Positions 1 to 64,000 of a stretch of 64,000 nucleotides of DNA are shown here, in pieces. The position numbers and the translations under genes were made by a program. Each line of letters starts with the position of its first letter. Within the stretch, counting starts at the first letter, position 1. The stretch spans positions 1-64,000 of the IMG/VR virus record IMGVR_UViG_3300017917_000199. The stretch is one strand, 5' to 3'. The notes beneath the pieces were generated by a model, which worked only from the letters and a program-made list of their open reading frames with translations, ran no database searches and had not been told where the DNA came from. The DNA comes from a virus.

Positions 1-789
1 CATATAGGGCGATACATCTTCTAATACACTTGAAGGTAGATCGCCCTTTCTTCTTGGGCCGTATTTTACATCAAAATCACAATCATTGACTTTTTGATAT
101 AGATTAACAATTTCTTTAACTGTGTACCCAACACCGTGTCCAAGACATTCAACTCCATTTGCAGGTGTCTCAATTGCGTCCATGAGTGCTGTGCAAATTT
201 CGTTGACATGTACATAATCTCTAATACAAGTGCCGTCCCAAGATTCTTTGTAATCTTTTCCGTAGATAGTAAAGGAACCTGTTTTTTGTGCTTCCATTAA
301 CTTCCACATTAATCCATCGGGATTAGTGGGTTCGTATCCGTCACTACCCACAACGTTATAGAACCTAAATATAGTATAATCTTTCTTGTTATGCTGCGTA
401 CAATATTCACGCACAACATCTTCGGCAGCACGTTTACTAATAGCATAAGCACTATTACAATCCTGTGCAGCACCTGTACTAGCAAAGATAAAATTCTTTG
501 TCTTTACCTTGTTAATCACATTCATTGTACCGTTCAAGTTTGTAATGTAATACTTGATTGGGATTTGTTCGCTTTCACCTACACGAACTAATGCTGCCAA
601 ATGGATGACTGCATCAAATTCTACATCTAGTTCAAACAAACGATTGATATCTTGTTTGTAAAATCTATCGCCCGGGGCTTGTGGCGTATTTACATCTAAA
701 CAATGCACTTCGTATTTGCCCTGCAACATCTTACACAGATGACTGCCAATATAGCCTGAGCTACCTGTAATTAATACTTTTTTTACCAT
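1..789 (-). CDS. NAD-dependent sugar nucleotide epimerase (GalE-like), C-terminus cut by window edge
   Basis: Open reading frame of 263 codons running off the left edge. The start ATG at 789 follows directly on the upstream glycosyltransferase, whose stop it overlaps. The N-terminus (MVKKVLITGSSGYIGSHL) is a Rossmann fold with the GxxGxxG dinucleotide motif; YAISK is the Tyr-x3-Lys catalytic pair and STGAAQD the preceding Ser/Thr region; an RDYVHV segment typical of UDP-glucose 4-epimerases follows. Family knowledge: such enzymes interconvert UDP-sugars in the cytoplasm. Inference: it supplies a sugar nucleotide for the neighbouring glycosyltransferase, for DNA or capsid decoration. Exact substrate is not readable; GDP- or dTDP-sugar enzymes remain possible. 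Confidence 0.88.
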   Translation of the reverse strand, partial: MVKKVLITGSSGYIGSHLCKMLQGKYEVHCLDVNTPQAPGDRFYKQDINRLFELDVEFDAVIHLAALVRVGESEQIPIKYYITNLNGTMNVINKVKTKNFIFASTGAAQDCNSAYAISKRAAEDVVREYCTQHNKKDYTIFRFYNVVGSDGYEPTNPDGLMWKLMEAQKTGSFTIYGKDYKESWDGTCIRDYVHVNEICTALMDAIETPANGVECLGHGVGYTVKEIVNLYQKVNDCDFDVKYGPRRKGDLPSSVLEDVSPYM

Positions 790-2111
790 GTGAATAAACT
801 TTCTTCTTGCTCTTGTGGTTCAAATGAGGGATCTTTTGTTAGATAAGTGTCATTGTCAGTGTAGATAACTCTAAACTTATGTTTGTTAGTTAACACGCTA
901 CGGATATCATCGATGCAGATAATCTTGCGATCCATATCTTTAATAAAGTCTTTTACATTAACAGTTGTTTCACTACAAATCTTTGCCGTATTTGTGTTAG
1001 ATTGTCTAGGAACAAACTCATGTAAGCAATTCATCCACTTATGAAACACAGTTGCTTCTTGTTGCTTAGCATGTTCTAGCGAACCTAACAAGTACCATGT
1101 ATCTGCGTTCTCAAAACTATCATACAATTCTTTTGCACGTTTAGCCATATCTTTCTTCGTGCAACCATAGAAATATTCACTGTTGAAATTTTTAGTCCAA
1201 CGTTGGTCATTCAACACTAATGTTGGTAGTTGAATATGTTGCTCATAGAAAGCCATACCATAGCTTTCAACTATGCTTGGATTGAAAGCAATTCGACTAG
1301 ACTTGATAAAGTCTACTTTCTCTTGCCCAACAACACTAGCACGAACATCGTATGTTGCACCAATCTTTTTTAATCGTTCTTCAAACTTCTTGACACCGTT
1401 GGGACTAGTCATTACTTTAGCAGGCAGTTTAGTCTGCTCAATCAAGTCAATAAACAATTCAGGATTCTTGCCTTCTTCCCATCGACCCACAAACAATACA
1501 CCCTCACGCTTGCCTGTGTATTCAGTTAACAAGTCTCGTTCAGTGATAGGAATAGGAAGATGCCATGCACCGTTGCTCATTGAAATCTGATTGAACTTAC
1601 TTTGAGTACCAATCCATAGACTATTGCACTCAAGCTGCTTACGCATCATATCATTAGTAGAAGCTAAGAATGGATTCTTTGTGTCTTTGAATATCTGACT
1701 TTCCAAATGCGTATAAGCAATAATCTGAATTACATCTTCAAGACCCATTGTTAGTGCAACTTGAATAGTTTCATATGTGTTACAGATGAATGCATCATAT
1801 AGGTTGCTTTCAAGTGCTTTGATAATCGCATTACGGAAGTTAGCCATACGCTCATAGCAGAATGTATCACCATACATAAAGATATTGCTATGGTCTGTAT
1901 AGCGTAGAGGGTCTGATGGGGCAATAACATTAGCTTTCAATGACTTTACAAACTCGTTGTCTTGTGGTTCTTTATCAGTGATAATATCAACTTTGATATT
2001 GTGTTCATCCATCAACTCACAAAAACTTTTAGTGAATTGACCAATGCCACCATGAGGTATCAATGTCTGATAACTCACTAAAAAACCAATTCGCTTATCG
2101 TATGTTCTCAT
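783..2111 (-). CDS. Glycosyltransferase, GT-B fold (GT4-like)
   Basis: 442 residues. The N-terminal half opens with a GGIGQF glycine loop typical of GT4 enzymes (about residue 21). The C-terminal half has GVLFVGRWEEGKNP (about 205-218) and NPSIVESYGMAFYE (about 283), which looks like the nucleotide-sugar-binding E-x7-E region. Start overlaps the previous stop by ATGA, so it is translationally coupled, and the epimerase follows with overlap. Together they form a sugar-transfer pair. Acceptor unknown: phage DNA, virion protein or host surface are all possible. A second GT-B gene lies at 10227-11420. Confidence 0.78.
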   Translation of the reverse strand: MRTYDKRIGFLVSYQTLIPHGGIGQFTKSFCELMDEHNIKVDIITDKEPQDNEFVKSLKANVIAPSDPLRYTDHSNIFMYGDTFCYERMANFRNAIIKALESNLYDAFICNTYETIQVALTMGLEDVIQIIAYTHLESQIFKDTKNPFLASTNDMMRKQLECNSLWIGTQSKFNQISMSNGAWHLPIPITERDLLTEYTGKREGVLFVGRWEEGKNPELFIDLIEQTKLPAKVMTSPNGVKKFEERLKKIGATYDVRASVVGQEKVDFIKSSRIAFNPSIVESYGMAFYEQHIQLPTLVLNDQRWTKNFNSEYFYGCTKKDMAKRAKELYDSFENADTWYLLGSLEHAKQQEATVFHKWMNCLHEFVPRQSNTNTAKICSETTVNVKDFIKDMDRKIICIDDIRSVLTNKHKFRVIYTDNDTYLTKDPSFEPQEQEESLFTW

Positions 2112-2338
2112 ACTATTCCCTTAAGTCTAGCAACTAAGAATGCGTCTTTTTGATACCAGCGATAATCAAATATAGATTCACCGGGCCCGGTAATCATTGC
2201 TGTTTGTTTGTATGCTTTCTTTAGCCATAAACGTTTGCCAGTGATATGACATGTTTGTGGAAACCAAGTAAACTTATACTCAGTACCAATACATCTACGC
2301 TTGAATGGATCGTATGCTTGAGGTTCACCGTCAGTCAT
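2108..2338 (-). CDS. Small conserved phage protein with WLK motif
   Basis: 76 residues if started at the ATG that forms a TAATG overlap with the upstream stop (an ATG two codons earlier is also open). Function not recognised. It shares a core of the form F-[TA]-W-[FY]-P then GKR-x-WLK-x-[AV]-Y with the 70-residue protein at 62802-63014, so the phage carries two diverged copies of this family. The core is rich in aromatic and basic residues. No signal peptide or membrane segment. Confidence 0.65.
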   Translation of the reverse strand: MTDGEPQAYDPFKRRCIGTEYKFTWFPQTCHITGKRLWLKKAYKQTAMITGPGESIFDYRWYQKDAFLVARLKGIV

Positions 2339-2520
2339 TACCAACTCTCCACATCTGTGATATCCATCTTGATTGTACTCTTTGGGTCGAATTCAATAGT
2401 GACGTTGGGACCAATGCCACTAACTGATTCTTCGGTCCAAACAACTCGGTCTAAGTCATACATTTCAAAGACTTCTTTGAGTTTTTCGTATTGGTTTCTT
2501 GTTATAACAATTCGTGTCAT
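2338..2520 (-). CDS. Small hypothetical protein
   Basis: 60 residues from the ATG at 2520, which overlaps the queE stop as TAATG; a longer start four codons upstream would lie inside queE. Sequence begins MTRIVITRNQYEKLKEVFEM. No recognisable domain. Coupled in an operon between queE and the WLK-motif protein. Confidence 0.55.
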   Translation of the reverse strand: MTRIVITRNQYEKLKEVFEMYDLDRVVWTEESVSGIGPNVTIEFDPKSTIKMDITDVESW

Positions 2521-3368
2521 TATGTTCCCCATTCGTTCTTAAACAATGGCACTTGCAGTCTGTCACTATATCGCCATCCCCTATTCATTGCTTCAATTGC
2601 TACATTACGTGCGTTCAAACTATAGATAGATTCAACACCACCACACGGCATCAGGTATACAGGACCAGTAAAGCCACGCTTGCGATATTCGTCTACCGCT
2701 TGCTCTGCTTCTTTTACATCTTCCTTAGTCGCAACAACAAACTTGAGATATACGAATCCGTACATCTTGTAGCTTGAGACAACATCAGGACAGATAGCAT
2801 CTTCCCACTTCTCACCGCTGATGCTAAGTTTGGGACTGACACTGAATGTAATCGCATCTTTAGCACGATGCTTTTGCCACGTGTTTAAGTATTTACCAAA
2901 CTCATCACTGATTTTTTGAGTGCCGTTTGTTTCAAACGTCATCTCTTTCAATGATTTCATTTTGTCGTGCGAAAGTAAGTCCGGATACGCTCTTTGCCAT
3001 CCAAGTAGAGGTTCCCCGCCCGTGATAACCAAGTGTTCATCCATCCAACGACCTCGAGGGAGTGTATCCACAATAGCATTAGCAATAGCATCGGAACTGA
3101 GCACAGGACTAAGATGTTTGAAACGAACGTCCCAAGATGCATAACTATCACATCCAGTACTGACAAGCGGTAAGGATTTATAATCTGTAAAATTTTCTGC
3201 ATTAATCGCAATTGTGTCCCTCTCTGTACTCATTTCACCTTTAGGCATTCCAAACCCACCGCAAGTGAAGTTGCATCCAAATGTACGCAAGAATACACTC
3301 GGTACGCCGAGGTATTTTCCCTCTCCTTGTATTGAATAAAATAATTCAGAAACCTTTATTTGTGACAT
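2520..3368 (-). CDS. queE: 7-carboxy-7-deazaguanine synthase-like radical SAM enzyme with split cluster loop
   Basis: 282 residues. Family: QueE converts 6-carboxy-tetrahydropterin to 7-carboxy-7-deazaguanine (CDG), the third step from GTP to preQ0. Visible: N-terminal FYSIQGEG (10-17) shared by QueE proteins, then C32-x3-C36 of the iron-sulfur loop. The usual third Cys (CX3CX2C) is missing; instead 36 residues intervene before GCDSYASWD (C73), which matches the 'WCDT.aW' of QueE. VITGGEPLL is the SAM-binding GGE motif. Start overlaps the HNH gene end by 23 bases. With queD and folE in this window it makes a deazaguanine supply set; queC is not seen here. Confidence 0.85.
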   Translation of the reverse strand: MSQIKVSELFYSIQGEGKYLGVPSVFLRTFGCNFTCGGFGMPKGEMSTERDTIAINAENFTDYKSLPLVSTGCDSYASWDVRFKHLSPVLSSDAIANAIVDTLPRGRWMDEHLVITGGEPLLGWQRAYPDLLSHDKMKSLKEMTFETNGTQKISDEFGKYLNTWQKHRAKDAITFSVSPKLSISGEKWEDAICPDVVSSYKMYGFVYLKFVVATKEDVKEAEQAVDEYRKRGFTGPVYLMPCGGVESIYSLNARNVAIEAMNRGWRYSDRLQVPLFKNEWGT

Positions 3369-3912
3369 TGATATGCTCTTTCAAATTGTTCATTGATATG
3401 TAAAGTTTTTCGCAACTGAAACCTTCTTTCTTTCTTTTACTTCCTGCTAGGCACCAGCCCCTTATAGTTGTCTCATGCACATCGTAATGTTTGGCTGCAT
3501 GACTCATTGACGGAAACATCCCATCAGGGGTAGTTACTAACATTTTCCAATTGGGTCTATCATCGTGGTCAATATGTTCTATTGTATCCTCAATTACAGG
3601 TACATTGTATTCTCTCTTTAAGTATTCTACAGCATTTAGTAAATTTTGTAAATCATCCTGGAACTTTCCCAAAGCCATATTACAGTTAGTACACAATAAA
3701 CCTCGGACTTTTTTAGTAGTATGACAATGATCCACTGCTAAATCTCTGTCGCATATATCTGGCTTTTTACATATAGCACAAACATACTTTTGTTCCTTGA
3801 GCATGGAATCATATTGATCCGCGTTTATTCCAAAATCTTTCATCAGATTGGATCGTTTTCTGCGTTTATCGGTTCGTTCTTTGGTATTGAGTGATTTTCC
3901 TTGTTCTAACAT
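3346..3912 (-). CDS. HNH endonuclease of the endonuclease VII / homing type
   Basis: 188 residues. The zinc/HNH core is at about 45-85: CAIC, then VDHCHTTKKVRGLLCTNCN, a pattern shared with recombination endonuclease VII and many phage free-standing homing nucleases. The C-terminal part (about 125-170) resembles a NUMOD/helix-turn-helix DNA-binding module (SHAAKHYDVHETTIRGW). A good Shine-Dalgarno (AAGGAG) precedes ATG 3912. Its 3' end runs 23 bases into queE. It has its own exact T4-type late promoter, unlike the metabolic genes around it, which suggests it inserted as a mobile unit. Confidence 0.8.
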   Translation of the reverse strand: MLEQGKSLNTKERTDKRRKRSNLMKDFGINADQYDSMLKEQKYVCAICKKPDICDRDLAVDHCHTTKKVRGLLCTNCNMALGKFQDDLQNLLNAVEYLKREYNVPVIEDTIEHIDHDDRPNWKMLVTTPDGMFPSMSHAAKHYDVHETTIRGWCLAGSKRKKEGFSCEKLYISMNNLKEHINVTNKGF

Positions 3913-3929
3913 ATAAGTCTCCTTACATG

Positions 3930-3937
3930 TATTTATA
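3930..3937 (-). promoter_or_regulatory. T4-type late promoter TATAAATA before HNH gene
   Basis: On the minus strand the bases read TATAAATA, the exact T4 late -10 element, followed within 20 bases by AAGGAG and the HNH start. The most canonical late element in the window. Confidence 0.7.
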
Positions 3938-3959
3938 CAAGGTGACGGTAATCTAGCAA

Positions 3960-4172
3960 TTAACCAACGCCTTTACTCAACTCGAAATGTTTTTTAATGT
4001 GATAACTCGGCCATTCAACTTTCATAGTCACTTGTGACATACCCTCGTCAGCAGCCTTCATACATTCCTGAACAATCAACTCGGCGAACATTTGAAAATT
4101 GTCAGCTTGGATATGTAGGTCTTTTTCTGAAAATTCAGCCTGTCTAGCAAGTTCTTTAATTCGTTCGTTCAT
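3960..4172 (-). CDS. Small conserved phage protein (MNERIKELARQA family)
   Basis: 70 residues from ATG 4172, which overlaps the dadA stop; a longer reading would add 15 codons inside dadA. Sequence is mainly helical (MNERIKELARQAEF, then FAELIVQECM), with a lysine-containing tail. Short proteins beginning this way are frequent in tailed phages; function unknown to me. Last gene of the queD-glyA-dadA operon. Confidence 0.6.
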   Translation of the reverse strand: MNERIKELARQAEFSEKDLHIQADNFQMFAELIVQECMKAADEGMSQVTMKVEWPSYHIKKHFELSKGVG

Positions 4173-5338
4173 ACTAATTCTGAAATTTGTTTTGCTGTAA
4201 CAGGACCTAATGTCCAACCTAAATGTCCGTGTCCTGTATTATAGAACACTCTACTGTTTTTGTCACTACGTTTGGTAATAGGCATCATGTTGGGTGTCAT
4301 TGGTCGTAAACATGCCCAACTTGTATAATCGTGTGTATTGATATCTGGGAAGTTAGTATGAACCCAATTTAATAATGGTTCAATTCTATCTCTTAGAATA
4401 TCATAGTTTTCGCCATTCAATTCAGCAGTACCTGCAACACGGAATCTATTACCTAAACTACTTGTGACAATTTTAGCTTGGTCATCTAGTAAACTTAACT
4501 TAGGTAAGTATTTAGGGTCAACATTGTTAATCGTAATAGAATATCCTTTGACTGGATAGATATCTAATGTGTCACCTACTTGTTTAGCTAAGTCTACACT
4601 GCCCACGCCTGCAGAGATAACTACAGAATCAAAACCGTCAATAGACAATAACAAATTAACATCAGGTGATGTATTGTAATTGAATTTCACCTTGTATTTT
4701 GTCTCTAATACATGTGCTAGTTCGTAACAAAACTTGTGAATATCGCCAACCCAATCGCTGGGAGTCCAAGATGCACCAATCATATCTTTTATTTTAGACA
4801 GTGCTTTGTCTTTAGATTTTGCATCGGATTCGCTTAATAGTTGCCATTCGCCGCCATTGGCTTCATATAATTGTTTAACATCTACTGCGTTATTCCAATA
4901 CTGTTCATCTTTATAGAAATGCAATATTCCACAATTACTTCTGTCAAACTCTATATTTTCTTCACGGCAAATTTCGTCATATAGTTTGCGTGATTCAACA
5001 CCTAGTTGAATTGTCTTTGCTGTGTTGTGACCATAATCACCGATGATAGTGTGATACAAGAATTTTATCATCCACTTAAACATTTTATAGTCTAAGCGTG
5101 GGCGAATCAGCAGTGGTGCATCTTTAGTGAACATCCACTTGATGCCCTTTTTAACATTAGACCAAGTAGTCCAAACCTCGCTGTTACTAACAGAGATTTG
5201 ACCTCCGTTAGCGTAACTGGTCTTCATAGCAGGATAACGCTCTTGCTCATATACAGTTACATTATAACCCTTTTTTGCAAGATAATATGCTGTTGTGATA
5301 CCTGTGATACCGGCACCTATAACTGCTACATTCTTCAT
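4169..5338 (-). CDS. dadA: D-amino acid dehydrogenase-like FAD oxidoreductase
   Basis: 389 residues. N-terminal FAD-binding Rossmann motif VIGAGITGITTAYYLAKKGY, then GGQIS after about residue 44 as in DadA. C-terminal CLRPMTPNMMPI and GHGHLGWTLGP match the family's FAD/substrate end. DadA oxidises D-amino acids to keto acids and ammonia, feeding electrons to quinones. Shorter than the bacterial enzyme (about 430). Start overlaps the glyA stop by ATGA, so the two are coupled. Unusual phage cargo: either a host-metabolism gene or, by analogy with amino-acid-type DNA hypermodification systems that use FAD enzymes, a DNA-modification step. Sequence alone cannot separate these. Confidence 0.82.
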   Translation of the reverse strand: MKNVAVIGAGITGITTAYYLAKKGYNVTVYEQERYPAMKTSYANGGQISVSNSEVWTTWSNVKKGIKWMFTKDAPLLIRPRLDYKMFKWMIKFLYHTIIGDYGHNTAKTIQLGVESRKLYDEICREENIEFDRSNCGILHFYKDEQYWNNAVDVKQLYEANGGEWQLLSESDAKSKDKALSKIKDMIGASWTPSDWVGDIHKFCYELAHVLETKYKVKFNYNTSPDVNLLLSIDGFDSVVISAGVGSVDLAKQVGDTLDIYPVKGYSITINNVDPKYLPKLSLLDDQAKIVTSSLGNRFRVAGTAELNGENYDILRDRIEPLLNWVHTNFPDINTHDYTSWACLRPMTPNMMPITKRSDKNSRVFYNTGHGHLGWTLGPVTAKQISELV

Positions 5339-6486
5339 TGTTGGCCCTTCAAAATTGCTACCATTCTAGTAGCTAAATCACGAAACCACTGTTCATTATG
5401 ACCACGAGTAGTCTCAGCCGCGACTCCTATGCGTACTCCTGATGTTTCAGCAAAGCTACGTGTTTCACCTGGCACACCATTTTTGTTTGCTATAATACCG
5501 TGTTGCTCTAATAAATCAGCATACTCTCTACCGCTAAGTTTTTCATTAGTCAAATCGATAGTAAACATATGGCTTTTAGTGCCATTGCTTATGACCTTAA
5601 CGCCTGCTTGGATAAAGGTCTCTACCATAGCATCAGCATTGATTCTTATCTGTCGAGCATATTGCTTAAACTCTGGTTGCAACGCTTCATAGAAGCATTG
5701 TGCTTTACCTGCAATAATATGCATTAATGGTCCACCTTGGGTACCAGGAAATACAGCACTATTAATTCGTTTACTGTAGTCTGGATTATTCCAAAGAATC
5801 ATTCCTCCTCTAGGGCCGCGCAGACCCTTGTGTGTTGTAGTAGTAACAACATCAGCATAAGGAAACGGATTAGGATATTCGCCACCTACAATTAATCCAC
5901 TGTAATGACTTACATCAGCTAATAATGTTGCACCAACACTATTAGCAATTTCACGGAATCTATCCCAATCAATTACTTGACTATATGCGCTTGCACCAGC
6001 AATTAGCATTTTAGGCTTCGTATCCTGAACTAGTTTTGCTACTGCATTATAGTCAATAAATCCCTGACTATCAACTCCGTAAGTATGTGAAACAAACCAT
6101 GAACCACTAGCATTGACTTTAGCACCGTGACTCAAATGCCCACCACTTGCTAAGTCCATACCCACTACAATATCACCTGGAGTTAGGAATGCCTTGAACA
6201 CTGCTAGATTAGCATTAGCTCCGCTATGTGGTTGCACATTAGCGAACGAACACCCGAACAACTTAGTAGCGTATTCAATGGCAATGTTTTCAATCTCATC
6301 TACATTGACACATCCATTATAATAACGTTTGCCTGGAAGTCCTTCTGCGTATTTGTTAGTGAGAATACTTCCACATAACTCCATTACTTCTTTGCTAGTG
6401 TAATTTTCGCTAGCGATAAGTTCAATCGTATTTTTTTGTCTGTTAGCCTCATTTAATAAGGCTGTGTTAATTCTTGGGTCTAACAT
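5335..6486 (-). CDS. glyA: Serine hydroxymethyltransferase
   Basis: 383 residues from ATG 6486 (MLDPRINTALL), which has GAGGAT upstream; the longer open frame adds 12 unlikely codons. All hallmarks are present: ELIASENYTS, KRYYNGC, QPHSGANANLAVF, and the PLP-lysine stretch VVTTTTHKGLRGPRGG. Slightly shorter than bacterial GlyA (about 415). Converts serine and tetrahydrofolate to glycine and methylene-THF, the one-carbon donor for dTMP or hydroxymethyl-pyrimidine synthesis. Overlaps the preceding hypothetical by 20 bases and dadA by 4. Likely supports nucleotide synthesis during infection. Confidence 0.93.
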   Translation of the reverse strand: MLDPRINTALLNEANRQKNTIELIASENYTSKEVMELCGSILTNKYAEGLPGKRYYNGCVNVDEIENIAIEYATKLFGCSFANVQPHSGANANLAVFKAFLTPGDIVVGMDLASGGHLSHGAKVNASGSWFVSHTYGVDSQGFIDYNAVAKLVQDTKPKMLIAGASAYSQVIDWDRFREIANSVGATLLADVSHYSGLIVGGEYPNPFPYADVVTTTTHKGLRGPRGGMILWNNPDYSKRINSAVFPGTQGGPLMHIIAGKAQCFYEALQPEFKQYARQIRINADAMVETFIQAGVKVISNGTKSHMFTIDLTNEKLSGREYADLLEQHGIIANKNGVPGETRSFAETSGVRIGVAAETTRGHNEQWFRDLATRMVAILKGQQ

Positions 6487-7129
6487 CTTTATCCTCTTCG
6501 TACATAACTGTAGTAGAATCACCTAAATACCATTTAGGATTAGTTTCCACTACATACTTCTTAGTGCATACTTTGAAATCAGGGAATAGCAATTCTTTTG
6601 GATTGCTTGCTGCATCTAAAAATATACAACGATTGTTTGGTTGTGCTGCATATTGTCCGTTATCTAATTCAATAAAGTTAAAACTTTTATGGTCTTCTGG
6701 CCATTCTGAGTAACTAGTATCAATGATGTTTAAATCAGGAGCACAATGGTCTACTGTAAAAAGATAATTACCTTGATAGAAGTTTTTATCCTTAGCGTAA
6801 AATTTGCAACTTAAATTTCGTAAGAATGATTTTTGTACAACAGTAAAGTCATAGCTAAAACAATCCCAAATTTGCAGGGTGTCTAAATCTAGAAACTTTT
6901 CAGCTTCTAGATTTTTATTTCTACTAACAAACGCATGTAGGGGCAGCTTGTCATATAATGCCCCATACTTGGGTAAATATGCTTCTATCCTAAATGCTTG
7001 ACTACGTAGGCTTTTTATACTTACCCATATACAGGGTTCATACTCTCCATGACCCTTTTCAAAATCGTATAGAAATTCTTTTCGGACATAGCAATGTATT
7101 GGTGGTATATTTGCTGTTAGATGAGCCAT
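6467..7129 (-). CDS. Conserved hypothetical protein between queD and glyA
   Basis: 220 residues, start overlaps the queD stop at a single base. Not recognised. Rich in aromatic residues and Cys (IHCYVRKEFLYDF, HCAPDLNIIDTSYSEWPED), no membrane segment. Position inside the queD-glyA-dadA operon suggests a role tied to nucleotide or DNA modification, but that is only context. Confidence 0.6.
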   Translation of the reverse strand: MAHLTANIPPIHCYVRKEFLYDFEKGHGEYEPCIWVSIKSLRSQAFRIEAYLPKYGALYDKLPLHAFVSRNKNLEAEKFLDLDTLQIWDCFSYDFTVVQKSFLRNLSCKFYAKDKNFYQGNYLFTVDHCAPDLNIIDTSYSEWPEDHKSFNFIELDNGQYAAQPNNRCIFLDAASNPKELLFPDFKVCTKKYVVETNPKWYLGDSTTVMYEEDKDVRPKN

Positions 7130-7632
7130 TATGCAAATAAATCCTCATTCCATTCACGATGACCTTCTCTAAAAGCCATGTTGCTTTGTGTTTCTCTAAC
7201 TTCTACACGGTAGCACCATAGTCTAGCAGCCTCACCCGGACCCCACATTTCAGGGATATAAACACCATTCACATACTTGTAAAGCATATCACTCAACCCT
7301 TCACACCCTAGTCGAGGTAGAATTGTGAGTTTAGCCATTTTCTTAGCTTCAAGCAGTTTGAATGTTTCAAGTTCTGGATCGTCTTGTGCGACCAATAGAG
7401 TGTGGTCAAATTGACTTTCTAATGTCTTCTTTAGTTCTTTGAGTCCACCATAATCAGCAGCCCAATTGCGAACATCTAACTCATTGGTTCCGAAATAAAA
7501 TTTCATACTGAAACTATATCCATGAATTAGATTGCAGTGACTATCAGCACGCCATTGACGATACGCACATGGGAATGCATCATGGTACTCTTTAGTACTT
7601 ACATATTTGTATGTTATTGGTTGTAATGCCAT
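7129..7632 (-). CDS. queD: 6-carboxy-tetrahydropterin synthase (QueD)-like, altered zinc site
   Basis: 167 residues. T-fold enzyme acting after FolE, turning dihydroneopterin triphosphate into 6-carboxy-tetrahydropterin. Visible: SHCNLIHGYSF (31-41) corresponding to the catalytic Cys plus HGH of QueD, and QFDHTLL (74-80) with the Asp-His pair; EVRET near the end is the pterin-binding Glu. Two of the usual three zinc histidines look replaced by tyrosine: AYR (Y24) in place of A-A-H-R, and HGY (Y39) in place of HGH. Length is larger than bacterial QueD (about 120). First gene after a clear sigma-70 promoter, followed by the hypothetical and glyA-dadA. Confidence 0.78.
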   Translation of the reverse strand: MALQPITYKYVSTKEYHDAFPCAYRQWRADSHCNLIHGYSFSMKFYFGTNELDVRNWAADYGGLKELKKTLESQFDHTLLVAQDDPELETFKLLEAKKMAKLTILPRLGCEGLSDMLYKYVNGVYIPEMWGPGEAARLWCYRVEVRETQSNMAFREGHREWNEDLFA

Positions 7633-7649
7633 TGTTTTCTCCTATGTTA

Positions 7650-7678
7650 ATTTTAGCATAGGCAGCAGAATTTGTAAA
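7650..7678 (-). promoter_or_regulatory. Sigma-70 promoter for queD operon
   Basis: Minus strand: -35 TTTACA (7678-7673), 17-base spacer, -10 TAAAAT (7655-7650). Start site would fall just before AGGAG, giving a very short leader to the ATG at 7632. A GC-rich hairpin upstream (around 7680-7700) may end the preceding operon. Confidence 0.65.
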
Positions 7679-7719
7679 GCGGGATGACGCCGAAGACCGC
7701 TATAGTTATTTACCAAAAT

Positions 7720-8013
7720 TTATTTGTATAGTTCCAAAAGCATACGGTACTTCTCATATGCTTCTTTGATTGCAGGATGTTGTTTACGCATCCATGCTTC
7801 GTCACGTTGGTCCTGCCACAACTTAGTGTATTCGTAATCAATCTCAACCAAATGGTCAAAACTGCGGCGTGGAATTTCTATGTCAATCGTTTCTTCACGG
7901 TCACTAATATATTGTGATGCCTTCATGTTATAATAGTCAATACTACGGCGTTCACGATTTACTTGAATGTTTCTAACATTATACCGATTTGCGAATTCGT
8001 GATACTTGTCCAT
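7720..8013 (-). CDS. Hypothetical protein, charged
   Basis: 97 residues, highly charged and aromatic (MDKYHEFANRYNVRNIQ; WQDQRDEAWMRKQHP). No recognised domain. Two bases after the cytidylyltransferase stop; last gene of the folE operon. Confidence 0.5.
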   Translation of the reverse strand: MDKYHEFANRYNVRNIQVNRERRSIDYYNMKASQYISDREETIDIEIPRRSFDHLVEIDYEYTKLWQDQRDEAWMRKQHPAIKEAYEKYRMLLELYK

Positions 8014-8015
8014 AA

Positions 8016-8489
8016 TTATTTACCATTTTTCTTATTGTTCTCTGCCTCGGCAACACGTTTACGTAAGCTAGAACTACTAAAACTATGGTCACGACGGTTG
8101 AAGATATGGTGAATACCTCTGCCAACTCCCTCGTTGCGGCCAGTAAAGTTCGTATCTTCGTATTCTACACCTAACACGCGAACGTCTAATGGTAGTGTCA
8201 ATATCAAATCGACCAAATCACGCTCAGTCTCGTACACTACGATTTCATCTACGAAACGACATGCACTTAATTGTATTTGACGCTCTACTAAACTTTGTAC
8301 AGGTTTATTTTTAGTATCGGGTCTATCAATAGTAGGGTCAGTTTGTAGACCACAAATTAAATAATCACAATGGTTCTTAGCTTCTGCTAACATTGCAATA
8401 TGCCCTGCATGTAATAAGTCAAAGGTACTGAAAGTGATACCAATCTTTTTACCTTGTTCTTTAAGTTCTTTAATTTTATTAAAAATCAT
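8016..8489 (-). CDS. Cytidylyltransferase-like nucleotidyltransferase
   Basis: 157 residues. TFSTFDLLHAGH (20-31) holds the HxGH nucleotide-binding motif and SSSSLRKR (about 138-145) the C-terminal phosphate-binding motif, as in glycerol-3-phosphate and ADP-heptose-type cytidylyltransferases. It would activate a small phosphorylated substrate with CTP. ATGA overlap with the gene upstream. Sugar or glycerol activation would fit the epimerase and glycosyltransferases nearby; substrate undetermined. Confidence 0.82.
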   Translation of the reverse strand: MIFNKIKELKEQGKKIGITFSTFDLLHAGHIAMLAEAKNHCDYLICGLQTDPTIDRPDTKNKPVQSLVERQIQLSACRFVDEIVVYETERDLVDLILTLPLDVRVLGVEYEDTNFTGRNEGVGRGIHHIFNRRDHSFSSSSLRKRVAEAENNKKNGK

Positions 8490-8677
8490 TCTTTTGCCTT
8501 TTTAATAACTTGCTCTGCGATAACACTGCTCTTAGCATCTTGGATAGACATTTGATGCAATTGATCGGCACAACGACCAATTTCAATACTAACTTTACAT
8601 GTACCGCATTCTTCTTCCACTAACCTACGAATCTCGTGTAGTGCTATAACTGCATCGACTAGTTTAAGATTCCTCAT
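8486..8677 (-). CDS. Small hypothetical protein
   Basis: 63 residues; predicted helical, with a CGTC pair in the middle (EEECGTCKVSIEIGRC) that could bind a metal or form a disulfide. Start lies within the upstream gene (14-base overlap) and the stop overlaps the cytidylyltransferase start as ATGA. Unknown function. Confidence 0.55.
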   Translation of the reverse strand: MRNLKLVDAVIALHEIRRLVEEECGTCKVSIEIGRCADQLHQMSIQDAKSSVIAEQVIKKAKE

Positions 8678-8915
8678 TAAAAATTATCTCCTCGATATCT
8701 ATATCGTCTTTGTCCCAATAATGAACATGGTAAGTTTTACCTGCATGTTCATACACTTCAGTCCAAGTTCTTTGATTGTCGCTCGATCCAATTGGTTCCA
8801 GGAGACCGAATATAGTTAACATATATTCTTTCTCCTCACCTTCAATTAATCGAGTTTCTGGTCCCATTATTTTTCTAATTAATGCTCTTGCCTCTTCAGG
8901 AGTCATTTCTTTCAT
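8664..8915 (-). CDS. Small hypothetical acidic protein
   Basis: 83 residues, begins MKEMTPEEARALIRKIMG and ends in an acidic tail (DKDDIDIEEIIFNEES). ATGA-coupled to the 21-codon membrane peptide gene upstream. No domain recognised. Confidence 0.55.
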   Translation of the reverse strand: MKEMTPEEARALIRKIMGPETRLIEGEEKEYMLTIFGLLEPIGSSDNQRTWTEVYEHAGKTYHVHYWDKDDIDIEEIIFNEES

Positions 8916-8977
8916 TTCAACCTACGAACGATTGACACCGTGACTGCAACAACAACCAGTAGAATTATTAAATTCAT
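8912..8977 (-). CDS. 21-residue membrane microprotein
   Basis: Frame of 21 codons. The first 16 residues are hydrophobic (MNLIILLVVVAVTVSI) followed by a basic tail (VRRLK): a single transmembrane segment with a positive end. Its ATG overlaps the folE stop (ATGA) and its stop overlaps the next start (ATGA), so the frame exactly tiles the gap between two genes. That double coupling is strong support for translation. Role unknown; possibly a membrane anchor or a membrane-active peptide. Confidence 0.62.
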   Translation of the reverse strand: MNLIILLVVVAVTVSIVRRLK

Positions 8978-9651
8978 TTACCCATCCTAGCAATTGCTAA
9001 GAATTCGTTTCGTGCTGCAGGATCAGTTTTGAACCCACCACCTAAACGAACAGTAACAGTACTAGAACCAGTATCTTCCACGCCGCGGCTCTTAACGCAA
9101 TAATGTTGTGCGTCAATTAAAACGGCGACATCTTCAGTTTCAAGGATATATTGTAGGGTGTGGAATATTTGTTCAGTAAGTCGCTCTTGAATTTGAGGTC
9201 TCTTAGAGAAGTATTCCACAATGCGGTTAATCTTACTGAGTCCGAGGACTCTTTGCTTAGGAACATAAGCAACAGTCGCCAAGCCATCAATAACGACAAA
9301 ATGATGTTCACAATTACTCTGGACTGAAACGTTACGTTCCACGACCATTTCATTATAGTGCATTTTATTGTCAACAGTCGTACACTTCGGGAACGCTTCA
9401 TAATCTAACCCCCAGAAAATTTCATTGACATACATTTTAGCAACACGCTTAGGTGTTTCAATTAGACTATCATCTGTTAAGTCTAGCCCTAACGTCTGCA
9501 TGATAGAATGGAAATGTGCTTCGATTTTTTCAATCTTATCCTTACGGTCAAGACTGACAGGTTTAGTCGGGGTTTCAACGCCCATCTTAACTAGATGTTC
9601 GTGTACTCGTTGACCCAACTCGGGGTCGCATTTTGTTTTATTATAAGACAT
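8974..9651 (-). CDS. folE: GTP cyclohydrolase I
   Basis: 225 residues. Converts GTP to dihydroneopterin triphosphate, first step to both folate and 7-deazaguanine. Zinc ligands visible: NCEHHFV (C114, H117) and HYCVKSRGV (C185). The core (about 35-215) has normal FolE spacing, with ETPKRVAKM and GLSKINRIVEYF. N-terminal 35 residues are extra. In this window it belongs with queD, queE and the DpdA-like gene, pointing to DNA guanine modification rather than folate supply alone. SD AAGGAAGG precedes the ATG. Confidence 0.93.
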   Translation of the reverse strand: MSYNKTKCDPELGQRVHEHLVKMGVETPTKPVSLDRKDKIEKIEAHFHSIMQTLGLDLTDDSLIETPKRVAKMYVNEIFWGLDYEAFPKCTTVDNKMHYNEMVVERNVSVQSNCEHHFVVIDGLATVAYVPKQRVLGLSKINRIVEYFSKRPQIQERLTEQIFHTLQYILETEDVAVLIDAQHYCVKSRGVEDTGSSTVTVRLGGGFKTDPAARNEFLAIARMGK

Positions 9652-9688
9652 AGAATCCTTCCTTACGCGGATATGAAAATTGAATTGT

Positions 9689-9706
9689 TGTCACCGTTGT
9701 GTGACA
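9689..9706. repeat. Inverted repeat upstream of folE
   Basis: TGTCAC and GTGACA flank a 6-base loop between the histone-like gene and folE. No U-run follows, so it is not a normal terminator; it could be an operator or RNA hairpin. No clear -35/-10 pair was found around it. Confidence 0.35.
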
Positions 9707-9709
9707 TAC

Positions 9710-10024
9710 TTATTTAGTCTTTGTTTTTGCTTTTGTAGTTTTTGCAGGTGCTTTTTTAGCGGCAGTCTTTTTTACCGTAGCTTTTTTGGTAACTGTTTTT
9801 TCAGCGGGTTTACGCTTCATTGCCTCAGGGACTTTCTTAATTGTTTTCGCTTTTACTGCAGGTTTCTTTACACTAGTAAAAGCCTCACGAACTTCTTTTA
9901 ATAGTTGTTCGTCATCCCATTCTAGTTCAGTACGTCCATCTTCATGTGTTGTAACGGTAAGATGCGAACCTTTAACAATTTTAGGCCAGGTCCCGCTAGC
10001 CTCTTTAGATTTGCGGGTTGCCAT
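9710..10024 (-). CDS. Histone H1-like basic protein
   Basis: 104 residues. The first 50 form a small acidic/mixed domain (TVTTHEDGRTELEWDDEQLL). From about residue 53 on the chain is almost only Lys, Ala, Thr and Pro (VKKTAAKKAPAKTTKAK), like the C-terminal tail of histone H1 or bacterial AlgP/HU extensions. Expected to bind DNA non-specifically. Follows another histone-like gene by one base. The glycosyltransferase at 27668-28585 has a comparable Lys/Ala/Thr N-terminal tail. Confidence 0.68.
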   Translation of the reverse strand: MATRKSKEASGTWPKIVKGSHLTVTTHEDGRTELEWDDEQLLKEVREAFTSVKKPAVKAKTIKKVPEAMKRKPAEKTVTKKATVKKTAAKKAPAKTTKAKTKTK

Positions 10025-10025
10025 A

Positions 10026-10217
10026 TTACTTAGCCTTTGCTTCTTTACGTGCAGCTTTCTCAGCAGTAATTTCGTTACGGCGGGCCTTAACTGCTTTTGC
10101 TAATTCAGCAAGTGCTTTGCGGGCGCGCGTACCAGCTGCGCTGTTGCCCTTTTCGAACTTTTCATGTTCAGCTTCGTATGCTGCCAATTGTGTTTTAATA
10201 TCATCATGTGCGGACAT
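10026..10217 (-). CDS. Hc1-like small nucleoid protein
   Basis: 63 residues, helical and basic. The stretch EKFEKGNSAAGTRARKALAE resembles the core of short bacterial histone H1/Hc1-like proteins (KGN-x-AAGTR-x-RKA). Likely condenses DNA. SD AGGAG before ATG 10217. Sits between a glycosyltransferase and the Lys-rich histone-like gene. Confidence 0.68.
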   Translation of the reverse strand: MSAHDDIKTQLAAYEAEHEKFEKGNSAAGTRARKALAELAKAVKARRNEITAEKAARKEAKAK

Positions 10218-10226
10218 AGTTTCTCC

Positions 10227-11420
10227 TTAGTATTTTGTCTCACGTGTATGCTTACGATAATCTGTACTCATACGCAAATATTTGTCACCCTTGCCTTCAA
10301 GAATGTCACAAATTCTATCTATCGTTTTATCATTGTAATCAGAAATTTTACCTTGATTACGATGTGGTTCATGTATTGCTTTGTAAAGTTTGATAGCGGC
10401 ATCATCAACAGACCATGGAACATACAGTCTGTCTGCATCATTCGCAAATGTTTCTGGGAATGAACGATAAGCTGGATATACAACATTACATCCCAATGCA
10501 TCTGCCTCGCTTACTGTGTTACTTACCCAATCTTGTAAAGCACAATTAAACATTACTTTACTGTCGTTCAACAATTCGTAATATTTGTTTTTATCAAGGT
10601 CTTGATAAATTGCTAATTTACCTTCACTACGCATTTTATATGTACGATCCATATAGCTTTGATTGTTGCTACGTAATGGTGCACCACTAAGAACAGCAAA
10701 AGTTGTATACTTTTTTTGTTGGTCGAAACGTTTGTAATATTCTTCAATCACATCCATGAAGAAGTCAGGTTGCTTTTCTTGATCCCAACGTGCGGCAAAT
10801 ACAACACGATTTTCTCTTTCAAAGAAAGGCTTGATAGATTGAACACGACTGCGAACTTCGTCTTTGCCAAATGCTAGACCACTGATGTTGTAGATCGGTG
10901 CTTCCCAACCTGCAATCTTCATGTGCATGACCATTTCTTCATTAGTCGCCAGAATTGCGCCTCCGCTCTGGCGAACTGCCTCGCACACCATTTTCTCGTA
11001 GTGGCCCATCCACTTGGCCATTCCCCAAACGTGAACAAAATCATCAGGATCAATAGACTGTGCAAGACAACGGACATAAATCTTCGGAGCGTGATGTGCA
11101 GAAACCTGATTAAGGATATAAGGCAAACTCTCAAAGCCCGGTTGGAACATGTCTTCAAAGTATATAACATCTTCACTTGTCACTTGTCCTTCTTTCATCA
11201 GTTTAACAAGATTCATTAACTGACTCATGCCAAAATAACTACGACCGTGTGCATCTAATACTTGACCTGTTACAATTGCTTGGTCACTAGTTAATGTGTC
11301 ACCGGGCACAATAACATAATCGATACCGCGGCGTTTAAATACACGCTCATTCCACTCTTGCAATTGCAATGTATAACGTGCTTTGTAGGGCTCTAAGCCC
11401 ATATAAAATAATTTACGCAT
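10227..11420 (-). CDS. Glycosyltransferase, GT-B fold
   Basis: 397 residues. The C-terminal nucleotide-sugar half begins at ENRVVFAARWDQEKQPDFF (about 203-221) and contains VSNTVSEADALGCNVVYP (about 317), typical of GT4-like enzymes. Acceptor unknown. No Shine-Dalgarno before ATG 11420; instead a perfect TATAAT box ends 6 bases upstream, so the mRNA probably begins at the A of the ATG. First gene of a three-gene unit with the two histone-like proteins, which suggests a DNA-linked role. Confidence 0.75.
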   Translation of the reverse strand: MRKLFYMGLEPYKARYTLQLQEWNERVFKRRGIDYVIVPGDTLTSDQAIVTGQVLDAHGRSYFGMSQLMNLVKLMKEGQVTSEDVIYFEDMFQPGFESLPYILNQVSAHHAPKIYVRCLAQSIDPDDFVHVWGMAKWMGHYEKMVCEAVRQSGGAILATNEEMVMHMKIAGWEAPIYNISGLAFGKDEVRSRVQSIKPFFERENRVVFAARWDQEKQPDFFMDVIEEYYKRFDQQKKYTTFAVLSGAPLRSNNQSYMDRTYKMRSEGKLAIYQDLDKNKYYELLNDSKVMFNCALQDWVSNTVSEADALGCNVVYPAYRSFPETFANDADRLYVPWSVDDAAIKLYKAIHEPHRNQGKISDYNDKTIDRICDILEGKGDKYLRMSTDYRKHTRETKY

Positions 11421-11426
11421 TCTTAT

Positions 11427-11432
11427 ATTATA
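11427..11432 (-). promoter_or_regulatory. Consensus -10 box giving a leaderless glycosyltransferase mRNA
   Basis: TATAAT on the minus strand with exactly 6 bases to the ATG at 11420. With a 17-base spacer the -35 would be TTGTCC, inside the stem of the preceding terminator. Start site should coincide with the start codon. Confidence 0.65.
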
Positions 11433-11443
11433 CTAAAAGTAGT

Positions 11444-11464
11444 AAAAGGGGACAAGCCCCTTTT
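11444..11464 (-). terminator. Intrinsic terminator after the clamp/DpdA operon
   Basis: 8-bp stem AAAAGGGG/CCCCTTTT with a 5-base loop, directly after the stop of the 70-residue gene at 11466. It separates that operon from the glycosyltransferase unit and doubles as the -35 region of the next promoter. Confidence 0.75.
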
Positions 11465-11465
11465 A

Positions 11466-11678
11466 TCATGTTCGGGCGATTAGTTCTGCCCATTGATCCT
11501 TAACTGGTTTACCAGTTGTGAATTTTAGGAACTGTCGGTACACGAAACTTCGTTGATTGTACAATTCTGCTTCGTCATATTTGTAACCAAAGTCCTGACA
11601 GAAAGACAAGTATTTTTCCAAATCTTCAAACAGTTGATTTTCTGTGCTGAATGTACCGGTTAGTTTTTGCTTTGCCAT
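11466..11678 (-). CDS. Small hypothetical protein
   Basis: 70 residues (MAKQKLTGTFSTENQLFEDL), helical, with no recognised domain. Good SD (AAAGGAA) upstream. Last gene of the operon that starts at the sliding clamp; terminator follows. Confidence 0.55.
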   Translation of the reverse strand: MAKQKLTGTFSTENQLFEDLEKYLSFCQDFGYKYDEAELYNQRSFVYRQFLKFTTGKPVKDQWAELIART

Positions 11679-11692
11679 TTTATTAAATTCCT

Positions 11693-12145
11693 TTAAATAG
11701 CGAGTTGTTGATAAGGTTGATTAAGATTATAGTATATCGTAGCACCGTTCTCCCCGTCTTCTGAAACGGTAATTTCGATATTACGATTGGGATAACGACT
11801 TGCGATTTGCTCATAGAGGTCATCGCTAATCATTTCACACGACTTGAAATTCAATTCAAGTGTACCGCCAACATAGAGGTTCTCTAGCCAACGCTTGAAT
11901 TGAATGAATTCAATATCCCTGTCATTGTGAAATACTTCAATCGCCACGTTAAAGTGAAAGATGTGACGATGTGGAGTTCCTAGAAAGCTAACATCATACT
12001 GATCTCCTGTCTTTAATGCAGGATCAGTTGCTGCCGCAGGATACATATGAATACCTTCTTTCTGAAAGGTAACAAAAATCATGCGTTTAGCTTTATCTTT
12101 AATTCGCTGTCGTTGTTCAAACAATATTTGTTCTCTCTGTTCCAT
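11693..12145 (-). CDS. T-fold (QueD/FolE-like) small protein next to DpdA-like gene
   Basis: 150 residues. Core FLGTPHRHIFHFNVAIEV (about 54-71) has an HRHxFH motif in the place of the QueD HGH, and later FKSCEMISDDLYEQIASRYP and ITVSEDGENGA follow the order of a tunnelling-fold enzyme with a C-terminal Glu. I read it as a diverged relative of 6-pyruvoyl/6-carboxy-tetrahydropterin synthase. Two genes after the DpdA-like gene. Possible job: handling the modified base or precursor; not shown by sequence. Confidence 0.55.
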   Translation of the reverse strand: MEQREQILFEQRQRIKDKAKRMIFVTFQKEGIHMYPAAATDPALKTGDQYDVSFLGTPHRHIFHFNVAIEVFHNDRDIEFIQFKRWLENLYVGGTLELNFKSCEMISDDLYEQIASRYPNRNIEITVSEDGENGATIYYNLNQPYQQLAI

Positions 12146-12357
12146 TATCGGTCGTCCTCAAAATCGACACGCTCATGGTCATATTCATATTGAGCACGGC
12201 GCAGTTGCTGTAGTTCTGTTAGATATTTCTGCTTTGTTTCACGTAGTTTTTTAATTTTATCAGAATCACCTACTCCTGACTTCTCTAGTTGGAACAATTG
12301 ATTGTCAACTAAACGATGTGATTCTTCCAAACTTTTAATTCGTTGTTTATATGGCAT
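12145..12357 (-). CDS. Small coiled-coil protein
   Basis: 70 residues, heptad-like and charged (MPYKQRIKSLEESHRLVDNQ; LRETKQKYLTELQQLRRAQY). Stop and next start share one base. No enzymatic motif; probably a helical hairpin. Function unknown. Confidence 0.55.
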   Translation of the reverse strand: MPYKQRIKSLEESHRLVDNQLFQLEKSGVGDSDKIKKLRETKQKYLTELQQLRRAQYEYDHERVDFEDDR

Positions 12358-12358
12358 G

Positions 12359-13936
12359 TTATTCTCCTAATGCTATTTGCATTTCGTCATCACTATCCTC
12401 AATGATTTCATCAACTTCTGGATCGTTATTTTCAACTTCAAATAATTGGTCAAACATAGTCATTGCATTAACTGTTTTCTTACCACTAATACCTTGACTA
12501 CCTGATTGCATTTGCATCCACAAACTACTGTATGAGTTTATCAAATCTAAACTCTTTTGTCTGTCTTTTAGGCTAAAGATTTCATCGATAATATCACCGA
12601 AATGATAATTATCAAATTTATTCATAACCATTTTGGGCATAATACCTTGTTCATAGCGTCTGTTAGCTTCTTGTACTGCGGCAATGTGCTGATAGACATT
12701 ATGACTTTGGATAAGTGTGTAGCTTAGTGTATCCCAAGAGGTTTTAGTTTCCTTACCTTGTTGGTTAATAAAACCTTGACCACGATAACAAACATCTTTC
12801 ATAGTTAGTAAGTCAGTTACTGGACTATCTGTAAAGACTTTATGGATACCGTCTTGCAAACATGCATCACTGTACTTACGACTATCACCACCTTGTGCAC
12901 CATTTGAAGCTACACCATACTTCTTATCCTCAGCAGTTTTTTCCATAGCATATGCCCACTTCTTACCATGCTCGAAACTGTTGTTGAAATACGCTAGACC
13001 TTTAGCTGCACTAAAGAATGGACTTGCACAGTCAAACGTGATATGTAAACTTGGGTTGTGATACTTGCGAATAGCTTTTTGAATATCAGTAAACAATACT
13101 GCATATTCTAGTATCGATACACCCAAACAGTGAATTAAATCGTGCTTACCTTCTTCAAGTAATCCATCATGTATAATGTCAACAAGTCTACGTAGCATCA
13201 AGTGTACGTCAATCTTGTTTTGACCACCAAATGCCCAACCATTAAAGTGATTATCTGGATAGACTTTTGGATCGCAATACTTCTTCATTTCACGATACCA
13301 ATCATCACTTTGGGTATGATTGCGACCTTGCAACACATTTAAGAACTTACAGTTACCATTACGGTTCTTAATAAAGTATTCGTTATTGATATGGGTAGCT
13401 GCTATTGCTTCTTCAATTGTACTGATACCGTGTGCTGATTTACCAGTCTTAGGATCCTTGATATGGAAGGTCGTTAAGGACTGAGAAGGAATATCCAAAC
13501 ACATACCATAATCCATGTATGTATCCATCCATTTCAACACTTGCTGACGCTTAGCCATAGCACGTGGGCAATTGGGATCTTTCCAATCAGCAGGCCATTG
13601 ACATTTTAGAATCTGGAAACCACCTGAATCACCCAGCATGAATGTACCATTTTCACGCTCACGTATAATACTTTCACTAGGATCATCTTTGGTAGGATCT
13701 AAGTTAGCATGACCTGCAGAATATAGACCCCACTTGTATGTGTAGAGTCCTTCTTTACTGTTAAGAAAGTTTAGTTTCTCAACGTCACCATTAAATGCCG
13801 CAGGTATACGTGCAGCATCAAAGTATTGTTCACCTTTGCGTTGTTTGCCTAATCCAGAAATGTAAAAACTAGACACTGCTGGTAAGAACAGTGCCCAGTC
13901 TGGCTTTTGCTGACTTGAAAGATTAACTTGCTTCAA
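12359..13936 (-). CDS. dpdA: DpdA-like DNA-guanine transglycosylase (TGT fold)
   Basis: 525 residues. TGT-superfamily motifs in order: GDSGGFQ (102-108; the Asp is the general acid in TGT), MCLDIP (145-150), NVLQGRNH (200-207; TGT VQGG position), GWAFGG (233-238; TGT AIGG), HCLGVS (269-274) and ITFDCASP (299-306; D302 as candidate nucleophile). Length and lack of the CxCxxC zinc site separate it from tRNA TGT and match phage DpdA, which swaps guanine in DNA for a 7-deazaguanine. FolE, QueD-like and QueE in the same window supply the base. Acidic C-terminal tail. Overlaps the upstream gene by 14 bases. Would protect phage DNA from restriction. Confidence 0.78.
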   Translation of the reverse strand: MKQVNLSSQQKPDWALFLPAVSSFYISGLGKQRKGEQYFDAARIPAAFNGDVEKLNFLNSKEGLYTYKWGLYSAGHANLDPTKDDPSESIIRERENGTFMLGDSGGFQILKCQWPADWKDPNCPRAMAKRQQVLKWMDTYMDYGMCLDIPSQSLTTFHIKDPKTGKSAHGISTIEEAIAATHINNEYFIKNRNGNCKFLNVLQGRNHTQSDDWYREMKKYCDPKVYPDNHFNGWAFGGQNKIDVHLMLRRLVDIIHDGLLEEGKHDLIHCLGVSILEYAVLFTDIQKAIRKYHNPSLHITFDCASPFFSAAKGLAYFNNSFEHGKKWAYAMEKTAEDKKYGVASNGAQGGDSRKYSDACLQDGIHKVFTDSPVTDLLTMKDVCYRGQGFINQQGKETKTSWDTLSYTLIQSHNVYQHIAAVQEANRRYEQGIMPKMVMNKFDNYHFGDIIDEIFSLKDRQKSLDLINSYSSLWMQMQSGSQGISGKKTVNAMTMFDQLFEVENNDPEVDEIIEDSDDEMQIALGE

Positions 13937-14312
13937 CTTTTTCTTCTTCTTTTATTAGATTTTTCACCATAGCAATTTTATGCTGATAGTCAGCAATACT
14001 GCTATTCATTTGGTCAACTAAGTTTTTGATTGTAGGATTCTGTTCTGCTAATGCAATCAGTTCTTTTTCTTCCTGCATCTTCTTTTCAGCCCACTTGAGG
14101 ATACTAATAGCTTGCCCAGTTAACTGAACATTAGCACTACCACCACCTAGTGTTTGCCAACTACTACCGTCATACACTTTCATGTTTTGACTACTAGCAT
14201 CATAACTCAACATTCCTACCATGGGTGTAGTACTGCTCATATTGATATAAGGCATAGCACCTTTGTTACTAGAAACATTTAGGAACTCGCCACCAACAAT
14301 ATAATCAATCAT
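13923..14312 (-). CDS. Conserved hypothetical with beta head and coiled-coil tail
   Basis: 129 residues. First 60 residues look like a short beta module of phage structural proteins (VGMLSYDASSQNMKVYDGSS, then W); the rest is a charged helix (AEKKMQEEKELIALAEQ). ATGA-coupled to the sliding clamp. Unknown role; a virion or replication accessory function are equally possible. Confidence 0.55.
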   Translation of the reverse strand: MIDYIVGGEFLNVSSNKGAMPYINMSSTTPMVGMLSYDASSQNMKVYDGSSWQTLGGGSANVQLTGQAISILKWAEKKMQEEKELIALAEQNPTIKNLVDQMNSSIADYQHKIAMVKNLIKEEEKVEAS

Positions 14313-15040
14313 TTTGCCTGTGCAGGAAGTAGATAACGATATGTTGCCATACCACTGTCAACAGTGATTTCAGTAGCACCAGCATCACTGATACGAACTT
14401 TCTTGTCACCAACAAGATCCATAATTGCTTGGAACTGCTTTACAGGCCACATCCAGCTACGAGACAGTGAACCTTGAATGCCAGAGTGAAACACAAAGTT
14501 ACCACTGTGTGTGCTTGGGTCACCGAAATAGATTCTCAAGTCTGTACCATCTGTTTTTGTAGTGAAGTTTTCTTGTTCACTGTTAGCACTTGCTTGTTTC
14601 TTTAGACGTAGAATACCTGCAACAGTTGGCTCAAACTCAACGTTCCAGGGCGGATCTTTGAATAACACGCTCTTAACTTTTTCTTCAACGATTGCTTTTG
14701 TCATCAAACGATAATCATTTAAGAAGTCACCGTTCTTTGTTTCAAAGTGAATAGTTGATGGAACATCAACACCGTCACGCTGAGTTCTGTTAACGTTGAT
14801 TTTAGCTTCATTATCGTATTCATCGAAACCGATAATTGTCTTTAGTTTGCTCAAGTTAGGCATACCAAACACACCGATGAAATCAGCGATAGGTGTTTTG
14901 AATGAGCCGCTGATAACCACACTCTTGTCATCAGCAATTGCATTGATAAGAGTTTCTTTATCTGTTCCAGTAATCTTAATCAAGTCAATGTTGCCTAAAC
15001 CATATGTATGGTCAATCAAATCTTTTAAATGGTCTTTCAT
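14309..15040 (-). CDS. gp45: Sliding clamp, gp45-like
   Basis: 243 residues, close to T4 gp45 (228). Two-domain beta/alpha clamp pattern: LIDHTYGLGNIDLIKITG at 8-25, then a C-terminal half with GNFVFHSGI and the closing TYRYLLPAQAK. Encircles DNA to tether gp43 and, in T4, activates late transcription through gp33/gp55. First gene of the operon with the DpdA-like gene, directly downstream of polymerase, the T4 neighbourhood. Sigma-70 promoter in front and AAAGGAAAAAC as SD. Confidence 0.82.
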   Translation of the reverse strand: MKDHLKDLIDHTYGLGNIDLIKITGTDKETLINAIADDKSVVISGSFKTPIADFIGVFGMPNLSKLKTIIGFDEYDNEAKINVNRTQRDGVDVPSTIHFETKNGDFLNDYRLMTKAIVEEKVKSVLFKDPPWNVEFEPTVAGILRLKKQASANSEQENFTTKTDGTDLRIYFGDPSTHSGNFVFHSGIQGSLSRSWMWPVKQFQAIMDLVGDKKVRISDAGATEITVDSGMATYRYLLPAQAK

Positions 15041-15083
15041 GTTTTTCCTTTATGTCCTATATATTTAGGAAGTTGTAATGCGT

Positions 15084-15112
15084 ATTATGATGGAATATAA
15101 TGCGAAAGTCAA
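15084..15112 (-). promoter_or_regulatory. Sigma-70 promoter for clamp operon
   Basis: Minus strand: TTGACT (15112-15107), 17-base spacer, CATAAT (15089-15084). Shares the extended -35 TTGACTTT with two other early promoters in the window. Confidence 0.72.
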
Positions 15113-15119
15113 CTTCAAT

Positions 15120-17828
15120 TTAACCAAATACGAATAAATCATCAAATGTTGATTTAACGTCTGTATTGCTACTCAAGTCCCAATCCAACACACCCAATAA
15201 GTTCTCAACCTTCTTATCAACGAGTGTTTGTTCCATGAGTTCATCATCGAATGGTAACTGTTTGAACCAATCTGGTAGTCGCAATTCATCTGTTGGATAT
15301 GCAATACTTGTCATACCAATTGGGTTAGATTTAAGTTTACATACAACAATTTTCATACCATCAACAATCTTCATGGAGTAGTTATCACTGTTTAATCTAC
15401 GCAAATAATTCCAGTTGATAGCTGCTAACGCATGTCCGACACCACACTTACCTGTCTTTTCCCAAGTATTAGTATGATTAGTCAAGTTGTTAACAGACTT
15501 AGGTGAACCTTTAGTCCAAGAATCTTGCTCAGACAAATTGCGCTTAAAGTCTTTGATTGCCTCAATAACTTCTTCACGACCCTTACCTTGCTGAATAACC
15601 ATACTCAATACATTCATTAAGAATTCCTGAACATATTTAGGAGTATCAGCACGTTTCAAGTCAAGACCCATAGCCTTGATATCACCTAACTTACCATCTT
15701 TATCTTTACGCTTACCTTCTTTATCAAAGATATTGATAGCATAACGCTTTTTAGTAATAAAGATACTGCGATCACCAATCAGTTCACGACCAGCTTTGAT
15801 GATTTCACCATTCTTGCGAGGTGCATGAAATGCTTTTTCTAAGAATGCAGGGAAACTGCTGTTGGCTTCTTCAGCGATAGCGTCATAGACTTGAATACAA
15901 ACATCTTTGTTCCATTCCATTTCACCATTCTCAATCATTTCTTTATAGATTGGATACGCACTGAAATAACAACTGTCAGTGTCACCATAAACAATTGCAG
16001 GTCCAGTGTGAGTATACTCACCAGCAACAACTAAGTTGATTTGGCTCATCATGTGTTTCACAATCTGACGACCACTTAGTGTAACTGACTGACCAATGCG
16101 CTTGTCGTAGAATCTACAATGCTCATTCAATAGTGCGCCATATGCAGAGTTAAGCAAAATCTTGCGAACCAGTTGTCGCTTATCCCAATACTCTTTATCA
16201 GCATCAGTTGTTGCTTCTTTAAGTTTTTTCTGCATACTTTTACGGTCACTATACCAACGTGTGAGTAGACCGGGAATCACACCCTCTTTCTCATACGTAA
16301 AGATTGTACCGTTCGCACTAAGCATGTATGGTTTATGACTATCAAAAATCATCTTCCATATCTCAGCCGCACTCATTTCTACACTGCGACCATCTTCATA
16401 GTCAACTGTTAGAATAGTGCCACGTTCTTGGTTCATAATTGCTTCGTACTCTAACGCACCAAACAATCCTTCCCATAGAATCGCGCCAGTAACGTCATCA
16501 TCACCGTCTTTGTAATACTTCTTTTCACGGGCAAGTTCCATACCCCTGTCTTTCATGTATTTGTCAGTTAGTGTTTGTCTGACTTGGGCGACAATTGTTT
16601 CTGGTGCCATGTTGAGGGCACGAATAGTCGAGGGATAGAGCGAGTTGATATCGACTGCTCCGACCCACTCGTGCATTCCTCTTTTGGGCGTAGCAACATA
16701 GGCACCTGCCGCTTGTTGGACTTCATCTGCATTTTCTACCTTTCGTTTTTTATCTGGAACAACTAGTCCACGTTCATGTGCTTCGTTCATAATTGCCATT
16801 TCAATCATAGCAACTGAACCCATGACAGTGGGTAACAACACAGTATTTTCATGTGCTAGTGCGTTAGCAAGATCCAAGAACTTTAGTTTGTTATGAATCT
16901 TAACCAATAGCATTGTATCTTGTCTGTTATACTCTAAGAACTTTTGCCAGTCCTTATTGTATAGTTGGTCAAGAGTACCTTCATATTGTGTTTTGTTTTC
17001 ACCGACTTCCATTTCACCAATGGCGTCGAGTTTATAACTATGGCGACTTTCATAGTTGTATTTTTTATACAACTGCAAATAGTCCATGTGAATACGACCA
17101 ATCAAATCATATGTTGTTTCTTCTTTACCGAAACGTTCATACTTTCTTGGCTTAGGAAGTTGTCCTAATAGACAGAACTTGCGTGTGTCATCTTTAGACA
17201 TAACTCTAGTGACACGATTGACCATGTAGGGAATATCATAGCCCTCTGAGTTCCAGCCAGTTAACACATCAGCATCTTCAATTAGAGCAAAGAACGTTTC
17301 AAACATTTCTATTTCGCTGTAAAACAAAATAGTGTTTTCAAAACGCCCAACAATTTCTTGTGCAGTTTCCTTGCTCATATGTTTAGGAGGAACACACAAT
17401 GTTACCAATGTGTCTTGCCAGTCCAAATACAATGAGATAGCTGTTACTGGATTAAATGGATCATCAGTGGGACTGAAACCCTTTTCAGGATCAAAGTCTA
17501 CCTCAATGTCGAAAAAGCAAGTGTGAAGTTTTGGAGGTTCAACTTTAAGATAGTTGTCCGACAAACATCTAAACACTACGTTGATATCAGATTCAAATAA
17601 TTCCTTACCTGAATGAATCCTACGTTCTTTTTCAAACTCTGCACGTTTGCGTGTACTAAAACGACTGACAGGAGTTCCATAAAGGCTGCGGAACTTTCCT
17701 TTATTGTCAGGATAATAAAACGTATAATTTGCAGGATATTCTTTGAACTGACGGTTTTGTTTTTCGTCACGTTCAACTACAAAGATCCTATCACTATCAC
17801 GGTCGTGTATAGCGTCTACATAACTCAT
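15120..17828 (-). CDS. gp43: Family B DNA polymerase, gp43
   Basis: 902 residues (T4 gp43: 898). 3'-5' exonuclease: FFDIEVDFDP near 106-115 (Exo I DxE), GWNSEGYDIPY (Exo II) and YNRQDTMLL (Exo III). Polymerase: motif A DINSLYPSTIRALN, motif B KILLNSAYG, motif C YGDTDS. All catalytic acids are present, so a full proofreading replicase. C-terminal TFDDLFVFG is the clamp-binding tail expected of gp43. ATGA-coupled to the DsbA-like gene upstream and followed by the clamp. Confidence 0.97.
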   Translation of the reverse strand: MSYVDAIHDRDSDRIFVVERDEKQNRQFKEYPANYTFYYPDNKGKFRSLYGTPVSRFSTRKRAEFEKERRIHSGKELFESDINVVFRCLSDNYLKVEPPKLHTCFFDIEVDFDPEKGFSPTDDPFNPVTAISLYLDWQDTLVTLCVPPKHMSKETAQEIVGRFENTILFYSEIEMFETFFALIEDADVLTGWNSEGYDIPYMVNRVTRVMSKDDTRKFCLLGQLPKPRKYERFGKEETTYDLIGRIHMDYLQLYKKYNYESRHSYKLDAIGEMEVGENKTQYEGTLDQLYNKDWQKFLEYNRQDTMLLVKIHNKLKFLDLANALAHENTVLLPTVMGSVAMIEMAIMNEAHERGLVVPDKKRKVENADEVQQAAGAYVATPKRGMHEWVGAVDINSLYPSTIRALNMAPETIVAQVRQTLTDKYMKDRGMELAREKKYYKDGDDDVTGAILWEGLFGALEYEAIMNQERGTILTVDYEDGRSVEMSAAEIWKMIFDSHKPYMLSANGTIFTYEKEGVIPGLLTRWYSDRKSMQKKLKEATTDADKEYWDKRQLVRKILLNSAYGALLNEHCRFYDKRIGQSVTLSGRQIVKHMMSQINLVVAGEYTHTGPAIVYGDTDSCYFSAYPIYKEMIENGEMEWNKDVCIQVYDAIAEEANSSFPAFLEKAFHAPRKNGEIIKAGRELIGDRSIFITKKRYAINIFDKEGKRKDKDGKLGDIKAMGLDLKRADTPKYVQEFLMNVLSMVIQQGKGREEVIEAIKDFKRNLSEQDSWTKGSPKSVNNLTNHTNTWEKTGKCGVGHALAAINWNYLRRLNSDNYSMKIVDGMKIVVCKLKSNPIGMTSIAYPTDELRLPDWFKQLPFDDELMEQTLVDKKVENLLGVLDWDLSSNTDVKSTFDDLFVFG

Positions 17829-18085
17829 AGAGTTTTACCAACTGTCTCCAAAATTGTGTTGAGTTCTTCGTTGTCTTGGTTAGTCTGTGTTAGACTTGCT
17901 TTGAATGCTGTGCGTACAGCTTTTTTAAGTGTGCTTGGTTTGATTTCCAATTCTTCTGCAACTGCTTTGATTGTGTCATTAAGACCACCTTGCAGTGTGT
18001 CAATCTCGTGCATCGTTGCAATGCCTTCGTTGACCAATTGTGTTAGTTTGATTTTCGCTTCGTTATTAAATGTGCGTGATGACAT
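17825..18085 (-). CDS. dsbA: DsbA-like double-stranded DNA-binding protein
   Basis: 86 residues, helical, no Cys. Similar in size and charge pattern to T4 DsbA (89 residues), a protein that binds late promoter DNA; the tail NEELNTILETVGKTL parallels the acidic/hydrophobic T4 end. A segment ELEIKPSTLKKAVRTAFKAS looks like a DNA-binding helix pair. Start has AAGGAG and a near-perfect promoter. Coupled to gp43. The assignment rests on size, position and weak resemblance. Confidence 0.55.
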   Translation of the reverse strand: MSSRTFNNEAKIKLTQLVNEGIATMHEIDTLQGGLNDTIKAVAEELEIKPSTLKKAVRTAFKASLTQTNQDNEELNTILETVGKTL

Positions 18086-18109
18086 TCACTTCTCCTTAAA
18101 ATATTAATT

Positions 18110-18138
18110 AGTATAGTTGGTGTGTGTAACAAAGTCAA
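18110..18138 (-). promoter_or_regulatory. Strong sigma-70 promoter for dsbA-polymerase
   Basis: Minus strand: TTGACT (18138-18133), 17-base spacer, TATACT (18115-18110). Overlaps the last codons of the TilS-like gene. Confidence 0.78.
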
Positions 18139-18731
18139 CTATTTTGCTTACCTTCAATAATTTTCTTGACCAAAGTGTGCAGCCCTGGGTTAACATGCAG
18201 TGCCTGTGGCATCAATACATTACGTACATAGTTACGCATGTATTTGGTATCTTGATTGGATTCGTCTTCGATCCAAGATACATCGTGCCTAATGCACCAA
18301 CTTTTGAATTCGTCTTTGCGTGTGGTTAAGAATGGACGCAATACGTTGTTGCGAGTTAGAGGGATAACTTTGGGTGTACCATGTAGACTTGACCAAATGT
18401 ATGTTTCAACACAATCATCCAAATGATGGCATGTGATGACTGGGCCCAAATCTTTAAAGAAGTCATAGCGTTCTCTGCGCCAATATTCTTCCTGTGATTC
18501 TGTTTTACACTTTTCGCTACGACATTGACCAAACATCATGGGAAGATTGTTGTCAGCACAATAGTTTGCAACAAACGAAAATGCCTTCTCACCATGTTCA
18601 GTTCCATGATGAAAGTACGCAATGGTTACATCGTGCTTTCGTTTGAGAAAGTCAACTACAGCCATACTGTCCACACCGCCGCTGCAGGCTACAGTAATTT
18701 GTTTGGGTAATGGGACTAGTAGTTTAATCAT
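18135..18731 (-). CDS. tilS: TilS-like PP-loop ATPase (N-terminal domain only)
   Basis: 198 residues against about 430 for bacterial TilS. PP-loop ACSGGVDSM (15-23), then HHLDDCVETYI, VLRPFL and EDESNQDTKYMRNYVRN, the ordered TilS motifs. TilS puts lysidine on C34 of tRNA-Ile (CAU) so it reads AUA. The C-terminal RNA-binding domains are missing, so activity or target may differ; a related N-type PP-loop role in base modification is the alternative, though the QueC Cys cluster is absent. No SD; an extended -10 TGCTATACT ends 6 bases before ATG. Confidence 0.75.
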   Translation of the reverse strand: MIKLLVPLPKQITVACSGGVDSMAVVDFLKRKHDVTIAYFHHGTEHGEKAFSFVANYCADNNLPMMFGQCRSEKCKTESQEEYWRRERYDFFKDLGPVITCHHLDDCVETYIWSSLHGTPKVIPLTRNNVLRPFLTTRKDEFKSWCIRHDVSWIEDESNQDTKYMRNYVRNVLMPQALHVNPGLHTLVKKIIEGKQNS

Positions 18732-18737
18732 CTATGC

Positions 18738-18743
18738 AGTATA
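18738..18743 (-). promoter_or_regulatory. Extended -10 promoter, leaderless TilS-like mRNA
   Basis: TGC-TATACT on the minus strand; exactly 6 bases (GCATAG) before the ATG at 18731. The -35 region is poor, compensated by the TGn extension. Confidence 0.6.
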
Positions 18744-18757
18744 GCATAGAATGTATT

Positions 18758-19327
18758 TTATTGAAAGATGTGATGGTTATCTTTACCGTATACTTTAATG
18801 TATTTTCCAGCAAGTGCATCGGCCATCACCTCAATTGGGCTACCTGGATAGCTGTCACCTGGCTGAATCATGTTTAATTCACTTTGGCGACAATGAACCA
18901 TTTCGTGGAAAACGGTTCTAAGGATATCTACTAAGTTACGGTTCTTTGCGTATACCCAAACTTCGTTAGTTCCTTCGGTATGACGACCTGTGTGGTGACC
19001 ATCTTGTGCCTCCTCGGTGTCCATACTTAGTTCTATTTTGGGTATTGTTTTTAGATGTAGTCTGGGTGCTGCCCATTTTACAAATTTATCTACTTCATCT
19101 TGTAAATCACAAGTTGTATTCTCATCTAATTTAGACTTGATCCAATCGTCTGGAGTGCTGTGAAACTTGCGTACAAATAAATCATGTAATGCTTTACCTG
19201 TTATCTTATGCTTGCTGGCTACTTTACGCATTAATTTATCAATGGTATCATAGTCGTGTTTAGCCAAAGAAGGTAACTTCTTAGCTAATTCTATTTCAGG
19301 AGCTTCATGTATTTCAGAGTAACGCAT
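18758..19327 (-). CDS. Zinc metallopeptidase with capsid-targeting-like N-terminus
   Basis: 189 residues. HEMVHCRQ (141-148) is the zincin HExxH helix and SPIEVMADALAGKY (163-176) offers the downstream Glu (E166) as third ligand, a gluzincin-like layout. N-terminus MRYSEIHEAPE matches the pattern of other proteins here: short amphipathic segment then IHE|A, a possible prohead-protease site as in T4 internal proteins. Inference: packaged in the head and injected, where it could cut a host protein. A late element sits 5 bases before the ATG with no SD, so its late mRNA may be leaderless. Confidence 0.72.
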   Translation of the reverse strand: MRYSEIHEAPEIELAKKLPSLAKHDYDTIDKLMRKVASKHKITGKALHDLFVRKFHSTPDDWIKSKLDENTTCDLQDEVDKFVKWAAPRLHLKTIPKIELSMDTEEAQDGHHTGRHTEGTNEVWVYAKNRNLVDILRTVFHEMVHCRQSELNMIQPGDSYPGSPIEVMADALAGKYIKVYGKDNHHIFQ

Positions 19328-19332
19328 ATATG

Positions 19333-19340
19333 TATTTATC
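19333..19340 (-). promoter_or_regulatory. Late promoter GATAAATA, leaderless geometry
   Basis: GATAAATAC on the minus strand, 5 bases from motif end to ATG 19327. T4 late transcripts begin about 6 bases after the element, that is at the start codon. Confidence 0.6.
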
Positions 19341-19429
19341 CCCGCTTACTTTATACGGGAGCCACTAACGCGGGCTAGTGAAATATCGCGGACGCATTAC
19401 CGTACGACAACGGGCCCTAAGGTTGGGTA
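19341..19429. other. GC-rich gene-free spacer with inverted repeats
   Basis: About 90 bases between the SNase stop and the metallopeptidase late promoter, clearly richer in G+C than its surroundings. CACTA and TAGTG flank an 8-base loop, and several CG-rich half-sites can pair. No open frame and no tRNA T-loop sequence. May be the structured 3' end of the SNase operon or a small RNA. Confidence 0.35.
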
Positions 19430-19864
19430 TTAGTTACACCAGGATTGCTTTGCATCCCCATAATATTCACGTGCGTATCCGTTAGCAATTAATGCTGAAC
19501 GTAGACTTTGACCGTTTAGTATAATATCACCTAAAACACGACCACCAAACTTATCCCAATCATATAACACAACTTGGCGCTTTTGACTGGCACTGATTAA
19601 TTCTTTTGTAAACTTACTTGCTGCCTGACCACGAGCATCCTCAGCAGGACATTTTGCTCTGAATCCTTTTTCAGGAGTATCAACACCGTAGATACGAACA
19701 GCCAATTCTTTCTTCAATGGTGCTGGTAAGAATGGAGCTTCAATAACAACAGTATCACCATCACTTGCTCTTAGTATATTTGCATCATACATAACACCTT
19801 GTGGTTGCTTTTGTGCAAATGCTAATGTTGGTAATAGTAATAATGTTATTAGTAAGTTTTTCAT
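19430..19864 (-). CDS. Secreted thermonuclease-like nuclease (SNase fold)
   Basis: 144 residues. Signal peptide MKNLLITLLLLPTLAFA with cleavage before QKQ. Mature domain has RASDGDTVVI, RIYGVDTPEKG (Arg, Asp and Glu of the active site) and FGGRVLGDI with the second catalytic Arg. Calcium-dependent DNA/RNA hydrolysis expected in periplasm or outside. ATGA-coupled behind the 182-residue gene. A periplasmic nuclease made by a phage could exclude other phage DNA or salvage nucleotides. Confidence 0.85.
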   Translation of the reverse strand: MKNLLITLLLLPTLAFAQKQPQGVMYDANILRASDGDTVVIEAPFLPAPLKKELAVRIYGVDTPEKGFRAKCPAEDARGQAASKFTKELISASQKRQVVLYDWDKFGGRVLGDIILNGQSLRSALIANGYAREYYGDAKQSWCN

Positions 19865-20409
19865 GGTACATCCCTTGAGGTCATTGTTGAATCTATTTTT
19901 CTAAACACTTCGTTTCCAGTCCAACGCCACGGACTTTGTGCTGTTTCTTCACCTAATTCATATGCTTTGGGATTTATAAGTAAAAATTCTGTTCCGTTAC
20001 TAGACTCTCTAGTTTTTATGTCCCAGTTGGGTAGTAGACGTTTAACCATTTTAGCATACAATCCGGTGCGTGAATCACCTTTAGATGAAAATGTGATTTC
20101 TAAAACTTTGTTACCGTATTCTTCTAAAAAGTTTCTAGTAATATCTACAACAGTTGACATTACTTCTGCTGAATTTCCAGTACCTGTCTTACCAAACAAA
20201 TCTTTGTTGCCTTCATGCTCGTCATCACGCTTTACTCGAAATATAATTTCCCAACGTGTTGGATCATGTTTCAAATACGTGTATGCATACCATAGATAGT
20301 TAACGCCACCAACAGTGAAATAAGCAGTTGCTTCTTCACTGCCACGAAATCCCCATTCCCAGTTCTTACCGGGTTTGAATAATTCAGTTATAAACTCAGT
20401 AGCTCTCAT
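19861..20409 (-). CDS. Capsid-signal protein with domain shared with the 733-residue NTase protein
   Basis: 182 residues. Begins MRATEFITEL, the same nine residues as the next gene upstream, ending at ITE|L. The body has TGNSAEVMSTVVDITRNFLE followed by ITFSSKGDSRTGLYAKMVKR. The 733-residue protein at 24182-26383 has a matching block (GDAQRVFATVLHAIQEFL, then ISFSASKE and SRAKLYDRLVKR), so this is a stand-alone copy of that module. Function unknown. ATGA overlaps on both sides tie it to the GNAT-kinase and SNase genes. Confidence 0.65.
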   Translation of the reverse strand: MRATEFITELFKPGKNWEWGFRGSEEATAYFTVGGVNYLWYAYTYLKHDPTRWEIIFRVKRDDEHEGNKDLFGKTGTGNSAEVMSTVVDITRNFLEEYGNKVLEITFSSKGDSRTGLYAKMVKRLLPNWDIKTRESSNGTEFLLINPKAYELGEETAQSPWRWTGNEVFRKIDSTMTSRDVP

Positions 20410-21404
20410 CTTTTATAATATTGTTGCAAGACATTGCTGTTAAATCCAACGTCAACAATGACAGGATTGCCTTTATATATGCCCCAGTTTGCGGCTCTAG
20501 TAAAGTCTCCTAACTCAACATCAAATGAACTATTCAATTCAGCAAGTTTGTTTGCATACTCGGAACAGGTTTCAATGTCATCGTCACTCATGCCTTGCTC
20601 TCGTAATTTATCTGCATAACCTTGAGGTAATCCTAGATAGCGTTTTTTACCTGTAATTGATGTTGCGTAGTTCACTAAGAAAGTTAAACTAGGACATTTT
20701 AACAAACTACACAATTGCTTTTCATTTGCCTTAGTAGCCATTTCAGTATGAATCCAACTTGGTTCACGATTCTGTTCATCATAGTCAATCAATGGGATTA
20801 GTATGCCCATTTGGCTAGCATAACCATCATCTAATATACTTGCTTCAACACTATTCTGTGCTAAGCCTTTTTGGTTCTTAGCAATTTTTAATACTGTAGG
20901 ACGACCTTCATATTCAATGATAGTAGCAACACGACTAGATCCAGTACCTAATTTCTTAGCACGGTCTAAGGCATACTGTAATCTTGACTTGAATGTAGTT
21001 TTTTGCTGACGCATCTGCTCTGGGTCCCAATCAGCCGGGAGAGGCATCTCATCAATTACTTCAGTTGCTTCCCAAACATATGCATCTTCACCGCGATGTT
21101 TATCCCAGAATCTACTACCAGCATTAGTTTGGTCGTGACTTCTATTAATAACGTAACCTTCGTTCTTTAGAAAGTCATACATTGACTTAGCAATGCCACG
21201 ATTGCGATGGTCATCATGGACCCAAAGCATTTGTGGATATAATTCTTTATCTTCTTTAACAAATTCTACGAAAGCCAATGGAGTTTTAGTAGCAGGATCA
21301 TATGCTTTGATTTTTAATGCGCTATTGTTGAAGGCATACCCCATAATCAAACCATTGTACCTGGCTATCTTTTTGTCTTCAGTAATAAACTCTGTGGCTC
21401 TCAT
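20406..21404 (-). CDS. GNAT acetyltransferase fused to a kinase-like domain, with capsid signal
   Basis: 332 residues. MRATEFITED is the capsid-targeting-like start (ITE|D). GNAT domain about 15-110: LAFVEFV, then LWVHDDHRNRGIAKSMYDFL, the acetyl-CoA-binding R/Q-x-x-G-x-A loop. About 150-325 resembles a small protein-kinase fold: LGTGSSRVA glycine loop, VLKIAK with K173, and NWGIYKGNPVIVDVGF with D318 in the metal-binding position. The HRD loop is not clear. Inference: an injected dual modifier of host proteins, analogous in delivery to T4 Alt. Coupled to dps upstream and the 182-residue gene downstream. Confidence 0.7.
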   Translation of the reverse strand: MRATEFITEDKKIARYNGLIMGYAFNNSALKIKAYDPATKTPLAFVEFVKEDKELYPQMLWVHDDHRNRGIAKSMYDFLKNEGYVINRSHDQTNAGSRFWDKHRGEDAYVWEATEVIDEMPLPADWDPEQMRQQKTTFKSRLQYALDRAKKLGTGSSRVATIIEYEGRPTVLKIAKNQKGLAQNSVEASILDDGYASQMGILIPLIDYDEQNREPSWIHTEMATKANEKQLCSLLKCPSLTFLVNYATSITGKKRYLGLPQGYADKLREQGMSDDDIETCSEYANKLAELNSSFDVELGDFTRAANWGIYKGNPVIVDVGFNSNVLQQYYKR

Positions 21405-21841
21405 TCACGCTCTTTTTTCAAAATACTACGAATGAACCAAGCCTTTTTGCCGTACAAGTCTTGTAATTCAGCCATATAATTTTCAATGCCGTGTTGGTTC
21501 TCGTTAGCAGCTTCATCAAACATTGCTGTTACTAATTGAAGCATTGTTTCACAATCCTGCAATGTTTCAGCGAACATTAGTTCAGCACGAGGAATCTTTG
21601 TTTGGTCTTGAATGATTGATAACTGACTGTAACGAGTTAAACTACCGGGTGTGTAATGGCCTAGTATTCTGATATATTCTGCAATCTTGTCGATAGTACC
21701 TGCTACATCACCGTATAAGTTATCAAAAAACTCGTGGTATTGCGGAAAGTTGGAACCTTCTACGTTCCAATGAAAATTTTGACTTTTAATAGCAAAACTC
21801 TGTGTGCTTGCTAGTAACACTTTTAAATTGTCTGATAACAT
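21401..21841 (-). CDS. dps: Dps-like ferritin-fold protein
   Basis: 146 residues from ATG 21841 (MLSDNLKVLLASTQ). Dps signature: KSQNFHWNVEGSNFPQYHEFFDNLYGD-type first helix pair with the ferroxidase His/Asp/Glu set (H at NFHWN, D/E in the following helix), then ETLQDCETMLQLV and a final helix. Forms dodecamers that oxidise iron and cover DNA. The start makes a TAATG overlap with a 15-codon leader. In a phage it could shield DNA from oxidative attack, or act in the virion. Confidence 0.82.
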   Translation of the reverse strand: MLSDNLKVLLASTQSFAIKSQNFHWNVEGSNFPQYHEFFDNLYGDVAGTIDKIAEYIRILGHYTPGSLTRYSQLSIIQDQTKIPRAELMFAETLQDCETMLQLVTAMFDEAANENQHGIENYMAELQDLYGKKAWFIRSILKKERE

Positions 21842-21888
21842 TATCTTGGGTATCCTTTTAAATTCCAATAGAAGTCATAATCTTTCAT
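21841..21888 (-). CDS. 15-codon leader peptide coupled to dps
   Basis: Encodes MKDYDFYWNLKGYPR. Its ATG overlaps the stop of the 473-residue gene (TAATG) and its stop overlaps the dps ATG (TAATG). The dps SD (AAAAGGA) lies inside it. Exact tiling suggests that it is translated and serves to carry ribosomes into dps; an independent peptide function is possible but unproven. Confidence 0.5.
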   Translation of the reverse strand: MKDYDFYWNLKGYPR

Positions 21889-23309
21889 TATTTAAGGCCT
21901 TTCATAATGGCACTTTCGTTTTTCTTCTTGCCAGCGCAATGTGCTTTTTGACTGAAGCCTTTAGGATTGCTACAGTTGATGCTGTCTTTGTATTTTTGAC
22001 TCCACTTTTCATCAATCTGTTCTTCTTCAATACTTTCACTCTTTGTGCCCCAGTTGTTAGCGCCTTTTTTACGACACTGAACTAGTGCACCGCTTGCATA
22101 AGCACTAGGCCATACTTTATAACGGCTCTTTACTTTATAGTAGCAAGCATCTTTCTTTTCGTTGATTAACAACTCACTGAACATAGGTCCACCGCATTCT
22201 GGGCATTGCTGTGCTTCTTCGACCTCTTGTTCTTCGTTGGTATTCTTTACACAGTTTGGATATTTCTTACCAAACATAGTTTTCATACCTTCTTTGTGAT
22301 AGCCTTTCCAACATGCTTCGTCTAACTTATCTTGTAACTTGTTCAACGCTAATTCAAGTTCTTGGACTCTTACTCCGCGACCTTGTTCTTTAGCTATTGC
22401 AATAAGATTCTTTAGACTATTAATCTTATCTTGTAGCATCGTTTCTTTAGTCGTTGGACTAGCATTGTCTAATGCACCTTCGTTACTCTTTTTCTTAGTA
22501 GCAACATTCTTAGCAGGACCTCTGCGTTCTGGATTAGGATCTTCTCTACGCTTTTTAGCAGCCGCATACTTACGGCCCTTCTTACCTAAGGCATGCGCTT
22601 TAGCTTGTGGCAAACACTTTGGCTTACCTTCACTATCATCACCTCTAGCACAAGCACCGCGAATCTTACCATCTGGACCAAATCTTACCCATTTTTCTTT
22701 GAACCATTTGCGTAAGTTTTCATCTACTTGTTCTTCCGCCACACCTTCTTCTTTCTTGGGTGTATTGACTGGAACAGTTTTATATACACGCTTTACAGGA
22801 TCCCAAACAGTTTTGCGTTCACCTTGTTTAGCCATTTGCTTTAACGCTTGAACCGCTGATTGAAATTTAGGACCATAGTCAGCTTCTTTAGTTTCGTTCA
22901 TACCTTCAGCATTGCTGATACGCTTTTTTAGTTGACTGATTTGGTCAGCAATTCTTTGCTGCTTACTTACAAATGAATAGTCATCGCTGTATTGATAGTT
23001 AGGATCAAAGCCTTTTTGTAACTGTGCTAGTTGTGCTTTTAGTTGTTCAACATTTTGTTTGTCAGCTTGCATACTAGCTTGCTGTTGTTGTTTTGCAGCA
23101 TCAGTACTTGCTTGCTGTTTTGCACGTTGAGCCTCATCATCCTGTGCTTGCATTACTTTTTCAGCAAAGTATTTGTCATCAGCAGGAATACCATACTTCT
23201 TTGAGTATGCATCTATATTTTTTAATATGTCAGCCTTGCGAGTTCTATACTCTTGCTGCATGGCTGCAATATCAACAGCTTCGGTTAAACCTTTGACAAT
23301 GTTGCTCAT
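21888..23309 (-). CDS. Segmented capsid-signal protein with repeated Cys/Lys modules (DUF5872-like)
   Basis: 473 residues. Start MSNIVKGLTEAVD ends in LTE|A, a perfect prohead-protease consensus. A Gln/Ala-rich coiled coil (about 45-130) follows. Then separate modules: KWVRFGPDGKIRGACARGD with a basic GRKYAAAKKRRE tail (about 210-265), DEACWKGYHKEGMKTMFGKK (about 335-355), CPECGGPMFS zinc-knuckle (about 374), YKVWPSAYASGALVQCRKKG (about 400-420), and CSNPKGFSQKAHCAGKKK at the end. The linkers are Glu-rich with further x-E|A sites (LDE|A, VEE|A). Looks like a string of small DNA- or RNA-binding domains cut apart after packaging. Confidence 0.6.
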   Translation of the reverse strand: MSNIVKGLTEAVDIAAMQQEYRTRKADILKNIDAYSKKYGIPADDKYFAEKVMQAQDDEAQRAKQQASTDAAKQQQQASMQADKQNVEQLKAQLAQLQKGFDPNYQYSDDYSFVSKQQRIADQISQLKKRISNAEGMNETKEADYGPKFQSAVQALKQMAKQGERKTVWDPVKRVYKTVPVNTPKKEEGVAEEQVDENLRKWFKEKWVRFGPDGKIRGACARGDDSEGKPKCLPQAKAHALGKKGRKYAAAKKRREDPNPERRGPAKNVATKKKSNEGALDNASPTTKETMLQDKINSLKNLIAIAKEQGRGVRVQELELALNKLQDKLDEACWKGYHKEGMKTMFGKKYPNCVKNTNEEQEVEEAQQCPECGGPMFSELLINEKKDACYYKVKSRYKVWPSAYASGALVQCRKKGANNWGTKSESIEEEQIDEKWSQKYKDSINCSNPKGFSQKAHCAGKKKNESAIMKGLK

Positions 23310-23310
23310 A

Positions 23311-24138
23311 TTAATCTTTCTTTACTTTCTCGGGAAGACCCTTGTGTTTTGTCTTAGCAAAATCTTTTGCTGCTTTCTTTGGCATTGATTTAGCTACTTT
23401 AGCAACTTCTTTGCTAGGAGCCTTCATATCACCCTTTTGTACAGCATGTACCATGCCCATGAATTTTTGTTGTTTTTTGCTTACAGCTTTTTCATTAACT
23501 TTTTCTGATTCATTTGCCATGCCACCTGCGATGACACCACCTGGAGACATTTCATCAATGACATGTTCATAATCTTTCATGCTTAGTGTTTTACCACGAC
23601 TACCTCTAGCAACTAATTTCTCTGCTAGGTCATGTAGATCCATATCAGTGTTAGCGTCTTCTCTTGCGTATTCTAATAATCTGATTAATAATGGAACATC
23701 TAATTTAACTGTATCTGTGGGGTTCATTGAATTTTCAGGTTTACTCAACAATCCAGGCTTTAGCTTATGACCTTTGCCTACAGCAATAATCTTATCTTCT
23801 TCATGTAAGTCAGCTTCTTTGACAGGCTCAGGCTTATTTTTCATTTCTTTACGAACTTCAGCCTTAGTCTTGCCATACTTCTTTTTGAATTCTTCGTCTG
23901 ATAAACCATCAGGACCACCTTTTAAATCCATAGAAAGTTGCTTTACAGCACCTTCTGTAATTGAATTAGCGAATGGTTTACTTGTTTTCTTGCCCTTGAA
24001 TAAACTACCTACTTTTTGATCTCCGTAGATACTAGCGTTTCTTGTTTTAGTTGCGCCTAAGGGACTTGATACTGTAGCTACAGAACCTGAGCCAGTAGCT
24101 CCTGCAGAAGTTTCAGTAATTATTTGATTGATTTTCAT
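23311..24138 (-). CDS. Segmented capsid-signal protein with C-terminal DUF3008-like module
   Basis: 275 residues. Start MKINQIITETSAG (ITE|T). A second site, NSITE|GAVKQL, occurs near residue 63. The middle (about 140-205) is helical with LIRLLEYAREDANTDMDLHD. The last 60 residues (SKKQQKFMGMVHAVQKGD, then DFAKTKHKGLPEKV) match the small DUF3008 family, and are preceded by KVNE|KAV. Multiple x-x-E sites between compact units suggest processing into several packaged peptides. Late promoter upstream; the 473-residue protein follows in the same unit. Confidence 0.6.
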   Translation of the reverse strand: MKINQIITETSAGATGSGSVATVSSPLGATKTRNASIYGDQKVGSLFKGKKTSKPFANSITEGAVKQLSMDLKGGPDGLSDEEFKKKYGKTKAEVRKEMKNKPEPVKEADLHEEDKIIAVGKGHKLKPGLLSKPENSMNPTDTVKLDVPLLIRLLEYAREDANTDMDLHDLAEKLVARGSRGKTLSMKDYEHVIDEMSPGGVIAGGMANESEKVNEKAVSKKQQKFMGMVHAVQKGDMKAPSKEVAKVAKSMPKKAAKDFAKTKHKGLPEKVKKD

Positions 24139-24159
24139 AGGAATTCCAAAGTTATATAG

Positions 24160-24167
24160 TATTTATC
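24160..24167 (-). promoter_or_regulatory. Late promoter GATAAATA
   Basis: GATAAATACT on the minus strand, 21 bases before the ATG at 24138; leader contains TTTGGAA as a weak SD. Confidence 0.6.
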
Positions 24168-24181
24168 AAAATACTAAACTA

Positions 24182-26383
24182 TTAGAACTTCCCATCGGGT
24201 CTCGCTGTTGGGGGTATACCTGCACGACTTACTTTGCTGTAAAACGCTTTTGCGTTCTTTTTGATACTGTCGGGCTTAACATCTACTGTTAATGCTGTTT
24301 TAAAACGAGGATCGTTTTTCTCTTTTTCGCTAGGGATGTATCCTGAGGCTTCTGCTACATTCTGCTTTCTAGTCAATTTAAACACAACACCTTCATCACG
24401 GTCAATAGCTTGTGCATTATACCCCCATTGTTGAGCATAGCGTTTTACTAGTCTATCATATAGTTTAGCTCTACTCATTTCATTCTGTCCAGGCTCAACT
24501 TCTTTACTAGCAGAGAATGATATATTTGTCGGTTGTTCCATTTTCAAGAATTCTTGTATGGCGTGTAGTACAGTAGCAAATACTCTTTGAGCGTCACCTT
24601 CACCTGTTAATTCTAGATTGTTATTTCTCCAAAATGTAATAACAACATCGTCAGGTGACTCATGGTCAAACATGATGGTCAATGGGGTACCATCTGGGAG
24701 TTTTGTCATTGCATCATAATCACCATACTCACTCTTTTCCCATTTAATGGGGTAGGGTTGGTCGAATGCTTCTGCTATTGAACCACGAAATTGATTGTCT
24801 TTTAAACCACCATATGGATTTACTGGAGGTGTTTTTTCACTAGCAAATCGTAATGTATCATCTTCTTCAATAGAAGCATTTTTCTCAAAACCCTTCCACA
24901 TTGCTTTACCTGCAGGAGTTTGTGTGCCGCTAGGTCTAATATCATTGCCCATTGATTTGACCCACTTATAGACTTCTGTTGCGATACCCTTCTTTTGATA
25001 TTCACTCCAAACACTGACATTGCCAGCTAATACATATGGGTCTTTTTTCTTGGCAAATTTGCTGAATATTTTATACTTAGGTTCAGGTTCATAGTCATGC
25101 ACAACGAATCTAAAATATCCTATCTTTTTACCGTCAGGTGTAATTACATCAATTCTAAACTGTTGAGGATATTCATCCGTAACGTTTTGAGCTACTAACT
25201 TTAATGGACCTACATCTTTAATGTCAATTTCTTTTTCAGCGTGAAAGTCTTTTTTAACTACTTCTGGATTAATCTTTTCATTTACATTATATGTAGGATC
25301 AACCTTCTGACGCTTCATGCCCTTAGGTTGATTCTTATCTAATGGATCAATATCAGTTGTTGTAAGACCCGTTTTTTCTAAATCTTGTATGTACTCGTGT
25401 TCTTCTGGTTCGCTGCCAAATGACATTATAGTGCTTGGTGGACCTTGACCAAAGTCATGGTGACCTAATCCTTTTAAGTTGCTGATATGTTGTCCTAGTT
25501 TATACCAGTCATAAACATCACTTACATCTACCTTTACTGTACCAGCTGGCATAGTAGGTTTGAATTCTGGTCCAGGTGGAGGACCGTTTGGATCATAATC
25601 TTCATCGGCAATCTTAGAAAACTCTTTAGATAGTTTGTCTTTAAGTTTATTTTGTTCTGGCTTCTTATACATAGTTTCAATAGTTAAAATTTCACTATGT
25701 AACTTGTCTCTAAGTGCATAAAGTTTTTGAATATATCCTTGACTACGCAATGCTTTAAATGCTAAATTCTCGGGACCAAACTCGCCTCCCTTATCTAACC
25801 CTGCTTGTCTATATTGTTTTATTTTCTTTAGTACTTTATTAACTTTATCTATGTCACTGGATTTTAATGCTCGTTTTATGATATCTAATAATTTATCGTA
25901 TTTTGCTTTTGAGGCGGTTTGGTCAAAATTTGCTCTACGCTTAGTGGGGATTCTAAGCCATTTATCATTCAATATACTGTACTCACCTAGACTTACGACT
26001 GGTTCTCTGGCGTCTTGTACGTATAATTCTACTGGAACCCCGTGGATAGTAATATCGTGACTGTCGTTATAAATTGATTTTTTAGCTTGGAATAATTCCT
26101 TATAGACTTCATTTTGTGGCAAGTTGCCTAAGTCTACAAGAATGTGTAAATCTAAATCTGAGTGCTTTGTGTAGCTATATGCAGCGTTTGAACCTGATAC
26201 TGTGATATCCTTAACATCTAAATCGTGGATGCCTAGTTCTTCTATAAAATCCTGTGCTATCAATAATAGTTGTTTTTTAACTTTAGGACGCAATTTCTGC
26301 CCAGCCCATAGTTTAGGGTTGAGTTCATCGTGAAAAGTAACCGCATCTGAAAGTTTAAAACTGTGTAGTTCGTTTAATTGCAT
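24182..26383 (-). CDS. Polymerase-beta-type nucleotidyltransferase fused to GNAT and phage modules
   Basis: 733 residues. N-terminal domain: LWAGQKLRPKVKKQLLLIA, then SGSNAAYSYTKHSDLDLHIL (63-82), the GS...DxD motif with D76 and D78. A GNAT-like block follows at about 440-500 (SVWSEYQKKGIATEVYKW). Next comes the module shared with the 182-residue protein (about 580-675). The chain ends with VAE|ASGYIPSEKEKNDP and a conserved AFYSKVSRAGIPPT-type tail. Start MQLNELHSF is a weaker capsid signal. Would transfer NMP and acetyl groups to unknown targets. Late element 6 bases before ATG, no SD. Confidence 0.72.
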   Translation of the reverse strand: MQLNELHSFKLSDAVTFHDELNPKLWAGQKLRPKVKKQLLLIAQDFIEELGIHDLDVKDITVSGSNAAYSYTKHSDLDLHILVDLGNLPQNEVYKELFQAKKSIYNDSHDITIHGVPVELYVQDAREPVVSLGEYSILNDKWLRIPTKRRANFDQTASKAKYDKLLDIIKRALKSSDIDKVNKVLKKIKQYRQAGLDKGGEFGPENLAFKALRSQGYIQKLYALRDKLHSEILTIETMYKKPEQNKLKDKLSKEFSKIADEDYDPNGPPPGPEFKPTMPAGTVKVDVSDVYDWYKLGQHISNLKGLGHHDFGQGPPSTIMSFGSEPEEHEYIQDLEKTGLTTTDIDPLDKNQPKGMKRQKVDPTYNVNEKINPEVVKKDFHAEKEIDIKDVGPLKLVAQNVTDEYPQQFRIDVITPDGKKIGYFRFVVHDYEPEPKYKIFSKFAKKKDPYVLAGNVSVWSEYQKKGIATEVYKWVKSMGNDIRPSGTQTPAGKAMWKGFEKNASIEEDDTLRFASEKTPPVNPYGGLKDNQFRGSIAEAFDQPYPIKWEKSEYGDYDAMTKLPDGTPLTIMFDHESPDDVVITFWRNNNLELTGEGDAQRVFATVLHAIQEFLKMEQPTNISFSASKEVEPGQNEMSRAKLYDRLVKRYAQQWGYNAQAIDRDEGVVFKLTRKQNVAEASGYIPSEKEKNDPRFKTALTVDVKPDSIKKNAKAFYSKVSRAGIPPTARPDGKF

Positions 26384-26389
26384 AATATG

Positions 26390-26397
26390 TATTTATG
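26390..26397 (-). promoter_or_regulatory. Late promoter CATAAATA, leaderless geometry
   Basis: CATAAATAC on the minus strand; 6 bases (CATATT) to the ATG at 26383 and no SD between. Confidence 0.55.
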
Positions 26398-26404
26398 CAA
26401 TTAT

Positions 26405-26488
26405 TTACTGTTTAGGTTGTTTGTTTTCAGGAATAGGTTGCTTTGGAAGTGGGGGATATTTTGGTGGTCTGTGCCTAAACCAAGACAT
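26405..26488 (-). CDS. 27-residue proline-rich microprotein
   Basis: Encodes a Pro/Lys-rich peptide starting MSWFRHRPPKYPPLPKQPIP. A strong SD (AAGGAG, 6 bases from ATG) precedes it and a GCTAAATA late-like element lies just upstream at 26505-26512. Sits between the pstS terminator and the 733-residue gene. Polyproline character suggests a binding peptide or a small virion component. Too short for homology reasoning. Confidence 0.5.
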   Translation of the reverse strand: MSWFRHRPPKYPPLPKQPIPENKQPKQ

Positions 26489-26504
26489 TTTGTTCTCCTT
26501 CTTG

Positions 26505-26512
26505 TATTTAGC
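26505..26512 (-). promoter_or_regulatory. Late-like element GCTAAATA
   Basis: Minus strand GCTAAATAC, a one-base variant of the late consensus, 16 bases upstream of the proline-rich microprotein start with an SD in between. Confidence 0.4.
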
Positions 26513-26520
26513 GAATCCAT

Positions 26521-26542
26521 TAAAAAAGCCCCTTTCGGGGCT
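26521..26542 (-). terminator. Intrinsic terminator after pstS
   Basis: Stem AGCCCC/GGGGCT with GAAA tetraloop, followed by six T on the minus strand. Same hairpin as at 27643-27663. Confidence 0.9.
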
Positions 26543-26545
26543 ATT

Positions 26546-27553
26546 TTACTTAATTTGACTCCAAACTCTTTCACGTATCTGTTTTGTTAGACTGTCTGGT
26601 AATGGTACATAATCTAAGTCTGTAGCATCTTTCTTGCCATTCTTAAACGCCCAGTCAAAGAACTTTAATACTTCTTGGCTTCTTGCTTTATTGTCTGGAT
26701 TTTTGTACATAATCACAAAGCTAGCACTAGAGATAGGCCAAGCATTTTGACCCTTTTGATCCACAATGCTTACACCCATACCAGGAACACTAAACCAATC
26801 AGCACCGTCAGCAGCGGCAGCAAATGTAGTATCGTCTGGGTCAACGAATTTACCTGCACGATTTTGTAACTGTAGATAATTCATATTGTTCTTTTTGACA
26901 TACGCATACTCTACGTAACCAATCGCACCTTTAACTCTATTAACGTTAGCTGCAACACCTTCATTGCCTTTACCACCTACACTGCTTGCAGCTGGCCACT
27001 TGACAGCAGCACCCTTACCTACTTTGTCACTCCACTCTTTACTGACTGCTGCTAGGTAGTCTGTAAAGTTGAATGTTGTTCCGCTGCCATCAGCACGATG
27101 AACTACTGTGATATTTGTATCAGGTAATTTTTTTCCTGGATTTAGTGCAACTAACTTGCTGTCATTCCATTTAGTGATTGTACCTAGATATACTTCTGCT
27201 AGTACAGGGCCAGTAATCTTTAACTCACCTGGTTTGAAACCTTCTAAGTTAATTACAGGAACTGTTCCACCTATAATTGTAGGGAACTGTACTTGATTGT
27301 TCTTATCTAAATCTTCACCTTTGACTGGTGCATCACTTGCTCCAAAGTCAACAGTTTTCATATTAATTTGTTTGATACCACCTGAACTACCGATGCTTTG
27401 ATAATTTAAATTATTTCCAGTTGCTTTCTTATAGCTTTCAGCCCACTTAGCATAAACTGGATACGGGAAAGTCGCGCCAGCGCCTGTAATGTCCGCACTG
27501 AATGCGACTGTTGATATTAACAATGCACCTAAAAGTGTTGTCAGTTTTTTCAT
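26546..27553 (-). CDS. pstS: Periplasmic phosphate-binding protein
   Basis: 335 residues from ATG 27553 (SD AAGGAG, 8-base spacing); the longer frame upstream is untranslated leader. Signal peptide MKKLTTLLGALLISTVAFS, mature start ADITGAGATFPYPVYAKW. Phosphate-binding features: SIGSSGGIKQI, DFGASDAPV, and HRADGSGTTFNFTDYL. It captures phosphate for the host PstCAB transporter. A Pho box upstream and terminators on both sides make this an autonomous, phosphate-regulated unit. Well known as a phage auxiliary gene in phosphate-poor waters. Confidence 0.95.
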   Translation of the reverse strand: MKKLTTLLGALLISTVAFSADITGAGATFPYPVYAKWAESYKKATGNNLNYQSIGSSGGIKQINMKTVDFGASDAPVKGEDLDKNNQVQFPTIIGGTVPVINLEGFKPGELKITGPVLAEVYLGTITKWNDSKLVALNPGKKLPDTNITVVHRADGSGTTFNFTDYLAAVSKEWSDKVGKGAAVKWPAASSVGGKGNEGVAANVNRVKGAIGYVEYAYVKKNNMNYLQLQNRAGKFVDPDDTTFAAAADGADWFSVPGMGVSIVDQKGQNAWPISSASFVIMYKNPDNKARSQEVLKFFDWAFKNGKKDATDLDYVPLPDSLTKQIRERVWSQIK

Positions 27554-27587
27554 GTAATATTCTCCTTGTGTGTTTGTATTACACAAA

Positions 27588-27593
27588 TATTTA
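27588..27593 (-). promoter_or_regulatory. -10 element of pstS promoter
   Basis: TAAATA on the minus strand, 11 bases after the Pho box, the distance used by PhoB-activated promoters. No other -35. Confidence 0.5.
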
Positions 27594-27604
27594 CTAGAAG
27601 AATT

Positions 27605-27622
27605 GTGACAATACTGTGACAA
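27605..27622 (-). promoter_or_regulatory. PhoB (Pho box) operator
   Basis: Minus strand: TTGTCAC-AGTA-TTGTCAC, two perfect 7-base direct repeats spaced by 4, i.e. an 11-base period, fitting the Pho box consensus [CT]TGTCA[CT]-N4-[CT]TGTCA[CT]. Host PhoB-P would activate pstS from it. Confidence 0.85.
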
Positions 27623-27642
27623 AGTGAAATTATTTACCCATT

Positions 27643-27663
27643 AAAAAAGCCCCTTTCGGGGCT
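27643..27663 (-). terminator. Intrinsic terminator before pstS
   Basis: Stem AGCCCC/GGGGCT, GAAA loop and a six-T run on the minus strand, just after the glycosyltransferase stop at 27668. It isolates pstS from upstream read-through. Confidence 0.9.
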
Positions 27664-27667
27664 AATT

Positions 27668-28585
27668 TTACTGAGCTATTTCGTTACCGTTTTGGTCAAC
27701 TAATTTAACTTTACCTGCTTTGACTTGCTCATCCAAGTACATAGGTCCAATTGTATTCATCAAGTGTTGTTGATTTTCTTGACAGAATACATAGCTACCT
27801 GAGTGACGCAATAATACTCGCTTATCAACCCAAATCTTACCGCCTAGATCACGCCAGTTTTCACAGAATGTCCAGTCTTCACTGTAGTAACGGTTTTGGC
27901 GAACTGCTGTATCAAAGTAAGTCTTTAAGTGATTATCAAATTTAGGATCTAATCCGATATCGTTTTTATATTGCTTGACTGCAGGATGAGCCTTCATCTT
28001 TTCAAACACGTGCTTCTTCATTAGTAAGAAACCTGTACCTGCTTTAGATACTTCCTGTAGTTGATCTGGTCCTTCTTCTGCACCTTCGAATCCGTTAACA
28101 ACCCACTTGATGGGCATAGTCTTCATTGGGTATAGACCACCAATAACATCAACGTCACGGTTCAATAATACTAACAAGTGCCATGGTTCCCAACCAATAT
28201 CTGCATCGACAAAGAACAAATGTGTTGCTTCAGGCATGTCTAAGAATTTAGCAGTTAGTGTGTTTCTAGCACGACTGATGAGAGATTCGTTGACCATGGT
28301 TTCGAGAGTCCAATCGATACCAAGCTGTCGGGCTGTGTTTGCCCATTTAATGAAACTCATAAATGTTGATTCAGTCAACATGCCACCGTAGCATGGCATT
28401 GCTATGTGTACACGTGTAGTGCGTAGAAAATCTACGTTAACTTGAACTTGTCCTTGTGCAGGCGCAGCTTCTTTTTTAGCTTCTTCAGCTAGTTCCTGTA
28501 CTTGTTCTACAGGAACATTCTTTTCTGCTTTTGGTTTTGCTGCCTTTGCAGCAGCTTTCGTAGTAGTTGTTTTCTTTGTTGCCAT
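27668..28585 (-). CDS. GT-A type glycosyltransferase with Lys/Ala-rich tail
   Basis: 305 residues. The first 45 residues are a low-complexity basic tail (MATKKTTTTKAAAKAAKPKA). The domain starts at VHIAMPCYGGML; FFVDADIGW (about 118-126) holds the DxD metal/nucleotide-sugar site, and SEDWTFCENWRDLGGKIW is the acceptor-side block of GT2-like enzymes. The tail could hold the enzyme on DNA. A palindrome and an SD (AGAGGA) lie upstream. Terminator follows. Confidence 0.78.
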   Translation of the reverse strand: MATKKTTTTKAAAKAAKPKAEKNVPVEQVQELAEEAKKEAAPAQGQVQVNVDFLRTTRVHIAMPCYGGMLTESTFMSFIKWANTARQLGIDWTLETMVNESLISRARNTLTAKFLDMPEATHLFFVDADIGWEPWHLLVLLNRDVDVIGGLYPMKTMPIKWVVNGFEGAEEGPDQLQEVSKAGTGFLLMKKHVFEKMKAHPAVKQYKNDIGLDPKFDNHLKTYFDTAVRQNRYYSEDWTFCENWRDLGGKIWVDKRVLLRHSGSYVFCQENQQHLMNTIGPMYLDEQVKAGKVKLVDQNGNEIAQ

Positions 28586-28600
28586 TTGGTCCTCTTTAAA

Positions 28601-28618
28601 GATGTAAATATTTACATC
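28601..28618. promoter_or_regulatory. 18-base perfect palindrome upstream of glycosyltransferase
   Basis: GATGTAAATATTTACATC, symmetrical without a spacer, just upstream of the SD of the gene starting at 28585. Shape of a dimeric regulator site; could also be a weak hairpin ending the upstream transcript. Confidence 0.45.
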
Positions 28619-28635
28619 AGTAAAGGGGAGTCAAA

Positions 28636-30909
28636 TTATTTTTCTTCTAGGTAATCGATACTTTCGGCAACCTTTGCAGTATCAATAGTTTGTTTGATTT
28701 TGTCCACTTCTTGTTGCAATTGCTCGATTTCCTGATCTTGCTTTTTATCTTCTTCTTGGCTGTGCATTAATGCACGTTGGGCAAACTTAATAAATGCTTG
28801 CTGTTTTGTACTTGCATTGGGATAATGTTGTTTGACATATCTCATCAATCTGTCAGTTTCTGGGTCTGCTGTTACAAATTCGTCATCATCGCGTTTTGAG
28901 ATATCTCTATACTTTAATTGTTCGTCACGTTCCATATCACGCTTTGCACGATGTTGCATTACCTTAGGAGGGTTTTCTAAGTCTTTAGCTGTCCTAGCAA
29001 TGATTCTGCTTTTAGCTTCACTCAGTTGCTGGTAGATTTTAACCTTTTGTTCAGGTGTTGCATGTTCCAACAATTGCTTGTACTTTTCAATAAACTCTTT
29101 CAATTTGTTACCTTTAGCTTTTGGTAAATTAAACTTAGCTAAGTTTTCTTTTGCTGTTCGCATCATACTTAAAACTTCTGCATCACTTAATGACGGACTC
29201 ATAGACTGTCTCCATACAGCAAATTGTTCTTTTTCACTCTTGCTAGGATCCATTAATACTTGACGCATTGGAGTTGCACGAGGACCTTCATGGTAATCTG
29301 GTTTATTAGGATCACTACCAGGAGCTTGTGTATCTTGTCTACTCATTACTTGCATACTGTCAAGACCAAACTTTTTGTATGGTTCGATGCCACTCTTATC
29401 TGGTCTAGTCAAATAACCAAATGCATCTTTTTGGTCAGCACCTACAACTAATGTAACATTGTCATAACCTTTAGCACCCATATCAGCTAACACATCATTT
29501 AGTGTTGGCTTGTCAGGACTAGGCAATCTAAAAATCTTTGCGTACTTAGGAAATTTCTTCTGATACATTTTTAGTTTTGTCTCAGGAGGAATAGGATCAT
29601 CTTTACCAAAGCTACGACTTACAACAAAGAAAGGTGTTGCACCTGTTTTTCCTGCTTGATGTATAACTGCTGAAACTAATGCATCGTGTCCAGTATGTCC
29701 CATACCACGACCCCAACCTAATACTGCTGACTGTTGACCTTTCGCTTCGTTCATTACTGATTCCTTAGGACTCCATGTTTGTTGGCTGATTGTTTTAACA
29801 AACTGTCCTGGTATGTCATACTTGAAAGGCTTACCTGGGTGTGCTTGTGCATAACCTTCAGGCTTAGTTTGTTTAATGCCACCGTGTGTTGATTGCGATA
29901 ATGAAGCTATCAATTTTTCTTTGACATTCATAATGCCTTCAACAGCACCCAATGTAGCTTGCATACCCTTAACATCTGATAATAATGTTTGTGCTTTCTT
30001 GTCACTTAGATTAGCTTTAGCCCACTCAGGGAAATCTCTTGTTAATCCTTCAGTGCGTAAATGTTTGTTTAGATATGTGTACAATTCACCTGCTGGATTA
30101 CTTAATCCTGGCTTAGGTGCTAGATAGTTGTCAATTAACTTACTGTTCTTTTTGATAAATGCTTCTAAGTTAGCAAGTGTTTGTTTGTCGATTTCTTGCG
30201 GTTCTTGTACATATGTTGTACCTTGAACGATAACTCCTGGTACACTTAATTTTTCTGCATCTGGGAATCTTTGTTCATCACTAGAACCTAAACTAGGATA
30301 ATAGCCCGTAACAGCAACCATCATCTTAGATTTTGGAATCTGTTTACCCAATTCACTATCTACTGGGATATGAAATGTAGTAATGTTAGGTTGAAAGTCA
30401 TATGTATTTGTCTCTTTGTTTAACACAGGCATCGCCGATTGACCATCAGGTTTTGTACCTGGATAAAACAATAGCCCACCTTCTAAGTAACCTTGCTTAG
30501 GACTAATCTTTTCAAAGTAAGGCCATAAACTAGCAAACTGATTAGCAAATTGTTGTCTAGCTTTAGGATCACCTGAGCCTGTGCCTAACACAAACTTCTT
30601 TACATCGTCAGGGCTACGCATTACTGTAGGTGCACCACTTGCTGTTTGAGTCTTGCCACTCTTTAAGTATGCCCAAGCATTCTTAGGAATCATACTAAAG
30701 TTACCTTCTTCATCACGGCCCCAGTATACAACAGGCATGCCGTCCCACTTTAACTCAATTGTGCCACCTTCTTCACCCATGTGACTTAAACGCTCAATGG
30801 CGTGCATGGCACCATGACTACCATTGCTCAACACTAAATCTTCAATGTGTTGATATTTGCGACCAACTGTTGGCTTCGCTGCTTCTGATAGTACTTGTGT
30901 TACTTTCAT
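28636..30909 (-). CDS. Capsid-signal protein with ligase-like KxDG domain and HxGH nucleotidyltransferase domain
   Basis: 757 residues. MKVTQVLSEAAKP gives LSE|A, an ideal prohead cleavage site. Domain 1 (about 15-245): IELKWDGMPVVYWG, with K54-x-D-G as in covalent DNA/RNA ligases and capping enzymes, and GYLEGGLLF resembling a later motif. Domain 2 (about 393-555), preceded by MNE|A: VLGWGRGMGHTGHDALVSAV with H405-x-G-H408 of NMN/cytidylyl-type transferases, then PFFVVSRSFGK and VTLVVGADQKD. C-terminal coiled coil (about 715-755). Might seal or cap nucleic acid and make NAD-like cofactors. ATGA-coupled to the NTase upstream. Confidence 0.68.
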   Translation of the reverse strand: MKVTQVLSEAAKPTVGRKYQHIEDLVLSNGSHGAMHAIERLSHMGEEGGTIELKWDGMPVVYWGRDEEGNFSMIPKNAWAYLKSGKTQTASGAPTVMRSPDDVKKFVLGTGSGDPKARQQFANQFASLWPYFEKISPKQGYLEGGLLFYPGTKPDGQSAMPVLNKETNTYDFQPNITTFHIPVDSELGKQIPKSKMMVAVTGYYPSLGSSDEQRFPDAEKLSVPGVIVQGTTYVQEPQEIDKQTLANLEAFIKKNSKLIDNYLAPKPGLSNPAGELYTYLNKHLRTEGLTRDFPEWAKANLSDKKAQTLLSDVKGMQATLGAVEGIMNVKEKLIASLSQSTHGGIKQTKPEGYAQAHPGKPFKYDIPGQFVKTISQQTWSPKESVMNEAKGQQSAVLGWGRGMGHTGHDALVSAVIHQAGKTGATPFFVVSRSFGKDDPIPPETKLKMYQKKFPKYAKIFRLPSPDKPTLNDVLADMGAKGYDNVTLVVGADQKDAFGYLTRPDKSGIEPYKKFGLDSMQVMSRQDTQAPGSDPNKPDYHEGPRATPMRQVLMDPSKSEKEQFAVWRQSMSPSLSDAEVLSMMRTAKENLAKFNLPKAKGNKLKEFIEKYKQLLEHATPEQKVKIYQQLSEAKSRIIARTAKDLENPPKVMQHRAKRDMERDEQLKYRDISKRDDDEFVTADPETDRLMRYVKQHYPNASTKQQAFIKFAQRALMHSQEEDKKQDQEIEQLQQEVDKIKQTIDTAKVAESIDYLEEK

Positions 30910-31625
30910 TTTAAAATATCCAATGTTTTACGGAACCATTCTTGTACAGTAGGTGCTGCAAAGTATTTTTCTTTGATTGCTTTATATTTCTCTGGGTACT
31001 TTTCTAATGCTTTCATCATCTTAGTTGGGTTACCCATGTCATTTGCTGTAGCTGTAGGACCGATTATAATTTTAGCAATCTTATCTTTGTCGTTAGCAAC
31101 CAACTCTTTAGTCTCACGGTCTAGTAATCCTTTATAAGGACTCATCATTAGACTTTGATGACCAGGCAATGAACTCATGTTTGCCAAGTCAGCCCACATT
31201 GCATGTAATGTGCCGCCCTTCATTGTACTATCTGTATAATCGTGTGTATGTAATGGCTGCGCCGCTCTTGCGTTCTCAACTGCCATTAAATCGACTTGAA
31301 CAATTTCATCACCTACACCAGTAGGAACACCAACGTGTACGCTAACGCCTGTACGTGCTGCTGACATACCTTTTTCTTTGAAGTAATCTTCTAATGCTTT
31401 ACGACTTAGTTTTAATTCTTTTGCGGGAAACGCTTTCATCAATTCTTCTGCATCAATCAATGCGTCAATATCAGAACTGATTTCTTTATGACCTGCACTA
31501 CCGATAGGGTACAAATGCACACCTGGTGGTAATACTTTTTCTAATGTAGCAACTGCTCTAGGAAAGTTTTCTTTCTTAATAGGAACAGCTCCTGGTATTA
31601 CATTTCCGCCTTCAAATAAATTCAT
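30906..31625 (-). CDS. Polymerase-beta-fold nucleotidyltransferase
   Basis: 239 residues. IGSAGHKEISSDIDALI (41-57) is the hG[GS]...DxD signature with D52 and D54; VQVDLM (109-114) gives the third Asp (D112). All three catalytic acids are present. Could add AMP/CMP to protein or RNA. Start MNLFEGG is not a clear capsid signal. ATGA-linked with the 757-residue ligase/HxGH protein, so the two likely work together; third nucleotidyl-transfer fold in this region along with the 733-residue protein. Confidence 0.75.
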   Translation of the reverse strand: MNLFEGGNVIPGAVPIKKENFPRAVATLEKVLPPGVHLYPIGSAGHKEISSDIDALIDAEELMKAFPAKELKLSRKALEDYFKEKGMSAARTGVSVHVGVPTGVGDEIVQVDLMAVENARAAQPLHTHDYTDSTMKGGTLHAMWADLANMSSLPGHQSLMMSPYKGLLDRETKELVANDKDKIAKIIIGPTATANDMGNPTKMMKALEKYPEKYKAIKEKYFAAPTVQEWFRKTLDILK

Positions 31626-31626
31626 A

Positions 31627-32013
31627 TTAGTAACTCAACTTAACAAAATTTACACCACCGCTGTTTAAATCAACAACTTTTGCTCTTAAAAATACAAAGT
31701 TGCCTTCAATGTTTGTATATACGCTTGCATTGCTTGCAATCTTTGGTGCTGTGTTTGCAGGAGCATTTGCGTTTGCTTCTAGCTCATAAACTTTGAACCA
31801 GTCAGTACTAGAAGGTGTTGTAGCTAAACTTGCCTCAATGACAATATTACCAGTCAACTCAGTGGCTTTGATATTGACAGTTTGTAAATCTTTATTACCT
31901 AAATAATATGCAGCAGCCGGTTGGCTAGTACCAGTGACTGTATAGGGTGCACCGTTACCTGGATTTATATATGTTGTTTGAGGCAACAATATTAGTGTTG
32001 TGGTTTGGCTCAT
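31627..32013 (-). CDS. Probable small virion protein, beta-rich
   Basis: 128 residues, rich in Thr/Ala/Asn and predicted beta strands (TTTLILLPQTTYINPGNGAP; VYTNIEGNFVFLRAKVV). Composition like tail or head decoration proteins. ATGA overlap with the 55-residue gene upstream, driven by the same late promoter. Confidence 0.5.
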   Translation of the reverse strand: MSQTTTLILLPQTTYINPGNGAPYTVTGTSQPAAAYYLGNKDLQTVNIKATELTGNIVIEASLATTPSSTDWFKVYELEANANAPANTAPKIASNASVYTNIEGNFVFLRAKVVDLNSGGVNFVKLSY

Positions 32014-32177
32014 GCTGATACGACCTCAACCACAACACCCTCACCCACTAATTCTTGGGCGACTTGTTCTAATGCTGTTTTTACATCGTTATTAACAAGA
32101 CCACCATTATCAGTGTCTGAATCTTTAACGATTTTGCTGAATTTAACGACTAAAACGTCTTCTACAATCTTTGCCAT
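32010..32177 (-). CDS. 55-residue hypothetical protein
   Basis: Reads MAKIVEDVLVVKFSKIVKDS and ends EGVVVEVVSA. Acidic, alternating hydrophobic pattern. Its stop overlaps the next start (ATGA), and a late promoter lies 24 bases upstream with TAGGGTA as possible SD. First gene of a late operon that runs to the ligase-like protein. No known function. Confidence 0.6.
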   Translation of the reverse strand: MAKIVEDVLVVKFSKIVKDSDTDNGGLVNNDVKTALEQVAQELVGEGVVVEVVSA

Positions 32178-32201
32178 GGTAAATACCCTATAGTAATAGA
32201 G

Positions 32202-32209
32202 TATTTATC
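32202..32209 (-). promoter_or_regulatory. Late promoter GATAAATA
   Basis: GATAAATACT on the minus strand, in the gap after the 243-residue gene; drives 32177-28636. Confidence 0.62.
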
Positions 32210-32213
32210 ACTT

Positions 32214-32945
32214 TTAGATATTATCTGGACGCTTTTCTAGCTTGTACTTTTTACCGAGAATGTCACCATGCATTAGTGCTAAGTAGCTTAGTGTAGATTC
32301 GTCATCATAATCAATGAAATGTGCCGAACTTGTCCATCTAAAATGCCAGATTCCCCATCGTTTAGGGTCACGGTTCATCCAACGCTTTAATGCATTACTG
32401 GGATGCAGTGTCTTTTGACGGTTAATTGTTTCTTTAAATTCATCTAAAAACCCGTCTTCAACACGCTTAGATTTCAAATATATTCGATATTTGTGTTTAG
32501 GTTCTTCAACAAAGTGTTTGACCCCAGCATATTGACTAGTTTGAACCTGTGTATAGTCTGGATTATACATAGGACCAAGCTCTTGTGCAATTGCTTGTAA
32601 TTTTGATAAATCGTTACAAAAAATAGCAACAGTATCACCCTCAATACGCATAGACATATCTTTAGTTTTCTTACGGGTATTCTGTAAGTTAAGCAAAGTT
32701 TTTAATGCATTTTGATTTTGAATTACATCAGGTAAGTCAGCTTTTTTGATAGAGCCGAATCTGTTACTTTTGCCTGCAATCTTATTGTCAAATTCGGCAG
32801 CCGTCTTACACCACCAAATGTATCTCGCACAAGGGATGTTTACCCTCATGCGATACTCGTAATTGTTATAGTATGTATTGTCCCGATACTCATAATAATT
32901 GATACCGGGAACATTATCAACTGACTTCAATAATCCCATCTTCAT
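32214..32945 (-). CDS. Conserved hypothetical protein after clpA
   Basis: 243 residues (an alternative ATG two codons in is equally placed). Rich in Tyr, Trp, Arg and Lys (YYEYRDNTYYNNYEYRMR; RKKTKDMSMRIEGDTVAIF; PKHKYRIYLKSKR), suggesting nucleic-acid contact. Begins inside the clpA end. Not recognised. Confidence 0.55.
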   Translation of the reverse strand: MKMGLLKSVDNVPGINYYEYRDNTYYNNYEYRMRVNIPCARYIWWCKTAAEFDNKIAGKSNRFGSIKKADLPDVIQNQNALKTLLNLQNTRKKTKDMSMRIEGDTVAIFCNDLSKLQAIAQELGPMYNPDYTQVQTSQYAGVKHFVEEPKHKYRIYLKSKRVEDGFLDEFKETINRQKTLHPSNALKRWMNRDPKRWGIWHFRWTSSAHFIDYDDESTLSYLALMHGDILGKKYKLEKRPDNI

Positions 32946-35187
32946 TCACCCTTGCGTTAGTAGCTTGAACAGAATTGAACTCAATTCCATCACCGTTCAT
33001 TACACATGTAATATTAGCATTTTTGATACGCTCAAACAAGATTTTTTTAGATAGAGGCACCCTAATCAATTCGTCAATCTTACGTGCTAGAGGACGTGCG
33101 CCCATTTTCTTGTCATAACCTTTGTCTGCCAAATATTCAATGACAGGCTCGGTTAGGTTCAATGTGATGTTGTGCTTATCCAACAGTGTTTTCTTGAGGT
33201 CTTCAGTGAATTTAACAACAATCTTCTTAATCGCAAGCATGTCAAGTTTACCGAACTTGCAAACAAGATCCAAACGATTACGGAATTCAGGCTTGAAGAA
33301 TTCTTTCAGTGCTTTGTCATCTTCACCTGTACGCTCTTGTGTACCGAAACCAATGTTATTACGTTCGTTGTCACTAGAACCCAAGTTACTGGTCATAATG
33401 ATGATAGTGTTCTTACAGTTCACTTCTTTACCATTACTACCTGTGATTCGACCTTCATCAAGGATCTGCAGGAAGATGTTGAAAATATCAGGATGAGCCT
33501 TTTCAACTTCGTCAAACAACATGATTGAGTGTGGATTCTTACTCAAGTCGCTGATTAGTCTACCACCACCAACTTGACTGTCACCGAATCCAACATAACC
33601 AGGGGGAGGACCGATCAAGCTAGATACACTGTGCTTCTCTGAATATTCACTCATATCATACTTGAGCAATGGCATGTCAAGGTTCTTACTCAACAACTTA
33701 GCCAATTCTGTTTTACCTGTACCTGTTGGACCTAAGAACAAGAAACTAGCCATTGGCTTTGTTTCATTGTTAATGCCAGCAAAACTTACATAGACACGTT
33801 CAAGTACTTTGTTGACAGTTTCGTCCTGACCATATAGTTTGCCCTTAACGTTAACTTCAAGAGTATTAATACGGTCAAAGTTGTCACCTGAAAGTTTATC
33901 AGCAGGCACACCTGTGAATTTTTCTACTTGTTCGTAAATCAATTCTTTAGTAATTACTGCACCTTCATTGTTTGCAACACGTTGTTTAGCACAAGCCGCA
34001 TCAAGCAAATCAATGCTCTTATCAGGATTCTTACGGTCGTGAATGTAACGACCAGCTAATTCAACTGCTGTACTAATTGCGTCTTGTTCGATTTCAACAT
34101 GATGGAACTCAGCCAAACGTGTAGACAATCCAGAAAGAATGCGTACAGTAGATTCTTGGCTAGGTTCATCAACACCAACACGATAGAATCGACGCATCAA
34201 TGCACGATCCTTTTCGAAAGATTCGTAGAATTCTTCCCATGTAGTGCTTGCGATAACTTTCAGTGTTCCCTTAGTAATTGCAGGCTTAATCATATTGGCA
34301 AAGTCAACTGATCCGTTGTTAGAACCACCTGCACCCTGCATAGTATGTGCTTCATCAATGAACAGAATAGCTTTCTTCTTACTGTTCAATGCGTCAATAA
34401 CCAGTTTGACTTTTTCTTCAAAGTCACCGCGATACTTACTACCAGCAAGCAACGCACCAACTTCAAGGCTGTAAAGTTCATGGTCTTTTAAGAATTCAGG
34501 AATATCATTCTCGTGGATTTTTAGTGCAAGACCTTCAGCAATAGCTGTTTTACCTACACCAGGATCACCTACCATCAATACGTTACTCTTAAATTTCTTA
34601 GCAAGAACATTAACGATATCGTCAATTTCTTTTGTGCGACCAATCAGTGGTTCAATCTTACCAGCTGCTGCCAATTGAGTTAGATTAACAGTGTATTCTT
34701 CCAGAATTTCATTGGCTTGGTCATCTGTAAGTTTGTTAGTTGTTTCACTGTTCTTATAATGTTTCTGCCAGTGTGCAACAAACTCATTCTTGTTGACACC
34801 GTATTTTAGCAAGTAGTAATGGGCATGACTGTTACCTTCACTTGCGATAGAAAGATACAAGTCAACAGTTGTAACTTGACGGCGGCCAGTAAACAAAACT
34901 TGTGTCACACTACGATTCATTACTCGTTCAAGTGAGTTTGTTCGTTTGGGTTGGACTTCTTCCTGTACATCCTTCACAACGATTGCGTGTAGGCTATCCA
35001 AATAAGCAACAACATCTTGTGTCATTGCATCAACTTCAACGCCAAAACTATCTAAACACTTTTTAAATGGCTGATGCGTAATCAGTGCCAATAGCAAGTG
35101 TTCAATTGTGCAATATTGGTGGTTACGTTCTTTAGCATACTCAATGGCATGCTCGATGATGCTTTCAATTTCGGGACTGTTTTGCAC
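32917..35187 (-). CDS. clpA: ClpA-like AAA+ unfoldase with ClpP-docking loop
   Basis: 756 residues from GTG 35187 (AAAGGAAAC as SD), which aligns with the ClpA N-terminus; a longer reading would overlap dnaJ. N-domain IEHAIEYAKERNHQYCTIEHLLLAL; AAA1 Walker A GDPGVGKTAIAEG (about 208) and Walker B LFIDEAHTM; AAA2 Walker A GPTGTGKTELAK (about 480). NNIGFGTQERTGED carries an IGF tripeptide where ClpA and ClpX dock on ClpP. No clpP gene is here, so it would recruit host ClpP. Directly behind dnaJ: a phage-borne unfolding/degradation pair. Confidence 0.92.
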   Translation of the reverse strand: MQNSPEIESIIEHAIEYAKERNHQYCTIEHLLLALITHQPFKKCLDSFGVEVDAMTQDVVAYLDSLHAIVVKDVQEEVQPKRTNSLERVMNRSVTQVLFTGRRQVTTVDLYLSIASEGNSHAHYYLLKYGVNKNEFVAHWQKHYKNSETTNKLTDDQANEILEEYTVNLTQLAAAGKIEPLIGRTKEIDDIVNVLAKKFKSNVLMVGDPGVGKTAIAEGLALKIHENDIPEFLKDHELYSLEVGALLAGSKYRGDFEEKVKLVIDALNSKKKAILFIDEAHTMQGAGGSNNGSVDFANMIKPAITKGTLKVIASTTWEEFYESFEKDRALMRRFYRVGVDEPSQESTVRILSGLSTRLAEFHHVEIEQDAISTAVELAGRYIHDRKNPDKSIDLLDAACAKQRVANNEGAVITKELIYEQVEKFTGVPADKLSGDNFDRINTLEVNVKGKLYGQDETVNKVLERVYVSFAGINNETKPMASFLFLGPTGTGKTELAKLLSKNLDMPLLKYDMSEYSEKHSVSSLIGPPPGYVGFGDSQVGGGRLISDLSKNPHSIMLFDEVEKAHPDIFNIFLQILDEGRITGSNGKEVNCKNTIIIMTSNLGSSDNERNNIGFGTQERTGEDDKALKEFFKPEFRNRLDLVCKFGKLDMLAIKKIVVKFTEDLKKTLLDKHNITLNLTEPVIEYLADKGYDKKMGARPLARKIDELIRVPLSKKILFERIKNANITCVMNGDGIEFNSVQATNARVNEDGIIEVS

Positions 35188-35203
35188 TATAGTTTCCTTT
35201 AAG

Positions 35204-36031
35204 TTATTTGTTTTTGGCTTGAAGAATGCTATTTTTAATAGCAGAGTCAATTTTATCAGGGACGAATGGTTTAATCAAGATGATTTGGTCTCCAAACAAG
35301 TTTGTATTTGGAATGGGCATTCCTTGACCTGCAATCTTCAACTGCATATGCGGCTGCGTATTTTCTGGTACCGTGACTGTGAAAGTTTTTCCCGAAATCG
35401 TTGTGAATTCAAACTCTCCGCCCGCAATTAAATCTAATACAGAAACTCGTTGGTTACAGTAAAGGTCGTTCCCATTTCTTTCGAACTTTAAATGTGGTCT
35501 GATTTTAAATTCTACAAGCAAACTTGCACCATCAATCATATTATCAAAACGTACTTGTCCACCGTCTGGGATTCCTTTGGGCACCTTAATTGTTATTACA
35601 TGATTTCCTTTTGGTGTTTGTAACTGCAATGTTTGTTCTGCACCATTGTAGACTTGTTCCAAATCAACTACCACTACCGTCCTAAACATTTGCGGTTGTT
35701 GTTGTCGTTGTTGGTGATGCCCAAACATTTGACTAAAGAGGTCGTTCATGTCAAATCCATTGACATTAAAACTGAACCCTCCGGGCCCAAAACCAGCCCC
35801 ACCAAATGGCCCGGGTCCTGGACCAAAGCCCCCTGGTCTGTTAAAAGGGTTCTCGTACTCTTGTCTTTTTTGTGGATCTGAAAGAATGCGGTACGCTTCT
35901 TCGATTTTTTGGAATGTAGCAGTATCACCACCTCGATCTGGGTGGTGTTGTCCTGCTAATTTGCGATATGCTTTTTTGATTTCGTCTGGGGTAGCGTTTC
36001 TGTCTACCCCTAAGGTTTTAAAATGGTCCAT
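35204..36031 (-). CDS. dnaJ: DnaJ/CbpA-type co-chaperone
   Basis: 275 residues. J-domain 1-66 with HPDRGGD in place of the usual HPD tripeptide context (HPD present), Gly/Phe-rich linker ([20 protein letters not shown]), then two C-terminal substrate-binding beta domains. No CxxCxGxG zinc fingers, so type II (CbpA-like). Delivers substrates to host DnaK. Perfect sigma-70 promoter; the -10 ends 6 bases before ATG and no SD is visible, so leaderless. Followed after 16 bases by clpA. Confidence 0.93.
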
Positions 36032-36037
36032 ATATTG

Positions 36038-36066
36038 ATTTTAACAGAGTAACTGTTAGTTGTCAA
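36038..36066 (-). promoter_or_regulatory. Sigma-70 promoter for dnaJ-clpA, leaderless
   Basis: Minus strand: TTGACA (36066-36061), 17-base spacer, TAAAAT (36043-36038), then CAATAT and ATG. Textbook spacing; overlaps the holin stop codon. Confidence 0.82.
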
Positions 36067-36069
36067 TAT

Positions 36070-36603
36070 TTATTTGGCAGCACCTTCAATTTTTTCTTTT
36101 GTGCGGCCATATGCAGCAATACCTAGAACTGCACCCATTGCTACGTGATACAAACCTGCACCTTGCAGTGTCAAGGGTTGCCATTGACTAGTCACATTAC
36201 CTTTACTTAATGCTTGTAATATTGACCATAAAATAGGGAACAACACAAAGTCTGCTGTACATGTTGCCATATACACCCAGCCCATTACAGGGCGCCACTT
36301 TTTATTGATCCAATCTGTATTGTCATTTGCAACTAACACATCTGCACCTTGGGCAGCATTAGAACCTGCTTGTGTTAAGTTAGGCTGAGGTTGTGGTTGT
36401 TGCTGTAGACCGCTGTAGTTATTTACAGCAGCGGTTCCAAAATTGTTTGGTGAACCATATGCTGACATTGATGGACTTCCAAACTTACTACCTTGCGGAA
36501 ATTGTTGTATAGTTGGATCAGCAGCCAATTGTTCGTGGTGCTCATCGTCTAGTGCCATGGGCTGTTCAAATCCAGCCTTCTTAGGTAAAATAGTCTGTGC
36601 CAT
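36070..36603 (-). CDS. Holin (3-TM family)
   Basis: 177 residues. A 95-residue Gln/Pro/Asn-rich cytoplasmic part is followed by NKKWRPVMGWVYMATCTADF and LQGAGLYHVAMGAVLGIAAY, the pattern of the three-transmembrane holin family seen in aquatic phages and gene-transfer agents. Would open the inner membrane for the GH19 endolysin at 47435-48058. Lies in a late operon with two virion-like genes. Confidence 0.75.
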   Translation of the reverse strand: MAQTILPKKAGFEQPMALDDEHHEQLAADPTIQQFPQGSKFGSPSMSAYGSPNNFGTAAVNNYSGLQQQPQPQPNLTQAGSNAAQGADVLVANDNTDWINKKWRPVMGWVYMATCTADFVLFPILWSILQALSKGNVTSQWQPLTLQGAGLYHVAMGAVLGIAAYGRTKEKIEGAAK

Positions 36604-36605
36604 TT

Positions 36606-37154
36606 TTATAGTCCTGCTATTGTTTTAAAATCACGAATTTCTTTGTCTTGGCTATCAAAAATATCTTTAGTTTCTAATCCAGCAATTTCACGCATTTCGT
36701 TTATTTCTTGTTCTTTTTCAACCTTCATACGATATTCGTGCGGGCTTAAAACGATTGCTGATTTTAGAAGACTTACATCTGGCTTGTATTCTTTATCATC
36801 CACAACAACTGTCCATTCATTTAATTTAAGTGCGGTTAATGTTTTTAAATCACTTAGTAATTCTACGATTCTTTCTGGAACTTTCGTTCTACGATCCATT
36901 TCTACAAAAACCAAATACTTACCCGGAGAAACTTCCCCTTCGCTTACTTGTGCATCTAACACAAAATCATATCCGCGTTCAAACCAATCAGCTAAATCAC
37001 TACCTGCTAATTCACCGGAGACAGTAAATGCTAATGTAACTATCTCACTATCTTCACCCATTTTAGCTGAGTATTCATCAACCGTAACTTCGGGAACGAT
37101 TTGTCCTTCAAAATCGTGATAGTCTAACCCTTCAAATAACTTACTATTGCTCAT
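36606..37154 (-). CDS. Conserved hypothetical with duplicated [RT]-x-IAGL tail motif
   Basis: 182 residues. Beta-rich front with acidic character; the C-terminus contains EINEMREIAGLETKDI and again EIRDFKTIAGL, an internal repeat. The 706-residue head protein ends in a similar DWKKLAGIK, so this short motif recurs. Could be a docking peptide for head or tail assembly. Not otherwise recognised. Confidence 0.6.
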   Translation of the reverse strand: MSNSKLFEGLDYHDFEGQIVPEVTVDEYSAKMGEDSEIVTLAFTVSGELAGSDLADWFERGYDFVLDAQVSEGEVSPGKYLVFVEMDRRTKVPERIVELLSDLKTLTALKLNEWTVVVDDKEYKPDVSLLKSAIVLSPHEYRMKVEKEQEINEMREIAGLETKDIFDSQDKEIRDFKTIAGL

Positions 37155-37159
37155 AATCT

Positions 37160-37750
37160 TTACATTGTTGGTGTAGTTGTTCCAGGCTGTTCAGCAGCTT
37201 GACCTGTCTGTTCTTCGTCACCTTCTGTTTCGCCTTCGTCTAAATCTTCTTCATAGCTATCATCTAAATCTTGCAAGTCGATTGTTTGATCCGCTAAGTC
37301 AATAGATCCTTGACGTATTTCGTTCATTAGTTCTTTTGGCATTTCAATAAGAACTAACCAAATTTCTTTTTCTTTACTCTTGGGATATCTTGTACCAGGA
37401 ATGTAATCTTCGTAATTTTCAACTGCAATAGGTACTTTGATTTTTGTCTTTTTAAACTTCAATTTGCAGCCGATTGAAACTAAACGTTTTGCTCCTGCTG
37501 GATCGGGCATGAGTTTGTAAGGATACATGAATATGCAACTAACACTGTATCTACGAACTGTAGGACCTTGAACAAGTTCACCTAGTTCCCAGTTTTTAAA
37601 TGCATATAGGTCGGCTTCGTCTAATACACGTTCAAAGTCTAAAAGTGTAGACATAGAACCGTCGCTAGTGAAGATTCCCTTGACGGTATCAACAATGCTT
37701 ACAAAGTCAACATCATTGAAAAATTTATCGGCTGTTTTGTCATCTATCAT
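37160..37750 (-). CDS. Conserved hypothetical late protein
   Basis: 196 residues. Mixed alpha/beta body (residues 1-150) and a strongly acidic, Gln/Thr-rich tail (DSYEEDLDEGETEGDEEQ). First gene of the late operon ending in the holin. A late element ends 7 bases before the ATG with no SD. Likely virion or assembly factor by context only. Confidence 0.58.
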   Translation of the reverse strand: MIDDKTADKFFNDVDFVSIVDTVKGIFTSDGSMSTLLDFERVLDEADLYAFKNWELGELVQGPTVRRYSVSCIFMYPYKLMPDPAGAKRLVSIGCKLKFKKTKIKVPIAVENYEDYIPGTRYPKSKEKEIWLVLIEMPKELMNEIRQGSIDLADQTIDLQDLDDSYEEDLDEGETEGDEEQTGQAAEQPGTTTPTM

Positions 37751-37757
37751 AGTTAAG

Positions 37758-37765
37758 TATTTATC
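37758..37765 (-). promoter_or_regulatory. Late promoter GATAAATA, near-leaderless
   Basis: GATAAATACT on the minus strand, 7 bases to ATG 37750. Lies in the 174-base divergent spacer that also serves phoH on the plus strand; the rest of that spacer is AT-rich with no frame. Confidence 0.6.
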
Positions 37766-37924
37766 ACAAAACTATTTTATATACTGATTATATTCCTGAT
37801 GAACAATACAGCCTAATATTTATGCAGGAAAATTGCGAAAAAACACTGCTATATTGCGAGGTTTTATATCTCTTAAATATCTTTGAGTGGTATGAGCACT
37901 CATGCTCTTAAAGGAGAAGTTAAC

Positions 37925-38716
37925 TTGAGCAAACGAAAAACCAGCGCATTACGCAAACAACAACAGGACACACGCTTTACACAGAATAGAAAATTTACGG
38001 ACGAACAGACATTTTACATGAATGAATCTAAAACTATTGACTTTTCACAGGCTCAACGAGCTATGAAAGTTGATAAACGTCCTATTCACTTAATCCCCAA
38101 AACAATAAACCAATCAAAATACATTGAGGCACTACTTGACGATGATACAGACATTGTTGTAGTTTCAGGCCCTGCGGGTACAGGTAAAACATATCTGGCT
38201 ATGCAGGCTGCTATCAAAGCTATGAAAGCAGGTGAGTGCGATAGAATTATTCTATCACGCCCTGCAATTGGTGTTGAAGATGAAGAACATGGGTTCTTAC
38301 CAGGTGATATTAATCAAAAGATGGAACCGTGGACAAGACCTTTGTTAGATGTGCTACGTGAATATTACACAGCAAGAGAAATAACCCACATGCTAGAAGA
38401 ACAAATAGTAGAAATAGCGCCCCTAGCATTCTGTAGAGGTCGAAATTTCAAGCATAGCTGGATAATATTAGACGAGGCTCAAAATGCAACCCCGGGTCAA
38501 CTTAAAATGATTATGACCAGAATCGGCAGCGGCAGTAAGATTGTAATTACTGGCGACATTGAACAAGCCGATCGTAAAACAGCCGACAACGGGCTACTAG
38601 ATTTACAAAATAGGTTGAGAAAGGGGGTGATTCCAGGGTTGCAGTTATGCTCATTCGACATTAAAGATGTCCAACGACATAAAATTATCGAGCACGTACT
38701 TAGCTTGTACGCATAA
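37925..38716 (+). CDS. phoH: PhoH-like ATPase, TTG start
   Basis: 263 residues, one of only two plus-strand genes. Start chosen at TTG 37925 because AAAGGAG lies 8 bases upstream; the longer in-frame reading has no SD. Walker A SGPAGTGKTYLAMQAA, then SRPAIGVEDEEHGFLPGD, Walker B WIILDEAQNATPGQ, sensor VITGDIEQ: all PhoH family motifs. Belongs to the SF1-like RNA/ATPase group, common in marine phages; physiological role unclear and not necessarily phosphate-linked. Converges on the 90-residue gene with a shared terminator. Confidence 0.92.
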   Translation: MSKRKTSALRKQQQDTRFTQNRKFTDEQTFYMNESKTIDFSQAQRAMKVDKRPIHLIPKTINQSKYIEALLDDDTDIVVVSGPAGTGKTYLAMQAAIKAMKAGECDRIILSRPAIGVEDEEHGFLPGDINQKMEPWTRPLLDVLREYYTAREITHMLEEQIVEIAPLAFCRGRNFKHSWIILDEAQNATPGQLKMIMTRIGSGSKIVITGDIEQADRKTADNGLLDLQNRLRKGVIPGLQLCSFDIKDVQRHKIIEHVLSLYA

Positions 38717-38720
38717 AAAA

Positions 38721-38735
38721 GGGGCTTTACGCCCC
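38721..38735. terminator. Bidirectional intrinsic terminator
   Basis: GGGGC/GCCCC stem with TTTAC loop, flanked by A6 on the left and T5 on the right, so it works for phoH (plus) and for the 90-residue gene (minus), whose stop lies in the loop. Confidence 0.85.
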
Positions 38736-38999
38736 TTTTTGACCAGCTGTAATAACAGCTTCTTTTTCTAGTTGTCCTATTAGATTAGGATAGATTTGTT
38801 TATAATATGTATCCATCTTCTCCCAATCAGTTTCAACCGTCTTACCCTCAATTACACACTTTTGTACCTGCTTGGTGGCATAATCCAGGATTACGTTGCA
38901 AGTTTGTAAGTCTGCCGGTTTTATCTTCTTCGACACTGCAACCTGTTCGTCAATTTGTCCCCCAGGTTTTCTCAAATAAGTAATCAATAAATATCTCAA
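38727..38999 (-). CDS. Conserved small protein after clamp loader
   Basis: 90 residues (MRYLLITYLRKPGGQIDEQV). Position directly after gp44 is where T4 has gp62, but it is half the length and shows no clamp-loader small-subunit features that I can see. The same type of small protein follows gp44 in many T4-like phages of aquatic bacteria. ATGA-coupled to gp44. Confidence 0.6.
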   Translation of the reverse strand: MRYLLITYLRKPGGQIDEQVAVSKKIKPADLQTCNVILDYATKQVQKCVIEGKTVETDWEKMDTYYKQIYPNLIGQLEKEAVITAGQKGA

Positions 39000-39919
39000 G
39001 TTGTTAACTCCACTAATGTTGCTGCCATTGCTATTTCGGGAATACCGACTAATGGCAAATTTGCTAGACCATTACGAATAATAATGATACTTGCGTCTTT
39101 ACGTTCTTGGTCTTTGCCCCACAAATCCAAGTTATCGTACATCCATTTATACGTATCTTCAACTCTTGTCGGGTAAAGTGCGATATATTGCATTAACTGC
39201 TGTCTTCCCTCAAGAACTTTTCCAGATTTAAACAGTTGTGTCGCTTCCAACAACAAGTCATTTTCACTTGATCCATGTGTTTCAGGCGCTAGTAGTTTAC
39301 CTGTGCTACTATTAACTTGCAGTTGATTTAGACACTTACGCAGATCAGGATATGTTGCACGAACATACGTATCTAATGTGTCTGGATCAGCTTCAATATT
39401 TTCATTAGAAAGTACAGTAGCCGCACGAATCAAAAAGTCGTTGATATCAGGCTTAGCAATATGAAACTCATGGCATCGTGACTTTAACGCAGGGATAACT
39501 TTGTATCCATAGTTACATGTCAGAATGTATCTACAAGTTTCAGCATACGCTTCCATATCATTACGCAATGCAGCCTGTGCGTCACGTGACAGATAATCAG
39601 CTTCGTCTAATAGAACAATTTTAAACTTACCAAATGGCATTGTTTCAACAAAGCCATTGATTTTTGTTCTTACGTTTTCGACCGAGTTTTCTCTGGATGC
39701 ATTAATCTCAAGTACATCATAATCATCCACTTCAAGTTCTTTGATAAGAACTTTTGCAAGTGTAGTTTTACCTGTGCCTGGATCACCACTCAATAACAAG
39801 TGAGGGATAGATCCTTCTTTGATCCAGTTTTCAACTTGCTGCTTTTGCCTTTCGTCAACAAACACATAATCAGAAACTGTGTTTGGACGATACTTTTCTA
39901 CCCACAATTGATTTTTCAT
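38996..39919 (-). CDS. gp44: Clamp loader ATPase subunit, gp44
   Basis: 307 residues. WVEKYRPNTVSDYV start, Walker A LLSGDPGTGKTTLAKVL (about 43), Walker B IVLLDEADYLSRDAQ, arginine-finger/sensor motif LKSRCHEF. Loads gp45 on primed DNA for gp43. ATGA-coupled to the BI-1 gene. No gp62 partner is evident in the window. Confidence 0.95.
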   Translation of the reverse strand: MKNQLWVEKYRPNTVSDYVFVDERQKQQVENWIKEGSIPHLLLSGDPGTGKTTLAKVLIKELEVDDYDVLEINASRENSVENVRTKINGFVETMPFGKFKIVLLDEADYLSRDAQAALRNDMEAYAETCRYILTCNYGYKVIPALKSRCHEFHIAKPDINDFLIRAATVLSNENIEADPDTLDTYVRATYPDLRKCLNQLQVNSSTGKLLAPETHGSSENDLLLEATQLFKSGKVLEGRQQLMQYIALYPTRVEDTYKWMYDNLDLWGKDQERKDASIIIIRNGLANLPLVGIPEIAMAATLVELTT

Positions 39920-40602
39920 TCTTTTTTATCACCAAATAGTTGTAACAATGACAAGAATATATTAATGAAATCTAGGTACAATGTCAATGCCCCGGTGACT
40001 TCTGCAATCCCAGTATCAGTATCATACATGACCATTTCACGAATTTTTTGGGTATCATACGCTGTCAATCCCAAAAAGATAATGATAGCTAGTGCAGAAA
40101 TTACCATTTGAAATACAGTGCTACCTACAAAAATGTTAATGATGCTGGCAATAATGATTGCAATTAAGCCAACAAACATGAACTTGCCTATGCTGTCTAG
40201 GTTGTTCTTAGTAAAGTACCCATATAGACTCATGGTTCCAAATAGTACTGCTGCTCCCATGAATGCTGTAAAAATGCTACCCATTTGGTATACAGCAAAG
40301 ATAGTAGCAAAACTTAGTCCCATCAATGCTGCAAATCCATGTAGCATCAATAGTGCGATAGATTTAGGTGGACCAGCATTTAATGCAATGGTAATTGCAA
40401 AAATAGCTGCTAGTGGAGCAAAGATTACAACCCACTTTAATACTCCTGTAAAAAAGAATTCTAGTAGTTGTGGAGTAGTACCAACAAAATAACTCACTAG
40501 CATACTAATAATAACAGCGACACTCATGTGGCTATAGACATTTGCCATAGCAGTGTTGATTTGTGCTGCTGAACGATAGGTTAAAGTATCTGAATAGCTC
40601 AT
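39916..40602 (-). CDS. Bax inhibitor-1 family membrane protein (YccA-like)
   Basis: 228 residues, seven hydrophobic segments from about residue 28 to 220. LGLTAYDTQKIREM near the end is the BI-1 signature, with the paired Asp residues (YDTQ, YLDFINIF) of the calcium-leak/pH site. The bacterial relative YccA modulates FtsH proteolysis. In a phage it could protect new membrane proteins or delay host membrane stress. Embedded in the replication operon between a hypothetical and gp44, both by ATGA overlap. Confidence 0.88.
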   Translation of the reverse strand: MSYSDTLTYRSAAQINTAMANVYSHMSVAVIISMLVSYFVGTTPQLLEFFFTGVLKWVVIFAPLAAIFAITIALNAGPPKSIALLMLHGFAALMGLSFATIFAVYQMGSIFTAFMGAAVLFGTMSLYGYFTKNNLDSIGKFMFVGLIAIIIASIINIFVGSTVFQMVISALAIIIFLGLTAYDTQKIREMVMYDTDTGIAEVTGALTLYLDFINIFLSLLQLFGDKKE

Positions 40603-40913
40603 CTTTTTAATGCCTCCATAGTAATAATTTGTGAAATATGTTTACCTAATTCTTCTTCGTCGTTGACAACATAAAGACTAGTCTCTACCCTATCATTTCT
40701 ATTGTCATACTGTCTGAATTCAATAGCCCAACCACCGTTAGCTTTGAACATTTTGAACTGAATTGGCTCTGTATTTAAGTCATCACTTTCTCTAACTAAT
40801 TGCGCTCGGCGAACCTTAGAAGTACCAATAGTGTTGATAGCTCTAGGTTCATCATCTATACGTTGAGCATTGTTAATTTTGTCGCCCAACCATTTGTAAA
40901 ACCATTGTATCAT
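40599..40913 (-). CDS. Hypothetical protein
   Basis: 104 residues: MIQWFYKWLGDKINNAQR start, an amphipathic N-terminal helix, then a small beta domain (FKANGGWAIEFRQYDNRND). May sit on the membrane through its N-terminus. Coupled to BI-1 by ATGA. Confidence 0.58.
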   Translation of the reverse strand: MIQWFYKWLGDKINNAQRIDDEPRAINTIGTSKVRRAQLVRESDDLNTEPIQFKMFKANGGWAIEFRQYDNRNDRVETSLYVVNDEEELGKHISQIITMEALKR

Positions 40914-40915
40914 TT

Positions 40916-41545
40916 TTACCCCAAATCTACTTTACCGTTACACTTTGGACAAATATATGCACCTTTGTCATCATCATTAGGATTATCTACTAAATCCATA
41001 ATGTCCTCAGTTGAGAAATCACATTCAGTGCATCTAAATTGTGCGTACTCAGGTTCAGGTGCATTACTAAAGGGCCACTTTGCTCCGGGCTCTAATTTAA
41101 TTGACTCAGTAACTTCTTCATCTTCTTTGTCAGAGCCAACAATTTCACCTGTTGGATTACCGTCATCGTCAAGTCGTTCAATGATTAAATCACAATCGAT
41201 AATCATTTCACATTCATCTTGCACCCAACCATGTTCTTCAAGGTCTAGCCAAGAATTACCCTCGTCAAAGAATTCTTGTAGCCATTCTTCGGTTTCCGCA
41301 TCACAATCATCGTAATCGATTTCTTCCCAGCAACCGTCGTTAGTTTCAACTAGTTCTGTTTCATAGTCGCAGTTGTAGATATCTACCCCTGCTTCAATGT
41401 TTGGTGGATTGTCATCATCTGTATACACAGTGAATTCACCCCATCGCCAACCAGTCTCAACCATAAGACGATTATCACCTTTGATGAAATAGTTACGTTC
41501 GATAACTGATTTCTTCCACTCGGGCTTGACAGACCATAATGCCAT
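40916..41545 (-). CDS. Acidic protein with C-terminal zinc ribbon
   Basis: 209 residues from ATG 41545 (MALWSVKPEW, SD AAGG upstream). Very acidic middle (EEIDYDDCDAETEEWLQEFF). C-terminal FRCTECDFSTEDI and YICPKCNGKVDLG form a CxxC...CxxC ribbon. Could be a nucleic-acid mimic or transcription-related factor. It follows the co-chaperonin gene by one base. Not recognised more closely. Confidence 0.6.
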   Translation of the reverse strand: MALWSVKPEWKKSVIERNYFIKGDNRLMVETGWRWGEFTVYTDDDNPPNIEAGVDIYNCDYETELVETNDGCWEEIDYDDCDAETEEWLQEFFDEGNSWLDLEEHGWVQDECEMIIDCDLIIERLDDDGNPTGEIVGSDKEDEEVTESIKLEPGAKWPFSNAPEPEYAQFRCTECDFSTEDIMDLVDNPNDDDKGAYICPKCNGKVDLG

Positions 41546-41546
41546 T

Positions 41547-41924
41547 TTAGTATACCTTATCACTCATTGTTTCATCTTCCATCGGCTCATCCGATACAAG
41601 CAGTATATCATTAGGATCTACTTTTCGCAACGTGACTTTACCCGAAGGAGTTTCAACAGTGATACCGCGTGTCCAACGACCGTGACTAATAAGAATGTAC
41701 TTACCAATTTCTAGTTGTGGGTCTTTAACATCAGGACCTAGTCCATAAATCTTTGCCCAACGTGGACGAATACCAGATGACTTTTTATCATCGTCTAACA
41801 GAACAATGCCACCTTTACTGATACGTTCGTCAAACTTCATGTCCGAAACAATAATGTTATCATGCATGAAGCGTAGTTTGTCTACTTTTGTAGGACTAAA
41901 TGCTGGTTTGCTATACTCGCTCAT
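41547..41924 (-). CDS. gp31: GroES-like co-chaperonin, gp31 analogue
   Basis: 125 residues. LRFMHDNIIVSDMKFDERIS and the mobile-loop position SKGGIVLLDDD, then YILISHGRWTRGITVE and DILLVSDE match the phage GroES fold. gp31 replaces GroES so that host GroEL can fold the major capsid protein. Sits between two small conserved genes in an operon with clamp loader. Confidence 0.85.
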   Translation of the reverse strand: MSEYSKPAFSPTKVDKLRFMHDNIIVSDMKFDERISKGGIVLLDDDKKSSGIRPRWAKIYGLGPDVKDPQLEIGKYILISHGRWTRGITVETPSGKVTLRKVDPNDILLVSDEPMEDETMSDKVY

Positions 41925-42262
41925 TTCTTTCCTTCTTTTGCTTTAATTGCCTCAATCTCGTCATCAAGCTCTGTGTCTAATTCAAACTCTTTTTCAGCTT
42001 CGGTCAATTCAGCTAAATCTATTTTTGGTTTTGCTGGCGCAACAGGTTTACTTTTAACTGGTTGTGCTGAACGGTTACCTACAGTCTTTGAATATGAATC
42101 GTTGACTTTGGTAGTCACGGGTTTTACAATTCTGCCCTGATCGTTAATCGTATCACCCCTAGCGTTAACACTCATGTTGCCAACTGCTCGGGTTTTCTCA
42201 TTTCTTGCGGCTAGTGCGGACATGTCTACGACTTTGCCCATTGCTGTTCTATAGTTAGCCAT
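41921..42262 (-). CDS. Conserved phage protein (MANYRTAMGKVVDM family)
   Basis: 113 residues, low in hydrophobics. N-terminal RAVGNMSVNARGDTINDQGR is strongly patterned as in relatives from T4-like aquatic phages; the tail is acidic and Lys-rich (ELDTELDDEIEAIKAKEGK). Probably disordered. SD AGGAG; ATGA into the co-chaperonin gene. Function unknown. Confidence 0.62.
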   Translation of the reverse strand: MANYRTAMGKVVDMSALAARNEKTRAVGNMSVNARGDTINDQGRIVKPVTTKVNDSYSKTVGNRSAQPVKSKPVAPAKPKIDLAELTEAEKEFELDTELDDEIEAIKAKEGKK

Positions 42263-42272
42263 TTTAGTTCTC

Positions 42273-42782
42273 CTATTTTAAAAACTCATCTATTGGTAAG
42301 TCGTAGTATAAGCTATCAATTTTGTGAACTCCTATTAAGAATAACACATAACTCGCTACACTACTACCCCTACCCACACCCCATACGATACCATTTTTAC
42401 GCATGGTATCAACTAAGTATTTAAGATATTTTAACAAAACAAACATGTTTCTGTCTTGAAATTTCAATAATTCGTCACCCGCACGTTGTAATTGTTCCTC
42501 AGTCGTGCATTGATCCAAGACAAATTTAGCAATGTCAAAATTTTTATATTCTTCTGGAAGATACCAATTGCTTTGATTTAATTCATCAAACTTTTCTAGT
42601 GAGAGTTTCGGATCAACATATTCTTTTATGTTGTTGATATTGCTTGCTTCCAAAAAAACATAGTCTAAATTTATGTTATTTTCAACCAAAACTTGTTTAA
42701 TTATGCGTGTAGGATCTTGTAAAAACAAACCGCACAAATCAGTTTCATTTAAAATAGGTTGACCATATAAATCTATCTTCAT
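42273..42782 (-). CDS. DnaE/PolC-like palm fragment, stops before catalytic aspartates
   Basis: 169 residues from ATG 42782. The last 40 residues, GIVWGVGRGSSVASYVLFLI followed by GVHKIDSLYYDLPIDEFLK, closely follow the bacterial polymerase III alpha block 'GpGRGSaagSlvaylLgIt..DPl.y.L.FERFLN'. In DnaE the PDxDxD catalytic site comes right after, but here the protein ends. So it cannot be a polymerase; it may bind triphosphate or a replisome partner. First gene of the gp31-BI-1-gp44 operon. No SD; -10 TATTAT ends 6 bases before ATG. Confidence 0.7.
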   Translation of the reverse strand: MKIDLYGQPILNETDLCGLFLQDPTRIIKQVLVENNINLDYVFLEASNINNIKEYVDPKLSLEKFDELNQSNWYLPEEYKNFDIAKFVLDQCTTEEQLQRAGDELLKFQDRNMFVLLKYLKYLVDTMRKNGIVWGVGRGSSVASYVLFLIGVHKIDSLYYDLPIDEFLK

Positions 42783-42788
42783 AGGTTT

Positions 42789-42817
42789 ATAATACACGAC
42801 TTACCTGTTAAAGTCAA
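42789..42817 (-). promoter_or_regulatory. Sigma-70 promoter, leaderless DnaE-like gene
   Basis: Minus strand: TTGACT (42817-42812), 17-base spacer, TATTAT (42794-42789), AAACCT, ATG. Extended -35 TTGACTTT as in the clamp and dsbA promoters. Confidence 0.75.
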
Positions 42818-43426
42818 TCAAGTTGGTTGTTTTTCGGATTCATTAGTGAATAGAATTTGGGCTTTGGTTACTGGTAATTTTTCTTCCCAATATAACTCAT
42901 AGTCAGCCCATTCCATTTGACACGTTTTGACCAATTTAACAATCTTTTCCTTTTTGTTAACTTTGGACAAATCGTTTATTGATGTGTTTGAATCATTCCA
43001 CCATCCTTGTTTTTCAAATGGTCCCATAGGTTCTAATATATCGTATACAAATTTGACACCATCGCTTAATCGTGATCCTAACGTGATTTCATCTAAAACT
43101 AACCTACCTTCACATATAGCATTTACTTTACGTAATAATGCAATAGCGACTATTTGGTCATAGGGTTCATCAGGTATTGTGGATATTTTTAAATTGGCAT
43201 CTTTGAATTTGTCAATTATTTTCTTTTCAGTGTTTTGAACGAAAACACAGTTATCCAAACATTCATTGAACAATAACTTGACTCTTTCCATAGCAACATT
43301 TTGCTCGTGTATGGACTCGACTTCAACTGACATGTTTAACACTATGTTATAGTGGTTCATGTAAAATGTATTTTTAAAATACACACCGGCATACAATTCA
43401 ACTGAACGTTCGATTCTGGTGCTCAT
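42818..43426 (-). CDS. Hypothetical protein
   Basis: 202 residues, no motif recognised. Contains MSTRIERSVELYAGVYFKN and QGWWNDSNTSINDLSKVNKK. ATGA-coupled to the 75-residue gene upstream; both precede the replication operon. Ends directly at the next promoter. Confidence 0.55.
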   Translation of the reverse strand: MSTRIERSVELYAGVYFKNTFYMNHYNIVLNMSVEVESIHEQNVAMERVKLLFNECLDNCVFVQNTEKKIIDKFKDANLKISTIPDEPYDQIVAIALLRKVNAICEGRLVLDEITLGSRLSDGVKFVYDILEPMGPFEKQGWWNDSNTSINDLSKVNKKEKIVKLVKTCQMEWADYELYWEEKLPVTKAQILFTNESEKQPT

Positions 43427-43650
43427 TTTTTAATGTCAATCTTGGTTTTGATGTTTTGTTTTGCCATCATCTCATCCATTTTCTTATTGTACTCTGACTT
43501 ATAGCTTTCTATTGCCATATTAAGTTGTTGCACCAATGCGGCATTTTGAGTTCTGTAGGCAAAGGTAAGTTTGGACATTAAGTCCGTGATAGTAGATTGT
43601 AAGTCCTCTAGTGACTTATCTGATAGGTCATTTATAAAAGGATGTTTCAT
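43423..43650 (-). CDS. Small coiled-coil protein
   Basis: 75 residues, MKHPFINDLSDKSLEDLQST then helical heptads ending in KQNIKTKIDIKK. Such short proteins are common in T4-like aquatic phages near structural genes. A late-like element ACTAAATA ends 6 bases before its ATG, with no SD at proper distance. Confidence 0.6.
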   Translation of the reverse strand: MKHPFINDLSDKSLEDLQSTITDLMSKLTFAYRTQNAALVQQLNMAIESYKSEYNKKMDEMMAKQNIKTKIDIKK

Positions 43651-43656
43651 CCTACG

Positions 43657-43664
43657 TATTTAGT
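43657..43664 (-). promoter_or_regulatory. Late-like element ACTAAATA, leaderless geometry
   Basis: ACTAAATAC on the minus strand, 6 bases to ATG 43650; overlaps the stop of the 423-residue gene. Confidence 0.4.
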
Positions 43665-44935
43665 TACCAAGAACTTAACGCAATTCTTTTCCAAATATCA
43701 TTGCCCACGTAAACGTTAGCAGTTGTTGCCGTAGTATTAGCTGATGGGATAACTGCGGTATCCGCAACACCGTTAGTTCTGGATAAACTTACAGTAATGT
43801 TTCCACCTGAACCAATTGATTTAACGTAATATACAGTGTTTGCAACAATGCCACCTATATTTCCTGCAAATATTATCGGAGAATTTGTCACCAAACTTGT
43901 AGTATTGTTTAATGTAATATTTCCAGATGTTGCGGTTGCAGTAACTGATTTTGTATAAACAGTTGAATTAAAGTCATCAGTAGCAACATACATGTAACGT
44001 TGCGGATTCAAATACATGTTTCCAGTGCTACCTGCTAAGTTTACGTTAGCACCACCAATACTAGAAGAAACAGTAAATGTGTTACTAGAAACAACATTAC
44101 GAATGTAATATGTGACACCACTAGTAATATTTGCTTCAAAGCTAGTTCCAGTAAACACTACAGGCATATCAGTGTACAATTGTGTAGTATTACCTGTTGT
44201 AGTGAAATAATCAGCAGCATTTGATGATGTAATGTTTAACTGATTTACACTGGTATCAATAGCAATTGTACCAGTAACGTCACCTGGTAATCCTGTTGGT
44301 GGAACAATTCGTTGTTGTACTTGTGTTGAAATACGTGGTCTGTTGAATGGCTCAATCGTAACTGTGTTTCCGCAGTCTACTGTGCTTAGGCGATACTCTA
44401 ATTGTGTAACACCATTTGGAATAGTGACAGTAGGAACATTACCAACGTTAGAAAAGTTTTCTAACAATTCAACACCGTAGTTTCCTGTCATAGAAACTGT
44501 AGAAGGGAAAGAAATTACAGCGTTTGCATTTGATATAGCTAATTCTAATTGAACATTACTTTGTGTACCGCTTGGTGCCCAGCCAGCCAATTGAATTGTA
44601 GTGTTACCTGCAATAGTACCATACTGTACATCACCTAATGATGCATCTATAACTACAGTACCTGATAACGCATTACCTAAATTATAAGTGCTGGCTCTGA
44701 AACTTCTAGTAACAGCATTGCTTATTAATGTGTTAGCCATGTTGTTGTCAACAATGGTACCCGTCAAGGCTTGCTTAACAACTACTTTAGATTGTAGGTC
44801 TGAAATTTCAGTACTAGCTGTGTTTAAATTTGTCTTTATAGCACTGAAATTATCTCTAAAACCCTGGCTGCTATTGTTCACCCCGGGTACTGGGTAATTT
44901 ACATTGATTCCGTTTGTATTAATTGCACTTGTCAT
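43664..44935 (-). CDS. Virion/tail fibre protein with repeated beta module
   Basis: 423 residues. Starts MTSAINTNGINVNYPVPGVN and SSQGFRDNFSAIKTNLNTAS, a pattern typical of phage tail proteins where an N-terminal docking segment precedes a trimeric coil. Two copies of a 'T-x-T-P-I-x-F-x-G...GV-x-YY-[VI]-[KR]' module lie at about 235-295 and 335-390; the same module occurs in the 824-residue protein next door. Beta-rich Thr/Asn composition. Likely distal tail or baseplate. Late promoter upstream. Confidence 0.68.
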   Translation of the reverse strand: MTSAINTNGINVNYPVPGVNNSSQGFRDNFSAIKTNLNTASTEISDLQSKVVVKQALTGTIVDNNMANTLISNAVTRSFRASTYNLGNALSGTVVIDASLGDVQYGTIAGNTTIQLAGWAPSGTQSNVQLELAISNANAVISFPSTVSMTGNYGVELLENFSNVGNVPTVTIPNGVTQLEYRLSTVDCGNTVTIEPFNRPRISTQVQQRIVPPTGLPGDVTGTIAIDTSVNQLNITSSNAADYFTTTGNTTQLYTDMPVVFTGTSFEANITSGVTYYIRNVVSSNTFTVSSSIGGANVNLAGSTGNMYLNPQRYMYVATDDFNSTVYTKSVTATATSGNITLNNTTSLVTNSPIIFAGNIGGIVANTVYYVKSIGSGGNITVSLSRTNGVADTAVIPSANTTATTANVYVGNDIWKRIALSSW

Positions 44936-44952
44936 AATCGTTTTCCGTTATG

Positions 44953-44960
44953 TATTTATT
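44953..44960 (-). promoter_or_regulatory. Late promoter AATAAATA
   Basis: AATAAATAC on the minus strand, 17 bases before ATG 44935, with CGGAAAA as SD in between. Confidence 0.55.
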
Positions 44961-47433
44961 ATTGCGGTTCGTCTGGTAAAATAGTTTGTCTAGGGAATAA
45001 GACATAAAAATCTTTACTGTCGATTGGGTCTGGAACGGGTGTTCCACTAGGTAATCCTGTCCATGTAGGCGGAGCAAGAAGATTATCATAGTTATATGTG
45101 ATGCTCTTGTTGACTGTAAACCTGTCAATTCTAAAATTGATTAAATTTAATGTATATGGCCAATTGTTGTTGATATTGTTCTTTATCGTTTCACTGAAAC
45201 CAGGCTTGGTATAACAAATTACCCATGCTTTAGTGAATCCTAATGTTCCACCGTTCGCTTGTTGACTAGTCATCCATAATGGTAATAGTTTACTGTTGTA
45301 CTCTTGACCTAATACGTCAGCTACACGGTTTCTCATATTGTATAAACTATTTGGATACAGTGTTCTAGCATACCCAGGTGTTCTACTTGTATAGAATCCA
45401 GGCGGTAAATCTTTGTCATAGCTAGTGTAGATATCAGTGATACTTGTGTACCAAGGACCTAATCCTAAATCAATTGGTCGAGGCCAGATTATAGGATTAG
45501 AAATACTTGTTCCTTGTGGGTTTTCCAAATTATCTATGATTTCACTATAGACAACTTCGTAAACAATTTCACCTGCATCGTTTTTAGCCACTGCTGTTTT
45601 TATTTCACCTAATGTTAGATATCTCCAATAATGGTTTCTAGTAACAGCGGCTATATATTCATCAATCATACTAGCATATATTCCATATGCATGTTCATAA
45701 ACTACGTTGGTTGATTTACCAAAGTTAATGTCAGTAGGCCTATAAACTAATTCACTTGGTATAATCGTTTCGTCATTCAATAAAGAATTTATTAAATTTC
45801 TATCATCTATACCAGGTGTACAAGTTATATATAACGTATCAGTTGGTTGGTCAAACTCTTGCACAACAGTAACAACAAATGATTTAGATGAACTAATAGT
45901 CGGGTAATTAGGAGAATATGCTGTAATTGTAAATGAATATTCTGTAGTATCACCTACATTAAGTATTTGTTCTGTAGGTTGATCTGCCACTACACCCACA
46001 AGTTCACCGTTTGAATTTAAAGTTAAGTTTGGCGGTAATGATCCTTCACTTAAACTATAATTTAAAGGAACATCACTAACTGCATTTACGTATAATGTAC
46101 TTACGGATCCATTGTATATTGTACCTAAATTAGTATCAGTATTCCAAATAATAACTCCTGTTATATTTTTAGATACACTTAAAGAAAAGTTAAAGTTTGG
46201 TGTGGTGATACTAGGAGTACCTGATTTATAAACACGAACGTTAAAATTATAGTTATTCAACACATCAACATTTAGAGTAGGAGTACCAGTTATCCAACCA
46301 GTAACAGTATCTCCCACTAAATCAGGTGGTAAATTAGAAAAAGAATATCGTAAATCATTACCATCAAAATCATAGCCTATAATTTTGAATGAAAAATAAT
46401 TGTCACTTTCTATTGTACCTATTTGTGCCGGTACAGATGGATCTACTGGTGGAAGTCTATAATAACCATAATATGGATCATTATCATTAAGATTAAATGT
46501 TAACGGTCTTGTATTTAAAATTGTAGGTACTCTTGTATTTACTGGATACCCGGGGCCTCCTTGACTGACAGGCGTATTTTGATTAATGACAGTAATAGAA
46601 TAACTAGCAATATCATTTCCTAAATCACTGTATAATTTTAGTGCAAATGAATATGTTCTTACAGTAGGTTGTCCAACGGATACTGCTGTTAAGGTAGCAG
46701 TCATTAAGCCTGAGCTATTTGATAGGGCAAGCACGTTTCCGTCCTGCGTAGTCGTTATAGTAAATTCAGTGGGACTAACTACACTTTTTACATAGTATGT
46801 GACCCCATCGACAATATTTCCAAAAACTGTTCCAGAAAAAACTATAGGTCTACCTGGTGTAAATTGTATAGTGCTAGAACATGTTAATATATTGGTGCCA
46901 GATGTTGTTGTAGTAACATTTGTACTTATTGAACTCAATGTAACTGTAACTGTAGGTGGTTGAGGGTAACCTCTAATAACACCTTGCTCGTTAATTTCTA
47001 ATCCAGGGGGCAGCAAACCCTCGCTTAATTCAACAACTACTGAATTTGTTGGCACTGGGTTGTCAAATTCTATAGGTATTTCTACCCATTGGCTATCTAA
47101 AGTGTTTAAGATGTTGCCTTCAGGTGTTGTAAATTGTGGATTTGCAGAACCTGATACTAACATCGAAAATGTTCGGTCACGCAAATTATTTAAATTATCA
47201 GTGGCTCTTATAGTAAATGTTGAAGTTGTATCAGTAGTTACTAAAGTTGGTATGCCATTTATTAATCCACTGGTAGAAATTCTTAATCCAACTGGTAATG
47301 ACCCGCTTATCAAAGTGTAAGTCACACTTGTTGCTGGTAATACAGGAGAAGCAGATAACTGCACCGTTACTGTTAGACCGGCTGTATATCCACCTAATGA
47401 CCCCGCCGCAGTATTCCAAATTGGTTGTGCCAT
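44959..47433 (-). CDS. Large structural protein with putative Ig (He_PIG) repeats
   Basis: 824 residues. Starts MAQPIWNTAAGSLGGYTAGL. At least four repeats of the He_PIG type: 'Y-x-L-x-x-G-S-LP-x-GL-x-[IL]...G-x-[IL]-x-G-x-P' (e.g. LISGSLPVGLRISTSGLING, then LSEGLLPPGLEINEQGVIRG and LSEGSLPPNLTLNSNGELVG). One copy of the VTYYVKS module shared with the 423-residue protein. The C-terminal third is Tyr/Pro-rich. Ig-like domains on virions aid weak binding to cell-surface glycans. Likely tail fibre or baseplate. Confidence 0.75.
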   Translation of the reverse strand: MAQPIWNTAAGSLGGYTAGLTVTVQLSASPVLPATSVTYTLISGSLPVGLRISTSGLINGIPTLVTTDTTSTFTIRATDNLNNLRDRTFSMLVSGSANPQFTTPEGNILNTLDSQWVEIPIEFDNPVPTNSVVVELSEGLLPPGLEINEQGVIRGYPQPPTVTVTLSSISTNVTTTTSGTNILTCSSTIQFTPGRPIVFSGTVFGNIVDGVTYYVKSVVSPTEFTITTTQDGNVLALSNSSGLMTATLTAVSVGQPTVRTYSFALKLYSDLGNDIASYSITVINQNTPVSQGGPGYPVNTRVPTILNTRPLTFNLNDNDPYYGYYRLPPVDPSVPAQIGTIESDNYFSFKIIGYDFDGNDLRYSFSNLPPDLVGDTVTGWITGTPTLNVDVLNNYNFNVRVYKSGTPSITTPNFNFSLSVSKNITGVIIWNTDTNLGTIYNGSVSTLYVNAVSDVPLNYSLSEGSLPPNLTLNSNGELVGVVADQPTEQILNVGDTTEYSFTITAYSPNYPTISSSKSFVVTVVQEFDQPTDTLYITCTPGIDDRNLINSLLNDETIIPSELVYRPTDINFGKSTNVVYEHAYGIYASMIDEYIAAVTRNHYWRYLTLGEIKTAVAKNDAGEIVYEVVYSEIIDNLENPQGTSISNPIIWPRPIDLGLGPWYTSITDIYTSYDKDLPPGFYTSRTPGYARTLYPNSLYNMRNRVADVLGQEYNSKLLPLWMTSQQANGGTLGFTKAWVICYTKPGFSETIKNNINNNWPYTLNLINFRIDRFTVNKSITYNYDNLLAPPTWTGLPSGTPVPDPIDSKDFYVLFPRQTILPDEPQ

Positions 47434-47434
47434 A

Positions 47435-48058
47435 TTAATGTACGCCTAAATGCTGTAATGCTAAATGGTAGTGATGCTCTCTATCAGCTAACCCAATAGT
47501 TCCACCATTAATGCGTTTTGTTAAGGTGACGAAATCATCACGGTCACAATATTGATTTAATTTATTATTATCCCAAAACCATCCTGCACTTGCTACGGCA
47601 CCGTTAGGTGTTTCTAAATAAGCAATAGTATCTTCGATAGACATGTCCAATGCTTCTGCAAACTTTGTGTAGTTTTCACGACCAGTCAATTGAATTAACC
47701 CACGTCCTCTAAATTTAAATCCATCCCCGCTTGCCTCATCACCGTTCTTCATGCGATTAGCGTAAACACGATTAGCAATCTTTTGTGGTTGACGTTCATA
47801 CTGTTTTGCTAATTCTTCAGTAGGAAAATACTTTTTAAATGTACCCATCAAACCCTTAGCACTGTAATTTAGATTTTCTACTACCGCAGTAAAGCCACCC
47901 GATTCGTGTGCTATCTGTGCTAAGAATCCTGCAACACGCTTTGGGTTCTCAAACATTTCATAATACTCAGCTACTGTATTCAATGGTTCTACATAACCTT
48001 CTAATGTAGAACGTTTTGTTTTTGGACACATTGCTTGTAATAATTCTAAAGTTATCAT
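47435..48058 (-). CDS. Endolysin, GH19 chitinase-like
   Basis: 207 residues. AGFLAQIAHESGGFTAVVEN has the catalytic Glu; FRGRGLIQLTGRENYTKFAE and GAVASAGWFWDNNKLN are GH19 hallmarks. Cuts peptidoglycan glycan strands, released by the holin at 36070-36603. No signal peptide. Placed between tail fibre genes, so a virion-attached role is possible. Confidence 0.88.
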   Translation of the reverse strand: MITLELLQAMCPKTKRSTLEGYVEPLNTVAEYYEMFENPKRVAGFLAQIAHESGGFTAVVENLNYSAKGLMGTFKKYFPTEELAKQYERQPQKIANRVYANRMKNGDEASGDGFKFRGRGLIQLTGRENYTKFAEALDMSIEDTIAYLETPNGAVASAGWFWDNNKLNQYCDRDDFVTLTKRINGGTIGLADREHHYHLALQHLGVH

Positions 48059-48067
48059 TTAATTTCC

Positions 48068-50764
48068 TTATGCGTATGTTGCACCTACTGTATACCACTG
48101 AGTAGAACTTGATGCAATAAATTGTAATGAACTTGACGTAGGCATTGTTAATGCTGCGTTAGCTGCTTGTGAATTTATAATCGCGCTACTAGCAGGATAT
48201 ACCAATAAACTATTTGCGCTAGTGTTAACAATATTAATTACCATACCTGCTACTGCTGTAGGTAATACAACACCTTGACCAGTTGATACTGTAGATACGA
48301 TGTTGATTTCTTTTGTTAGCGGAGTCGCGTTACCTTGAACAGTTCCTGCGGCACTAATTCCAGTGTTTACTGAACGAATATGATAACCCGTTGTTATAAC
48401 ATTCCCACTTGTTATATTTCCAGATGAACTAACATTACCGAATATATTGCCAATTATATTACCTGCGTTAATATTACCAGATACAATCAAATATGATAAC
48501 GTACCAACTTCTGTAATGTTAGGTTGTGAAGATGCGGCTGTTGCAAATTTACCAGTAAAGAAATTTGCTGTTGCAAGATTTCCTAAATTAGCATTTACTG
48601 ATATGATATTCCCGCCTACAGTTAGTGCACCTGTTGTCTTGTTGAACGTTAAATTCGCGTTACCTGCATAAGTAGAACCACCGTCATTGAATATAACTTG
48701 AGTATTTGCACCTTGCGCCGGAACCAATGTTGCAGTGTCCCAAGACAATGAACCACTTCCGTTTGTTCGTAAGAATGCGCCATTAACGCCACCTGTAATA
48801 GTTACATTACCGTTAGGACCTAAGTTAGTCAAACCACTAACTGTAAGTCCTGTTAATGTACCTACACTAGTAACATTAGGTTGACTTGCAGTTGTTAGAC
48901 TACCTGTTAATCGTGTAGCTATTACACCTGTAGCACCTATGTTACCTACGTTAGCATTGCCCGTAACATTTAATGTACCTGCAACATTCACCCCAGTACT
49001 GGTTACAACCTGTACATTAGATACACCTGCAACACTCGTATTTACATTACCATTTAAATCTACAGAAACGTTGCTTGTTCCATTAACAATAAATGAACCT
49101 GCAGCTACTGAGATGTTGCTGATTTGCCAACCATCACCCGCTAAGTATGCTCCTTTAATTGTACCACTATTAGCATAAACATTACCTGCTACTACGTTAG
49201 CAGTTACAGCTAAAGCACTTAATGTACCTACACTAGTAATATTAGGTTGTGCATTAGTAGTTACTGTTCCAGCTGTAGTAGCACTTGTTGCGGTTGTAGC
49301 TGTTGTAGCTAAGCCTGCATTAGTTGCGTAAGTTGCATTTGCAACAGTTCCTGTAACATTACCACCTGCTATATTTGATAATCCACTACCGTCACCACTT
49401 ACATTAGTGAATACACCATTACTAGCACCAATATTACCAACATTAGCGTTACCAGAAACTGATAGTGTTGATAGTACACCTACACCAGTAATGTTGGGCT
49501 GTGTGGCGGTTGTTACTGTTCCGGCTGTAGTAGCGTTACCTGATAAGTTAGCTGTTATAACATTTGCTGAAAAACTTCCATTAGCATCACGAATGACAAC
49601 AGTATTAGGTGTTGCTGCACTGTCAGTTGTGTACCCGTCTAATAAATCAGCGTTTAAGTTTGCAACTTTGGTTGTACTAGATACTGATAGTGGTGCCGTG
49701 CCTGTCGCAATAGTAGAAATTAGTTGACCAGCAGTTATTAGGTTTGATCCAGTTATATTGCCAGAAGAATCTAGCGTACCAGCAACATTAACACCCGTTG
49801 ATTTAACTATTAATACGTTTGCGGTACCCGCTACACTTAAATTAATATTACCACTAGCTGCAGGAATATTTAAATTGCTCGTACCATTAGACAACGGGCT
49901 TACTAAGTTACCTATTACTACATTTGCTAGTGTAGTATCACCAGTTACATTTAATGTACCGGCAACATTGACACCCGTACTAGTTACAACGTGTACGTTA
50001 GCCACGCCGCCAACACTTGTATTAACATTACTATTTGTAACAACAATTACATTACTTGTACCGCCTTCAATTTTGTTACCGGCAGAAACTGACAAATTAG
50101 ATAATAGATAACCATCACCGCTGAAATAATTAGCTGTTACTAAATTACCTAAATTAGCATTTCCTGATGTGATATTTCCCGCAACACCTAAACTAGTTAA
50201 TGTACCTACACTTGTAATATTTGGTTGTGCATTAGTTGTTAATGTGCCTGTAAAGAAATTAGCACTTATCGAGTTTCCAGCTGTAATATTTCCTACATTA
50301 CTGTTACCGGTTACATTTAATGCACCTACTACTGATAGATTACTACCTACGTTTGCATAACCTGTTACTATTAGATTCCCTCCCACATTAGAGTTTCCTG
50401 TAACAGATGAATTTCCAGTTAATGACAAATTACCGGTAGATAAAGTTGGAGGAACGTCAATATATAATTGTTGCGATGTATTAGAAAGTATAGCAGTGGT
50501 TCCACCATTACTACCAATACCTACACTCAATGTCGATGTTCTTACTTGAACACACGCTAATGTAGCACTGACTACAACGTTTCCAGTGGGAGAACTAACG
50601 GATATACCGGCGCCTGGTGTATTGTTAACAGTAACAACACTACCTAAAATAGTTGTAGCGTATAGTTCGGAAAAGTTATTTTGTACCTTTTGAAACGCGG
50701 TTCGTATCGCATCTGCATCTGGATCGTCTGGAAACGCTCCAAAATCAATATATTGTTGTGCCAT
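48068..50764 (-). CDS. Repetitive Gly/Asn/Thr/Val tail fibre protein
   Basis: 898 residues. N-terminal docking segment (YIDFGAFPDDPDADAIRTAF, QNNFSELYATT). The body is built of many degenerate repeats around NVTGNSNVGNI, TSGNANLGNLVTANYFSGDG and NAQPNITSVGTLTSLGV, consistent with a triple beta-helix shaft. The C-terminus (ANTQVIFNDGGSTYAGN; VVLPTAVAGMVINIVNTSAN) looks like a tip domain. Extremely low Cys/Trp. Repeats make recombination and host-range change likely. Late promoter and good SD upstream. Confidence 0.78.
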   Translation of the reverse strand: MAQQYIDFGAFPDDPDADAIRTAFQKVQNNFSELYATTILGSVVTVNNTPGAGISVSSPTGNVVVSATLACVQVRTSTLSVGIGSNGGTTAILSNTSQQLYIDVPPTLSTGNLSLTGNSSVTGNSNVGGNLIVTGYANVGSNLSVVGALNVTGNSNVGNITAGNSISANFFTGTLTTNAQPNITSVGTLTSLGVAGNITSGNANLGNLVTANYFSGDGYLLSNLSVSAGNKIEGGTSNVIVVTNSNVNTSVGGVANVHVVTSTGVNVAGTLNVTGDTTLANVVIGNLVSPLSNGTSNLNIPAASGNINLSVAGTANVLIVKSTGVNVAGTLDSSGNITGSNLITAGQLISTIATGTAPLSVSSTTKVANLNADLLDGYTTDSAATPNTVVIRDANGSFSANVITANLSGNATTAGTVTTATQPNITGVGVLSTLSVSGNANVGNIGASNGVFTNVSGDGSGLSNIAGGNVTGTVANATYATNAGLATTATTATSATTAGTVTTNAQPNITSVGTLSALAVTANVVAGNVYANSGTIKGAYLAGDGWQISNISVAAGSFIVNGTSNVSVDLNGNVNTSVAGVSNVQVVTSTGVNVAGTLNVTGNANVGNIGATGVIATRLTGSLTTASQPNVTSVGTLTGLTVSGLTNLGPNGNVTITGGVNGAFLRTNGSGSLSWDTATLVPAQGANTQVIFNDGGSTYAGNANLTFNKTTGALTVGGNIISVNANLGNLATANFFTGKFATAASSQPNITEVGTLSYLIVSGNINAGNIIGNIFGNVSSSGNITSGNVITTGYHIRSVNTGISAAGTVQGNATPLTKEINIVSTVSTGQGVVLPTAVAGMVINIVNTSANSLLVYPASSAIINSQAANAALTMPTSSSLQFIASSSTQWYTVGATYA

Positions 50765-50784
50765 TTTTATATCACCTTATCTAT

Positions 50785-50792
50785 TATTTATC
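50785..50792 (-). promoter_or_regulatory. Late promoter GATAAATA
   Basis: GATAAATA on the minus strand, 20 bases before ATG 50764, with AAGGTGA as SD. Confidence 0.6.
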
Positions 50793-50814
50793 GTTTTTAG
50801 ATAAATGGATGCCC

Positions 50815-50842
50815 AAAAAAATACCCGACTGTTGCCGGGTAT
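50815..50842 (-). terminator. Intrinsic terminator after 706-residue gene
   Basis: Stem ATACCCG/CGGGTAT, 8-base loop, T-run of at least 6 on the minus strand. Confidence 0.85.
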
Positions 50843-50860
50843 TTTTAATTTAAGTTAGTA

Positions 50861-52981
50861 TCACTTGATACCTGCTAACTTTTTCCAGTCATTAACTGAT
50901 TCGTTAGTAGCACCATTGTAACCCATGCGGTCATTCTGACCTGCGATTACAGGGACTGTTGTTTGACCGGTTGATTTCTTCTTATTCAAACCACTAGAAA
51001 TAACATCAGTCATAAACTTGATATCAGTTTCAAATGTATCATCAGCACTGTTTGCATAAGATTCTTCTAAATCTTTTTCTTCTTCGGCTGCTGCTTCATA
51101 AGATGCTGCTTCAGCTTCGTGTTCACCTTTAGCGTAGTTTGCAGATGCTTCGTCTTCGGCAGCTTCTGCATTTTCGTCAGCAGAAGTTTCTTGTTCTTCT
51201 GTTTCGTCTTCTGCTACTTGGTAAGTACGTTGATCCATTGTTTCTGTTTCTTCAACAGCTTCTTCGTCATCACATCCGCAATCAGATTTTCCGCATGCAT
51301 CACATACTTCTTCGTGGTCTTCATCTTCAAAGTCGTGGTCATGACCAGCAAATCCTGCTTCTGGACCTTTTGGCTCAGCACCTACTACCTTTTTGATTAA
51401 GTTCATCATGCCATCATGGTCATCAACTACATCAATCTCAGCACCACCTGTACCGATTTCTGCAGGCTCACCTTTATCTACTGTCATTGGTGCTGCTGCA
51501 GGAGCTTCTTCACCACCAAACAAACCTAAACCAGCTTGCTTAATTAATGCTAATAGTTGGTCAGCTTCACCGTCTTGTGCAGTTACTGAAACTGAATCAG
51601 GCATTCCTTGTTGACCTTTACTGATAGAAACAGTCATACCTTCACTAACTTCTTCTTTACCTTCTAGTAAAGCATTTAGTTCTTTGTCCCATGATTCAAA
51701 AGCAAATGGGCTTTCAGTTACTTTAGCATCATAATTTGTTTTGTCTGTAAATGTTTTGCCACCAACACTGAACTTACCACCTTTTGGTGTCTTGGCAAGT
51801 GCTGCTGTAAATGCATTGCCTTCTTCTACACCATCGTGTTCAGCTTGGTCAGCCATGCCACTTACTGTTGCTGGAGGTGTTGTTTCACCTACATAACCTT
51901 GTATTGGCATCTGTCCATAGCACTCATCTAGACCTTCTTTGTAGCCTTCGTGATAATGTCTTGCTTCTTCCATATCGTCATAACGGCAGTTATAACCTTC
52001 TTTTGCAAGAGCATGTGCCTTACCTGCTAATCTTGCAGATTGTAATTTATGATTCATACCTTCATCAACTTTCTTTTTGTCTTGTGCGGCTTTTTTCATT
52101 GACTCTTTCTTGTTGCCGTCTTTGTCTAAATCTAAGAAGTCAGGTTTAGCTTTACCTTCTAATGTAGTTGCGCTACGTCCTGCACCTAATCCTGCACCTG
52201 CTGTGCTATCATCTGTAGGGATCGTACCTTCTTCAATGCTTTCATGTGTAGCACGTAGTTTAGCTAACACTGCACCCGCTACTTTTTCACCGCGTTCTTT
52301 AGAACCATAACGCTTTGCAGCGTCAGCAGCAATCTTAGCAAATTGCTTACCTGGCTTACCGATATCTTTACCAGCACGCGCTTTCTTAGCACTGTAATCA
52401 CCTGTAGCTTCATCCATGTCATCTTCTGACATAGTTTGTTGACCTTGTTGTACAGGCTGACCTGGTTTTTGTTGTTGAGTAGGAACAACAATCTGTGCTT
52501 TCTTTTGTTGTGCTAGTTTACTGATAGCATCTTTCATTGCTTGACCAGCAGGACTGTTATCATCAATGTGTAAGAAGCCTGCGCCAGTTTGCTGTGTGTC
52601 GCCTTGCTTACCAACTACTGGAATAGCTTGTTGAGCCATCATTTCATTCAATGCTGCATCCATTGAATCAAAATATTCTTTTAGTCTGTGCTTCTTAGAA
52701 ACAGTGCCTACTTCTTTCTTAGGCTTTTGTCCAGCACCTAAAGCAGCACCAAGACTCTTAGTATCAAACTTTTTCTCTTCGCCTGTCTCACTGTCAGCAT
52801 TCTTCTTAGGACGACCGCGACCCTTTTTAGGTGCATCAGCTTTTACTTTTTTGCCTTCAGAATCTTCATCGTCTTTGCGACCATAGCCACCTGGCTCAGC
52901 AGTGTGAATACGACCTTTACCTGTTTCTTTTGTAGCTTCATTCAACTGGTCTAGTTGTGATAATAAACTTTTGAAATCCAT
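50861..52981 (-). CDS. Large segmented head/core protein with capsid signal
   Basis: 706 residues, very acidic overall. MDFKSLLSQLDQLNEATKE ends in LNE|A, a prohead-protease consensus. Segments separated by Glu-rich sites: basic KKGRGRPKKNAD AT-hook-like patch (about 52-64); MDE|ATGDYSAKKARAGKDIG module (about 190-245); DFLDLDKDGNKKESMKKA (EF-hand-like Asp loop, about 284); ARHYHEGYKEGLDECYG; a CDACGKSDCGCDDE metal knot (about 575); poly-Glu/Ala stretch; final DWKKLAGIK. Probably a scaffold/core polyprotein cut into internal head peptides, comparable in role to T4 gp22/gp67/gp68. Terminator follows. Confidence 0.62.
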   Translation of the reverse strand: MDFKSLLSQLDQLNEATKETGKGRIHTAEPGGYGRKDDEDSEGKKVKADAPKKGRGRPKKNADSETGEEKKFDTKSLGAALGAGQKPKKEVGTVSKKHRLKEYFDSMDAALNEMMAQQAIPVVGKQGDTQQTGAGFLHIDDNSPAGQAMKDAISKLAQQKKAQIVVPTQQQKPGQPVQQGQQTMSEDDMDEATGDYSAKKARAGKDIGKPGKQFAKIAADAAKRYGSKERGEKVAGAVLAKLRATHESIEEGTIPTDDSTAGAGLGAGRSATTLEGKAKPDFLDLDKDGNKKESMKKAAQDKKKVDEGMNHKLQSARLAGKAHALAKEGYNCRYDDMEEARHYHEGYKEGLDECYGQMPIQGYVGETTPPATVSGMADQAEHDGVEEGNAFTAALAKTPKGGKFSVGGKTFTDKTNYDAKVTESPFAFESWDKELNALLEGKEEVSEGMTVSISKGQQGMPDSVSVTAQDGEADQLLALIKQAGLGLFGGEEAPAAAPMTVDKGEPAEIGTGGAEIDVVDDHDGMMNLIKKVVGAEPKGPEAGFAGHDHDFEDEDHEEVCDACGKSDCGCDDEEAVEETETMDQRTYQVAEDETEEQETSADENAEAAEDEASANYAKGEHEAEAASYEAAAEEEKDLEESYANSADDTFETDIKFMTDVISSGLNKKKSTGQTTVPVIAGQNDRMGYNGATNESVNDWKKLAGIK

Positions 52982-52992
52982 TTTAGTTATCC

Positions 52993-53622
52993 TTATTTGT
53001 TAAAACTAGCACCAGTTTTAGGTTTTGCTGGGCGTGTGATTGTAGTCATTGGACTCTTTGCACCTAACTTATCGTCAGATAGATATGGTTTGAAAGGGTC
53101 AAACGCATCAGGTGTTTCTTTAGCAGCATATTGCATTTCAATCTTATCATCTTTAGATTGATCCTTAATACTCTGTAAATATGAATCACCGTATGCTTTA
53201 GCAGCTTCTTTAGCACCAGGCTGTTCTTCCATTTCTTCGTGTGTAAGAACTGGGTTGTGATCCATTTCGTTTGCGTATCCTGCCATTTCGCTGTTGATGC
53301 TATCATCAAAGCTAGAACTAATACAACGAACCATATTTACGTTATAACCTAATAGTTGAGCAATTTGCTGAACCATTGGCTCTGTAGCTGGATATCTAAA
53401 TTCGCACTTTAGAATAGTTACAGACTGATTCGCCAAGTTAGGAAAACCATATGGGTCTTTTTGTATAGGTGTTTGAACTGGGTCAGAGATTTTAACTGGG
53501 TCAAACTTCTTCAAATTGTATTTGAACAAGTCAACAAAGTTTTTATCAACATCACCGGCGATTTTGATAGTGTAATTGTAAGTCTTTACACTTTCCATTA
53601 TGTATTGTTTGAGGCTTCGCAT
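52993..53622 (-). CDS. Conserved head-associated protein with capsid signal
   Basis: 209 residues from ATG 53622 (MRSLKQYIMESVKTYNYTIK; SD AGGAA). The start is the best match to T4 internal-protein signals (MKTYQEF[IL]xE), with IME|S. A conserved ferredoxin-like middle (FDPVKISDPVQTPIQKDPYG; EFRYPATEPMVQQIAQLLGY) and an acidic, disordered tail ending in KTGASFNK. Neighbour of the 706-residue protein. Likely a core component in the prohead, processed at maturation. Confidence 0.65.
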   Translation of the reverse strand: MRSLKQYIMESVKTYNYTIKIAGDVDKNFVDLFKYNLKKFDPVKISDPVQTPIQKDPYGFPNLANQSVTILKCEFRYPATEPMVQQIAQLLGYNVNMVRCISSSFDDSINSEMAGYANEMDHNPVLTHEEMEEQPGAKEAAKAYGDSYLQSIKDQSKDDKIEMQYAAKETPDAFDPFKPYLSDDKLGAKSPMTTITRPAKPKTGASFNK

Positions 53623-53642
53623 CGTGTTATTCCTGTATTCAG

Positions 53643-53650
53643 TATTTATC
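53643..53650 (-). promoter_or_regulatory. Late promoter GATAAATA
   Basis: GATAAATACT on the minus strand, 20 bases before ATG 53622; lies in the last codons of the upstream gene. Confidence 0.6.
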
Positions 53651-54131
53651 ATTTCTCATCGGTTTTTGAGTTGAGCATTCTTAGTAATTCGTTCCTATCT
53701 AATGATTTACCCTCACCGACTGGAGTGTTTTCAATTTCTTCTGTTTTGCTAGCAAGTTTTTGGTCTAGTTGTGCTTTCTTTAACTGCAAATCAAGCATTT
53801 TTAGCTTTTTATTAATCTTTGCTGTCTTAGCTGTGATAGCGTGTCCTAGCATAGAACTAGCACTATTGAATATTTCACTAGCAAAACGACTATCAACTTG
53901 CATACCTAGATCCATTAAGTCTTTATAACTGCTAGTGGCAAGTTGTGCTAACTCGTCCATTTCTCCATCCGCAGCTTCTAAACCTTTAACTTGAGGTAAT
54001 GCATTTTCAATCTTTTCTAAGTTATTCAATGCTTCTGTTGTTATTTCTTCTGCATCCTGAGGAATGTTCAGCATAACACCGCTAGTGTCATCTTCAGGAA
54101 GTTCAAATAATTCGTTGAGTTTTTTGGTCAT
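53649..54131 (-). CDS. gp16: Probable small terminase subunit, gp16-like
   Basis: 160 residues, helical, acidic N-terminus (LFELPEDDTSG). Central block SSYKDLMDLGMQVDSRFASE then a coiled coil HAITAKTAKINKKLKMLDLQ, as in T4 gp16, whose middle has the same 'residue-poor loop then long coil' arrangement. The large terminase gp17 is not in the window, so the call is tentative. Overlaps the late promoter of the next gene. A late element ends 5 bases before its ATG with no SD. Confidence 0.5.
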   Translation of the reverse strand: MTKKLNELFELPEDDTSGVMLNIPQDAEEITTEALNNLEKIENALPQVKGLEAADGEMDELAQLATSSYKDLMDLGMQVDSRFASEIFNSASSMLGHAITAKTAKINKKLKMLDLQLKKAQLDQKLASKTEEIENTPVGEGKSLDRNELLRMLNSKTDEK

Positions 54132-54136
54132 GAAAG

Positions 54137-54144
54137 TATTTATT
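54137..54144 (-). promoter_or_regulatory. Late promoter AATAAATA, leaderless geometry
   Basis: AATAAATACT on the minus strand, 5 bases (CTTTC) to ATG 54131; no SD in the 12-base gap between genes. Confidence 0.58.
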
Positions 54145-54581
54145 TACTTACGTGAACCATTTCTAAAAAGGTCATCTTCTGTGATTACACGAAACGTATA
54201 ACCTTGCTGTTTGCAGTAAGCAGTTGCTGCTTGCCACTTAGCATGATTGATAGCTACAATAGCCCTGTCTTTAGCACTAGCTACTCTACTTTCAATAAGA
54301 CTCTGTTTCTTTGGTTTTATTTCCACAATTTCAGCAAGTTGTCTGCCGTGTTTGTTTTGATATACTACGAAAAAGTCAGGAACGTAACGTGACATTTTTC
54401 CAGTCAATGGGTGACGATAAGGTACTGATATAGCTTCACTGGCCCAATACAATATATTTGCATTGTTATCGCAGAAGTTCATAAATGTAAGTTCCCAGCC
54501 ACTACGATATTTAGGCTTATGATTCCCTACATATTTCTGAGGGTTCTTGGGAGTAAAGATTCCTTGTGCCCAGTTTCCCAT
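54144..54581 (-). CDS. gp4: Head completion nuclease-fold protein, gp4-like
   Basis: 145 residues. NPQKYVGNHKPKYRSGWELT, then FMNFCDNNANILYWASE and YVPDFFVVYQ with AEIVEIKPKK: the PD...ExK core of the TnsA/PD-(D/E)xK fold, as in T4 gp4 (gp50.65), which finishes the DNA-filled head before tail joining. Size equals T4 gp4 (about 150). Close-packed with the 119-residue gene. Confidence 0.82.
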   Translation of the reverse strand: MGNWAQGIFTPKNPQKYVGNHKPKYRSGWELTFMNFCDNNANILYWASEAISVPYRHPLTGKMSRYVPDFFVVYQNKHGRQLAEIVEIKPKKQSLIESRVASAKDRAIVAINHAKWQAATAYCKQQGYTFRVITEDDLFRNGSRK

Positions 54582-54583
54582 GA

Positions 54584-54943
54584 TTATTGCACTATGTTAC
54601 GTGCCACTGGTTGATTAGATTGTGGTATTGTACTAATACCATATAAACTAGTTTTAGATTTGAAACTGTTCATGTAATATGCCATTGTTCTGTTCATATC
54701 CATTTTAGTTCCACTCTGCAAACTTTGTAATAAATCTAAAATATAGATATTTGTTTCTTGTGCGATTCTAAAAAGAAACGCGGTAAAGTTGTTGGCAATT
54801 TGATTAGTTGCACACACTGATCTGAAGTATCCATTAACTACATCATACTCACTAGGATTAACGACCAAGTCTATTGAATAAAAATCGTCAAATATTCTTA
54901 TTGTTTGGTCTAAACCTGATCTTGAATCTATAATTTTTGGCAT
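54584..54943 (-). CDS. Conserved virion-associated hypothetical
   Basis: 119 residues. Helical, with FDDFYSIDLVVNPSEYDVVN and MAYYMNSFKSKTSLYGIS. Lies between tube-like protein and gp4 and is conserved in position in T4-like aquatic phages, to my recollection. Role unknown, probably baseplate or head-neck. Confidence 0.58.
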   Translation of the reverse strand: MPKIIDSRSGLDQTIRIFDDFYSIDLVVNPSEYDVVNGYFRSVCATNQIANNFTAFLFRIAQETNIYILDLLQSLQSGTKMDMNRTMAYYMNSFKSKTSLYGISTIPQSNQPVARNIVQ

Positions 54944-54950
54944 AATATTT

Positions 54951-56153
54951 TTAATCTCTTACCGGAGGAGGACTTGATCTACCTGTTGTTTGCCCAGCTT
55001 GTCCTGGTCCAGGTGTTTGACCTGTTACAGGGAACTGGAATAAATTATTTCTATTTGGAGTATTTAATACTGAATTATACACACCTGCTTTAAGTTCTTG
55101 ACTTGCAACATTTTTAATATTAAGGTTCTTGAAAGTGTTATATGCAGTACCAGCTTTCTGTATTGCGGCTATTGGATTTATGTTACCATTTTCATCGGGA
55201 GTCAAATCTTGTAATATACCATTAGCAGCATCTACTAATCCACCTTGACCTAATATCGTTGATTGAGAACCAGGTCTTGCTATAGGACTCAATGTTCTGT
55301 CATACAATCCAAGATTACCGAATGTTGTAATAATGTCGCTTGGATTTCTACCATTGATTGCACCGTCAAAATATTTGACAGTTTCATAATCAACTGTCAT
55401 TTTATTTTCCATTACACCTTGACCTTCACTATAATTATATTGGTCGTGTGAGTATCTAGTAATGATGGGATTTACTAATGTATAAGCAGAAAATTTATGT
55501 TGATTAAAACCAAATATAGTTATATTTCTAAAGAAAGGAGGTTTTGTTTCTCCGGTCGATGTTGCGGTATTGCTATTAATGCTTCTAGCAGTCTCGCCGA
55601 TATAGCCCCAAGAATTGTCACCTTCAATTTCTTGAGGTGTAGCATATTGGGTTCTTTTAGAATAATCTTTAACTAATTTTCCATTGTTTGGAATAACTTT
55701 AGTAGGCTCACCCAATGATCTTCCGGCTGATATATTAACTGGTCTATTGGGATCATTGTAATAATATGAATAGTAACTATACCATAGATTTCTTGCTAAG
55801 TTTCCATTGTCATCATGGAACGTGATATCTATTGGATCATACTTAATTTTTGTTTGTACAATTCTTTTACGATTGTACTGATTCATTTGGTGTGTTTCTA
55901 GTGTAAAGTTAGGCAATGCTGCACTTTTAACAGTGAGAGACAAATTATTTGTTGTCCCTATATTAGAAAATGTAGTAACTTCAGGATTAATATCAAATAC
56001 AACGTGAAATAAAAATTTGAGTTTAGGTGCATACTGATAAGAATTGCTTCTAAAAGTTTGCGCTGCATGGGTATAATCACGAAGGTAATCGCTGCCGAAG
56101 AAAGCTCCGGCAGCGTCACGTAATTGGTTTTGTGCCCAGTTACCTAAACTCAT
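54951..56153 (-). CDS. Tail tube/baseplate tube-initiator-like protein
   Basis: 400 residues. After MSLGNWAQNQLRDAAGAFFG comes a tube-like domain: FLFHVVFDINPEVTT, LTVKSAALPNFTLETHQMNQ, YNRKRIVQTKIKYDPIDITF HDDNGN-type strands, the same order as gp19 and T4 gp54. C-terminal 150 residues are Gly/Asn/Pro-rich and probably flexible. Follows gp19 by 9 bases. gp54/gp48-like tube initiation is my best guess; exact T4 equivalent uncertain. Confidence 0.6.
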   Translation of the reverse strand: MSLGNWAQNQLRDAAGAFFGSDYLRDYTHAAQTFRSNSYQYAPKLKFLFHVVFDINPEVTTFSNIGTTNNLSLTVKSAALPNFTLETHQMNQYNRKRIVQTKIKYDPIDITFHDDNGNLARNLWYSYYSYYYNDPNRPVNISAGRSLGEPTKVIPNNGKLVKDYSKRTQYATPQEIEGDNSWGYIGETARSINSNTATSTGETKPPFFRNITIFGFNQHKFSAYTLVNPIITRYSHDQYNYSEGQGVMENKMTVDYETVKYFDGAINGRNPSDIITTFGNLGLYDRTLSPIARPGSQSTILGQGGLVDAANGILQDLTPDENGNINPIAAIQKAGTAYNTFKNLNIKNVASQELKAGVYNSVLNTPNRNNLFQFPVTGQTPGPGQAGQTTGRSSPPPVRD

Positions 56154-56162
56154 AATTTAAAT

Positions 56163-56807
56163 TTAAGCAGCTTGGTTAGAACCGATACCTGTTGTAGAAC
56201 CAGTAGCTCCACTTAATGCACGACCTACACTTGTTCCTACACCAGAACTCAATGGTGACTGAACTGCATTATCGTAACGAATTGTCAAAGAAATTGTTAC
56301 AACATCGTTAGTTCCATAATTTAATGTATTGTAATTAGCTGCTTGGATGAAGCATCCATAGCATTCCCAAGTTTCTAATACTGTAGGAACTGCTGTACCG
56401 TTACCACCGTCTAAGATTTCAATGTTTGTCTGGAATTTGTAATCTTGGCCAGTAGCTGCTGATGCTTGCTCAACAAAGTCTAATTGTTTCTGTAGTTGTT
56501 GACCAACTAACTTAGAAACTTGTCCACCTGCATCATCTCTAATGTTAACTGTCAATGCTGTCCACTCATGGCGACCAGCTAGATACATTGTAGAGTTGTA
56601 TACGGGAATACTAATTTCACCGAAACTAACTTGTGGGCGATTGATATCAATAACTTGCTTTGTTAGTTCGATTGTGTTTCCAATACCTAAATTCAAAAAG
56701 TTGACTCTGAAACGGTATTGTAATTTGGGCATCAACAAACCTTGGTTACCACCAGCGTTATCTGATGCTACGGTCATGTTGAACAATGATTGAGAGGCTG
56801 TTGCCAT
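56163..56807 (-). CDS. gp19: Tail tube protein, gp19-like
   Basis: 214 residues (T4 gp19: 163). YRFRVNFLNLGIGNTIELTK, INRPQVSFGEISIPVYNSTM, WTALTVNIRDDAGGQVSKLV and WECYGCFIQAANYNTLNYGT are the ordered tube-fold strands. Sits right after the sheath gene as in T4. Late promoter and TAGGAG SD. Confidence 0.9.
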   Translation of the reverse strand: MATASQSLFNMTVASDNAGGNQGLLMPKLQYRFRVNFLNLGIGNTIELTKQVIDINRPQVSFGEISIPVYNSTMYLAGRHEWTALTVNIRDDAGGQVSKLVGQQLQKQLDFVEQASAATGQDYKFQTNIEILDGGNGTAVPTVLETWECYGCFIQAANYNTLNYGTNDVVTISLTIRYDNAVQSPLSSGVGTSVGRALSGATGSTTGIGSNQAA

Positions 56808-56826
56808 TTCGTTTCTCCTATAATCT

Positions 56827-56834
56827 TATTTATC
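56827..56834 (-). promoter_or_regulatory. Late promoter GATAAATA for gp19
   Basis: GATAAATAAG on the minus strand, 19 bases before ATG 56807, with AGGAG in the leader. Confidence 0.65.
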
Positions 56835-56846
56835 TCTTTAACTGAT

Positions 56847-56862
56847 GCCCCCTTTCGGGGGC
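56847..56862 (-). repeat. GC hairpin after sheath gene
   Basis: GCCCCC/GGGGGC stem with GAAA-type tetraloop between gp18 and gp19. No U-run on the minus strand, so more likely an mRNA 3'-end stabiliser or weak attenuator than a full terminator. Confidence 0.5.
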
Positions 56863-56871
56863 TTTCAATTA

Positions 56872-59800
56872 TTAAACTGCTGCCAATTCACCTGTATTCA
56901 AAATACGAACTGGGATATAGATGAATTCAGCTGCCTTGACAGGCTCAACTGCAACGTCAATCCATAGTTCATTTCTGTCAATTCTAGCTGGAGTGTTGTT
57001 ACTTTCGTCACAAACAACTAGATAGTCGTACAAGCCGCGTTTAGCAACTAAATCAATCATCAATGTTTCTACAACACCAGAGATTTCTTTACGTGTCAAC
57101 GCATCGTTAGGCTCGAATACAAACGGACGAGCAGCTAATGTTAACTGTCTACGTATGTAAGCAATTAATCGTGCAACGTTTGTTCTATCTAATGCAGATT
57201 GACTATTGAAACTTGTCTTGTTACCATAGTTCAACAAGCCAACACCAGTGAAGAATACTAATGGGTTGATGAAGTTAGTATATAAGATATCACGTATACC
57301 AATACGTGTCTTAATAGAAACAAACTCACCTGTTGCACTATCTACATAACCAATGCTAGATGCATTGTCAATGTTACCGCGGCGAGTGCCTGCTGCTGCT
57401 AACCAAGGATAAGCAATTGTGTCATTTCTGACAAATGTGCGTAACATCATGTGTGATGCAGGAACAGCAACTGAGTTACCTGACAAGTCTGTAGCAAGAC
57501 CACTTGGGTAGAATAGACCCATGTATGTATTGCGTGTTACTAGACCTTCTTCACCTGTGCTAGATGCACCTGCTGCGTTAGTGGCCCAATTTTGAATTGC
57601 TGTACCGCTATCAGCTAATCTCATTGGTGTGTCACCTAAGATATAGCAAGTTTCACCACGAGCACCGTTCAACTCAATCATATCTGGTTGTAGTTCAGGG
57701 TAGTTAGGTGTAGCCATTAAGTTGAAGAAGTTATCTTCGTCACGGATAGCTGTATTTGTAACGATAGCTGCCTTCAATGCTTGAACAACCATAGCACGTT
57801 GAGCTTGACGGCCCATGTATGGAGCGCCATTTGTCATATTACCGCTTACTGTCACCCATGTATCAGTATAAGTTGGTAATACAGAGTTAGGGAAACTATC
57901 TATGTTAAAATAGTTGGATCTGTATTGCTTTACGTTATAACCTGAACGGCGTGTGTTGAATAACAACATACCAGATGGATATAATGTTGGCTCAGGTGCG
58001 TCTAAATCAACGTTGTTGCTTGTTAACAAGCTAACAATTGTTGGGATAGGATCATCGATTGGGCTAATGCTATTTTGATTGCTAGACCAACGTGCATCGG
58101 CAAATACAATACCTGTTGACCCAGTGTTGTCAGTATTGTCAATTAAGACCCACTGATTTACACCGCTGACTGACTGCCAACGACTGATTACAGGGTAATT
58201 TTCTAAGTCACTGGTGTTGATCCATAAATCACCGTATTCTAATTGTGTACCATCAGACTGTGTTGTAGGCTCAGATGCGCTTACGATAGGTCCGTTAGGA
58301 TCAGTTAAGTTTGTACCAGTTGCTGTTGGGAAACCGCTACTATCATAGTTTCTGTTACCATAACCATACCAAGCACCGTTGTAGTTAACCATAATATCAA
58401 CTTGGTCAACAACACTATAGAACCAGTTTGTGTTATTAGCTGGAGCTACACCAGGAGCGCCTTCGTTTGCAGTGTATGTCATCTCTACCCAATTACTTAA
58501 TTGAGTTAAGTATACCGCTGAAGGTTCGCCTGAAATATATGTGACTGCTGTTGCAGCGCCGGCACTTACTGCTGTTACTTGTAAGACTAAATCATTTGCG
58601 GGAGTTGTTCCGCCTAAATCTGCTCCGCTAATCGTTACAGTATCACCTATAACGTAACCAGAACCACCGTCGCCGATTCCTGTTCCGTTTACAATATAAC
58701 TACCATATGAGTTAAGAATGTTAAATGTAGCAGAAGATCCGACACCGCTAGTACTATCCTGAACAATGCCAGTAAATGCTGCTGTAGATCCTGAACCGTA
58801 TCTTACTCCAGTGTCACCTACTATAAAACCTGCTTCGGTTATTAATCCAGATGACACGTTAGTTGAAACAAAACTACTATCAACAGTATCATCCATCATA
58901 ATTACGCCACCAGTTGTGTGTGTTAATTGTATAGAACCGTTTGTAGTTACTGTTGCAGTTGTGTAAGGAATATTTGCTGCTGCCCATGCTGTTACAAAAT
59001 CAGTAGCATCGCTGTTATCGGCTAATGTAAAATTGTATGGTCCGGATAATGTTGAAGAACCTGGCACTGAAACATAAACATTCATGTAATACGAAACAGT
59101 ATCAGGAGCAGCATCAAACGCTGGATTAGTTGTTGTTCCTGTTACAACTGTAGCTCCGGTAGCGATTCGTTCCCAGAAATATACAGGTGCTGTTCTAGCA
59201 GTACCATTGTAAAAATATTGTCCGTAAATTGTTCCTGCAGGAATAGCCTGGCCACCTGTAGCATCTAAGTCGTTAATTGCACCGGCATCGCTAGTAGCTA
59301 ATGTAACATTCTTTAAATTCCAAGTTTGGGTAGTACCATTGAATACCGACATTTTTGGATTTAAACCATTGCCTGCAGCGCCAACTTTAACCCATACTGA
59401 TCCAGTTGGGCGAGGTTGTGATTGACCAGTGGTCCATAATGGCATTTGTGCTGCTGTACCGTAACTTAGTAAAGGTTGATAGTAAGTTCCAGCTGTTATA
59501 CCTAAATCAGTTAATGCTGTTCCTGAAACATCAGAAAGATTAACGTTTCCGTTAGAAACTCCGGATGTAAGTATTTGACTAGAAAAAATACATAATTTAC
59601 CATTTCTAACTTCTGCTGATAGAGATGTCCATCCTAAATTATTAATTGCTGTTACAACACTTTCAGCATCAGCACCTACTGTGATAGTTGCAGTGTATAA
59701 ACCTGACATATCAATATCAAATGTATCACCGGGATTCAATGTAGGATTTGATGTTCCACCTTGAACTGTTGGAACATCATTTCTCCATGAGTTAGAACCA

Positions 59801-60444
59801 AGTACGACCCATGTGTTTGTTGTAGTTTTGTAATAGTATGTTCTGTTAGCACCATTAGGTTCTGTAGTAACTTCTAAAGCATTTACAGCATAGTCACCTA
59901 TGTTTCCGATACTTGCTAGAGGAAGGCCACCTGACATATCACTAGCCATAGTGATAACGATCGGTGTTTGTAATTCAAATGTACCAGTTGTAGCATTGAA
60001 TTCATAGATACCCCATGTGCTAGTTGTAGTGTCTAACCAATATGTGCCATTAGATGGTGTACCGACTGGACGACCAACTTGACCTACTAAACTTGCTAAA
60101 TCAATGTCAGCACGTAAAACGTAGCAACGATTGGTTACACCTAAAACACTGTAAGCTGCTAATAGACCATATTCATTTAATTCATAACCTTGAATAGGTG
60201 TACCATTGGTTGTAGTATAGAAGAACGGAGTTCCATACAAATCAACCAAATCACGCTGACTTGTTACTTGATATAATTTTCCTGCATTGGCTGCTGTTGT
60301 AGCTTGAGCAACACCTGTACCAGCAGCATTAGCTTTATTCTGTGCTGTTGCTAGAAGTACAAATGGGACGGAGTTGACTGGGGCTGGAAGATATTGACTT
60401 TGGTCAATGATTGATACTTCTACGCCTGGAGATGTTAATGCCAT
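56872..60444 (-). CDS. gp18: Tail sheath protein, gp18-like, greatly enlarged
   Basis: 1190 residues against 659 in T4. N-terminus LTSPGVEVSIIDQSQYLPAP and C-terminus (RGETCYILGD; NFINPLVFFTGVGLLNYGNK; RRQLTLAARPFVFEPNDALT; ELWIDVAVEPVKAAEFIYIP) are conserved sheath. Residues about 130-850 are an insertion of beta-rich modules, several with a 'G-[ST]-x-W-[VIL]' plus 'NG-x-x-W' pattern (GSVWVKVGAAGNG; GTYWLDTTTSTWG; GDLWINTSDLEN). These should form surface protrusions on the tail. Late promoter 55 bases upstream; SD AAAGGAAAA. Confidence 0.93.
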   Translation of the reverse strand: MALTSPGVEVSIIDQSQYLPAPVNSVPFVLLATAQNKANAAGTGVAQATTAANAGKLYQVTSQRDLVDLYGTPFFYTTTNGTPIQGYELNEYGLLAAYSVLGVTNRCYVLRADIDLASLVGQVGRPVGTPSNGTYWLDTTTSTWGIYEFNATTGTFELQTPIVITMASDMSGGLPLASIGNIGDYAVNALEVTTEPNGANRTYYYKTTTNTWVVLGSNSWRNDVPTVQGGTSNPTLNPGDTFDIDMSGLYTATITVGADAESVVTAINNLGWTSLSAEVRNGKLCIFSSQILTSGVSNGNVNLSDVSGTALTDLGITAGTYYQPLLSYGTAAQMPLWTTGQSQPRPTGSVWVKVGAAGNGLNPKMSVFNGTTQTWNLKNVTLATSDAGAINDLDATGGQAIPAGTIYGQYFYNGTARTAPVYFWERIATGATVVTGTTTNPAFDAAPDTVSYYMNVYVSVPGSSTLSGPYNFTLADNSDATDFVTAWAAANIPYTTATVTTNGSIQLTHTTGGVIMMDDTVDSSFVSTNVSSGLITEAGFIVGDTGVRYGSGSTAAFTGIVQDSTSGVGSSATFNILNSYGSYIVNGTGIGDGGSGYVIGDTVTISGADLGGTTPANDLVLQVTAVSAGAATAVTYISGEPSAVYLTQLSNWVEMTYTANEGAPGVAPANNTNWFYSVVDQVDIMVNYNGAWYGYGNRNYDSSGFPTATGTNLTDPNGPIVSASEPTTQSDGTQLEYGDLWINTSDLENYPVISRWQSVSGVNQWVLIDNTDNTGSTGIVFADARWSSNQNSISPIDDPIPTIVSLLTSNNVDLDAPEPTLYPSGMLLFNTRRSGYNVKQYRSNYFNIDSFPNSVLPTYTDTWVTVSGNMTNGAPYMGRQAQRAMVVQALKAAIVTNTAIRDEDNFFNLMATPNYPELQPDMIELNGARGETCYILGDTPMRLADSGTAIQNWATNAAGASSTGEEGLVTRNTYMGLFYPSGLATDLSGNSVAVPASHMMLRTFVRNDTIAYPWLAAAGTRRGNIDNASSIGYVDSATGEFVSIKTRIGIRDILYTNFINPLVFFTGVGLLNYGNKTSFNSQSALDRTNVARLIAYIRRQLTLAARPFVFEPNDALTRKEISGVVETLMIDLVAKRGLYDYLVVCDESNNTPARIDRNELWIDVAVEPVKAAEFIYIPVRILNTGELAAV

Positions 60445-60499
60445 TTTGTTTTTCCTTTATGTAAAATTATGAGGTTTACCACCTAAAAATGCATAAAAG

Positions 60500-60507
60500 T
60501 ATTTATT
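60500..60507 (-). promoter_or_regulatory. Late promoter AATAAATA for gp18
   Basis: AATAAATACT on the minus strand in the 119-base divergent spacer; gives a 49-base leader, longer than the others. Confidence 0.58.
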
Positions 60508-60551
60508 AAAAAAATCAAAAAAGACGGTTTAGTCGTGCCTTCGAAGGTGAT

Positions 60552-60559
60552 ACTAAATA
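60552..60559 (+). promoter_or_regulatory. Late-like element ACTAAATA (plus strand)
   Basis: ACTAAATAC on the plus strand, 4 bases from motif end to ATG 60564; same variant as at 43657-43664. Confidence 0.35.
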
Positions 60560-60563
60560 CAGT

Positions 60564-60917
60564 ATGAGTTTAAAGCGTCCTATATGTCCTGTGTGTAACA
60601 AAAACTACCGTGCTGTTAATTATAAGCGTGATGGTGTAACACATTACAGAAGCATGTGTGATGAATGCGGTAGAAAGAAAAATAAACTTAAACCTAGAAA
60701 ACCCAATTGGTCTAAAAATGGATACAAAAAGAAAACCACATGTGACTTATGTGGTTTCAAAAGTTTATTCTCCTCGCAGATAGCAGTGTTCTATATTGAC
60801 GGAGACTTAGAAAATGCTACACCAGCCAACCTCAGAAGCATATGCTTAAATTGTGTAGAAGTAGTTAAGCAAAAAGAAGTTAACTGGAAACGCGGAGATT
60901 TACAAGTTGACTATTGA
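60564..60917 (+). CDS. Zinc-ribbon, degenerate HNH-like protein
   Basis: 117 residues, basic, on the plus strand. CPVCNKNY, CDECGRKKNK, CDLCGFKS and CLNCVEVV give four CxxC knuckles (two zinc sites). FYIDGDLENATPANLRSICL has the layout of an HNH core ('H.dGd..n..p.NL..lC..C') in which the first His is replaced (FYID). Probably a DNA-binding relic of a homing nuclease or a transcription factor. Its end overlaps the dNMP kinase end by 18 bases, tail to tail. Confidence 0.68.
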   Translation: MSLKRPICPVCNKNYRAVNYKRDGVTHYRSMCDECGRKKNKLKPRKPNWSKNGYKKKTTCDLCGFKSLFSSQIAVFYIDGDLENATPANLRSICLNCVEVVKQKEVNWKRGDLQVDY

Positions 60918-61532
60918 TTTGATTTTTTGATGCAAGTCATCAATGGTTCCGTCGTTTTCAATATAGTGGTCATACTGTAATCCCACGCTAGAATATTCAC
61001 TTGCGTGTACGCCCAAACGAATCAAGTTTTCTTTACTGATTGCCCAAGTCATATTACCCCACTCACCCTTATTGTATGATACGGCATATTCGTACCAGTC
61101 AGGTTTAGGACCCCTAGAGATTCGCATTGTAGTACCGCCCACTGACTTGATAGCATTGACTTCATTAGCAAAACGACAGTCTGTAATAACAATATTATCT
61201 TTAGCTTGGCGTAATTTGTTCTCTACACTTGCAACCCAAATATCACTATGGAAGTTGTTACGTAGTACATCTGTTCCCCAGTACTGCAATACCCAACGCG
61301 GTGTGATTTCCATACCTAGACGATTACTCCACCATTCGTCCTTTTGTTCTCGCCATTCTCTACTTGTCTTAGTAGATCCTTCTAATAGTTCTCGGTCCCA
61401 TCCGAAAACTGAACTAACTGCGTCTTTCAATGACGCTGCAAAACTTACTCTTTTAAAACCATGGAATGTGCAAAGATAATCAGCAACAGTATCTTTGCCA
61501 GACCCAATAAAGCCGGTTACGCCTAAAATCAT
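60900..61532 (-). CDS. gp1: Deoxynucleoside monophosphate kinase, gp1-like
   Basis: 210 residues (T4 gp1: 241). P-loop GVTGFIGSGKDTVADYL (4-20), RVSFAASLKDAV, and VITDCRFANEVNAIKSVGG, typical of the T4 gp1 dNMP kinase family that phosphorylates dGMP, dTMP and modified dCMP. SD AGGAG, 7 bases before the ATG, is locked in a 9-bp hairpin. With a modified-guanine pathway present, a broad base tolerance would be useful. Confidence 0.86.
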   Translation of the reverse strand: MILGVTGFIGSGKDTVADYLCTFHGFKRVSFAASLKDAVSSVFGWDRELLEGSTKTSREWREQKDEWWSNRLGMEITPRWVLQYWGTDVLRNNFHSDIWVASVENKLRQAKDNIVITDCRFANEVNAIKSVGGTTMRISRGPKPDWYEYAVSYNKGEWGNMTWAISKENLIRLGVHASEYSSVGLQYDHYIENDGTIDDLHQKIKSIVNL

Positions 61533-61539
61533 GTGGAAA

Positions 61540-61572
61540 CTCCTGTCAGAGATACTTATTCTATGACAGGAG
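61540..61572 (-). promoter_or_regulatory. SD-sequestering hairpin with internal late-like element
   Basis: On the minus strand CTCCTGTCA (61572-61564) pairs perfectly over 9 bp with TGACAGGAG (61548-61540); the second arm contains the dNMP kinase SD. The 15-base loop holds AATAAGTA (61560-61553), one change from AATAAATA. A transcript started there would lack the first arm and free the SD. Confidence 0.68.
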
Positions 61573-61595
61573 CATGACGAAAGAAAGTGTTTAGG

Positions 61596-61961
61596 TTAAT
61601 CGGAATAATCTTCTAATTTTAAAATCATGTTTGGAAGAATATCACCCATGTACATACATTGGTCTGTTTCTCTAAGACTTTCTATCCAATTTTCTTCCGT
61701 AGTGTGATCTATGTCGCCCATCAATTTTGATTTATCTAATTTGTTGAGGTCTACCGTCACTAAGGTAATGTTGTCATAACCAGTTCTTTCTTGGTCAGAC
61801 TCAGCATATTCTAACGCAAGGTCGGGATTATCAGTCAAAAATACTGAGTGTTGTCTGCCAGCTTTCAAGCCATGTTTTTTTATAGTTTCAATTGATTCTG
61901 AGGTTCCGTGCCATAATATATTATGACCAGTATCTTCAAAAAGTATCTCGCTTATTCTCAT
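61596..61961 (-). CDS. ADP-ribosyltransferase-like protein with capsid signal
   Basis: 121 residues. MRISEILFED is a capsid-targeting-like start (LFE|D). Then ILWHGTSESIETIKKHGLKA (15-34), VFLTDNPDLALEYAE (40-54), ITLVTVDLNKLD and MYMGDILPNMI, an order seen in ART/KptA-fold proteins (HGTS for the first NAD contact, aromatic/Leu-Thr middle, late acidic region). The catalytic Glu is not certain. T4 Alt is an injected ART that modifies host RNA polymerase, so this is a strong functional parallel. Follows gp13 by one base. Confidence 0.6.
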   Translation of the reverse strand: MRISEILFEDTGHNILWHGTSESIETIKKHGLKAGRQHSVFLTDNPDLALEYAESDQERTGYDNITLVTVDLNKLDKSKLMGDIDHTTEENWIESLRETDQCMYMGDILPNMILKLEDYSD

Positions 61962-61962
61962 G

Positions 61963-62766
61963 TTATCCTTGTACCCATGTTAATGGTTGACTGTAATCAA
62001 CATAACGCTTGAGTTCGTCAATTAGTTGTGCTTGCAATTCTCTACTTTCGTTCTTCATTGCTGTACCATTTAATGTTGTGCCACCGCCTGGCCCTGCAAT
62101 GCTACCAAACTTCTCACGTGCCTCACCGATGATACCCTTCAATACGGCTAAAGTAAAGTCACCAATCCAAACACCTGCACCTGGATCTTGTAACAACACT
62201 GTTTCAGGACGTTGAACATCAGCCCAAATAAGAATTCTTTCACCAGAACCCTTGAAGTCACGAACTAATCTCAATACCTTTGTGACAGGATCGAATGTAT
62301 AAATGACATAACCACCGAACATACGAGCAGCCAACTCGACATAACCAGCATAGAAGTCATATGTCGCCATACCACCTGTATAGTTGTAATTCAATAGGTA
62401 TGTGTTTAGAATCGCACTTGAGAATGGGTCAAAACTTGTAGAACTTGGACCTGTTTCAAAACCAACTGTTCGTCTGAAAACTGAACGAACATTAATGAAT
62501 TCTTGAGGCAATGTATAAGTGTCAACATTCTTAATGACTGTCATTAATGTGTAGGATTCAGCCGTAGCGTTTTGCGCTCTTTGGCGATAGATTTTGATTG
62601 CATAGTTATACGCAGCCTCAAAGTGCTGAGGATCTAATTCTAGGTCAATAATTCCATCGCCTAAACGATATTTCAAGTTTTGAAACAGTGCTTGTTTCAA
62701 TTCGTCTAGTGTTAGATTAGACGGAGTTGCTAAAATACTAGCTGTTTGATTTGTTGCTGTGGTCAT
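61963..62766 (-). CDS. gp13: Neck protein, gp13-like
   Basis: 267 residues (T4 gp13: 309). LGDGIIDLELDPQHFEAAYN near the N-terminus matches T4 '[20 protein letters not shown]'; TLPQEFINVRSVFR and WIGDFTLAVLKGIIGEAREK follow gp13 order, ending in LTWVQG. Seals the DNA-filled head at the neck. Late promoter upstream. gp14, gp15 and gp20 are not in this window, so the T4 gene order is broken here. Confidence 0.82.
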   Translation of the reverse strand: MTTATNQTASILATPSNLTLDELKQALFQNLKYRLGDGIIDLELDPQHFEAAYNYAIKIYRQRAQNATAESYTLMTVIKNVDTYTLPQEFINVRSVFRRTVGFETGPSSTSFDPFSSAILNTYLLNYNYTGGMATYDFYAGYVELAARMFGGYVIYTFDPVTKVLRLVRDFKGSGERILIWADVQRPETVLLQDPGAGVWIGDFTLAVLKGIIGEAREKFGSIAGPGGGTTLNGTAMKNESRELQAQLIDELKRYVDYSQPLTWVQG

Positions 62767-62787
62767 AGAGATTACCCGATAATGTAG

Positions 62788-62795
62788 TATTTATC
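62788..62795 (-). promoter_or_regulatory. Late promoter GATAAATA for gp13
   Basis: GATAAATACT on the minus strand, 21 bases before ATG 62766. Confidence 0.62.
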
Positions 62796-62801
62796 AGGTA
62801 A

Positions 62802-63014
62802 TCAGTCTTTCAATATATCAAATACAGTCCCGTATTCGTATCTTTTCCAATCATCCATATCAACATATATATTGATACAACGGCGGTATACTGTCTTTAG
62901 CCACGTTCGTTTTCCATGAACTTTTACAGGATACCATGCAAACCATTTCTCCCAAGGATGTATTATTACCTTTCTGGGAGTATAGCCATATCTCGGGGGA
63001 GGATTATAATTCAA
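62802..63014 (-). CDS. Small conserved phage protein with WLK motif, second copy
   Basis: 70 residues. Core WEKWFAWYPVKVHGKRTWLK corresponds to the core of the protein at 2108-2338 (W-[FY]-P, GKR, WLK). Pro/Tyr-rich start MNYNPPPRYGYTPRK. Function unknown. Two bases after the oxygenase gene. Confidence 0.62.
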   Translation of the reverse strand: MNYNPPPRYGYTPRKVIIHPWEKWFAWYPVKVHGKRTWLKTVYRRCINIYVDMDDWKRYEYGTVFDILKD

Positions 63015-63016
63015 TG

Positions 63017-63892
63017 TTAACTCTTATCATAGGACCATTTCCAAGTGTATCCATCTTCAAGACCTAGCTTTTCACATAGTTCTTCTGTAAAAGTTCCGTC
63101 GATTCTTAATGTATATCGGAATACTGGTTCAGGATCTACACCATGATAATCTCTGTTGTTGAAGAAATAACTTTTAGCACCATTAGGAAGATAGTATTTT
63201 TCTTTTGTTTTTTCGTCCCATATAAAACTTGGGCGCCATCCACCGTCAAAGAACAGATTAATATTGTGGTCGCTATGTTCTGCAACTACACTATCTCTAT
63301 GAATAGTCACCCCAGCGTTTGGATAAGTCGTGAAAAACATGACCCTGCCTATATTTTTAAAGGGAAGGGTTTTTATGTATTCAAGTAATTTAGGAAAATG
63401 TTTACTTGCTTCAGTCCAATTATCGTTGTCTTTTGTTTTGTTTCGAAATTCGCTATGTTTTAAATATAATGCAAAGAACCATGGTATGACCGATCCCAAT
63501 GCAAAATACGCATACTTATATGCCACTTGCATTTTTTGCCCTTCAGGTGCTTTTTCTATTAACTCTAGTATAGCTTTTTTATGCACTCCGGAAGGATCTA
63601 TTTCAGAAAGATTTTTTAAAGTGTCAGACCAGCATCCATGATTATTATACTTCTTTTCTTCTTCCGGTGGAATGTCTCCGTAGACCATTCCCATTTTGTA
63701 ATCGTTGCTCAGTGCTAAACCCTGACAGCATTCAATATGCAATTCAGAATCCATGCTATGGTCAATATAGTTGTCCATAGAAATTATAGGGGTACGGGTC
63801 GTACCTACACCCCTCACACCAAATTCTTGGTAAGCAAAATGCGGTACCATAACATCTCCTATTTTATATAGAAGATGTTGTTGGTCTTTCAT
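63017..63892 (-). CDS. 2-oxoglutarate/Fe(II) oxygenase-like protein
   Basis: 291 residues. Double-stranded beta-helix block in the C-terminal half: GVTIHRDSVVAEHSDHNINL (HxD metal pair), SFIWDEKTKEKYYLPNGAKS, FFNNRDYHGVDPEPVFRYTL (distal His and the Arg that holds 2-oxoglutarate). Such hydroxylases are frequent in T4-like aquatic phages; target may be protein or nucleic acid. ATGA overlap with the partial gene upstream. Confidence 0.75.
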   Translation of the reverse strand: MKDQQHLLYKIGDVMVPHFAYQEFGVRGVGTTRTPIISMDNYIDHSMDSELHIECCQGLALSNDYKMGMVYGDIPPEEEKKYNNHGCWSDTLKNLSEIDPSGVHKKAILELIEKAPEGQKMQVAYKYAYFALGSVIPWFFALYLKHSEFRNKTKDNDNWTEASKHFPKLLEYIKTLPFKNIGRVMFFTTYPNAGVTIHRDSVVAEHSDHNINLFFDGGWRPSFIWDEKTKEKYYLPNGAKSYFFNNRDYHGVDPEPVFRYTLRIDGTFTEELCEKLGLEDGYTWKWSYDKS

Positions 63893-64000
63893 AGGTCACC
63901 CTCTTTTCGGTTCTCACTGTAGAATGCATCAAAGTGTCCGCCCGGGTATCGTGATTCTAGCTTGGAAACATTTTCAGCAATCACATCATTGGGGTCGTAT
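63889..64000 (-). CDS. C-terminal end of MazG-like nucleotide pyrophosphohydrolase, cut by window edge
   Basis: Last 37 codons only. VIAENVSKLESRYPGGHFDA then YSENRKEGDL: the 'N-x-x-KL-x-x-RYP-x-G-x-F' end is typical of MazG-type NTP pyrophosphohydrolases. Stop overlaps the oxygenase start (ATGA). Rest lies beyond 64000. Confidence 0.6.
   Translation of the reverse strand, partial: YDPNDVIAENVSKLESRYPGGHFDAFYSENRKEGDL

What the first reader, a model, noticed from the sequence alone, without database searches (positions are those of the whole stretch)
28636..31625. Adjacent NTase, KxDG ligase-like and HxGH domains: a nucleotidyl-transfer module
Two ATGA-coupled genes carry three different nucleotidyl-transfer folds: Pol-beta type (GS...DID...D112), covalent KxDG (K54) and HxGH (405-408), with the second protein bearing a perfect LSE|A capsid signal and a further MNE|A site just before the HxGH domain. 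Could repair, cap or tag nucleic acid, or remake NAD, on entry.
Basis: partly seen in the sequence, partly recalled or inferred. Interest (0 to 1): 0.8.

Follow-up and report, generated by a model that had tools for sequence, protein, structure and literature searches.

The report
Capsid-tagged nucleic-acid end-repair enzyme set
A virus of bacteria carries two coupled genes for three different nucleotide-joining enzymes, each with a short tag that in related viruses sends proteins into the virus head, so the virus probably injects a ready-made enzyme kit (most likely for mending nucleic-acid ends) together with its DNA.

Summary
On the minus strand of a T4-like phage contig, a 239-aa protein (P0002) overlaps by ATGA a 757-aa protein (P0001). 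P0002 is a Pol-beta-fold nucleotidyltransferase: G42, D52, D54 and D112 are invariant in 47 relatives, and its model is closest to family-X DNA polymerases. P0001 is DUF6267 (1-383), an NadD/NMNAT-like HxGH domain (393-600) and a helical tail. DUF6267, uncharacterised so far, has the motif order of covalent nucleotidyltransferases: KWDG (K54), EG[G/D]LL, PEGY (E351), K372. K54, E351 and K372 are invariant across three phage groups. This ligase assignment rests on motifs and strand order only; Foldseek and profile comparison did not confirm it. The domains recur as ND, N-D-H, D-H, N-DH and NDH arrangements and fusions. Wherever a fusion has swallowed a gene start, an [LIVM]xE site like the T4 prohead-protease sites remains at the junction (23/23 and 25/25). 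Homologues of the HxGH part occur in cyanophage virions (literature). Best reading: a polyprotein packaged in the head, cut by the prohead protease and injected, working on nucleic-acid ends on entry. NAD+ restoration and host-modifying effectors remain rivals. New variant of a known kind.

The parts
30906..31625 (-). P0002, Pol-beta-fold nucleotidyltransferase (239 aa), closest by fold to family-X DNA polymerases
   Evidence: G42, D52, D54, D112 invariant in 47 relatives; AlphaFold2 pLDDT 92; Foldseek PDB best Pol mu/lambda/beta, E 7e-6, TMq 0.5; Pfam Pol-beta thumb weak in 5 of 47 members
31611..31625 (-). MNLFE: putative capsid-targeting leader of P0002, LFE|G
   Evidence: E5, G6, G7 invariant; residues 1-5 are the only stretch with pLDDT below 50; short like T4 Alt, which starts MELITE|L
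28636..30909 (-). P0001, three-part protein (757 aa): leader, DUF6267, HxGH, helical tail
   Evidence: Pfam DUF6267 48.6 bits, cut-off 27; phrog_3041 E 7e-16; model pLDDT 87
30883..30909 (-). MKVTQVLSE: putative capsid-targeting leader, cut after E9
   Evidence: [LIVM]xE near the N-terminus in 74/74 non-redundant standalone DUF6267 proteins; E9 nearly invariant; pLDDT below 50 at 7-10
29761..30882 (-). DUF6267 domain, residues 10-383, putative covalent (KxDG) nucleotidyltransferase; K54 codon at 30748-30750
   Evidence: Invariant K54-W-D-G-x-P, F172-x-P-N, E351-G352, K372 in 49 diverse relatives; motif III acid either E143+G145 or D145
29746..29754 (-). MNE (386-388), putative internal prohead-protease site between DUF6267 and HxGH
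   Evidence: [LIVM]xE kept in 25/25 non-redundant D-H junctions; lies in a segment with pLDDT below 50 (383-390)
29110..29733 (-). HxGH (HIGH-superfamily) adenylyltransferase-like domain, residues 393-600; H405-T-G-H408, ATPMR (545-549)
   Evidence: phrog_3041 cytidyltransferase; Foldseek NadD 6buv prob 0.99, TMt 0.51; G407, H408 and R549 invariant; CTP_transf_like in 15 members
28639..29109 (-). Helical/coiled-coil tail, residues 601-757, variable among relatives
   Evidence: Helices 601-756, low confidence 667-681; length differs among homologues

Best explanation
The pair encodes a set of nucleotidyl-transfer enzymes packaged in the phage head: a family-X-like Pol-beta nucleotidyltransferase (adds nucleotides to ends), a DUF6267 enzyme that forms a covalent lysine-nucleotide adduct at K54 (ligase or capping type), and an NMNAT/NadD-like adenylyltransferase. 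Short N-terminal [LI]xE leaders bring them into the prohead core. The prohead protease removes the leaders and cuts P0001 after E388, so that separate enzymes ride in the mature head and enter with the DNA. There they most likely mend nucleic-acid ends (broken tRNA or the phage's own DNA): the nucleotidyltransferase restores lost nucleotides and DUF6267 seals, while the NMNAT-like part supplies or restores NAD+. Shown: sequences, motifs, conservation, arrangements, junction sites, folds of N and (weaker) H. Inferred: packaging of DUF6267 and N, cleavage, covalent chemistry, substrate, repair role.
For: Catalytic residues invariant in all three domains. N fold resembles Pol X; H resembles NadD. 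DUF6267 has motifs I, III, IIIa, IV, V in ligase order with matching strands 51-53, 60-65, 71-75, 140-148, 178-182, 352-355, 370-374. Fusions and adjacency: ND 86, N D H 73, D H 60, N DH 35, NDH 19 of 313 loci. Leader and junction sites kept: 74/74, 23/23 (strict motif 20/23 against 1.7% in control windows), 25/25. T4 leaders of about 10 residues suffice for packaging and delivery, and T4 and giant-phage proteases cut after Glu (PMC9026906, PMC5694885). The cyanophage cytidylyltransferase was found in S-SM1 virions (PMC3037559) and S-CREM2 virions (PMC10665884). A Pol-beta NTase working beside RNA ligases is an accepted scheme in phages (RlaP; PMC7824862). In HTVC008M a polynucleotide-kinase-like gene sits between DUF6267 and HxGH.
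Against: No ligase among the 50 listed Foldseek hits for P0001; no Pfam ligase hit; hhalign to DNA ligases aligns KWDG and EGGLLF with KxDG and DGEL but only at E 0.006-0.011; no PDB sequence relative. P0002 is not in the RlaP family. Kyanoviridae lack N. Standalone H has a leader in only 41 of 62. An unrelated ClpA-like family also shows an [LIV]xE near its start in 22/23, so the motif alone is not specific. The S-CREM2 authors note that virion detection may be contamination. DUF6267 sits beside replication genes in several groups.
Confidence: 0.42

Rival explanations
1. NAD+ supply is the point: the packaged HxGH domain is an NMNAT that rebuilds NAD+ as soon as the phage enters, against NAD+-depleting defences or for phage metabolism; N and DUF6267 act on related nucleotides or are NAD+-using helpers.
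For: NadD/NMNAT-like matches; phages are known to rebuild NAD+ through NadV, NadM and NadR (PMC9503650); S-CREM2 authors proposed an NAD+ role for the virion cytidylyltransferase.
Against: In the ND group DUF6267 travels with N and without an adjacent HxGH, so NAD+ synthesis cannot be the common task; no NadV-like gene was noticed in the scanned window genes; matches to NMNAT models are far below their cut-offs.
Confidence: 0.2
2. Injected effectors: the enzymes nucleotidylate host proteins or RNAs early in infection, as T4 Alt ADP-ribosylates RNA polymerase.
For: Same type of leader as T4 Alt; other leader-bearing genes in the contig include GNAT and ART-like proteins; Pol-beta NTases and GNATs are named as protein-modifying domains in phage conflict proteins (PMC5512222).
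Against: The constant partner is a KxDG enzyme, whose known relatives act on polynucleotide ends or caps; N resembles polymerases with a thumb rather than protein-modifying NTases.
Confidence: 0.2
3. Not packaged: the genes are ordinary intracellular replication or repair enzymes beside helicase and polymerase, and the [LI]xE leaders are conserved for other reasons.
For: Location next to replication genes in Kyanoviridae and the ND group; the motif is short and one unrelated family shows it.
Against: Sites persist at fusion junctions where no start codon or initiation signal is needed; virion detection of the HxGH homologue in two phages.
Confidence: 0.15

Closest known systems
DUF6267 / phrog_455 of Kyanoviridae (cyanophages, pelagiphages, Methylophilales phages)
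   Same: P0001 residues 20-363 match Pfam DUF6267 above its cut-off; phrog_455 also contains a DUF6267 + HxGH fusion; same order DUF6267 then cytidyltransferase
   Different: Kyanoviridae lack the Pol-beta partner; here about 22-27% identity and fused with HxGH
RNA-ligase-associated Pol-beta NTase (RlaP) with Rnl1/Rnl2 RNA-repair sets
   Same: A Pol-beta NTase coupled with a putative KxDG enzyme, as in the accepted scheme (PMC7824862)
   Different: Neither protein matches PF10127 or PF09414; here with capsid-type leaders and an NMNAT-like domain
T4 internal proteins and Alt (capsid-targeting sequence, gp21 cleavage)
   Same: Short N-terminal [LI]xE leader; delivery with DNA
   Different: Different enzymes; proposed internal cuts between enzyme domains; cleavage not shown
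Family-X DNA polymerases (Pol beta, lambda, mu, TdT)
   Same: Palm-type catalytic triad and thumb-like region
   Different: 14% identity, TMq 0.5, rmsd about 5 A; shorter; no family-level sequence match
NadD / NMNAT (HIGH superfamily)
   Same: HxGH and SxxxxR-type motifs, fold match prob 0.99
   Different: Substrate unknown; HTGH and ATPMR variants; sub-threshold NMNAT model scores

Membership tests
Pol-beta nucleotidyltransferase superfamily (P0002) | GS motif, two acids [DE]x[DE], third acid on a later strand | tested here: met
   G42 invariant, S43 nearly invariant; D52, D54, D112 invariant in 47; fold hits
Family-X DNA polymerase (P0002) | Palm plus thumb, family-level sequence match | tested here: inconclusive
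   Foldseek best hits are Pol X, E 7e-6, TMq 0.5; PF14791 in 5/47 members, best E 0.004
RlaP (PF10127) | Match to the RlaP model | tested here: not met
   No hit for P0002 or 47 relatives at E<=1; none in seven phage genomes, control genomes ring
Covalent nucleotidyltransferase / ligase superfamily (DUF6267) | Motif I KxDG and motifs III, IV (EG), V (K) in order, catalytic K and E invariant | tested here: met
   K54, E351, G352, K372 invariant; motif III keeps one acid
Covalent nucleotidyltransferase / ligase superfamily (DUF6267) | Fold or profile similarity to a known ligase or capping enzyme | tested here: inconclusive
   No ligase in 50 Foldseek hits of the multi-domain model; hhalign E 0.006-0.011 with motifs aligned, shuffles 0.07-0.56; no PDB sequence hit
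NAD+-dependent DNA ligase | Match to the adenylation domain model with Ia domain | tested here: not met
   No such Pfam hit in P0001 at E<=1, nor among the 25 families shown for its 104 relatives
HIGH-superfamily adenylyltransferase (HxGH domain) | [HT]xGH and SxxxxR-type motifs, Rossmann-like fold | tested here: met
   G407, H408, R549 invariant; NadD fold hit; CTP_transf_like in 15 members
NMNAT proper | Score above an NMNAT-specific model | tested here: not met
   TIGR00482 and TIGR01526 only far below cut-off in cyanophage relatives, none in P0001; activity not testable here
T4-type capsid-targeted protein | Short N-terminal leader ending in [LI]xE | tested here: met
   P0001 LSE, P0002 LFE; conserved in relatives
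T4-type capsid-targeted protein | Cleaved by the prohead protease and present in the head | not testable with these tools
   Only literature on the HxGH homologue in virions
DUF6267 (PF19782) | Score above the gathering cut-off | tested here: met
   48.6 bits, cut-off 27

The most novel reading that the evidence does not exclude
DUF6267 is a new family of NAD+- or ATP-using covalent nucleotidyltransferases delivered in virions as part of a polyprotein that the prohead protease cuts into separate enzymes, next to a Pol X-like end-filler and an NMNAT. If the ligase takes its AMP from NAD+, the fused NMNAT would turn the released NMN back into NAD+, giving a self-recycling end-repair kit that works before any phage gene is expressed.
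Probability: 0.1. Interest if true: 0.87.

Novelty: new variant of a known kind. Interest (0 to 1): 0.62.

Why it matters
DUF6267 occurs in hundreds of aquatic phage contigs, including cultured cyanophages and pelagiphages, and has no assigned function; no paper in the searched library names it. A motif-based prediction with named residues (K54, E351, K372) makes it testable by a simple adduct assay. Protease sites kept at fusion junctions suggest that T4-like phages build polyproteins so that several enzymes ride in the head under one leader, which would extend the known internal-protein strategy (T4 Alt, IPI) from single effectors to an enzyme set acting before phage gene expression.

Tried and rejected
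PDB sequence searches with the alignments gave no ligase. hhalign of DUF6267, whole and with inserts cut out, against RNA ligases, DNA ligases and Rnl2 families, with reversed, swapped and shuffled controls, was not significant; a segment-swapped control scored the same as the true order because motif I drives the score. Idea that DUF6267 simply replaces the phage DNA ligase: three Kyanoviridae lack PF01068 and PF09414, but three jumbo-size phages carry PF01068 as well as DUF6267, so it is not a general replacement. RlaP membership rejected. The third LSE|A (E631) was not counted as a likely cut because it lies in a predicted helix. A general enrichment test restricted to [LI]xE[AG] was weak (6 against 3.2 expected); the looser [LI]xE test and the junction test carry the argument.

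Full report
What is there. The stretch 28636-31625 holds two minus-strand ORFs coupled by ATGA: P0002 (30906-31625, 239 aa) and P0001 (28636-30909, 757 aa). The window is part of an 84,961-base virus record with a tail sheath, tail tube, DNA polymerase, clamp loader and a ClpA-like protease; nearest annotated relatives of P0001 are T4-like Kyanoviridae. Pfam gives DUF6267 over 20-363 of P0001 (48.6 bits, cut-off 27) and nothing above cut-off for P0002; PHROGs gives a 'cytidyltransferase' family over 381-597 of P0001.

The nucleotidyltransferase P0002. In 47 diverse relatives E5, G6, G7, G42, D52, D54 and D112 are invariant. The AlphaFold2 model has mean pLDDT 92, with only residues 1-5 below 50. 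Foldseek against the PDB puts family-X DNA polymerases first (Pol mu, lambda, beta, TdT; E 7e-6, TMq 0.5, about 14% identity); against predicted viral proteins it finds unnamed phage relatives and viral Pol X. Independently, five of the 47 members touch the Pol-beta thumb model (best E 0.004). It is not a member of RlaP by Pfam.

DUF6267. Across 80 domain sequences K54, W55, D56, G57, P59, G64, F172, P174, N175, E351 and G352 never vary; a second alignment of 49 confirms K54, E351, G352 and K372 as invariant in all groups. Read in order these are motif I (KxDG), motif III (EGGLL here, QGDLL in the marine branch, with one acid always kept: E143+G145 in 38, D145 in 42), motif IIIa (FxPN), motif IV (PEGY) and motif V (K372). 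The model has strands just before K54, after it, and at III, IIIa, IV and V, with helical inserts between I and III and between IIIa and IV. This is the layout of covalent nucleotidyltransferases (ligases, capping enzymes; established knowledge). It is not proven: no ligase appears among the 50 Foldseek hits for the whole multi-domain model, Pfam ligase models do not match, and hhalign aligns KWDG and EGGLLF to the right ligase motifs only at E 0.006-0.011, against 0.07-0.56 for shuffled and 0.035 for reversed controls. I put the ligase-superfamily assignment at about 0.75.

The HxGH domain. G407, H408 and R549 are invariant. The model matches NadD (6buv, prob 0.99, TMt 0.51); cyanophage relatives match NMNAT models below cut-off. 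Substrate remains open.

Arrangements. Among 313 loci the three domains occur as ND in one gene (86), N D H as three genes (73), D H (60), N DH as here (35), NDH in one gene (19) and others (the sample is biased by the queries used). DUF6267 is the constant: it is in all seven relatives' genomes tested, N is missing from three Kyanoviridae, H is adjacent in those and in one jumbo-size contig, and T4 has none of the three.

Capsid signals. P0001 begins MKVTQVLSE|A and P0002 MNLFE|G. In T4, about ten N-terminal residues are enough to bring a protein into the head and are removed by gp21, which cuts after Glu (PMC9026906, PMC9958956, PMC5694885); T4 Alt begins MELITE|L. In this contig [LI]xE lies in the first 12 residues of 18 of 92 minus-strand genes against 7.4 expected by shuffling; 8 of 13 in 18-31.7 kb. 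The strongest evidence is at fusion junctions. Where DUF6267 has been fused behind N, [LIVM]xE is kept just before it in 23/23 non-redundant proteins (strict [LIM]xE[AGS] 20/23 against 1.7% in control windows). Where HxGH has been fused behind DUF6267 it is kept in 25/25, including MNE|A here, in a segment of pLDDT below 50. Standalone DUF6267 has a leader in 74/74, standalone HxGH in 41/62. A caveat: a ClpA-like neighbour also shows the motif near its start in 22/23, so the motif alone is not proof. Virion proteomics found the cyanophage cytidylyltransferase in S-SM1 (PMC3037559) and S-CREM2 (PMC10665884; those authors allow contamination).

How it most likely works. Leaders bring P0002 and P0001 into the prohead core; the protease removes them and separates DUF6267 from HxGH; the enzymes enter with the DNA. 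A Pol-beta NTase acting with a ligase-type enzyme fits the accepted phage scheme in which an NTase restores lost nucleotides and a ligase seals cleaved tRNA (RlaP with Rnl1/Rnl2; PMC7824862), and HTVC008M adds a polynucleotide-kinase-like gene in the same cluster. The NMNAT-like part could rebuild NAD+. Packaging, cleavage, covalent chemistry and substrate are inferences. Rivals are NAD+ restoration as the main task, Alt-like modification of host targets, and ordinary non-packaged repair enzymes.

Novelty. The HxGH protein in virions, capsid-targeting leaders and NTase-ligase repair pairs are known. New are the prediction that DUF6267 is a covalent nucleotidyltransferase, its fusion series with a Pol X-like NTase and an NMNAT-like domain, and the conserved protease-type sites at the fusion junctions.

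Noticed in passing
window 61596-61961 (-): 121-aa protein MRISEILFE|D followed by LWHGTS...GLKAGRQHSVFLTDNPDLALEYA: ADP-ribosyltransferase-like (weak matches to ART-PolyVal, DUF3990 and RNA 2'-phosphotransferase) with the same kind of leader, a possible Alt-like or KptA-like packaged enzyme.
   Followed up: partly
window 24182-26383 (-): 733-aa protein beginning MQLNE|L with a second Pol-beta-type motif (GSNAAYSYTKHSDLDLHILVD) and an internal IAE|A; its family is conserved two genes downstream of the N-D-H set and reaches 1607 aa in a relative.
   Followed up: partly
window 18758-24138 (-): Run of genes with leader-like starts (MRYSEIHE|A, MRATEFITE|L, MRATEFITE|D, MSNIVKGLTE|A, MKINQIITE|T), one with a weak GNAT match: a possible block of packaged proteins.
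   Followed up: partly
window 26546-27622 (-): PstS-like phosphate-binding protein between the NTase-type genes, an auxiliary metabolic gene known from cyanophages; identified by eye from the sequence only.
   Followed up: no
L160/L161 (contig 76924-81210): The block helicase, small virion-like protein, leader-bearing genes that flanks the ND fusion in other phages is present here without ND, as if the module had moved to 28-31 kb.
   Followed up: partly
L157-L159: Kyanoviridae P-TIM40, Melnitz-3 and HTVC008M show no DNA_ligase_A_M or RNA_ligase match, while DUF6267 sits between helicase and cytidyltransferase genes.
   Followed up: partly
window 8016-8489 (-): A further small cytidylyltransferase-like protein (CTP_transf_like E 1e-11), unrelated in position to the module.
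   Followed up: no

Follow-up and report, generated by a model that had tools for sequence, protein, structure and literature searches.

The dnaJ-clpA pair described here is probably one arm of a phage-encoded proteostasis set made up of ClpS, ClpA, ClpX, ClpP, HSP20 and a J-protein. The window, the 64,000-nt stretch of DNA that was analysed, lies inside a source record of 84,961 b, a fragment (~85 kb) of a jumbo phage. Our reading draws on sequence evidence, namely the protein families with their catalytic and docking motifs, the conservation of the operon and its promoter, and the occurrence and location in relatives of clpP, clpS, clpX and hsp20. In the proposed mechanism, dnaJ-clpA(-orfX) would form one transcription unit of the phage-carried set. 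ClpA, an ATP-driven unfoldase, would dock through its IGF loop on a ClpP whose gene lies at another place in the phage's own genome, with ClpS handing it N-degron substrates and ClpX driving a second ClpP route. HSP20 and the J-protein could hold unfolded chains, the latter through recruited host DnaK. The net effect would be phage-controlled folding or destruction of proteins while a very large virion is made. The phage Clp subunits presumably assemble with each other, and all substrates are likewise presumptive. The features discussed are collected in the table.

Features of the dnaJ-clpA region, in window coordinates
Feature	Position	Strand	Details
Next gene past the unit	31627-32013		preceded by GATAAATA late-type promoter
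GATAAATA late-type promoter	32202..32209	-	downstream boundary of dnaJ-clpA-orfX unit
orfX, 243 aa	32214..32945	-	without known family; 29-nt overlap with clpA end
clpA-type AAA+ unfoldase	32917..35187	-	GTG start, AAGGA ribosome site
IGF tripeptide, ClpP-docking loop	33346..33354	-	residues 613-615; E. coli ClpA has IGL at the aligned place
dnaJ, 275-aa J-domain protein, class B (type II)	35204..36031	-	PF00226 and PF01556
Sigma70-type promoter	36038..36066	-	TTGACA-17-TAAAAT, TG extension; best of 33 sites in 14-kb scan
Inverted repeat TAACAG/CTGTTA	36042..36058	.	within promoter spacer; possible operator
Late-promoter-like octamer AATAAATA	36067..36074	-	abuts -35 of dnaJ promoter
Holin-like protein, upstream neighbour	36070..36603	-	PF11351, 1.7e-7
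Two upstream neighbours	36606..37750	-	match virion structural PHROGs phrog_13138 and phrog_12928
GATAAATA late-type promoter	37758..37765	-	precedes virion-protein/holin genes reading towards dnaJ
Bax1-I (BI-1) protein	39916-40602		Pfam search

The clpA start is probably the GTG at 35187 and not the listed TTG at 35250; the numbering of the 757-aa product begins one codon further upstream, at 35190. A ribosome-site-like sequence lies ahead of clpA in 54 of 56 distinct relatives. Pfam assigns Clp_N, two AAA modules and D2-small to the product. The initial annotation had described a ClpA with intact Walker motifs and an IGF loop, and this description holds: both modules have intact Walker A and Walker B motifs, and the arginine-finger motifs and the IGF are likewise intact. 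The closest solved structure is that of E. coli ClpA (PDB 1ksf, 3.5e-180), which aligns over residues 7-732 with no middle-domain insert. Both the domains and the IGF/IGL loop place the protein in the ClpA type of Clp/Hsp100. A ClpB/Hsp104 disaggregase was ruled out by the missing middle (M) domain and the presence of the IGF ClpP loop. The protein matches phrog_4871 with 788 bits and scores 794 bits against TIGR02639, the NCBIfam ClpA equivalog, under its cut-off of 993 (the ClpA of L001 scores 786 bits). It is filed as a ClpA-type protein of the phage family phrog_4871, not as a ClpA equivalog. The I, G and F residues are each found in 81/81 ClpAs compared, whereas the second residue after them is variable (T in 34/81). 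This strict conservation implies ClpP docking and supports a ClpA built for it. ClpA also ranks with the best-conserved proteins that the fragment encodes.

The J-protein carries the HPD motif at residues 30-32, a G/F-rich linker, CTD I/II and a C-terminal dimerisation helix (predicted dimer). Pfam found no zinc-finger domain in it and it has a single Cys. These features make it class B, in agreement with the type II J-protein first proposed. The HPD is kept in 80/80 family rows, and one row is truncated at that place. The best solved relative is T. thermophilus DnaJ2 (6psi, 6.2e-32), and the AlphaFold model (pLDDT 88.5) has the full class B architecture with CTDs. An HSP70 of the phage's own as its partner led nowhere, with HSP70 in only 2/26 phage records and 1/17 records of the present clade. 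Because HSP70 is so rare, host DnaK is the most likely partner of the J-protein, as the suggestion that DnaK is redirected had anticipated.

From 279 candidate records, 80 relatives were kept, and dnaJ lies directly upstream of clpA in 80/80. The two-gene operon of the initial annotation thus stands as a pair and gains a third member: orfX is directly 3′ of clpA in 77/77 relatives with more than 800 nt of downstream DNA and in 78/80 overall. A Pfam search of 53 orfX members gave no match. Its AlphaFold model is confident (pLDDT 90.4); the PDB fold matches listed all have TM below 0.3 and were treated as noise. Confident matches are uncharacterised phage proteins only, one of them from Atu_ph07. 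The dnaJ-clpA pair is widely conserved in giant freshwater phages.

The lack of clpP, on which the idea of host ClpP capture had been built, is correct as far as the fragment goes: there is no PF00574 match in the whole 84,961-b record, and clpS and clpX were not found in it either. A canonical clpP is present in 12/12 relatives whose contig extends at least 63 kb past clpA, 51-68 kb downstream, versus only 1/14 records with less than 63 kb downstream, suggesting that its absence here is very probably due to truncation of the fragment. The presence of clpP was foretold for L057 and L072 and called likely for L005, and all three were then positive. The usual gene order of this second cluster is clpX, S21, hsp20, clpS, clpP. 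The clpS gene occurs in exactly the same 10/17 records as clpP, clpX in 9 of those 10 (none was detected in G011), and hsp20 near clpS in 10/10. There are two exceptions to the arrangement: in G006 clpP is upstream of clpA, not downstream, and in G011 clpP and clpA are read from opposite strands. We infer that this phage itself carries the clpX-hsp20-clpS-clpP cluster. Because the fragment (G000) is collinear with relatives G001 and G002, the cluster would fall 18-27 kb beyond its left end.

The phage ClpPs look canonical. The Ser-His-Asp catalytic triad is found in 16/16 examined, and clpP is present in all 9 reference phages tested, including Atu_ph07, Phosso and PA5oct. The relatives' ClpP reaches 318 bits against NF001368 (cut-off 249) and 303.6 bits against TIGR00493, just under 308.6; it clears the cut-off of the NCBIfam ClpP subfamily and stays under that of the head-maturation model. 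In a tree built by a quick method, with every second of 80 cellular rows dropped and two phage rows long-branched, a supported branch has the phage ClpPs together on one side. They keep most E. coli docking-pocket positions; in what we take to be mature E. coli ClpP numbering, Y60 is replaced by S, N, A or H in 15/16 and F112 is often Y. In E. coli, N-degrons are made by Aat. Pursuing N-degrons through such enzymes led nowhere, with Aat in 0/18 records and peptide deformylase in 3/18.

The consensus promoter noted earlier is well supported: 55/59 distinct dnaJ upstreams reach 9/12 matches at 5-8 nt from the ATG, compared with a mean of 1.3 and a maximum of 5 in shuffles. Since the -10 stops about 6 nt short of the dnaJ ATG, the dnaJ mRNA is predicted to be leaderless, starting at the ATG itself; a ribosome-site-like sequence precedes dnaJ in only 3/59 distinct upstreams. 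The inverted repeat in the promoter is a possible operator. Its mean perfect stem in 39 aligned relatives, which are not independent, is 4.77 versus 3.25 (sd 0.14) in mononucleotide shuffles, and it is strong in a subset of relatives only. The promoter's spacer differs from that of the strong promoters most common in this phage. In relatives, sigma70-like sites of at least 10/12 are mixed across the upstreams of clpP (6/12), clpS (6/10), clpX (2/9) and hsp20 (0/10), and we do not claim a general proteostasis regulon. Rfam at its gathering cut-off gave no match at three loci.

The surroundings of dnaJ-clpA are a late-type structural gene block. Each of the two virion-type neighbours is near dnaJ in 70/73 relatives, and their order is the same in PA5oct; a holin-like homologue is directly upstream of dnaJ in 58/73. 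The late-type promoter GATAAATA occurs in 57/389 intergenic upstreams, with 6.1 expected, and the late-promoter-like octamer in 10/59 distinct dnaJ upstreams. The label of an early operon is therefore tentative at most, the sigma70-type promoter notwithstanding. A temporal transcriptome of PA5oct has been published, as PMC6950013 mentions. The proteostasis theme seen earlier, with BI-1 as a companion, was right in substance and is much larger than the window shows. BI-1 itself is patchy among relatives (14/64 loci; 6/26 records over the cut-off) and was rejected as a fixed partner of dnaJ-clpA.

If the unfoldase had no protease of its own, it could steer the host's ClpP and DnaK towards selected substrates at an early stage of infection. 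The invariant IGF, the missing clpP and the host-type promoter agree with this scenario. We consider it unlikely, since clpP is found in every long-enough relative and in every reference phage tested, and the promoter sits inside a late block. A phage compelled to capture host ClpP does not fit these genomes, in which the protease has its triad; the phage ClpA may still dock host ClpP additionally. Takeover or counter-defence is very unlikely in our estimate. The J-protein would tie up host DnaK or mask DnaJ-dependent sensing, and Clp would degrade proteins of the host or of its defence systems. There are printed precedents: PMC3486835 describes the type III J-protein Rki of phage RB43, which ties up host DnaK and stabilises sigma32, and PMC12169576 gives bNACHT25 as an example of such sensing. 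The sigma70-type promoter also suits this role. However, the J-protein is a full class B protein with CTDs, unlike Rki, and the unit is near-universal in the clade, whereas a discussion in PMC7824862 expects host-targeted peptidases to be patchy.

A role in assembly, in which ClpA and the J-protein mainly fold or remodel virion proteins and proteolysis is minor or absent, is a serious possibility, yet on balance doubtful. According to PMC7824862, jumbo-phage ClpA may act in assembly or as a translocase, and phage DnaJ may recruit host HSP70. The unit has late promoters, a holin-like gene and two genes for virion structural proteins next to it, and it has the same place in PA5oct, whose neighbouring proteins were detected in virions by mass spectrometry. 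Against this, the unit has its own sigma70-type promoter, the strict IGF conservation implies ClpP docking, and clpP and clpS are in the same genomes. The PA5oct record has no mass-spec flag on DnaJ or ClpA, an absence that is weak evidence. We favor the phage-encoded proteostasis set. Its fullest form is speculative: a complete virus-encoded ClpS-ClpA-ClpP and ClpX-ClpP network with HSP20 and the J-protein, apart from the host Clp system, with the unfoldase and J-protein genes under a leaderless, possibly repressor-controlled promoter and hsp20 under a ROSE-like RNA thermometer. If true, this would be a viral proteostasis organ, not a hijacking device.

Our analysis corrects a natural but misleading inference from phage fragments, that a missing clpP means capture of host ClpP, and gives a testable place for the missing genes. 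Having protein quality control in the hands of the phage probably matters to these viruses, because dnaJ-clpA-orfX is intact across a large freshwater jumbo clade and ClpA is highly conserved. The conservation of the operon, its promoter and the truncation explanation are new; the parts were already known in other jumbo phages (Atu_ph07).

Among these, Atu_ph07 has dnaJ directly upstream of clpA (gp293-gp292), and PMC6102473 lists ClpX, ClpA, ClpB, a proteolytic subunit, ClpS and DnaJ in its Clp set; our search also found an HSP20-like frame. Its ClpA is only 38% identical, and its ClpX, ClpS and ClpP genes are scattered, not in one cluster. PA5oct, with dnaJ as gp187 and clpA as gp186, shares both the phoH/virion/virion/dnaJ/clpA order and the clpX-hsp20-clpS-clpP order of the second cluster; identity is 40% for ClpA and 31-52% in the second cluster, and a holin-like gene is not annotated between its virion genes and dnaJ. 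Sinorhizobium phage Phosso has co-directional dnaJ and clpA and its own ClpP and ClpS; its ClpA is 42% identical and a peptide deformylase gene is inserted between dnaJ and clpA, which is not general because deformylase is so rare among the records. Moraphages are also aquatic jumbo phages with ClpA among their core orthologous groups and DnaJ common, whereas their authors stress DnaK/DnaJ and Bacteroidota hosts (PMC12619734), and HSP70 is in one of 17 records here. In the 900-phage set of PMC9723584, HSP20 and two Clp proteases are reported at most 10 genes from phage S21 genes, and the study's own bS21 phages have chaperones and a Clp protease; their S21 is beside terminase/capsid genes, while here it is between clpX and hsp20. 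Like Rki of RB43, the J-protein is predicted to act on host DnaK, but Rki is type III, early and toxic (PMC3486835). The phage ClpA resembles E. coli ClpA in length, domains, IGx loop and the lack of a middle domain, and differs in scoring under the NCBIfam ClpA cut-off. In the E. coli ClpAPS system clpS adjoins clpA, and in these phages the J-protein gene takes that place.

The dnaJ and clpA genes of the window belong to a three-gene unit, with orfX as its third gene, that is conserved among relatives. The relatives are the best 80 of 279 stretches from a viral-contig scan, with 77-83% identity and contigs of up to 364 kb. A same-strand dnaJ homologue lies immediately 5' of clpA in 80 of these 80 (one dnaJ is cut by a contig end), and wherever more than 800 nt lie downstream of clpA (77 loci), orfX is the next gene. 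Upstream of dnaJ, 68 of 73 relatives have an opposite-strand phoH and 58 of 73 a holin-like gene; each of two virion-type genes is found there in 70 of 73. The initial annotation also linked a Bax1-I protein of the window to FtsH regulation. Its family membership stands, but it scores 28.6 bits against the YccA model, far under the cut-off of 353, and therefore the link to FtsH regulation is by family only.

Features of the window and of fetched stretches of relatives
Feature	Location	Strand	Remarks
orfX	32214-32945	-	third gene of the unit; overlaps the clpA end
clpA-type double AAA+ gene	32917 to GTG at 35187	-	Pfam Clp_N, AAA, AAA_lid_9, AAA_2, D2-small
J-protein gene (dnaJ)	35204-36031	-	Pfam J domain and DnaJ_C
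Inverted repeat in dnaJ promoter	36042-36058		between -35 and -10
Bax1-I protein	39916-40602
hsp20 leader	L122 8456-8523		in G001
Frame between hsp20 and clpS	L122 8943-9623		in G001; strand opposite to its neighbours
Second ClpP-like gene	L236 4347-4922		in G012
HSP70 gene	L111 (G014:75600-77399)		full length

The descriptions of a type II J-protein and of a ClpA with intact Walker motifs and an IGF loop agree with our data. The window ClpA aligns with E. coli ClpA over residues 7-732 (3.5e-180), without a middle-domain insert, and is assigned to the phage family phrog_4871. It is labelled ClpA-type because its 794 bits against the NCBI ClpA equivalog model fall short of the cut-off of 993. 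Among 81 aligned ClpAs, the I, G and F of the ClpP-docking loop are each present in 81 and a nearby T in 34. There is almost no variation in either Walker A motif, nor in the catalytic Asp-Glu pair of either Walker B motif. The closest match of the J-protein is T. thermophilus DnaJ2, and its HPD motif is kept in 80 of 80 homologues. Its predicted structure places it in class B, since the J and C-terminal domains are well predicted and a C-terminal helix is present (pLDDT 88.5).

Capture of host ClpP had been proposed because the unit lacks clpP. ClpP (PF00574) is indeed absent from the 84,961-base record containing the window, but it is found in 19 of 25 other records searched (16 relatives and 9 reference phages); every one of the six relatives that reach 200 kb or more encodes it, as do 9 of 9 reference phages. 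Nine further contigs were then searched, with expectations set beforehand: the three that extend 63.7 kb or more past clpA all had clpP, and the six that extend 60.1 kb or less had none. Pooled, 12 of 12 records that run 63 kb or more past clpA carry clpP, at 51-68 kb downstream; of the 14 shorter records, our own counted, one carries it, namely G006, where clpP is upstream of clpA. Two long relatives are collinear with our record, and on the map of either one the clpP-containing cluster lies 18-27 kb beyond the left end of our record. The lack of clpP here is therefore what truncation predicts.

That cluster comprises clpX, ribosomal protein S21, hsp20, clpS and clpP in the relative G001, with an identical set in G002. 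clpS and clpP co-occur in exactly the same 10 of 17 records; clpX is found in 9 of these 10, hsp20 near clpS in all 10, and S21 between clpX and hsp20 in six (G001, G002, G004, G006, G012 and G014). Judged by sequence, the phage ClpP is canonical: it scores 318 bits against the ClpP subfamily cut-off of 249, stays under that of the head-maturation model, and keeps the catalytic triad in 16 of 16 cases. A branch with SH-aLRT 97 separates the 16 phage rows from 40 cellular rows in the ClpP tree. The positions that we take to be the docking pocket are mostly retained, with Y60 changed in 15 of 16 phage ClpPs. ClpS retains the ND and His residues that presumably line its N-degron pocket; Aat was found in 0 of 18 records. 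HSP70 is encoded in 2 of 26 records, and thus the J-protein should pair with host DnaK in most of these phages.

Several other genes were observed in individual relatives. One relative of the clade carries an HSP70 gene (G014), and a divergent ClpP-like gene (28% identity) lies beside the canonical clpP in G012. The frame between hsp20 and clpS in G001 resembles a GIY-YIG homing endonuclease by eye, and our own record has, at its right end, a frame that matches it weakly (45.6% identity, 54 bits).

The consensus promoter reported for dnaJ is borne out. TTGACA-17-TAAAAT is the top of 33 sites in a 14-kb scan, over which sigma70-type sites showed no overall excess. A sigma70-type site (at least 9/12) ending 5-8 nt before the dnaJ ATG is kept in 55 of 59 distinct upstreams, compared with a mean of 1.3 and a maximum of 5 in 200 shuffled runs. 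Ribosome-site-like sequence precedes dnaJ in 3 of 59 cases and clpA in 54 of 56. Because the promoter ends so close to the ATG and such sequence is rare before dnaJ, these data point to a leaderless dnaJ message. The arms of the spacer repeat, seen in a subset of relatives, vary yet stay matched, as for an operator. One stretch, L055, has no sigma70-type dnaJ promoter and carries a perfect TATAAATA upstream of dnaJ instead.

Other promoter classes bear on timing. One class of strong sigma70-type promoters shares a spacer sequence and mostly gives leaders of about 30 nt; in G001 and G002 (L114-L149) it reads TTGACAxTAAATGGxTTTGGxxxTATAAT, and it is probably the early class. A few of its copies stop 6 nt short of an ATG, as at dnaJ. 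A further class is NATAAATA, and GATAAATA occurs in 57 of 389 upstreams versus 6.1 expected. In the window, sites of the NATAAATA class are found before genes of one block, including those that match head-tail adaptor and tail sheath families; the site at 37765 starts the gene block reading into dnaJ, and that at 32209 follows the unit. Given the unit's own promoter and these flanking sites, the unit may be transcribed in the early, the middle or the late phase, and the early timing proposed for it is one option among these.

The hsp20 leaders of G001 and its relatives contain a conserved hairpin with CTTGCTT 5' of the ribosome site, and 6 of 11 predicted pairs show compensatory change (10 sequences). 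In a search of 181 bases, the leader resembles the ROSE_3 RNA thermometer at 27.8 bits (E 3.5e-4), short of the gathering score, which is 43. An exact pattern of the leader occurs in 92 viral stretches; in the 80 fetched, an HSP20 frame is next in 76 and ATAAATA precedes in 80.

While the parts are evident from sequence, we infer their assembly, partners and targets. ClpA would unfold substrates and hand them to ClpP, most simply the phage-encoded one, and capture of host ClpP is possible as a side activity. The J-protein would load or keep clients via host DnaK, and ClpS, ClpX and HSP20 would complete a proteostasis set. Candidate substrates are virion proteins that have misfolded, phage proteins that are no longer needed, and proteins of the host.

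Individual pieces of the Clp, DnaJ, HSP20 and S21 set are already reported in other phages. Published papers describe seven Clp proteins and a DnaJ adjoining ClpA in Atu_ph07 (PMC6102473), six Clp proteins in a Sinorhizobium jumbo phage, proposed assembly roles for ClpA and DnaJ in a jumbo-phage survey (PMC7824862), ClpA as core in moraphages (PMC12619734), HSP20 and Clp proteases nearby in S21 phages (PMC9723584), and HSP20 in large freshwater phages; the available part of the huge-phage paper (PMC7162821) does not mention Clp. Searches of the open PMC subset turned up no paper that treats dnaJ-clpA as a conserved operon, describes its apparently leaderless promoter or gives the order clpX-S21-hsp20-clpS-clpP. 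Among known phages, the clpA of RaK2, XaC1, SCTP-2 and Vibrio phage 2.275 has no dnaJ annotated beside it. Phosso has the order dnaJ-deformylase-clpA, unlike the direct dnaJ-clpA of the window. Atu_ph07 has dnaJ-clpA as in the window, and PA5oct shares the block of phoH, two virion genes, dnaJ and clpA.

What the first reader, a model, noticed from the sequence alone, without database searches (positions are those of the whole stretch)
61596..61961. Compact ART-like protein with capsid signal, a possible minimal Alt
Seen: LFE|D signal followed directly by an ART/KptA-like HGTS fold in only 121 residues. Known: T4 Alt is about 680 residues and ADP-ribosylates host RNA polymerase right after injection. 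Inference: the same strategy reached with a much smaller domain, placed beside neck gene gp13.
Basis: partly seen in the sequence, partly recalled or inferred. Interest (0 to 1): 0.75.

Follow-up and report, generated by a model that had tools for sequence, protein, structure and literature searches.

The report
Small head-packaged ADP-ribosyltransferase of a phage
A large T4-related water phage carries a tiny predicted ADP-ribosylating enzyme behind a short tag that probably loads it into the virus head, so it could enter the bacterium with the DNA and alter host molecules at once; this is a small, distantly related counterpart of a known phage-T4 strategy, and an unstudied lab phage has a similar protein in its particle.

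Summary
The ORF is real (121 aa, minus strand, 61961 to 61596; dN/dS about 0.02-0.03) and has the ADP-ribosyltransferase (ART) fold. The AlphaFold model (pLDDT 87) matches the C-terminal NAD lobe of Tpt1/KptA (Z 12-13), then ART toxins and Arr. It is not an Alt: T4 Alt is of the R-S-E clade, while this family reads H18-F/Y41-Q101. It is not Tpt1: the RNA lobe is absent. The capsid signal, unremarkable in one protein (5.5% chance), gains force by comparison. In relatives the same domain follows different leaders, nearly all ending in L/I-x-E, the T4 gp21 cleavage motif. One relative is fused behind a signal plus GNAT domain; in several others the gene sits in runs of genes with such leaders. 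LIMEstone1 ORF173, with the same layout (MKTFLQYLQE|S + ART-PolyVal), is a mass-spectrometry-confirmed virion protein. Best reading: a head-packaged, injected mono-ART effector of a new small family. Target and activity are unknown. The neck-gene position is shared only by the two closest relatives.

The parts
61596..61961 (-). 121-aa ORF (with stop): short leader plus compact ART domain
   Evidence: ORF and translation; dN/dS; IMG/VR relatives at 56-88% identity
61935..61961 (-). Putative capsid-targeting leader, residues 1-9, MRISEILFE, with predicted prohead-protease cleavage after E9 (ISE5 also fits the motif)
   Evidence: L/I-x-E is the gp21 motif (PMC9026906); leader disordered in the models (pLDDT about 40); different leaders ending in the same motif in relatives
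61599..61928 (-). ART domain, residues 12-121
   Evidence: AF2 pLDDT 87; Z 12.3, rmsd 2.0 over 87 residues to Tpt1-NAD 8tfz; Z 12.8 to 8tg6
61908..61910 (-). H18 codon, motif I (HGTS) on strand 1
   Evidence: Invariant in 13/13; aligned with the HGT of Tpt1
61839..61841 (-). F41 codon, motif II (VFLT) on strand 2; Tyr in L014 and in remote relatives
   Evidence: aligned with the second His of Tpt1 VHLS/T
61659..61661 (-). Q101 codon, proposed motif III residue (TDQCMY) at the start of a late strand; assignment inferred
   Evidence: Invariant in 13/13 and kept in LR756508 and phage G gp53
61963..62766 (-). Neck / head-tail adaptor gene, 1 nt upstream, probably same operon
   Evidence: phrog_211 E 3.9e-22; conserved spacing in L001/L002
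60900..61532 (-). Deoxynucleoside monophosphate kinase gene downstream (context)
   Evidence: phrog_139 E 3.7e-49
18758..24138 (-). Cassette of other proteins with similar leaders (MRYSEIHEA, MRATEFITEL, MRATEFITED with GNAT, MSNIVKGLTEA, MKINQIITET), probable co-packaged cargo; sister phages carry the ART gene in this kind of cassette

Best explanation
It is a virion-packaged ADP-ribosyltransferase effector. It is made as a late protein from the neck/tail operon. The first nine residues (MRISEILFE) bind it to the prohead core, and the T4-type prohead protease cuts after E9. The mature ART domain of about 112 residues then stays in the head, is ejected with the DNA, and uses host NAD+ to mono-ADP-ribosylate a host macromolecule, most likely a protein, in the first minutes of infection. 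Shown here: the ORF, its conservation, the ART fold (by prediction), the conserved NAD-site motifs, and the leader pattern across relatives. Supported by analogy: packaging, from the LIMEstone1 ORF173 mass-spectrometry result and the clustering of leader-bearing genes. Inferred: cleavage, ejection, catalysis and the kind of target.
For: Fold: the best Foldseek hits are all Tpt1/KptA (E 2e-5), and VIA gives Z 12.3-12.8 to the C-terminal NAD lobe, then ART toxins and Arr at Z 8-9. Profiles agree weakly (DUF3990 8e-4; ART-PolyVal in 12 of 13 members, best 4e-4). Family: 13 proteins with H18, LTDNP, Y52, D83, W92, E98-T-D-Q-C and Y104 conserved. Leader: with strict L/I-x-E at residues 8-13 (background 5.5%), 7 of 8 leader types match, or 5 of 6 when grouped conservatively, p 3e-6. 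L032 is MRATEFVTE + GNAT + ART in one chain; in L034 six of seven genes on the ART gene's strand carry the motif against 1 of 13 on the other strand, p 0.003 with the ART gene left out. Independent cases of leader + ART: LIMEstone1 ORF173 MKTFLQYLQE|S, Pfam ART-PolyVal 5e-12, annotated 'confirmed structural protein'; Atu_ph07, among the nearest cultured relatives, MKWQDLSE|GIKVYHGS; jumbo phage LR756508, MVRLYRILKE|V beside two more such leaders. Atu_ph07 and LR756508 carry the gp21-type protease and gp23. Literature: phage ARTs are predicted to be often head-packaged (PMC9503650) and GNAT is a typical neighbour of ART in injected polyvalent proteins (PMC5512222).
Against: No virion proteomics exists for this virus. 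gp21 and gp23 were not found in the 85-kb record, a fragment. One relative (L014) has no leader, and L032 has VTE instead of L/I-x-E. The loose motif is not enriched over all N-termini of the genome. LIMEstone ORF173 rests on one unique peptide. With Gln instead of Glu at motif III the enzyme may be weak, an NADase or inactive. Sequence scores to ART-PolyVal stay below Pfam's cut-off.
Confidence: 0.62

Rival explanations
1. It is an intracellular late enzyme, not packaged; the LFE is a chance match and the gene acts during late infection, for example against host defence or superinfecting phages.
For: L/I-x-E near an N-terminus occurs in about 5.5% of proteins by chance, and 12% for the looser form, which is not enriched genome-wide; L014 lacks the leader; several relatives sit among what look like replication genes (L003-L013).
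Against: The motif recurs in nearly all differing leaders in front of the same domain; the gene clusters with other leader-bearing genes; a homologous architecture is in the LIMEstone1 virion.
Confidence: 0.17
2. It is a Tpt1/KptA-like enzyme acting on nucleic acid ends (RNA 2'-phosphate removal or ADP-ribose capping of DNA/RNA).
For: Tpt1/KptA are the top structural matches, including complexes with NAD and DNA; phrog_5470 'RNA 2'-phosphotransferase' at E 1e-3.
Against: Only the NAD lobe is present; in CthTpt1 Arg18, His19 and Arg68 lie in residues before the aligned lobe (PMC6333775) and have no counterpart in 121 aa; motif II is F/Y rather than His. Capping of nucleic acid ends without that lobe is not excluded.
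Confidence: 0.1
3. It is a catalytically dead ART-fold protein that serves as a structural internal head protein or binds NAD or ADP-ribose as a decoy.
For: Motif III appears to be Gln rather than the usual Glu.
Against: Strong conservation of the pocket motifs and very low dN/dS; Q is an accepted residue of the H-Y-[EDQ] clade (PMC9503650).
Confidence: 0.11

Closest known systems
LIMEstone1 ORF173 / Kuttervirus moki_205 family (PHROG 4700; Pfam ART-PolyVal PF18760)
   Same: T4-type leader ending in L-Q-E|S (LIMEstone) directly followed by a compact ART domain; LIMEstone1 ORF173 found in virions by mass spectrometry
   Different: ORF173 appears to have Glu at motif III and scores above the Pfam cut-off; the window family is H-[FY]-Q, below the cut-off, about 24% identical to moki_205; hhalign probability 78%
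T4 Alt (Alt/VIP2 clade ART)
   Same: ART with an N-terminal prohead-protease propeptide, packaged in the head and injected (literature); the proposed way of working is the same
   Different: About 680 aa against 121; R-S-E active site against H-[FY]-Q; the C-terminal propeptide of Alt was not looked for here; no evidence of an RNA polymerase target
Tpt1/KptA RNA 2'-phosphotransferase
   Same: Best structural match, the NAD lobe (Z 12-13), HGT motif
   Different: RNA lobe and three of the four essential residues missing; H-F-Q rather than H-H-h
ART of polyvalent proteins / N4-like vRNAP (Roseovarius phage RPP1)
   Same: HGT...F-T...A..YA motifs; injected context; GNAT as neighbour domain (as in L032)
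   Different: There a domain of a giant protein; here a stand-alone 121-aa protein with its own leader; tblastn E only 0.6
T4 internal proteins IPI-IPIII with capsid-targeting sequence
   Same: Short leader of about 10 aa ending at L/I-x-E, joined to unrelated cargo
   Different: T4 IPs are not known to be ARTs; here leaders and cargo appear exchanged between genes

Membership tests
ART superfamily | ART fold of the NAD-binding lobe | tested here: met
   Two AF2 models, Z 12-13 to the Tpt1 NAD lobe, 8-9 to ART toxins and Arr
ART superfamily | Three active-site positions on strands 1, 2 and 5 | tested here: inconclusive
   H18 and F/Y41 are clear; Q101 is inferred from conservation and secondary structure, no coordinates were superposed
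ART superfamily | NAD binding / ADP-ribosyl transfer | not testable with these tools
   Needs purified protein
T4 Alt/VIP2 (R-S-E clade) | Arg on strand 1, Ser on strand 2, Glu on strand 5 | tested here: not met
   H18 and F/Y41 at the first two positions; clade definition from PMC5512222 and PMC9503650
T4 Alt/VIP2 (R-S-E clade) | N-terminal propeptide ending in the gp21 motif | tested here: met
   ILFE|D at residues 6-10, recurring in relatives
Tpt1/KptA | N-terminal RNA (winged-helix) lobe | tested here: not met
   Only 11 residues precede the ART lobe; the well-ordered part aligns only with Tpt1 residues of about 86-182
Tpt1/KptA | Arg-His-Arg-Arg tetrad | tested here: not met
   Three of the four residues are Arg18, His19 and Arg68 of CthTpt1 (PMC6333775), outside the part present here
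ART-PolyVal (PF18760) | Score above Pfam cut-off (31.2 bits) | tested here: not met
   18.4 bits, E 0.004; 12 of 13 family members match weakly
T4-type capsid-targeted cargo | Leader of about 10 aa ending at L/I-x-E | tested here: met
T4-type capsid-targeted cargo | gp21-type protease in the same virus | tested here: inconclusive
   Not in the 85-kb fragment; present in Atu_ph07 and LR756508
T4-type capsid-targeted cargo | Presence of the cleaved protein in virions | not testable with these tools
   No proteome for this virus; LIMEstone1 ORF173 is the nearest case

The most novel reading that the evidence does not exclude
Large T4-related phages carry an exchangeable arsenal of injected effectors. 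A short L/I-x-E leader is a portable loading tag, and cargo such as ART and GNAT domains is swapped among leaders and gene positions, so the injected arsenal of uncultured phages could be read directly from sequence.
Probability: 0.45. Interest if true: 0.72.

Novelty: new member of a known kind. Interest (0 to 1): 0.52.

Why it matters
It links a stand-alone ART of only about 110 residues to the T4 head-targeting signal and to an already detected but unexplained virion protein family in Ackermannviridae (LIMEstone1 ORF173). That makes 'do small ARTs enter with the DNA?' directly testable in lab phages, and suggests that leader scanning can reveal other injected effectors in large uncultured phages.

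Tried and rejected
Rejected: 'minimal Alt' as kinship (R-S-E not met); Tpt1 membership (RNA lobe and tetrad missing); neck synteny as a family property (only the window, L001 and L002 share it). Led nowhere: tblastn of the window protein in 50,697 phage records (no match); genome-contig scan (no relative); gp21 and gp23 in the window record and in ten relatives' records (none; fragments); T4 late promoter TATAAATA (one site in 64 kb, not near the gene). The loose leader motif showed no genome-wide enrichment (14 of 101 against 12.2 expected); the strict one did (13 against 5.6). Atu_ph07's virion list (131 proteins, PMC6102473) could not be checked for its leader + ART protein because the table is a supplement. 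The leader-position script stopped at the first match in each protein, so its distances were not used.

Full report
WHAT IS THERE. The finding lies on the minus strand: an ATG ORF from 61961 to 61596, 121 aa, MRISEILFEDTGHNILWHGTSESIETIKKHGLKAGRQHSVFLTDNPDLALEYAESDQERTGYDNITLVTVDLNKLDKSKLMGDIDHTTEENWIESLRETDQCMYMGDILPNMILKLEDYSD. It starts 1 nt after the stop of a neck / head-tail adaptor gene (phrog_211, E 3.9e-22) and is followed by a dNMP kinase and the tail sheath. The record is an 84,961-base virus fragment; its DNA polymerase and sheath are closest to the jumbo T4-related phages Phosso and Atu_ph07. Against L001 and L002 (87-88% identity) dN is 0.07 and dS is saturated, so the protein is under strong purifying selection.

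FOLD. AlphaFold2 on the window protein with four relatives gives pLDDT 82, and with twelve relatives pLDDT 87; in both the first 10-11 residues are disordered and the rest is well ordered. Foldseek's first fourteen PDB matches are all Tpt1/KptA, followed by ART toxins. VIA gives Z 12.3-12.8 to Tpt1, with rmsd 2.0 over 87 residues to the NAD complex 8tfz, essentially restricted to the C-terminal NAD lobe; ART toxins and Arr follow at Z 8-9. Sequence profiles agree weakly: DUF3990, ART-PolyVal and PTS_2-RNA, all below Pfam cut-offs. The ART fold is therefore established as far as prediction can do so.

ACTIVE SITE AND CLADE. The family alignment (13 proteins) keeps H18-G-T-S, [F/Y]41-L-T-D-N-P, Y52, D83, D85-H86, W92, E98-T-D-Q-C and Y104. 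HMMER aligns H18 and F41 with the two histidines of Tpt1. L014 and the remote relatives in LR756508, phage G and moki have Tyr at position 41, and Q101 is kept in LR756508 and phage G gp53. I read the triad as H-[FY]-Q, which fits the H-Y-[EDQ] clade (PMC9503650) and not the R-S-E clade of T4 Alt. The Q101 assignment is inferred from conservation and strand position; no coordinates were superposed. The RNA lobe of Tpt1 and three of its four essential residues (PMC6333775) are absent, so it is not expected to be a 2'-phosphotransferase.

THE LEADER. T4 gp21 cuts after L/I-x-E, and a leader of about 10 residues suffices for packaging (PMC9026906). For one protein the motif means little: strict L/I-x-E with E at residues 8-13 has a 5.5% background, and a looser version is not enriched at the N-termini of this genome. 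The case is comparative. In front of the same domain the relatives carry MSLRDYILLVE|E, MNMRNYMDLVE|N, MRATEFISE|R, MRDLMIIIE|N, MLSKEFIFE|N, MKINEILTE|S and MKTIREYLNLLE|N. Seven of eight leader types, or five of six in a conservative grouping, match the strict motif (p about 1e-8 and 3e-6; the grouping is mine, made after seeing the leaders, and leaders of related phages are not independent). L014 has none and L032 has VTE. In L032 the domain is fused behind MRATEFVTE and a GNAT domain homologous to the window's own protein at 20406-21404. In L026, L033, L034 and L035 the gene sits in runs of leader-bearing genes; in L034 six of seven genes of that strand match, against one of thirteen on the other strand, and the contrast holds without the ART gene (p 0.003). 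The gene occurs in at least four different neighbourhoods, so the neck position is not general.

INDEPENDENT CASES. A weak hit led to Kuttervirus moki_205, annotated as a putative structural protein. Its LIMEstone1 counterpart, ORF173 (CCD57734.1), reads MKTFLQYLQE|SEHPVFGNLLLYHGS..., scores 5e-12 to ART-PolyVal and is annotated and tabulated as confirmed by mass spectrometry, though with one unique peptide. The adjacent ORF174 (MPTSKLFE|S) is also confirmed. Atu_ph07 encodes MKWQDLSE|GIKVYHGS..., and jumbo phage LR756508 encodes MVRLYRILKE|V... beside MRLKKLLVE|S and MAQLKKLLVE|E. Both carry the gp21-type protease and gp23.

MECHANISM. The best-supported chain is: late expression with the neck operon, loading into the prohead by the leader, cleavage after E9, ejection with DNA, and mono-ADP-ribosylation of a host macromolecule. 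Fold, conservation and leader pattern are shown; packaging is supported by analogy; late expression, cleavage, ejection, catalysis and target are inferred. ARTs have been proposed as commonly head-packaged (PMC9503650), and GNAT as a usual neighbour of ART in injected polyvalent proteins (PMC5512222).

VERDICT. A new small family within a known kind, head-packaged phage ARTs. It works like Alt in the proposed strategy but is not an Alt. The widest reading, a portable loading tag with exchangeable cargo, was suggested for T4 internal proteins (PMC9026906) and is visible here, but remains untested.

Noticed in passing
window 18758-24138 (-): Run of genes with T4-type leaders (MRYSEIHEA, MRATEFITEL, MRATEFITED with GNAT, MSNIVKGLTEA, MKINQIITET) around a Dps/ferritin-like gene (21401-21868): a likely cassette of packaged proteins.
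   Followed up: partly
window 50861-52981 and 36606-37154 (-); L068 3-1277: A C-terminal motif (DWKKLAGIK; DFKTIAGL; DLKRLAGIKK) is shared by a 706-aa window protein, a predicted virion protein with leader MSNSKLFEG, and the Atu_ph07 gene just upstream of gp23: possibly a prohead-core tag.
   Followed up: partly
window 1-64000: The T4 late promoter core TATAAATA occurs once against 6.9 expected by shuffling: depletion or a different late promoter.
   Followed up: no
window 26546-27622 (-): PstS-like phosphate-binding protein (PBP_like_2, E 6e-35) with what looks like a signal peptide: a probable host-derived auxiliary gene.
   Followed up: no
L015 900-1412 and L033 2869-3876: The same unusual leader segment (SRKKSRKIRRVSGYYF in L015, SRKKSKRIRRTGGYYF in L033) precedes an ART domain in one phage and a different 335-aa protein in another: apparent cargo exchange.
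   Followed up: partly
L039 1635-3384 and 4741-5229 (LR756508, a 484-kb phage): Three consecutive genes with xLLVE|/ILKE| leaders, the third an ART-like protein, shortly before a tail-tube-like gene (tail assignment by eye, not searched).
   Followed up: partly
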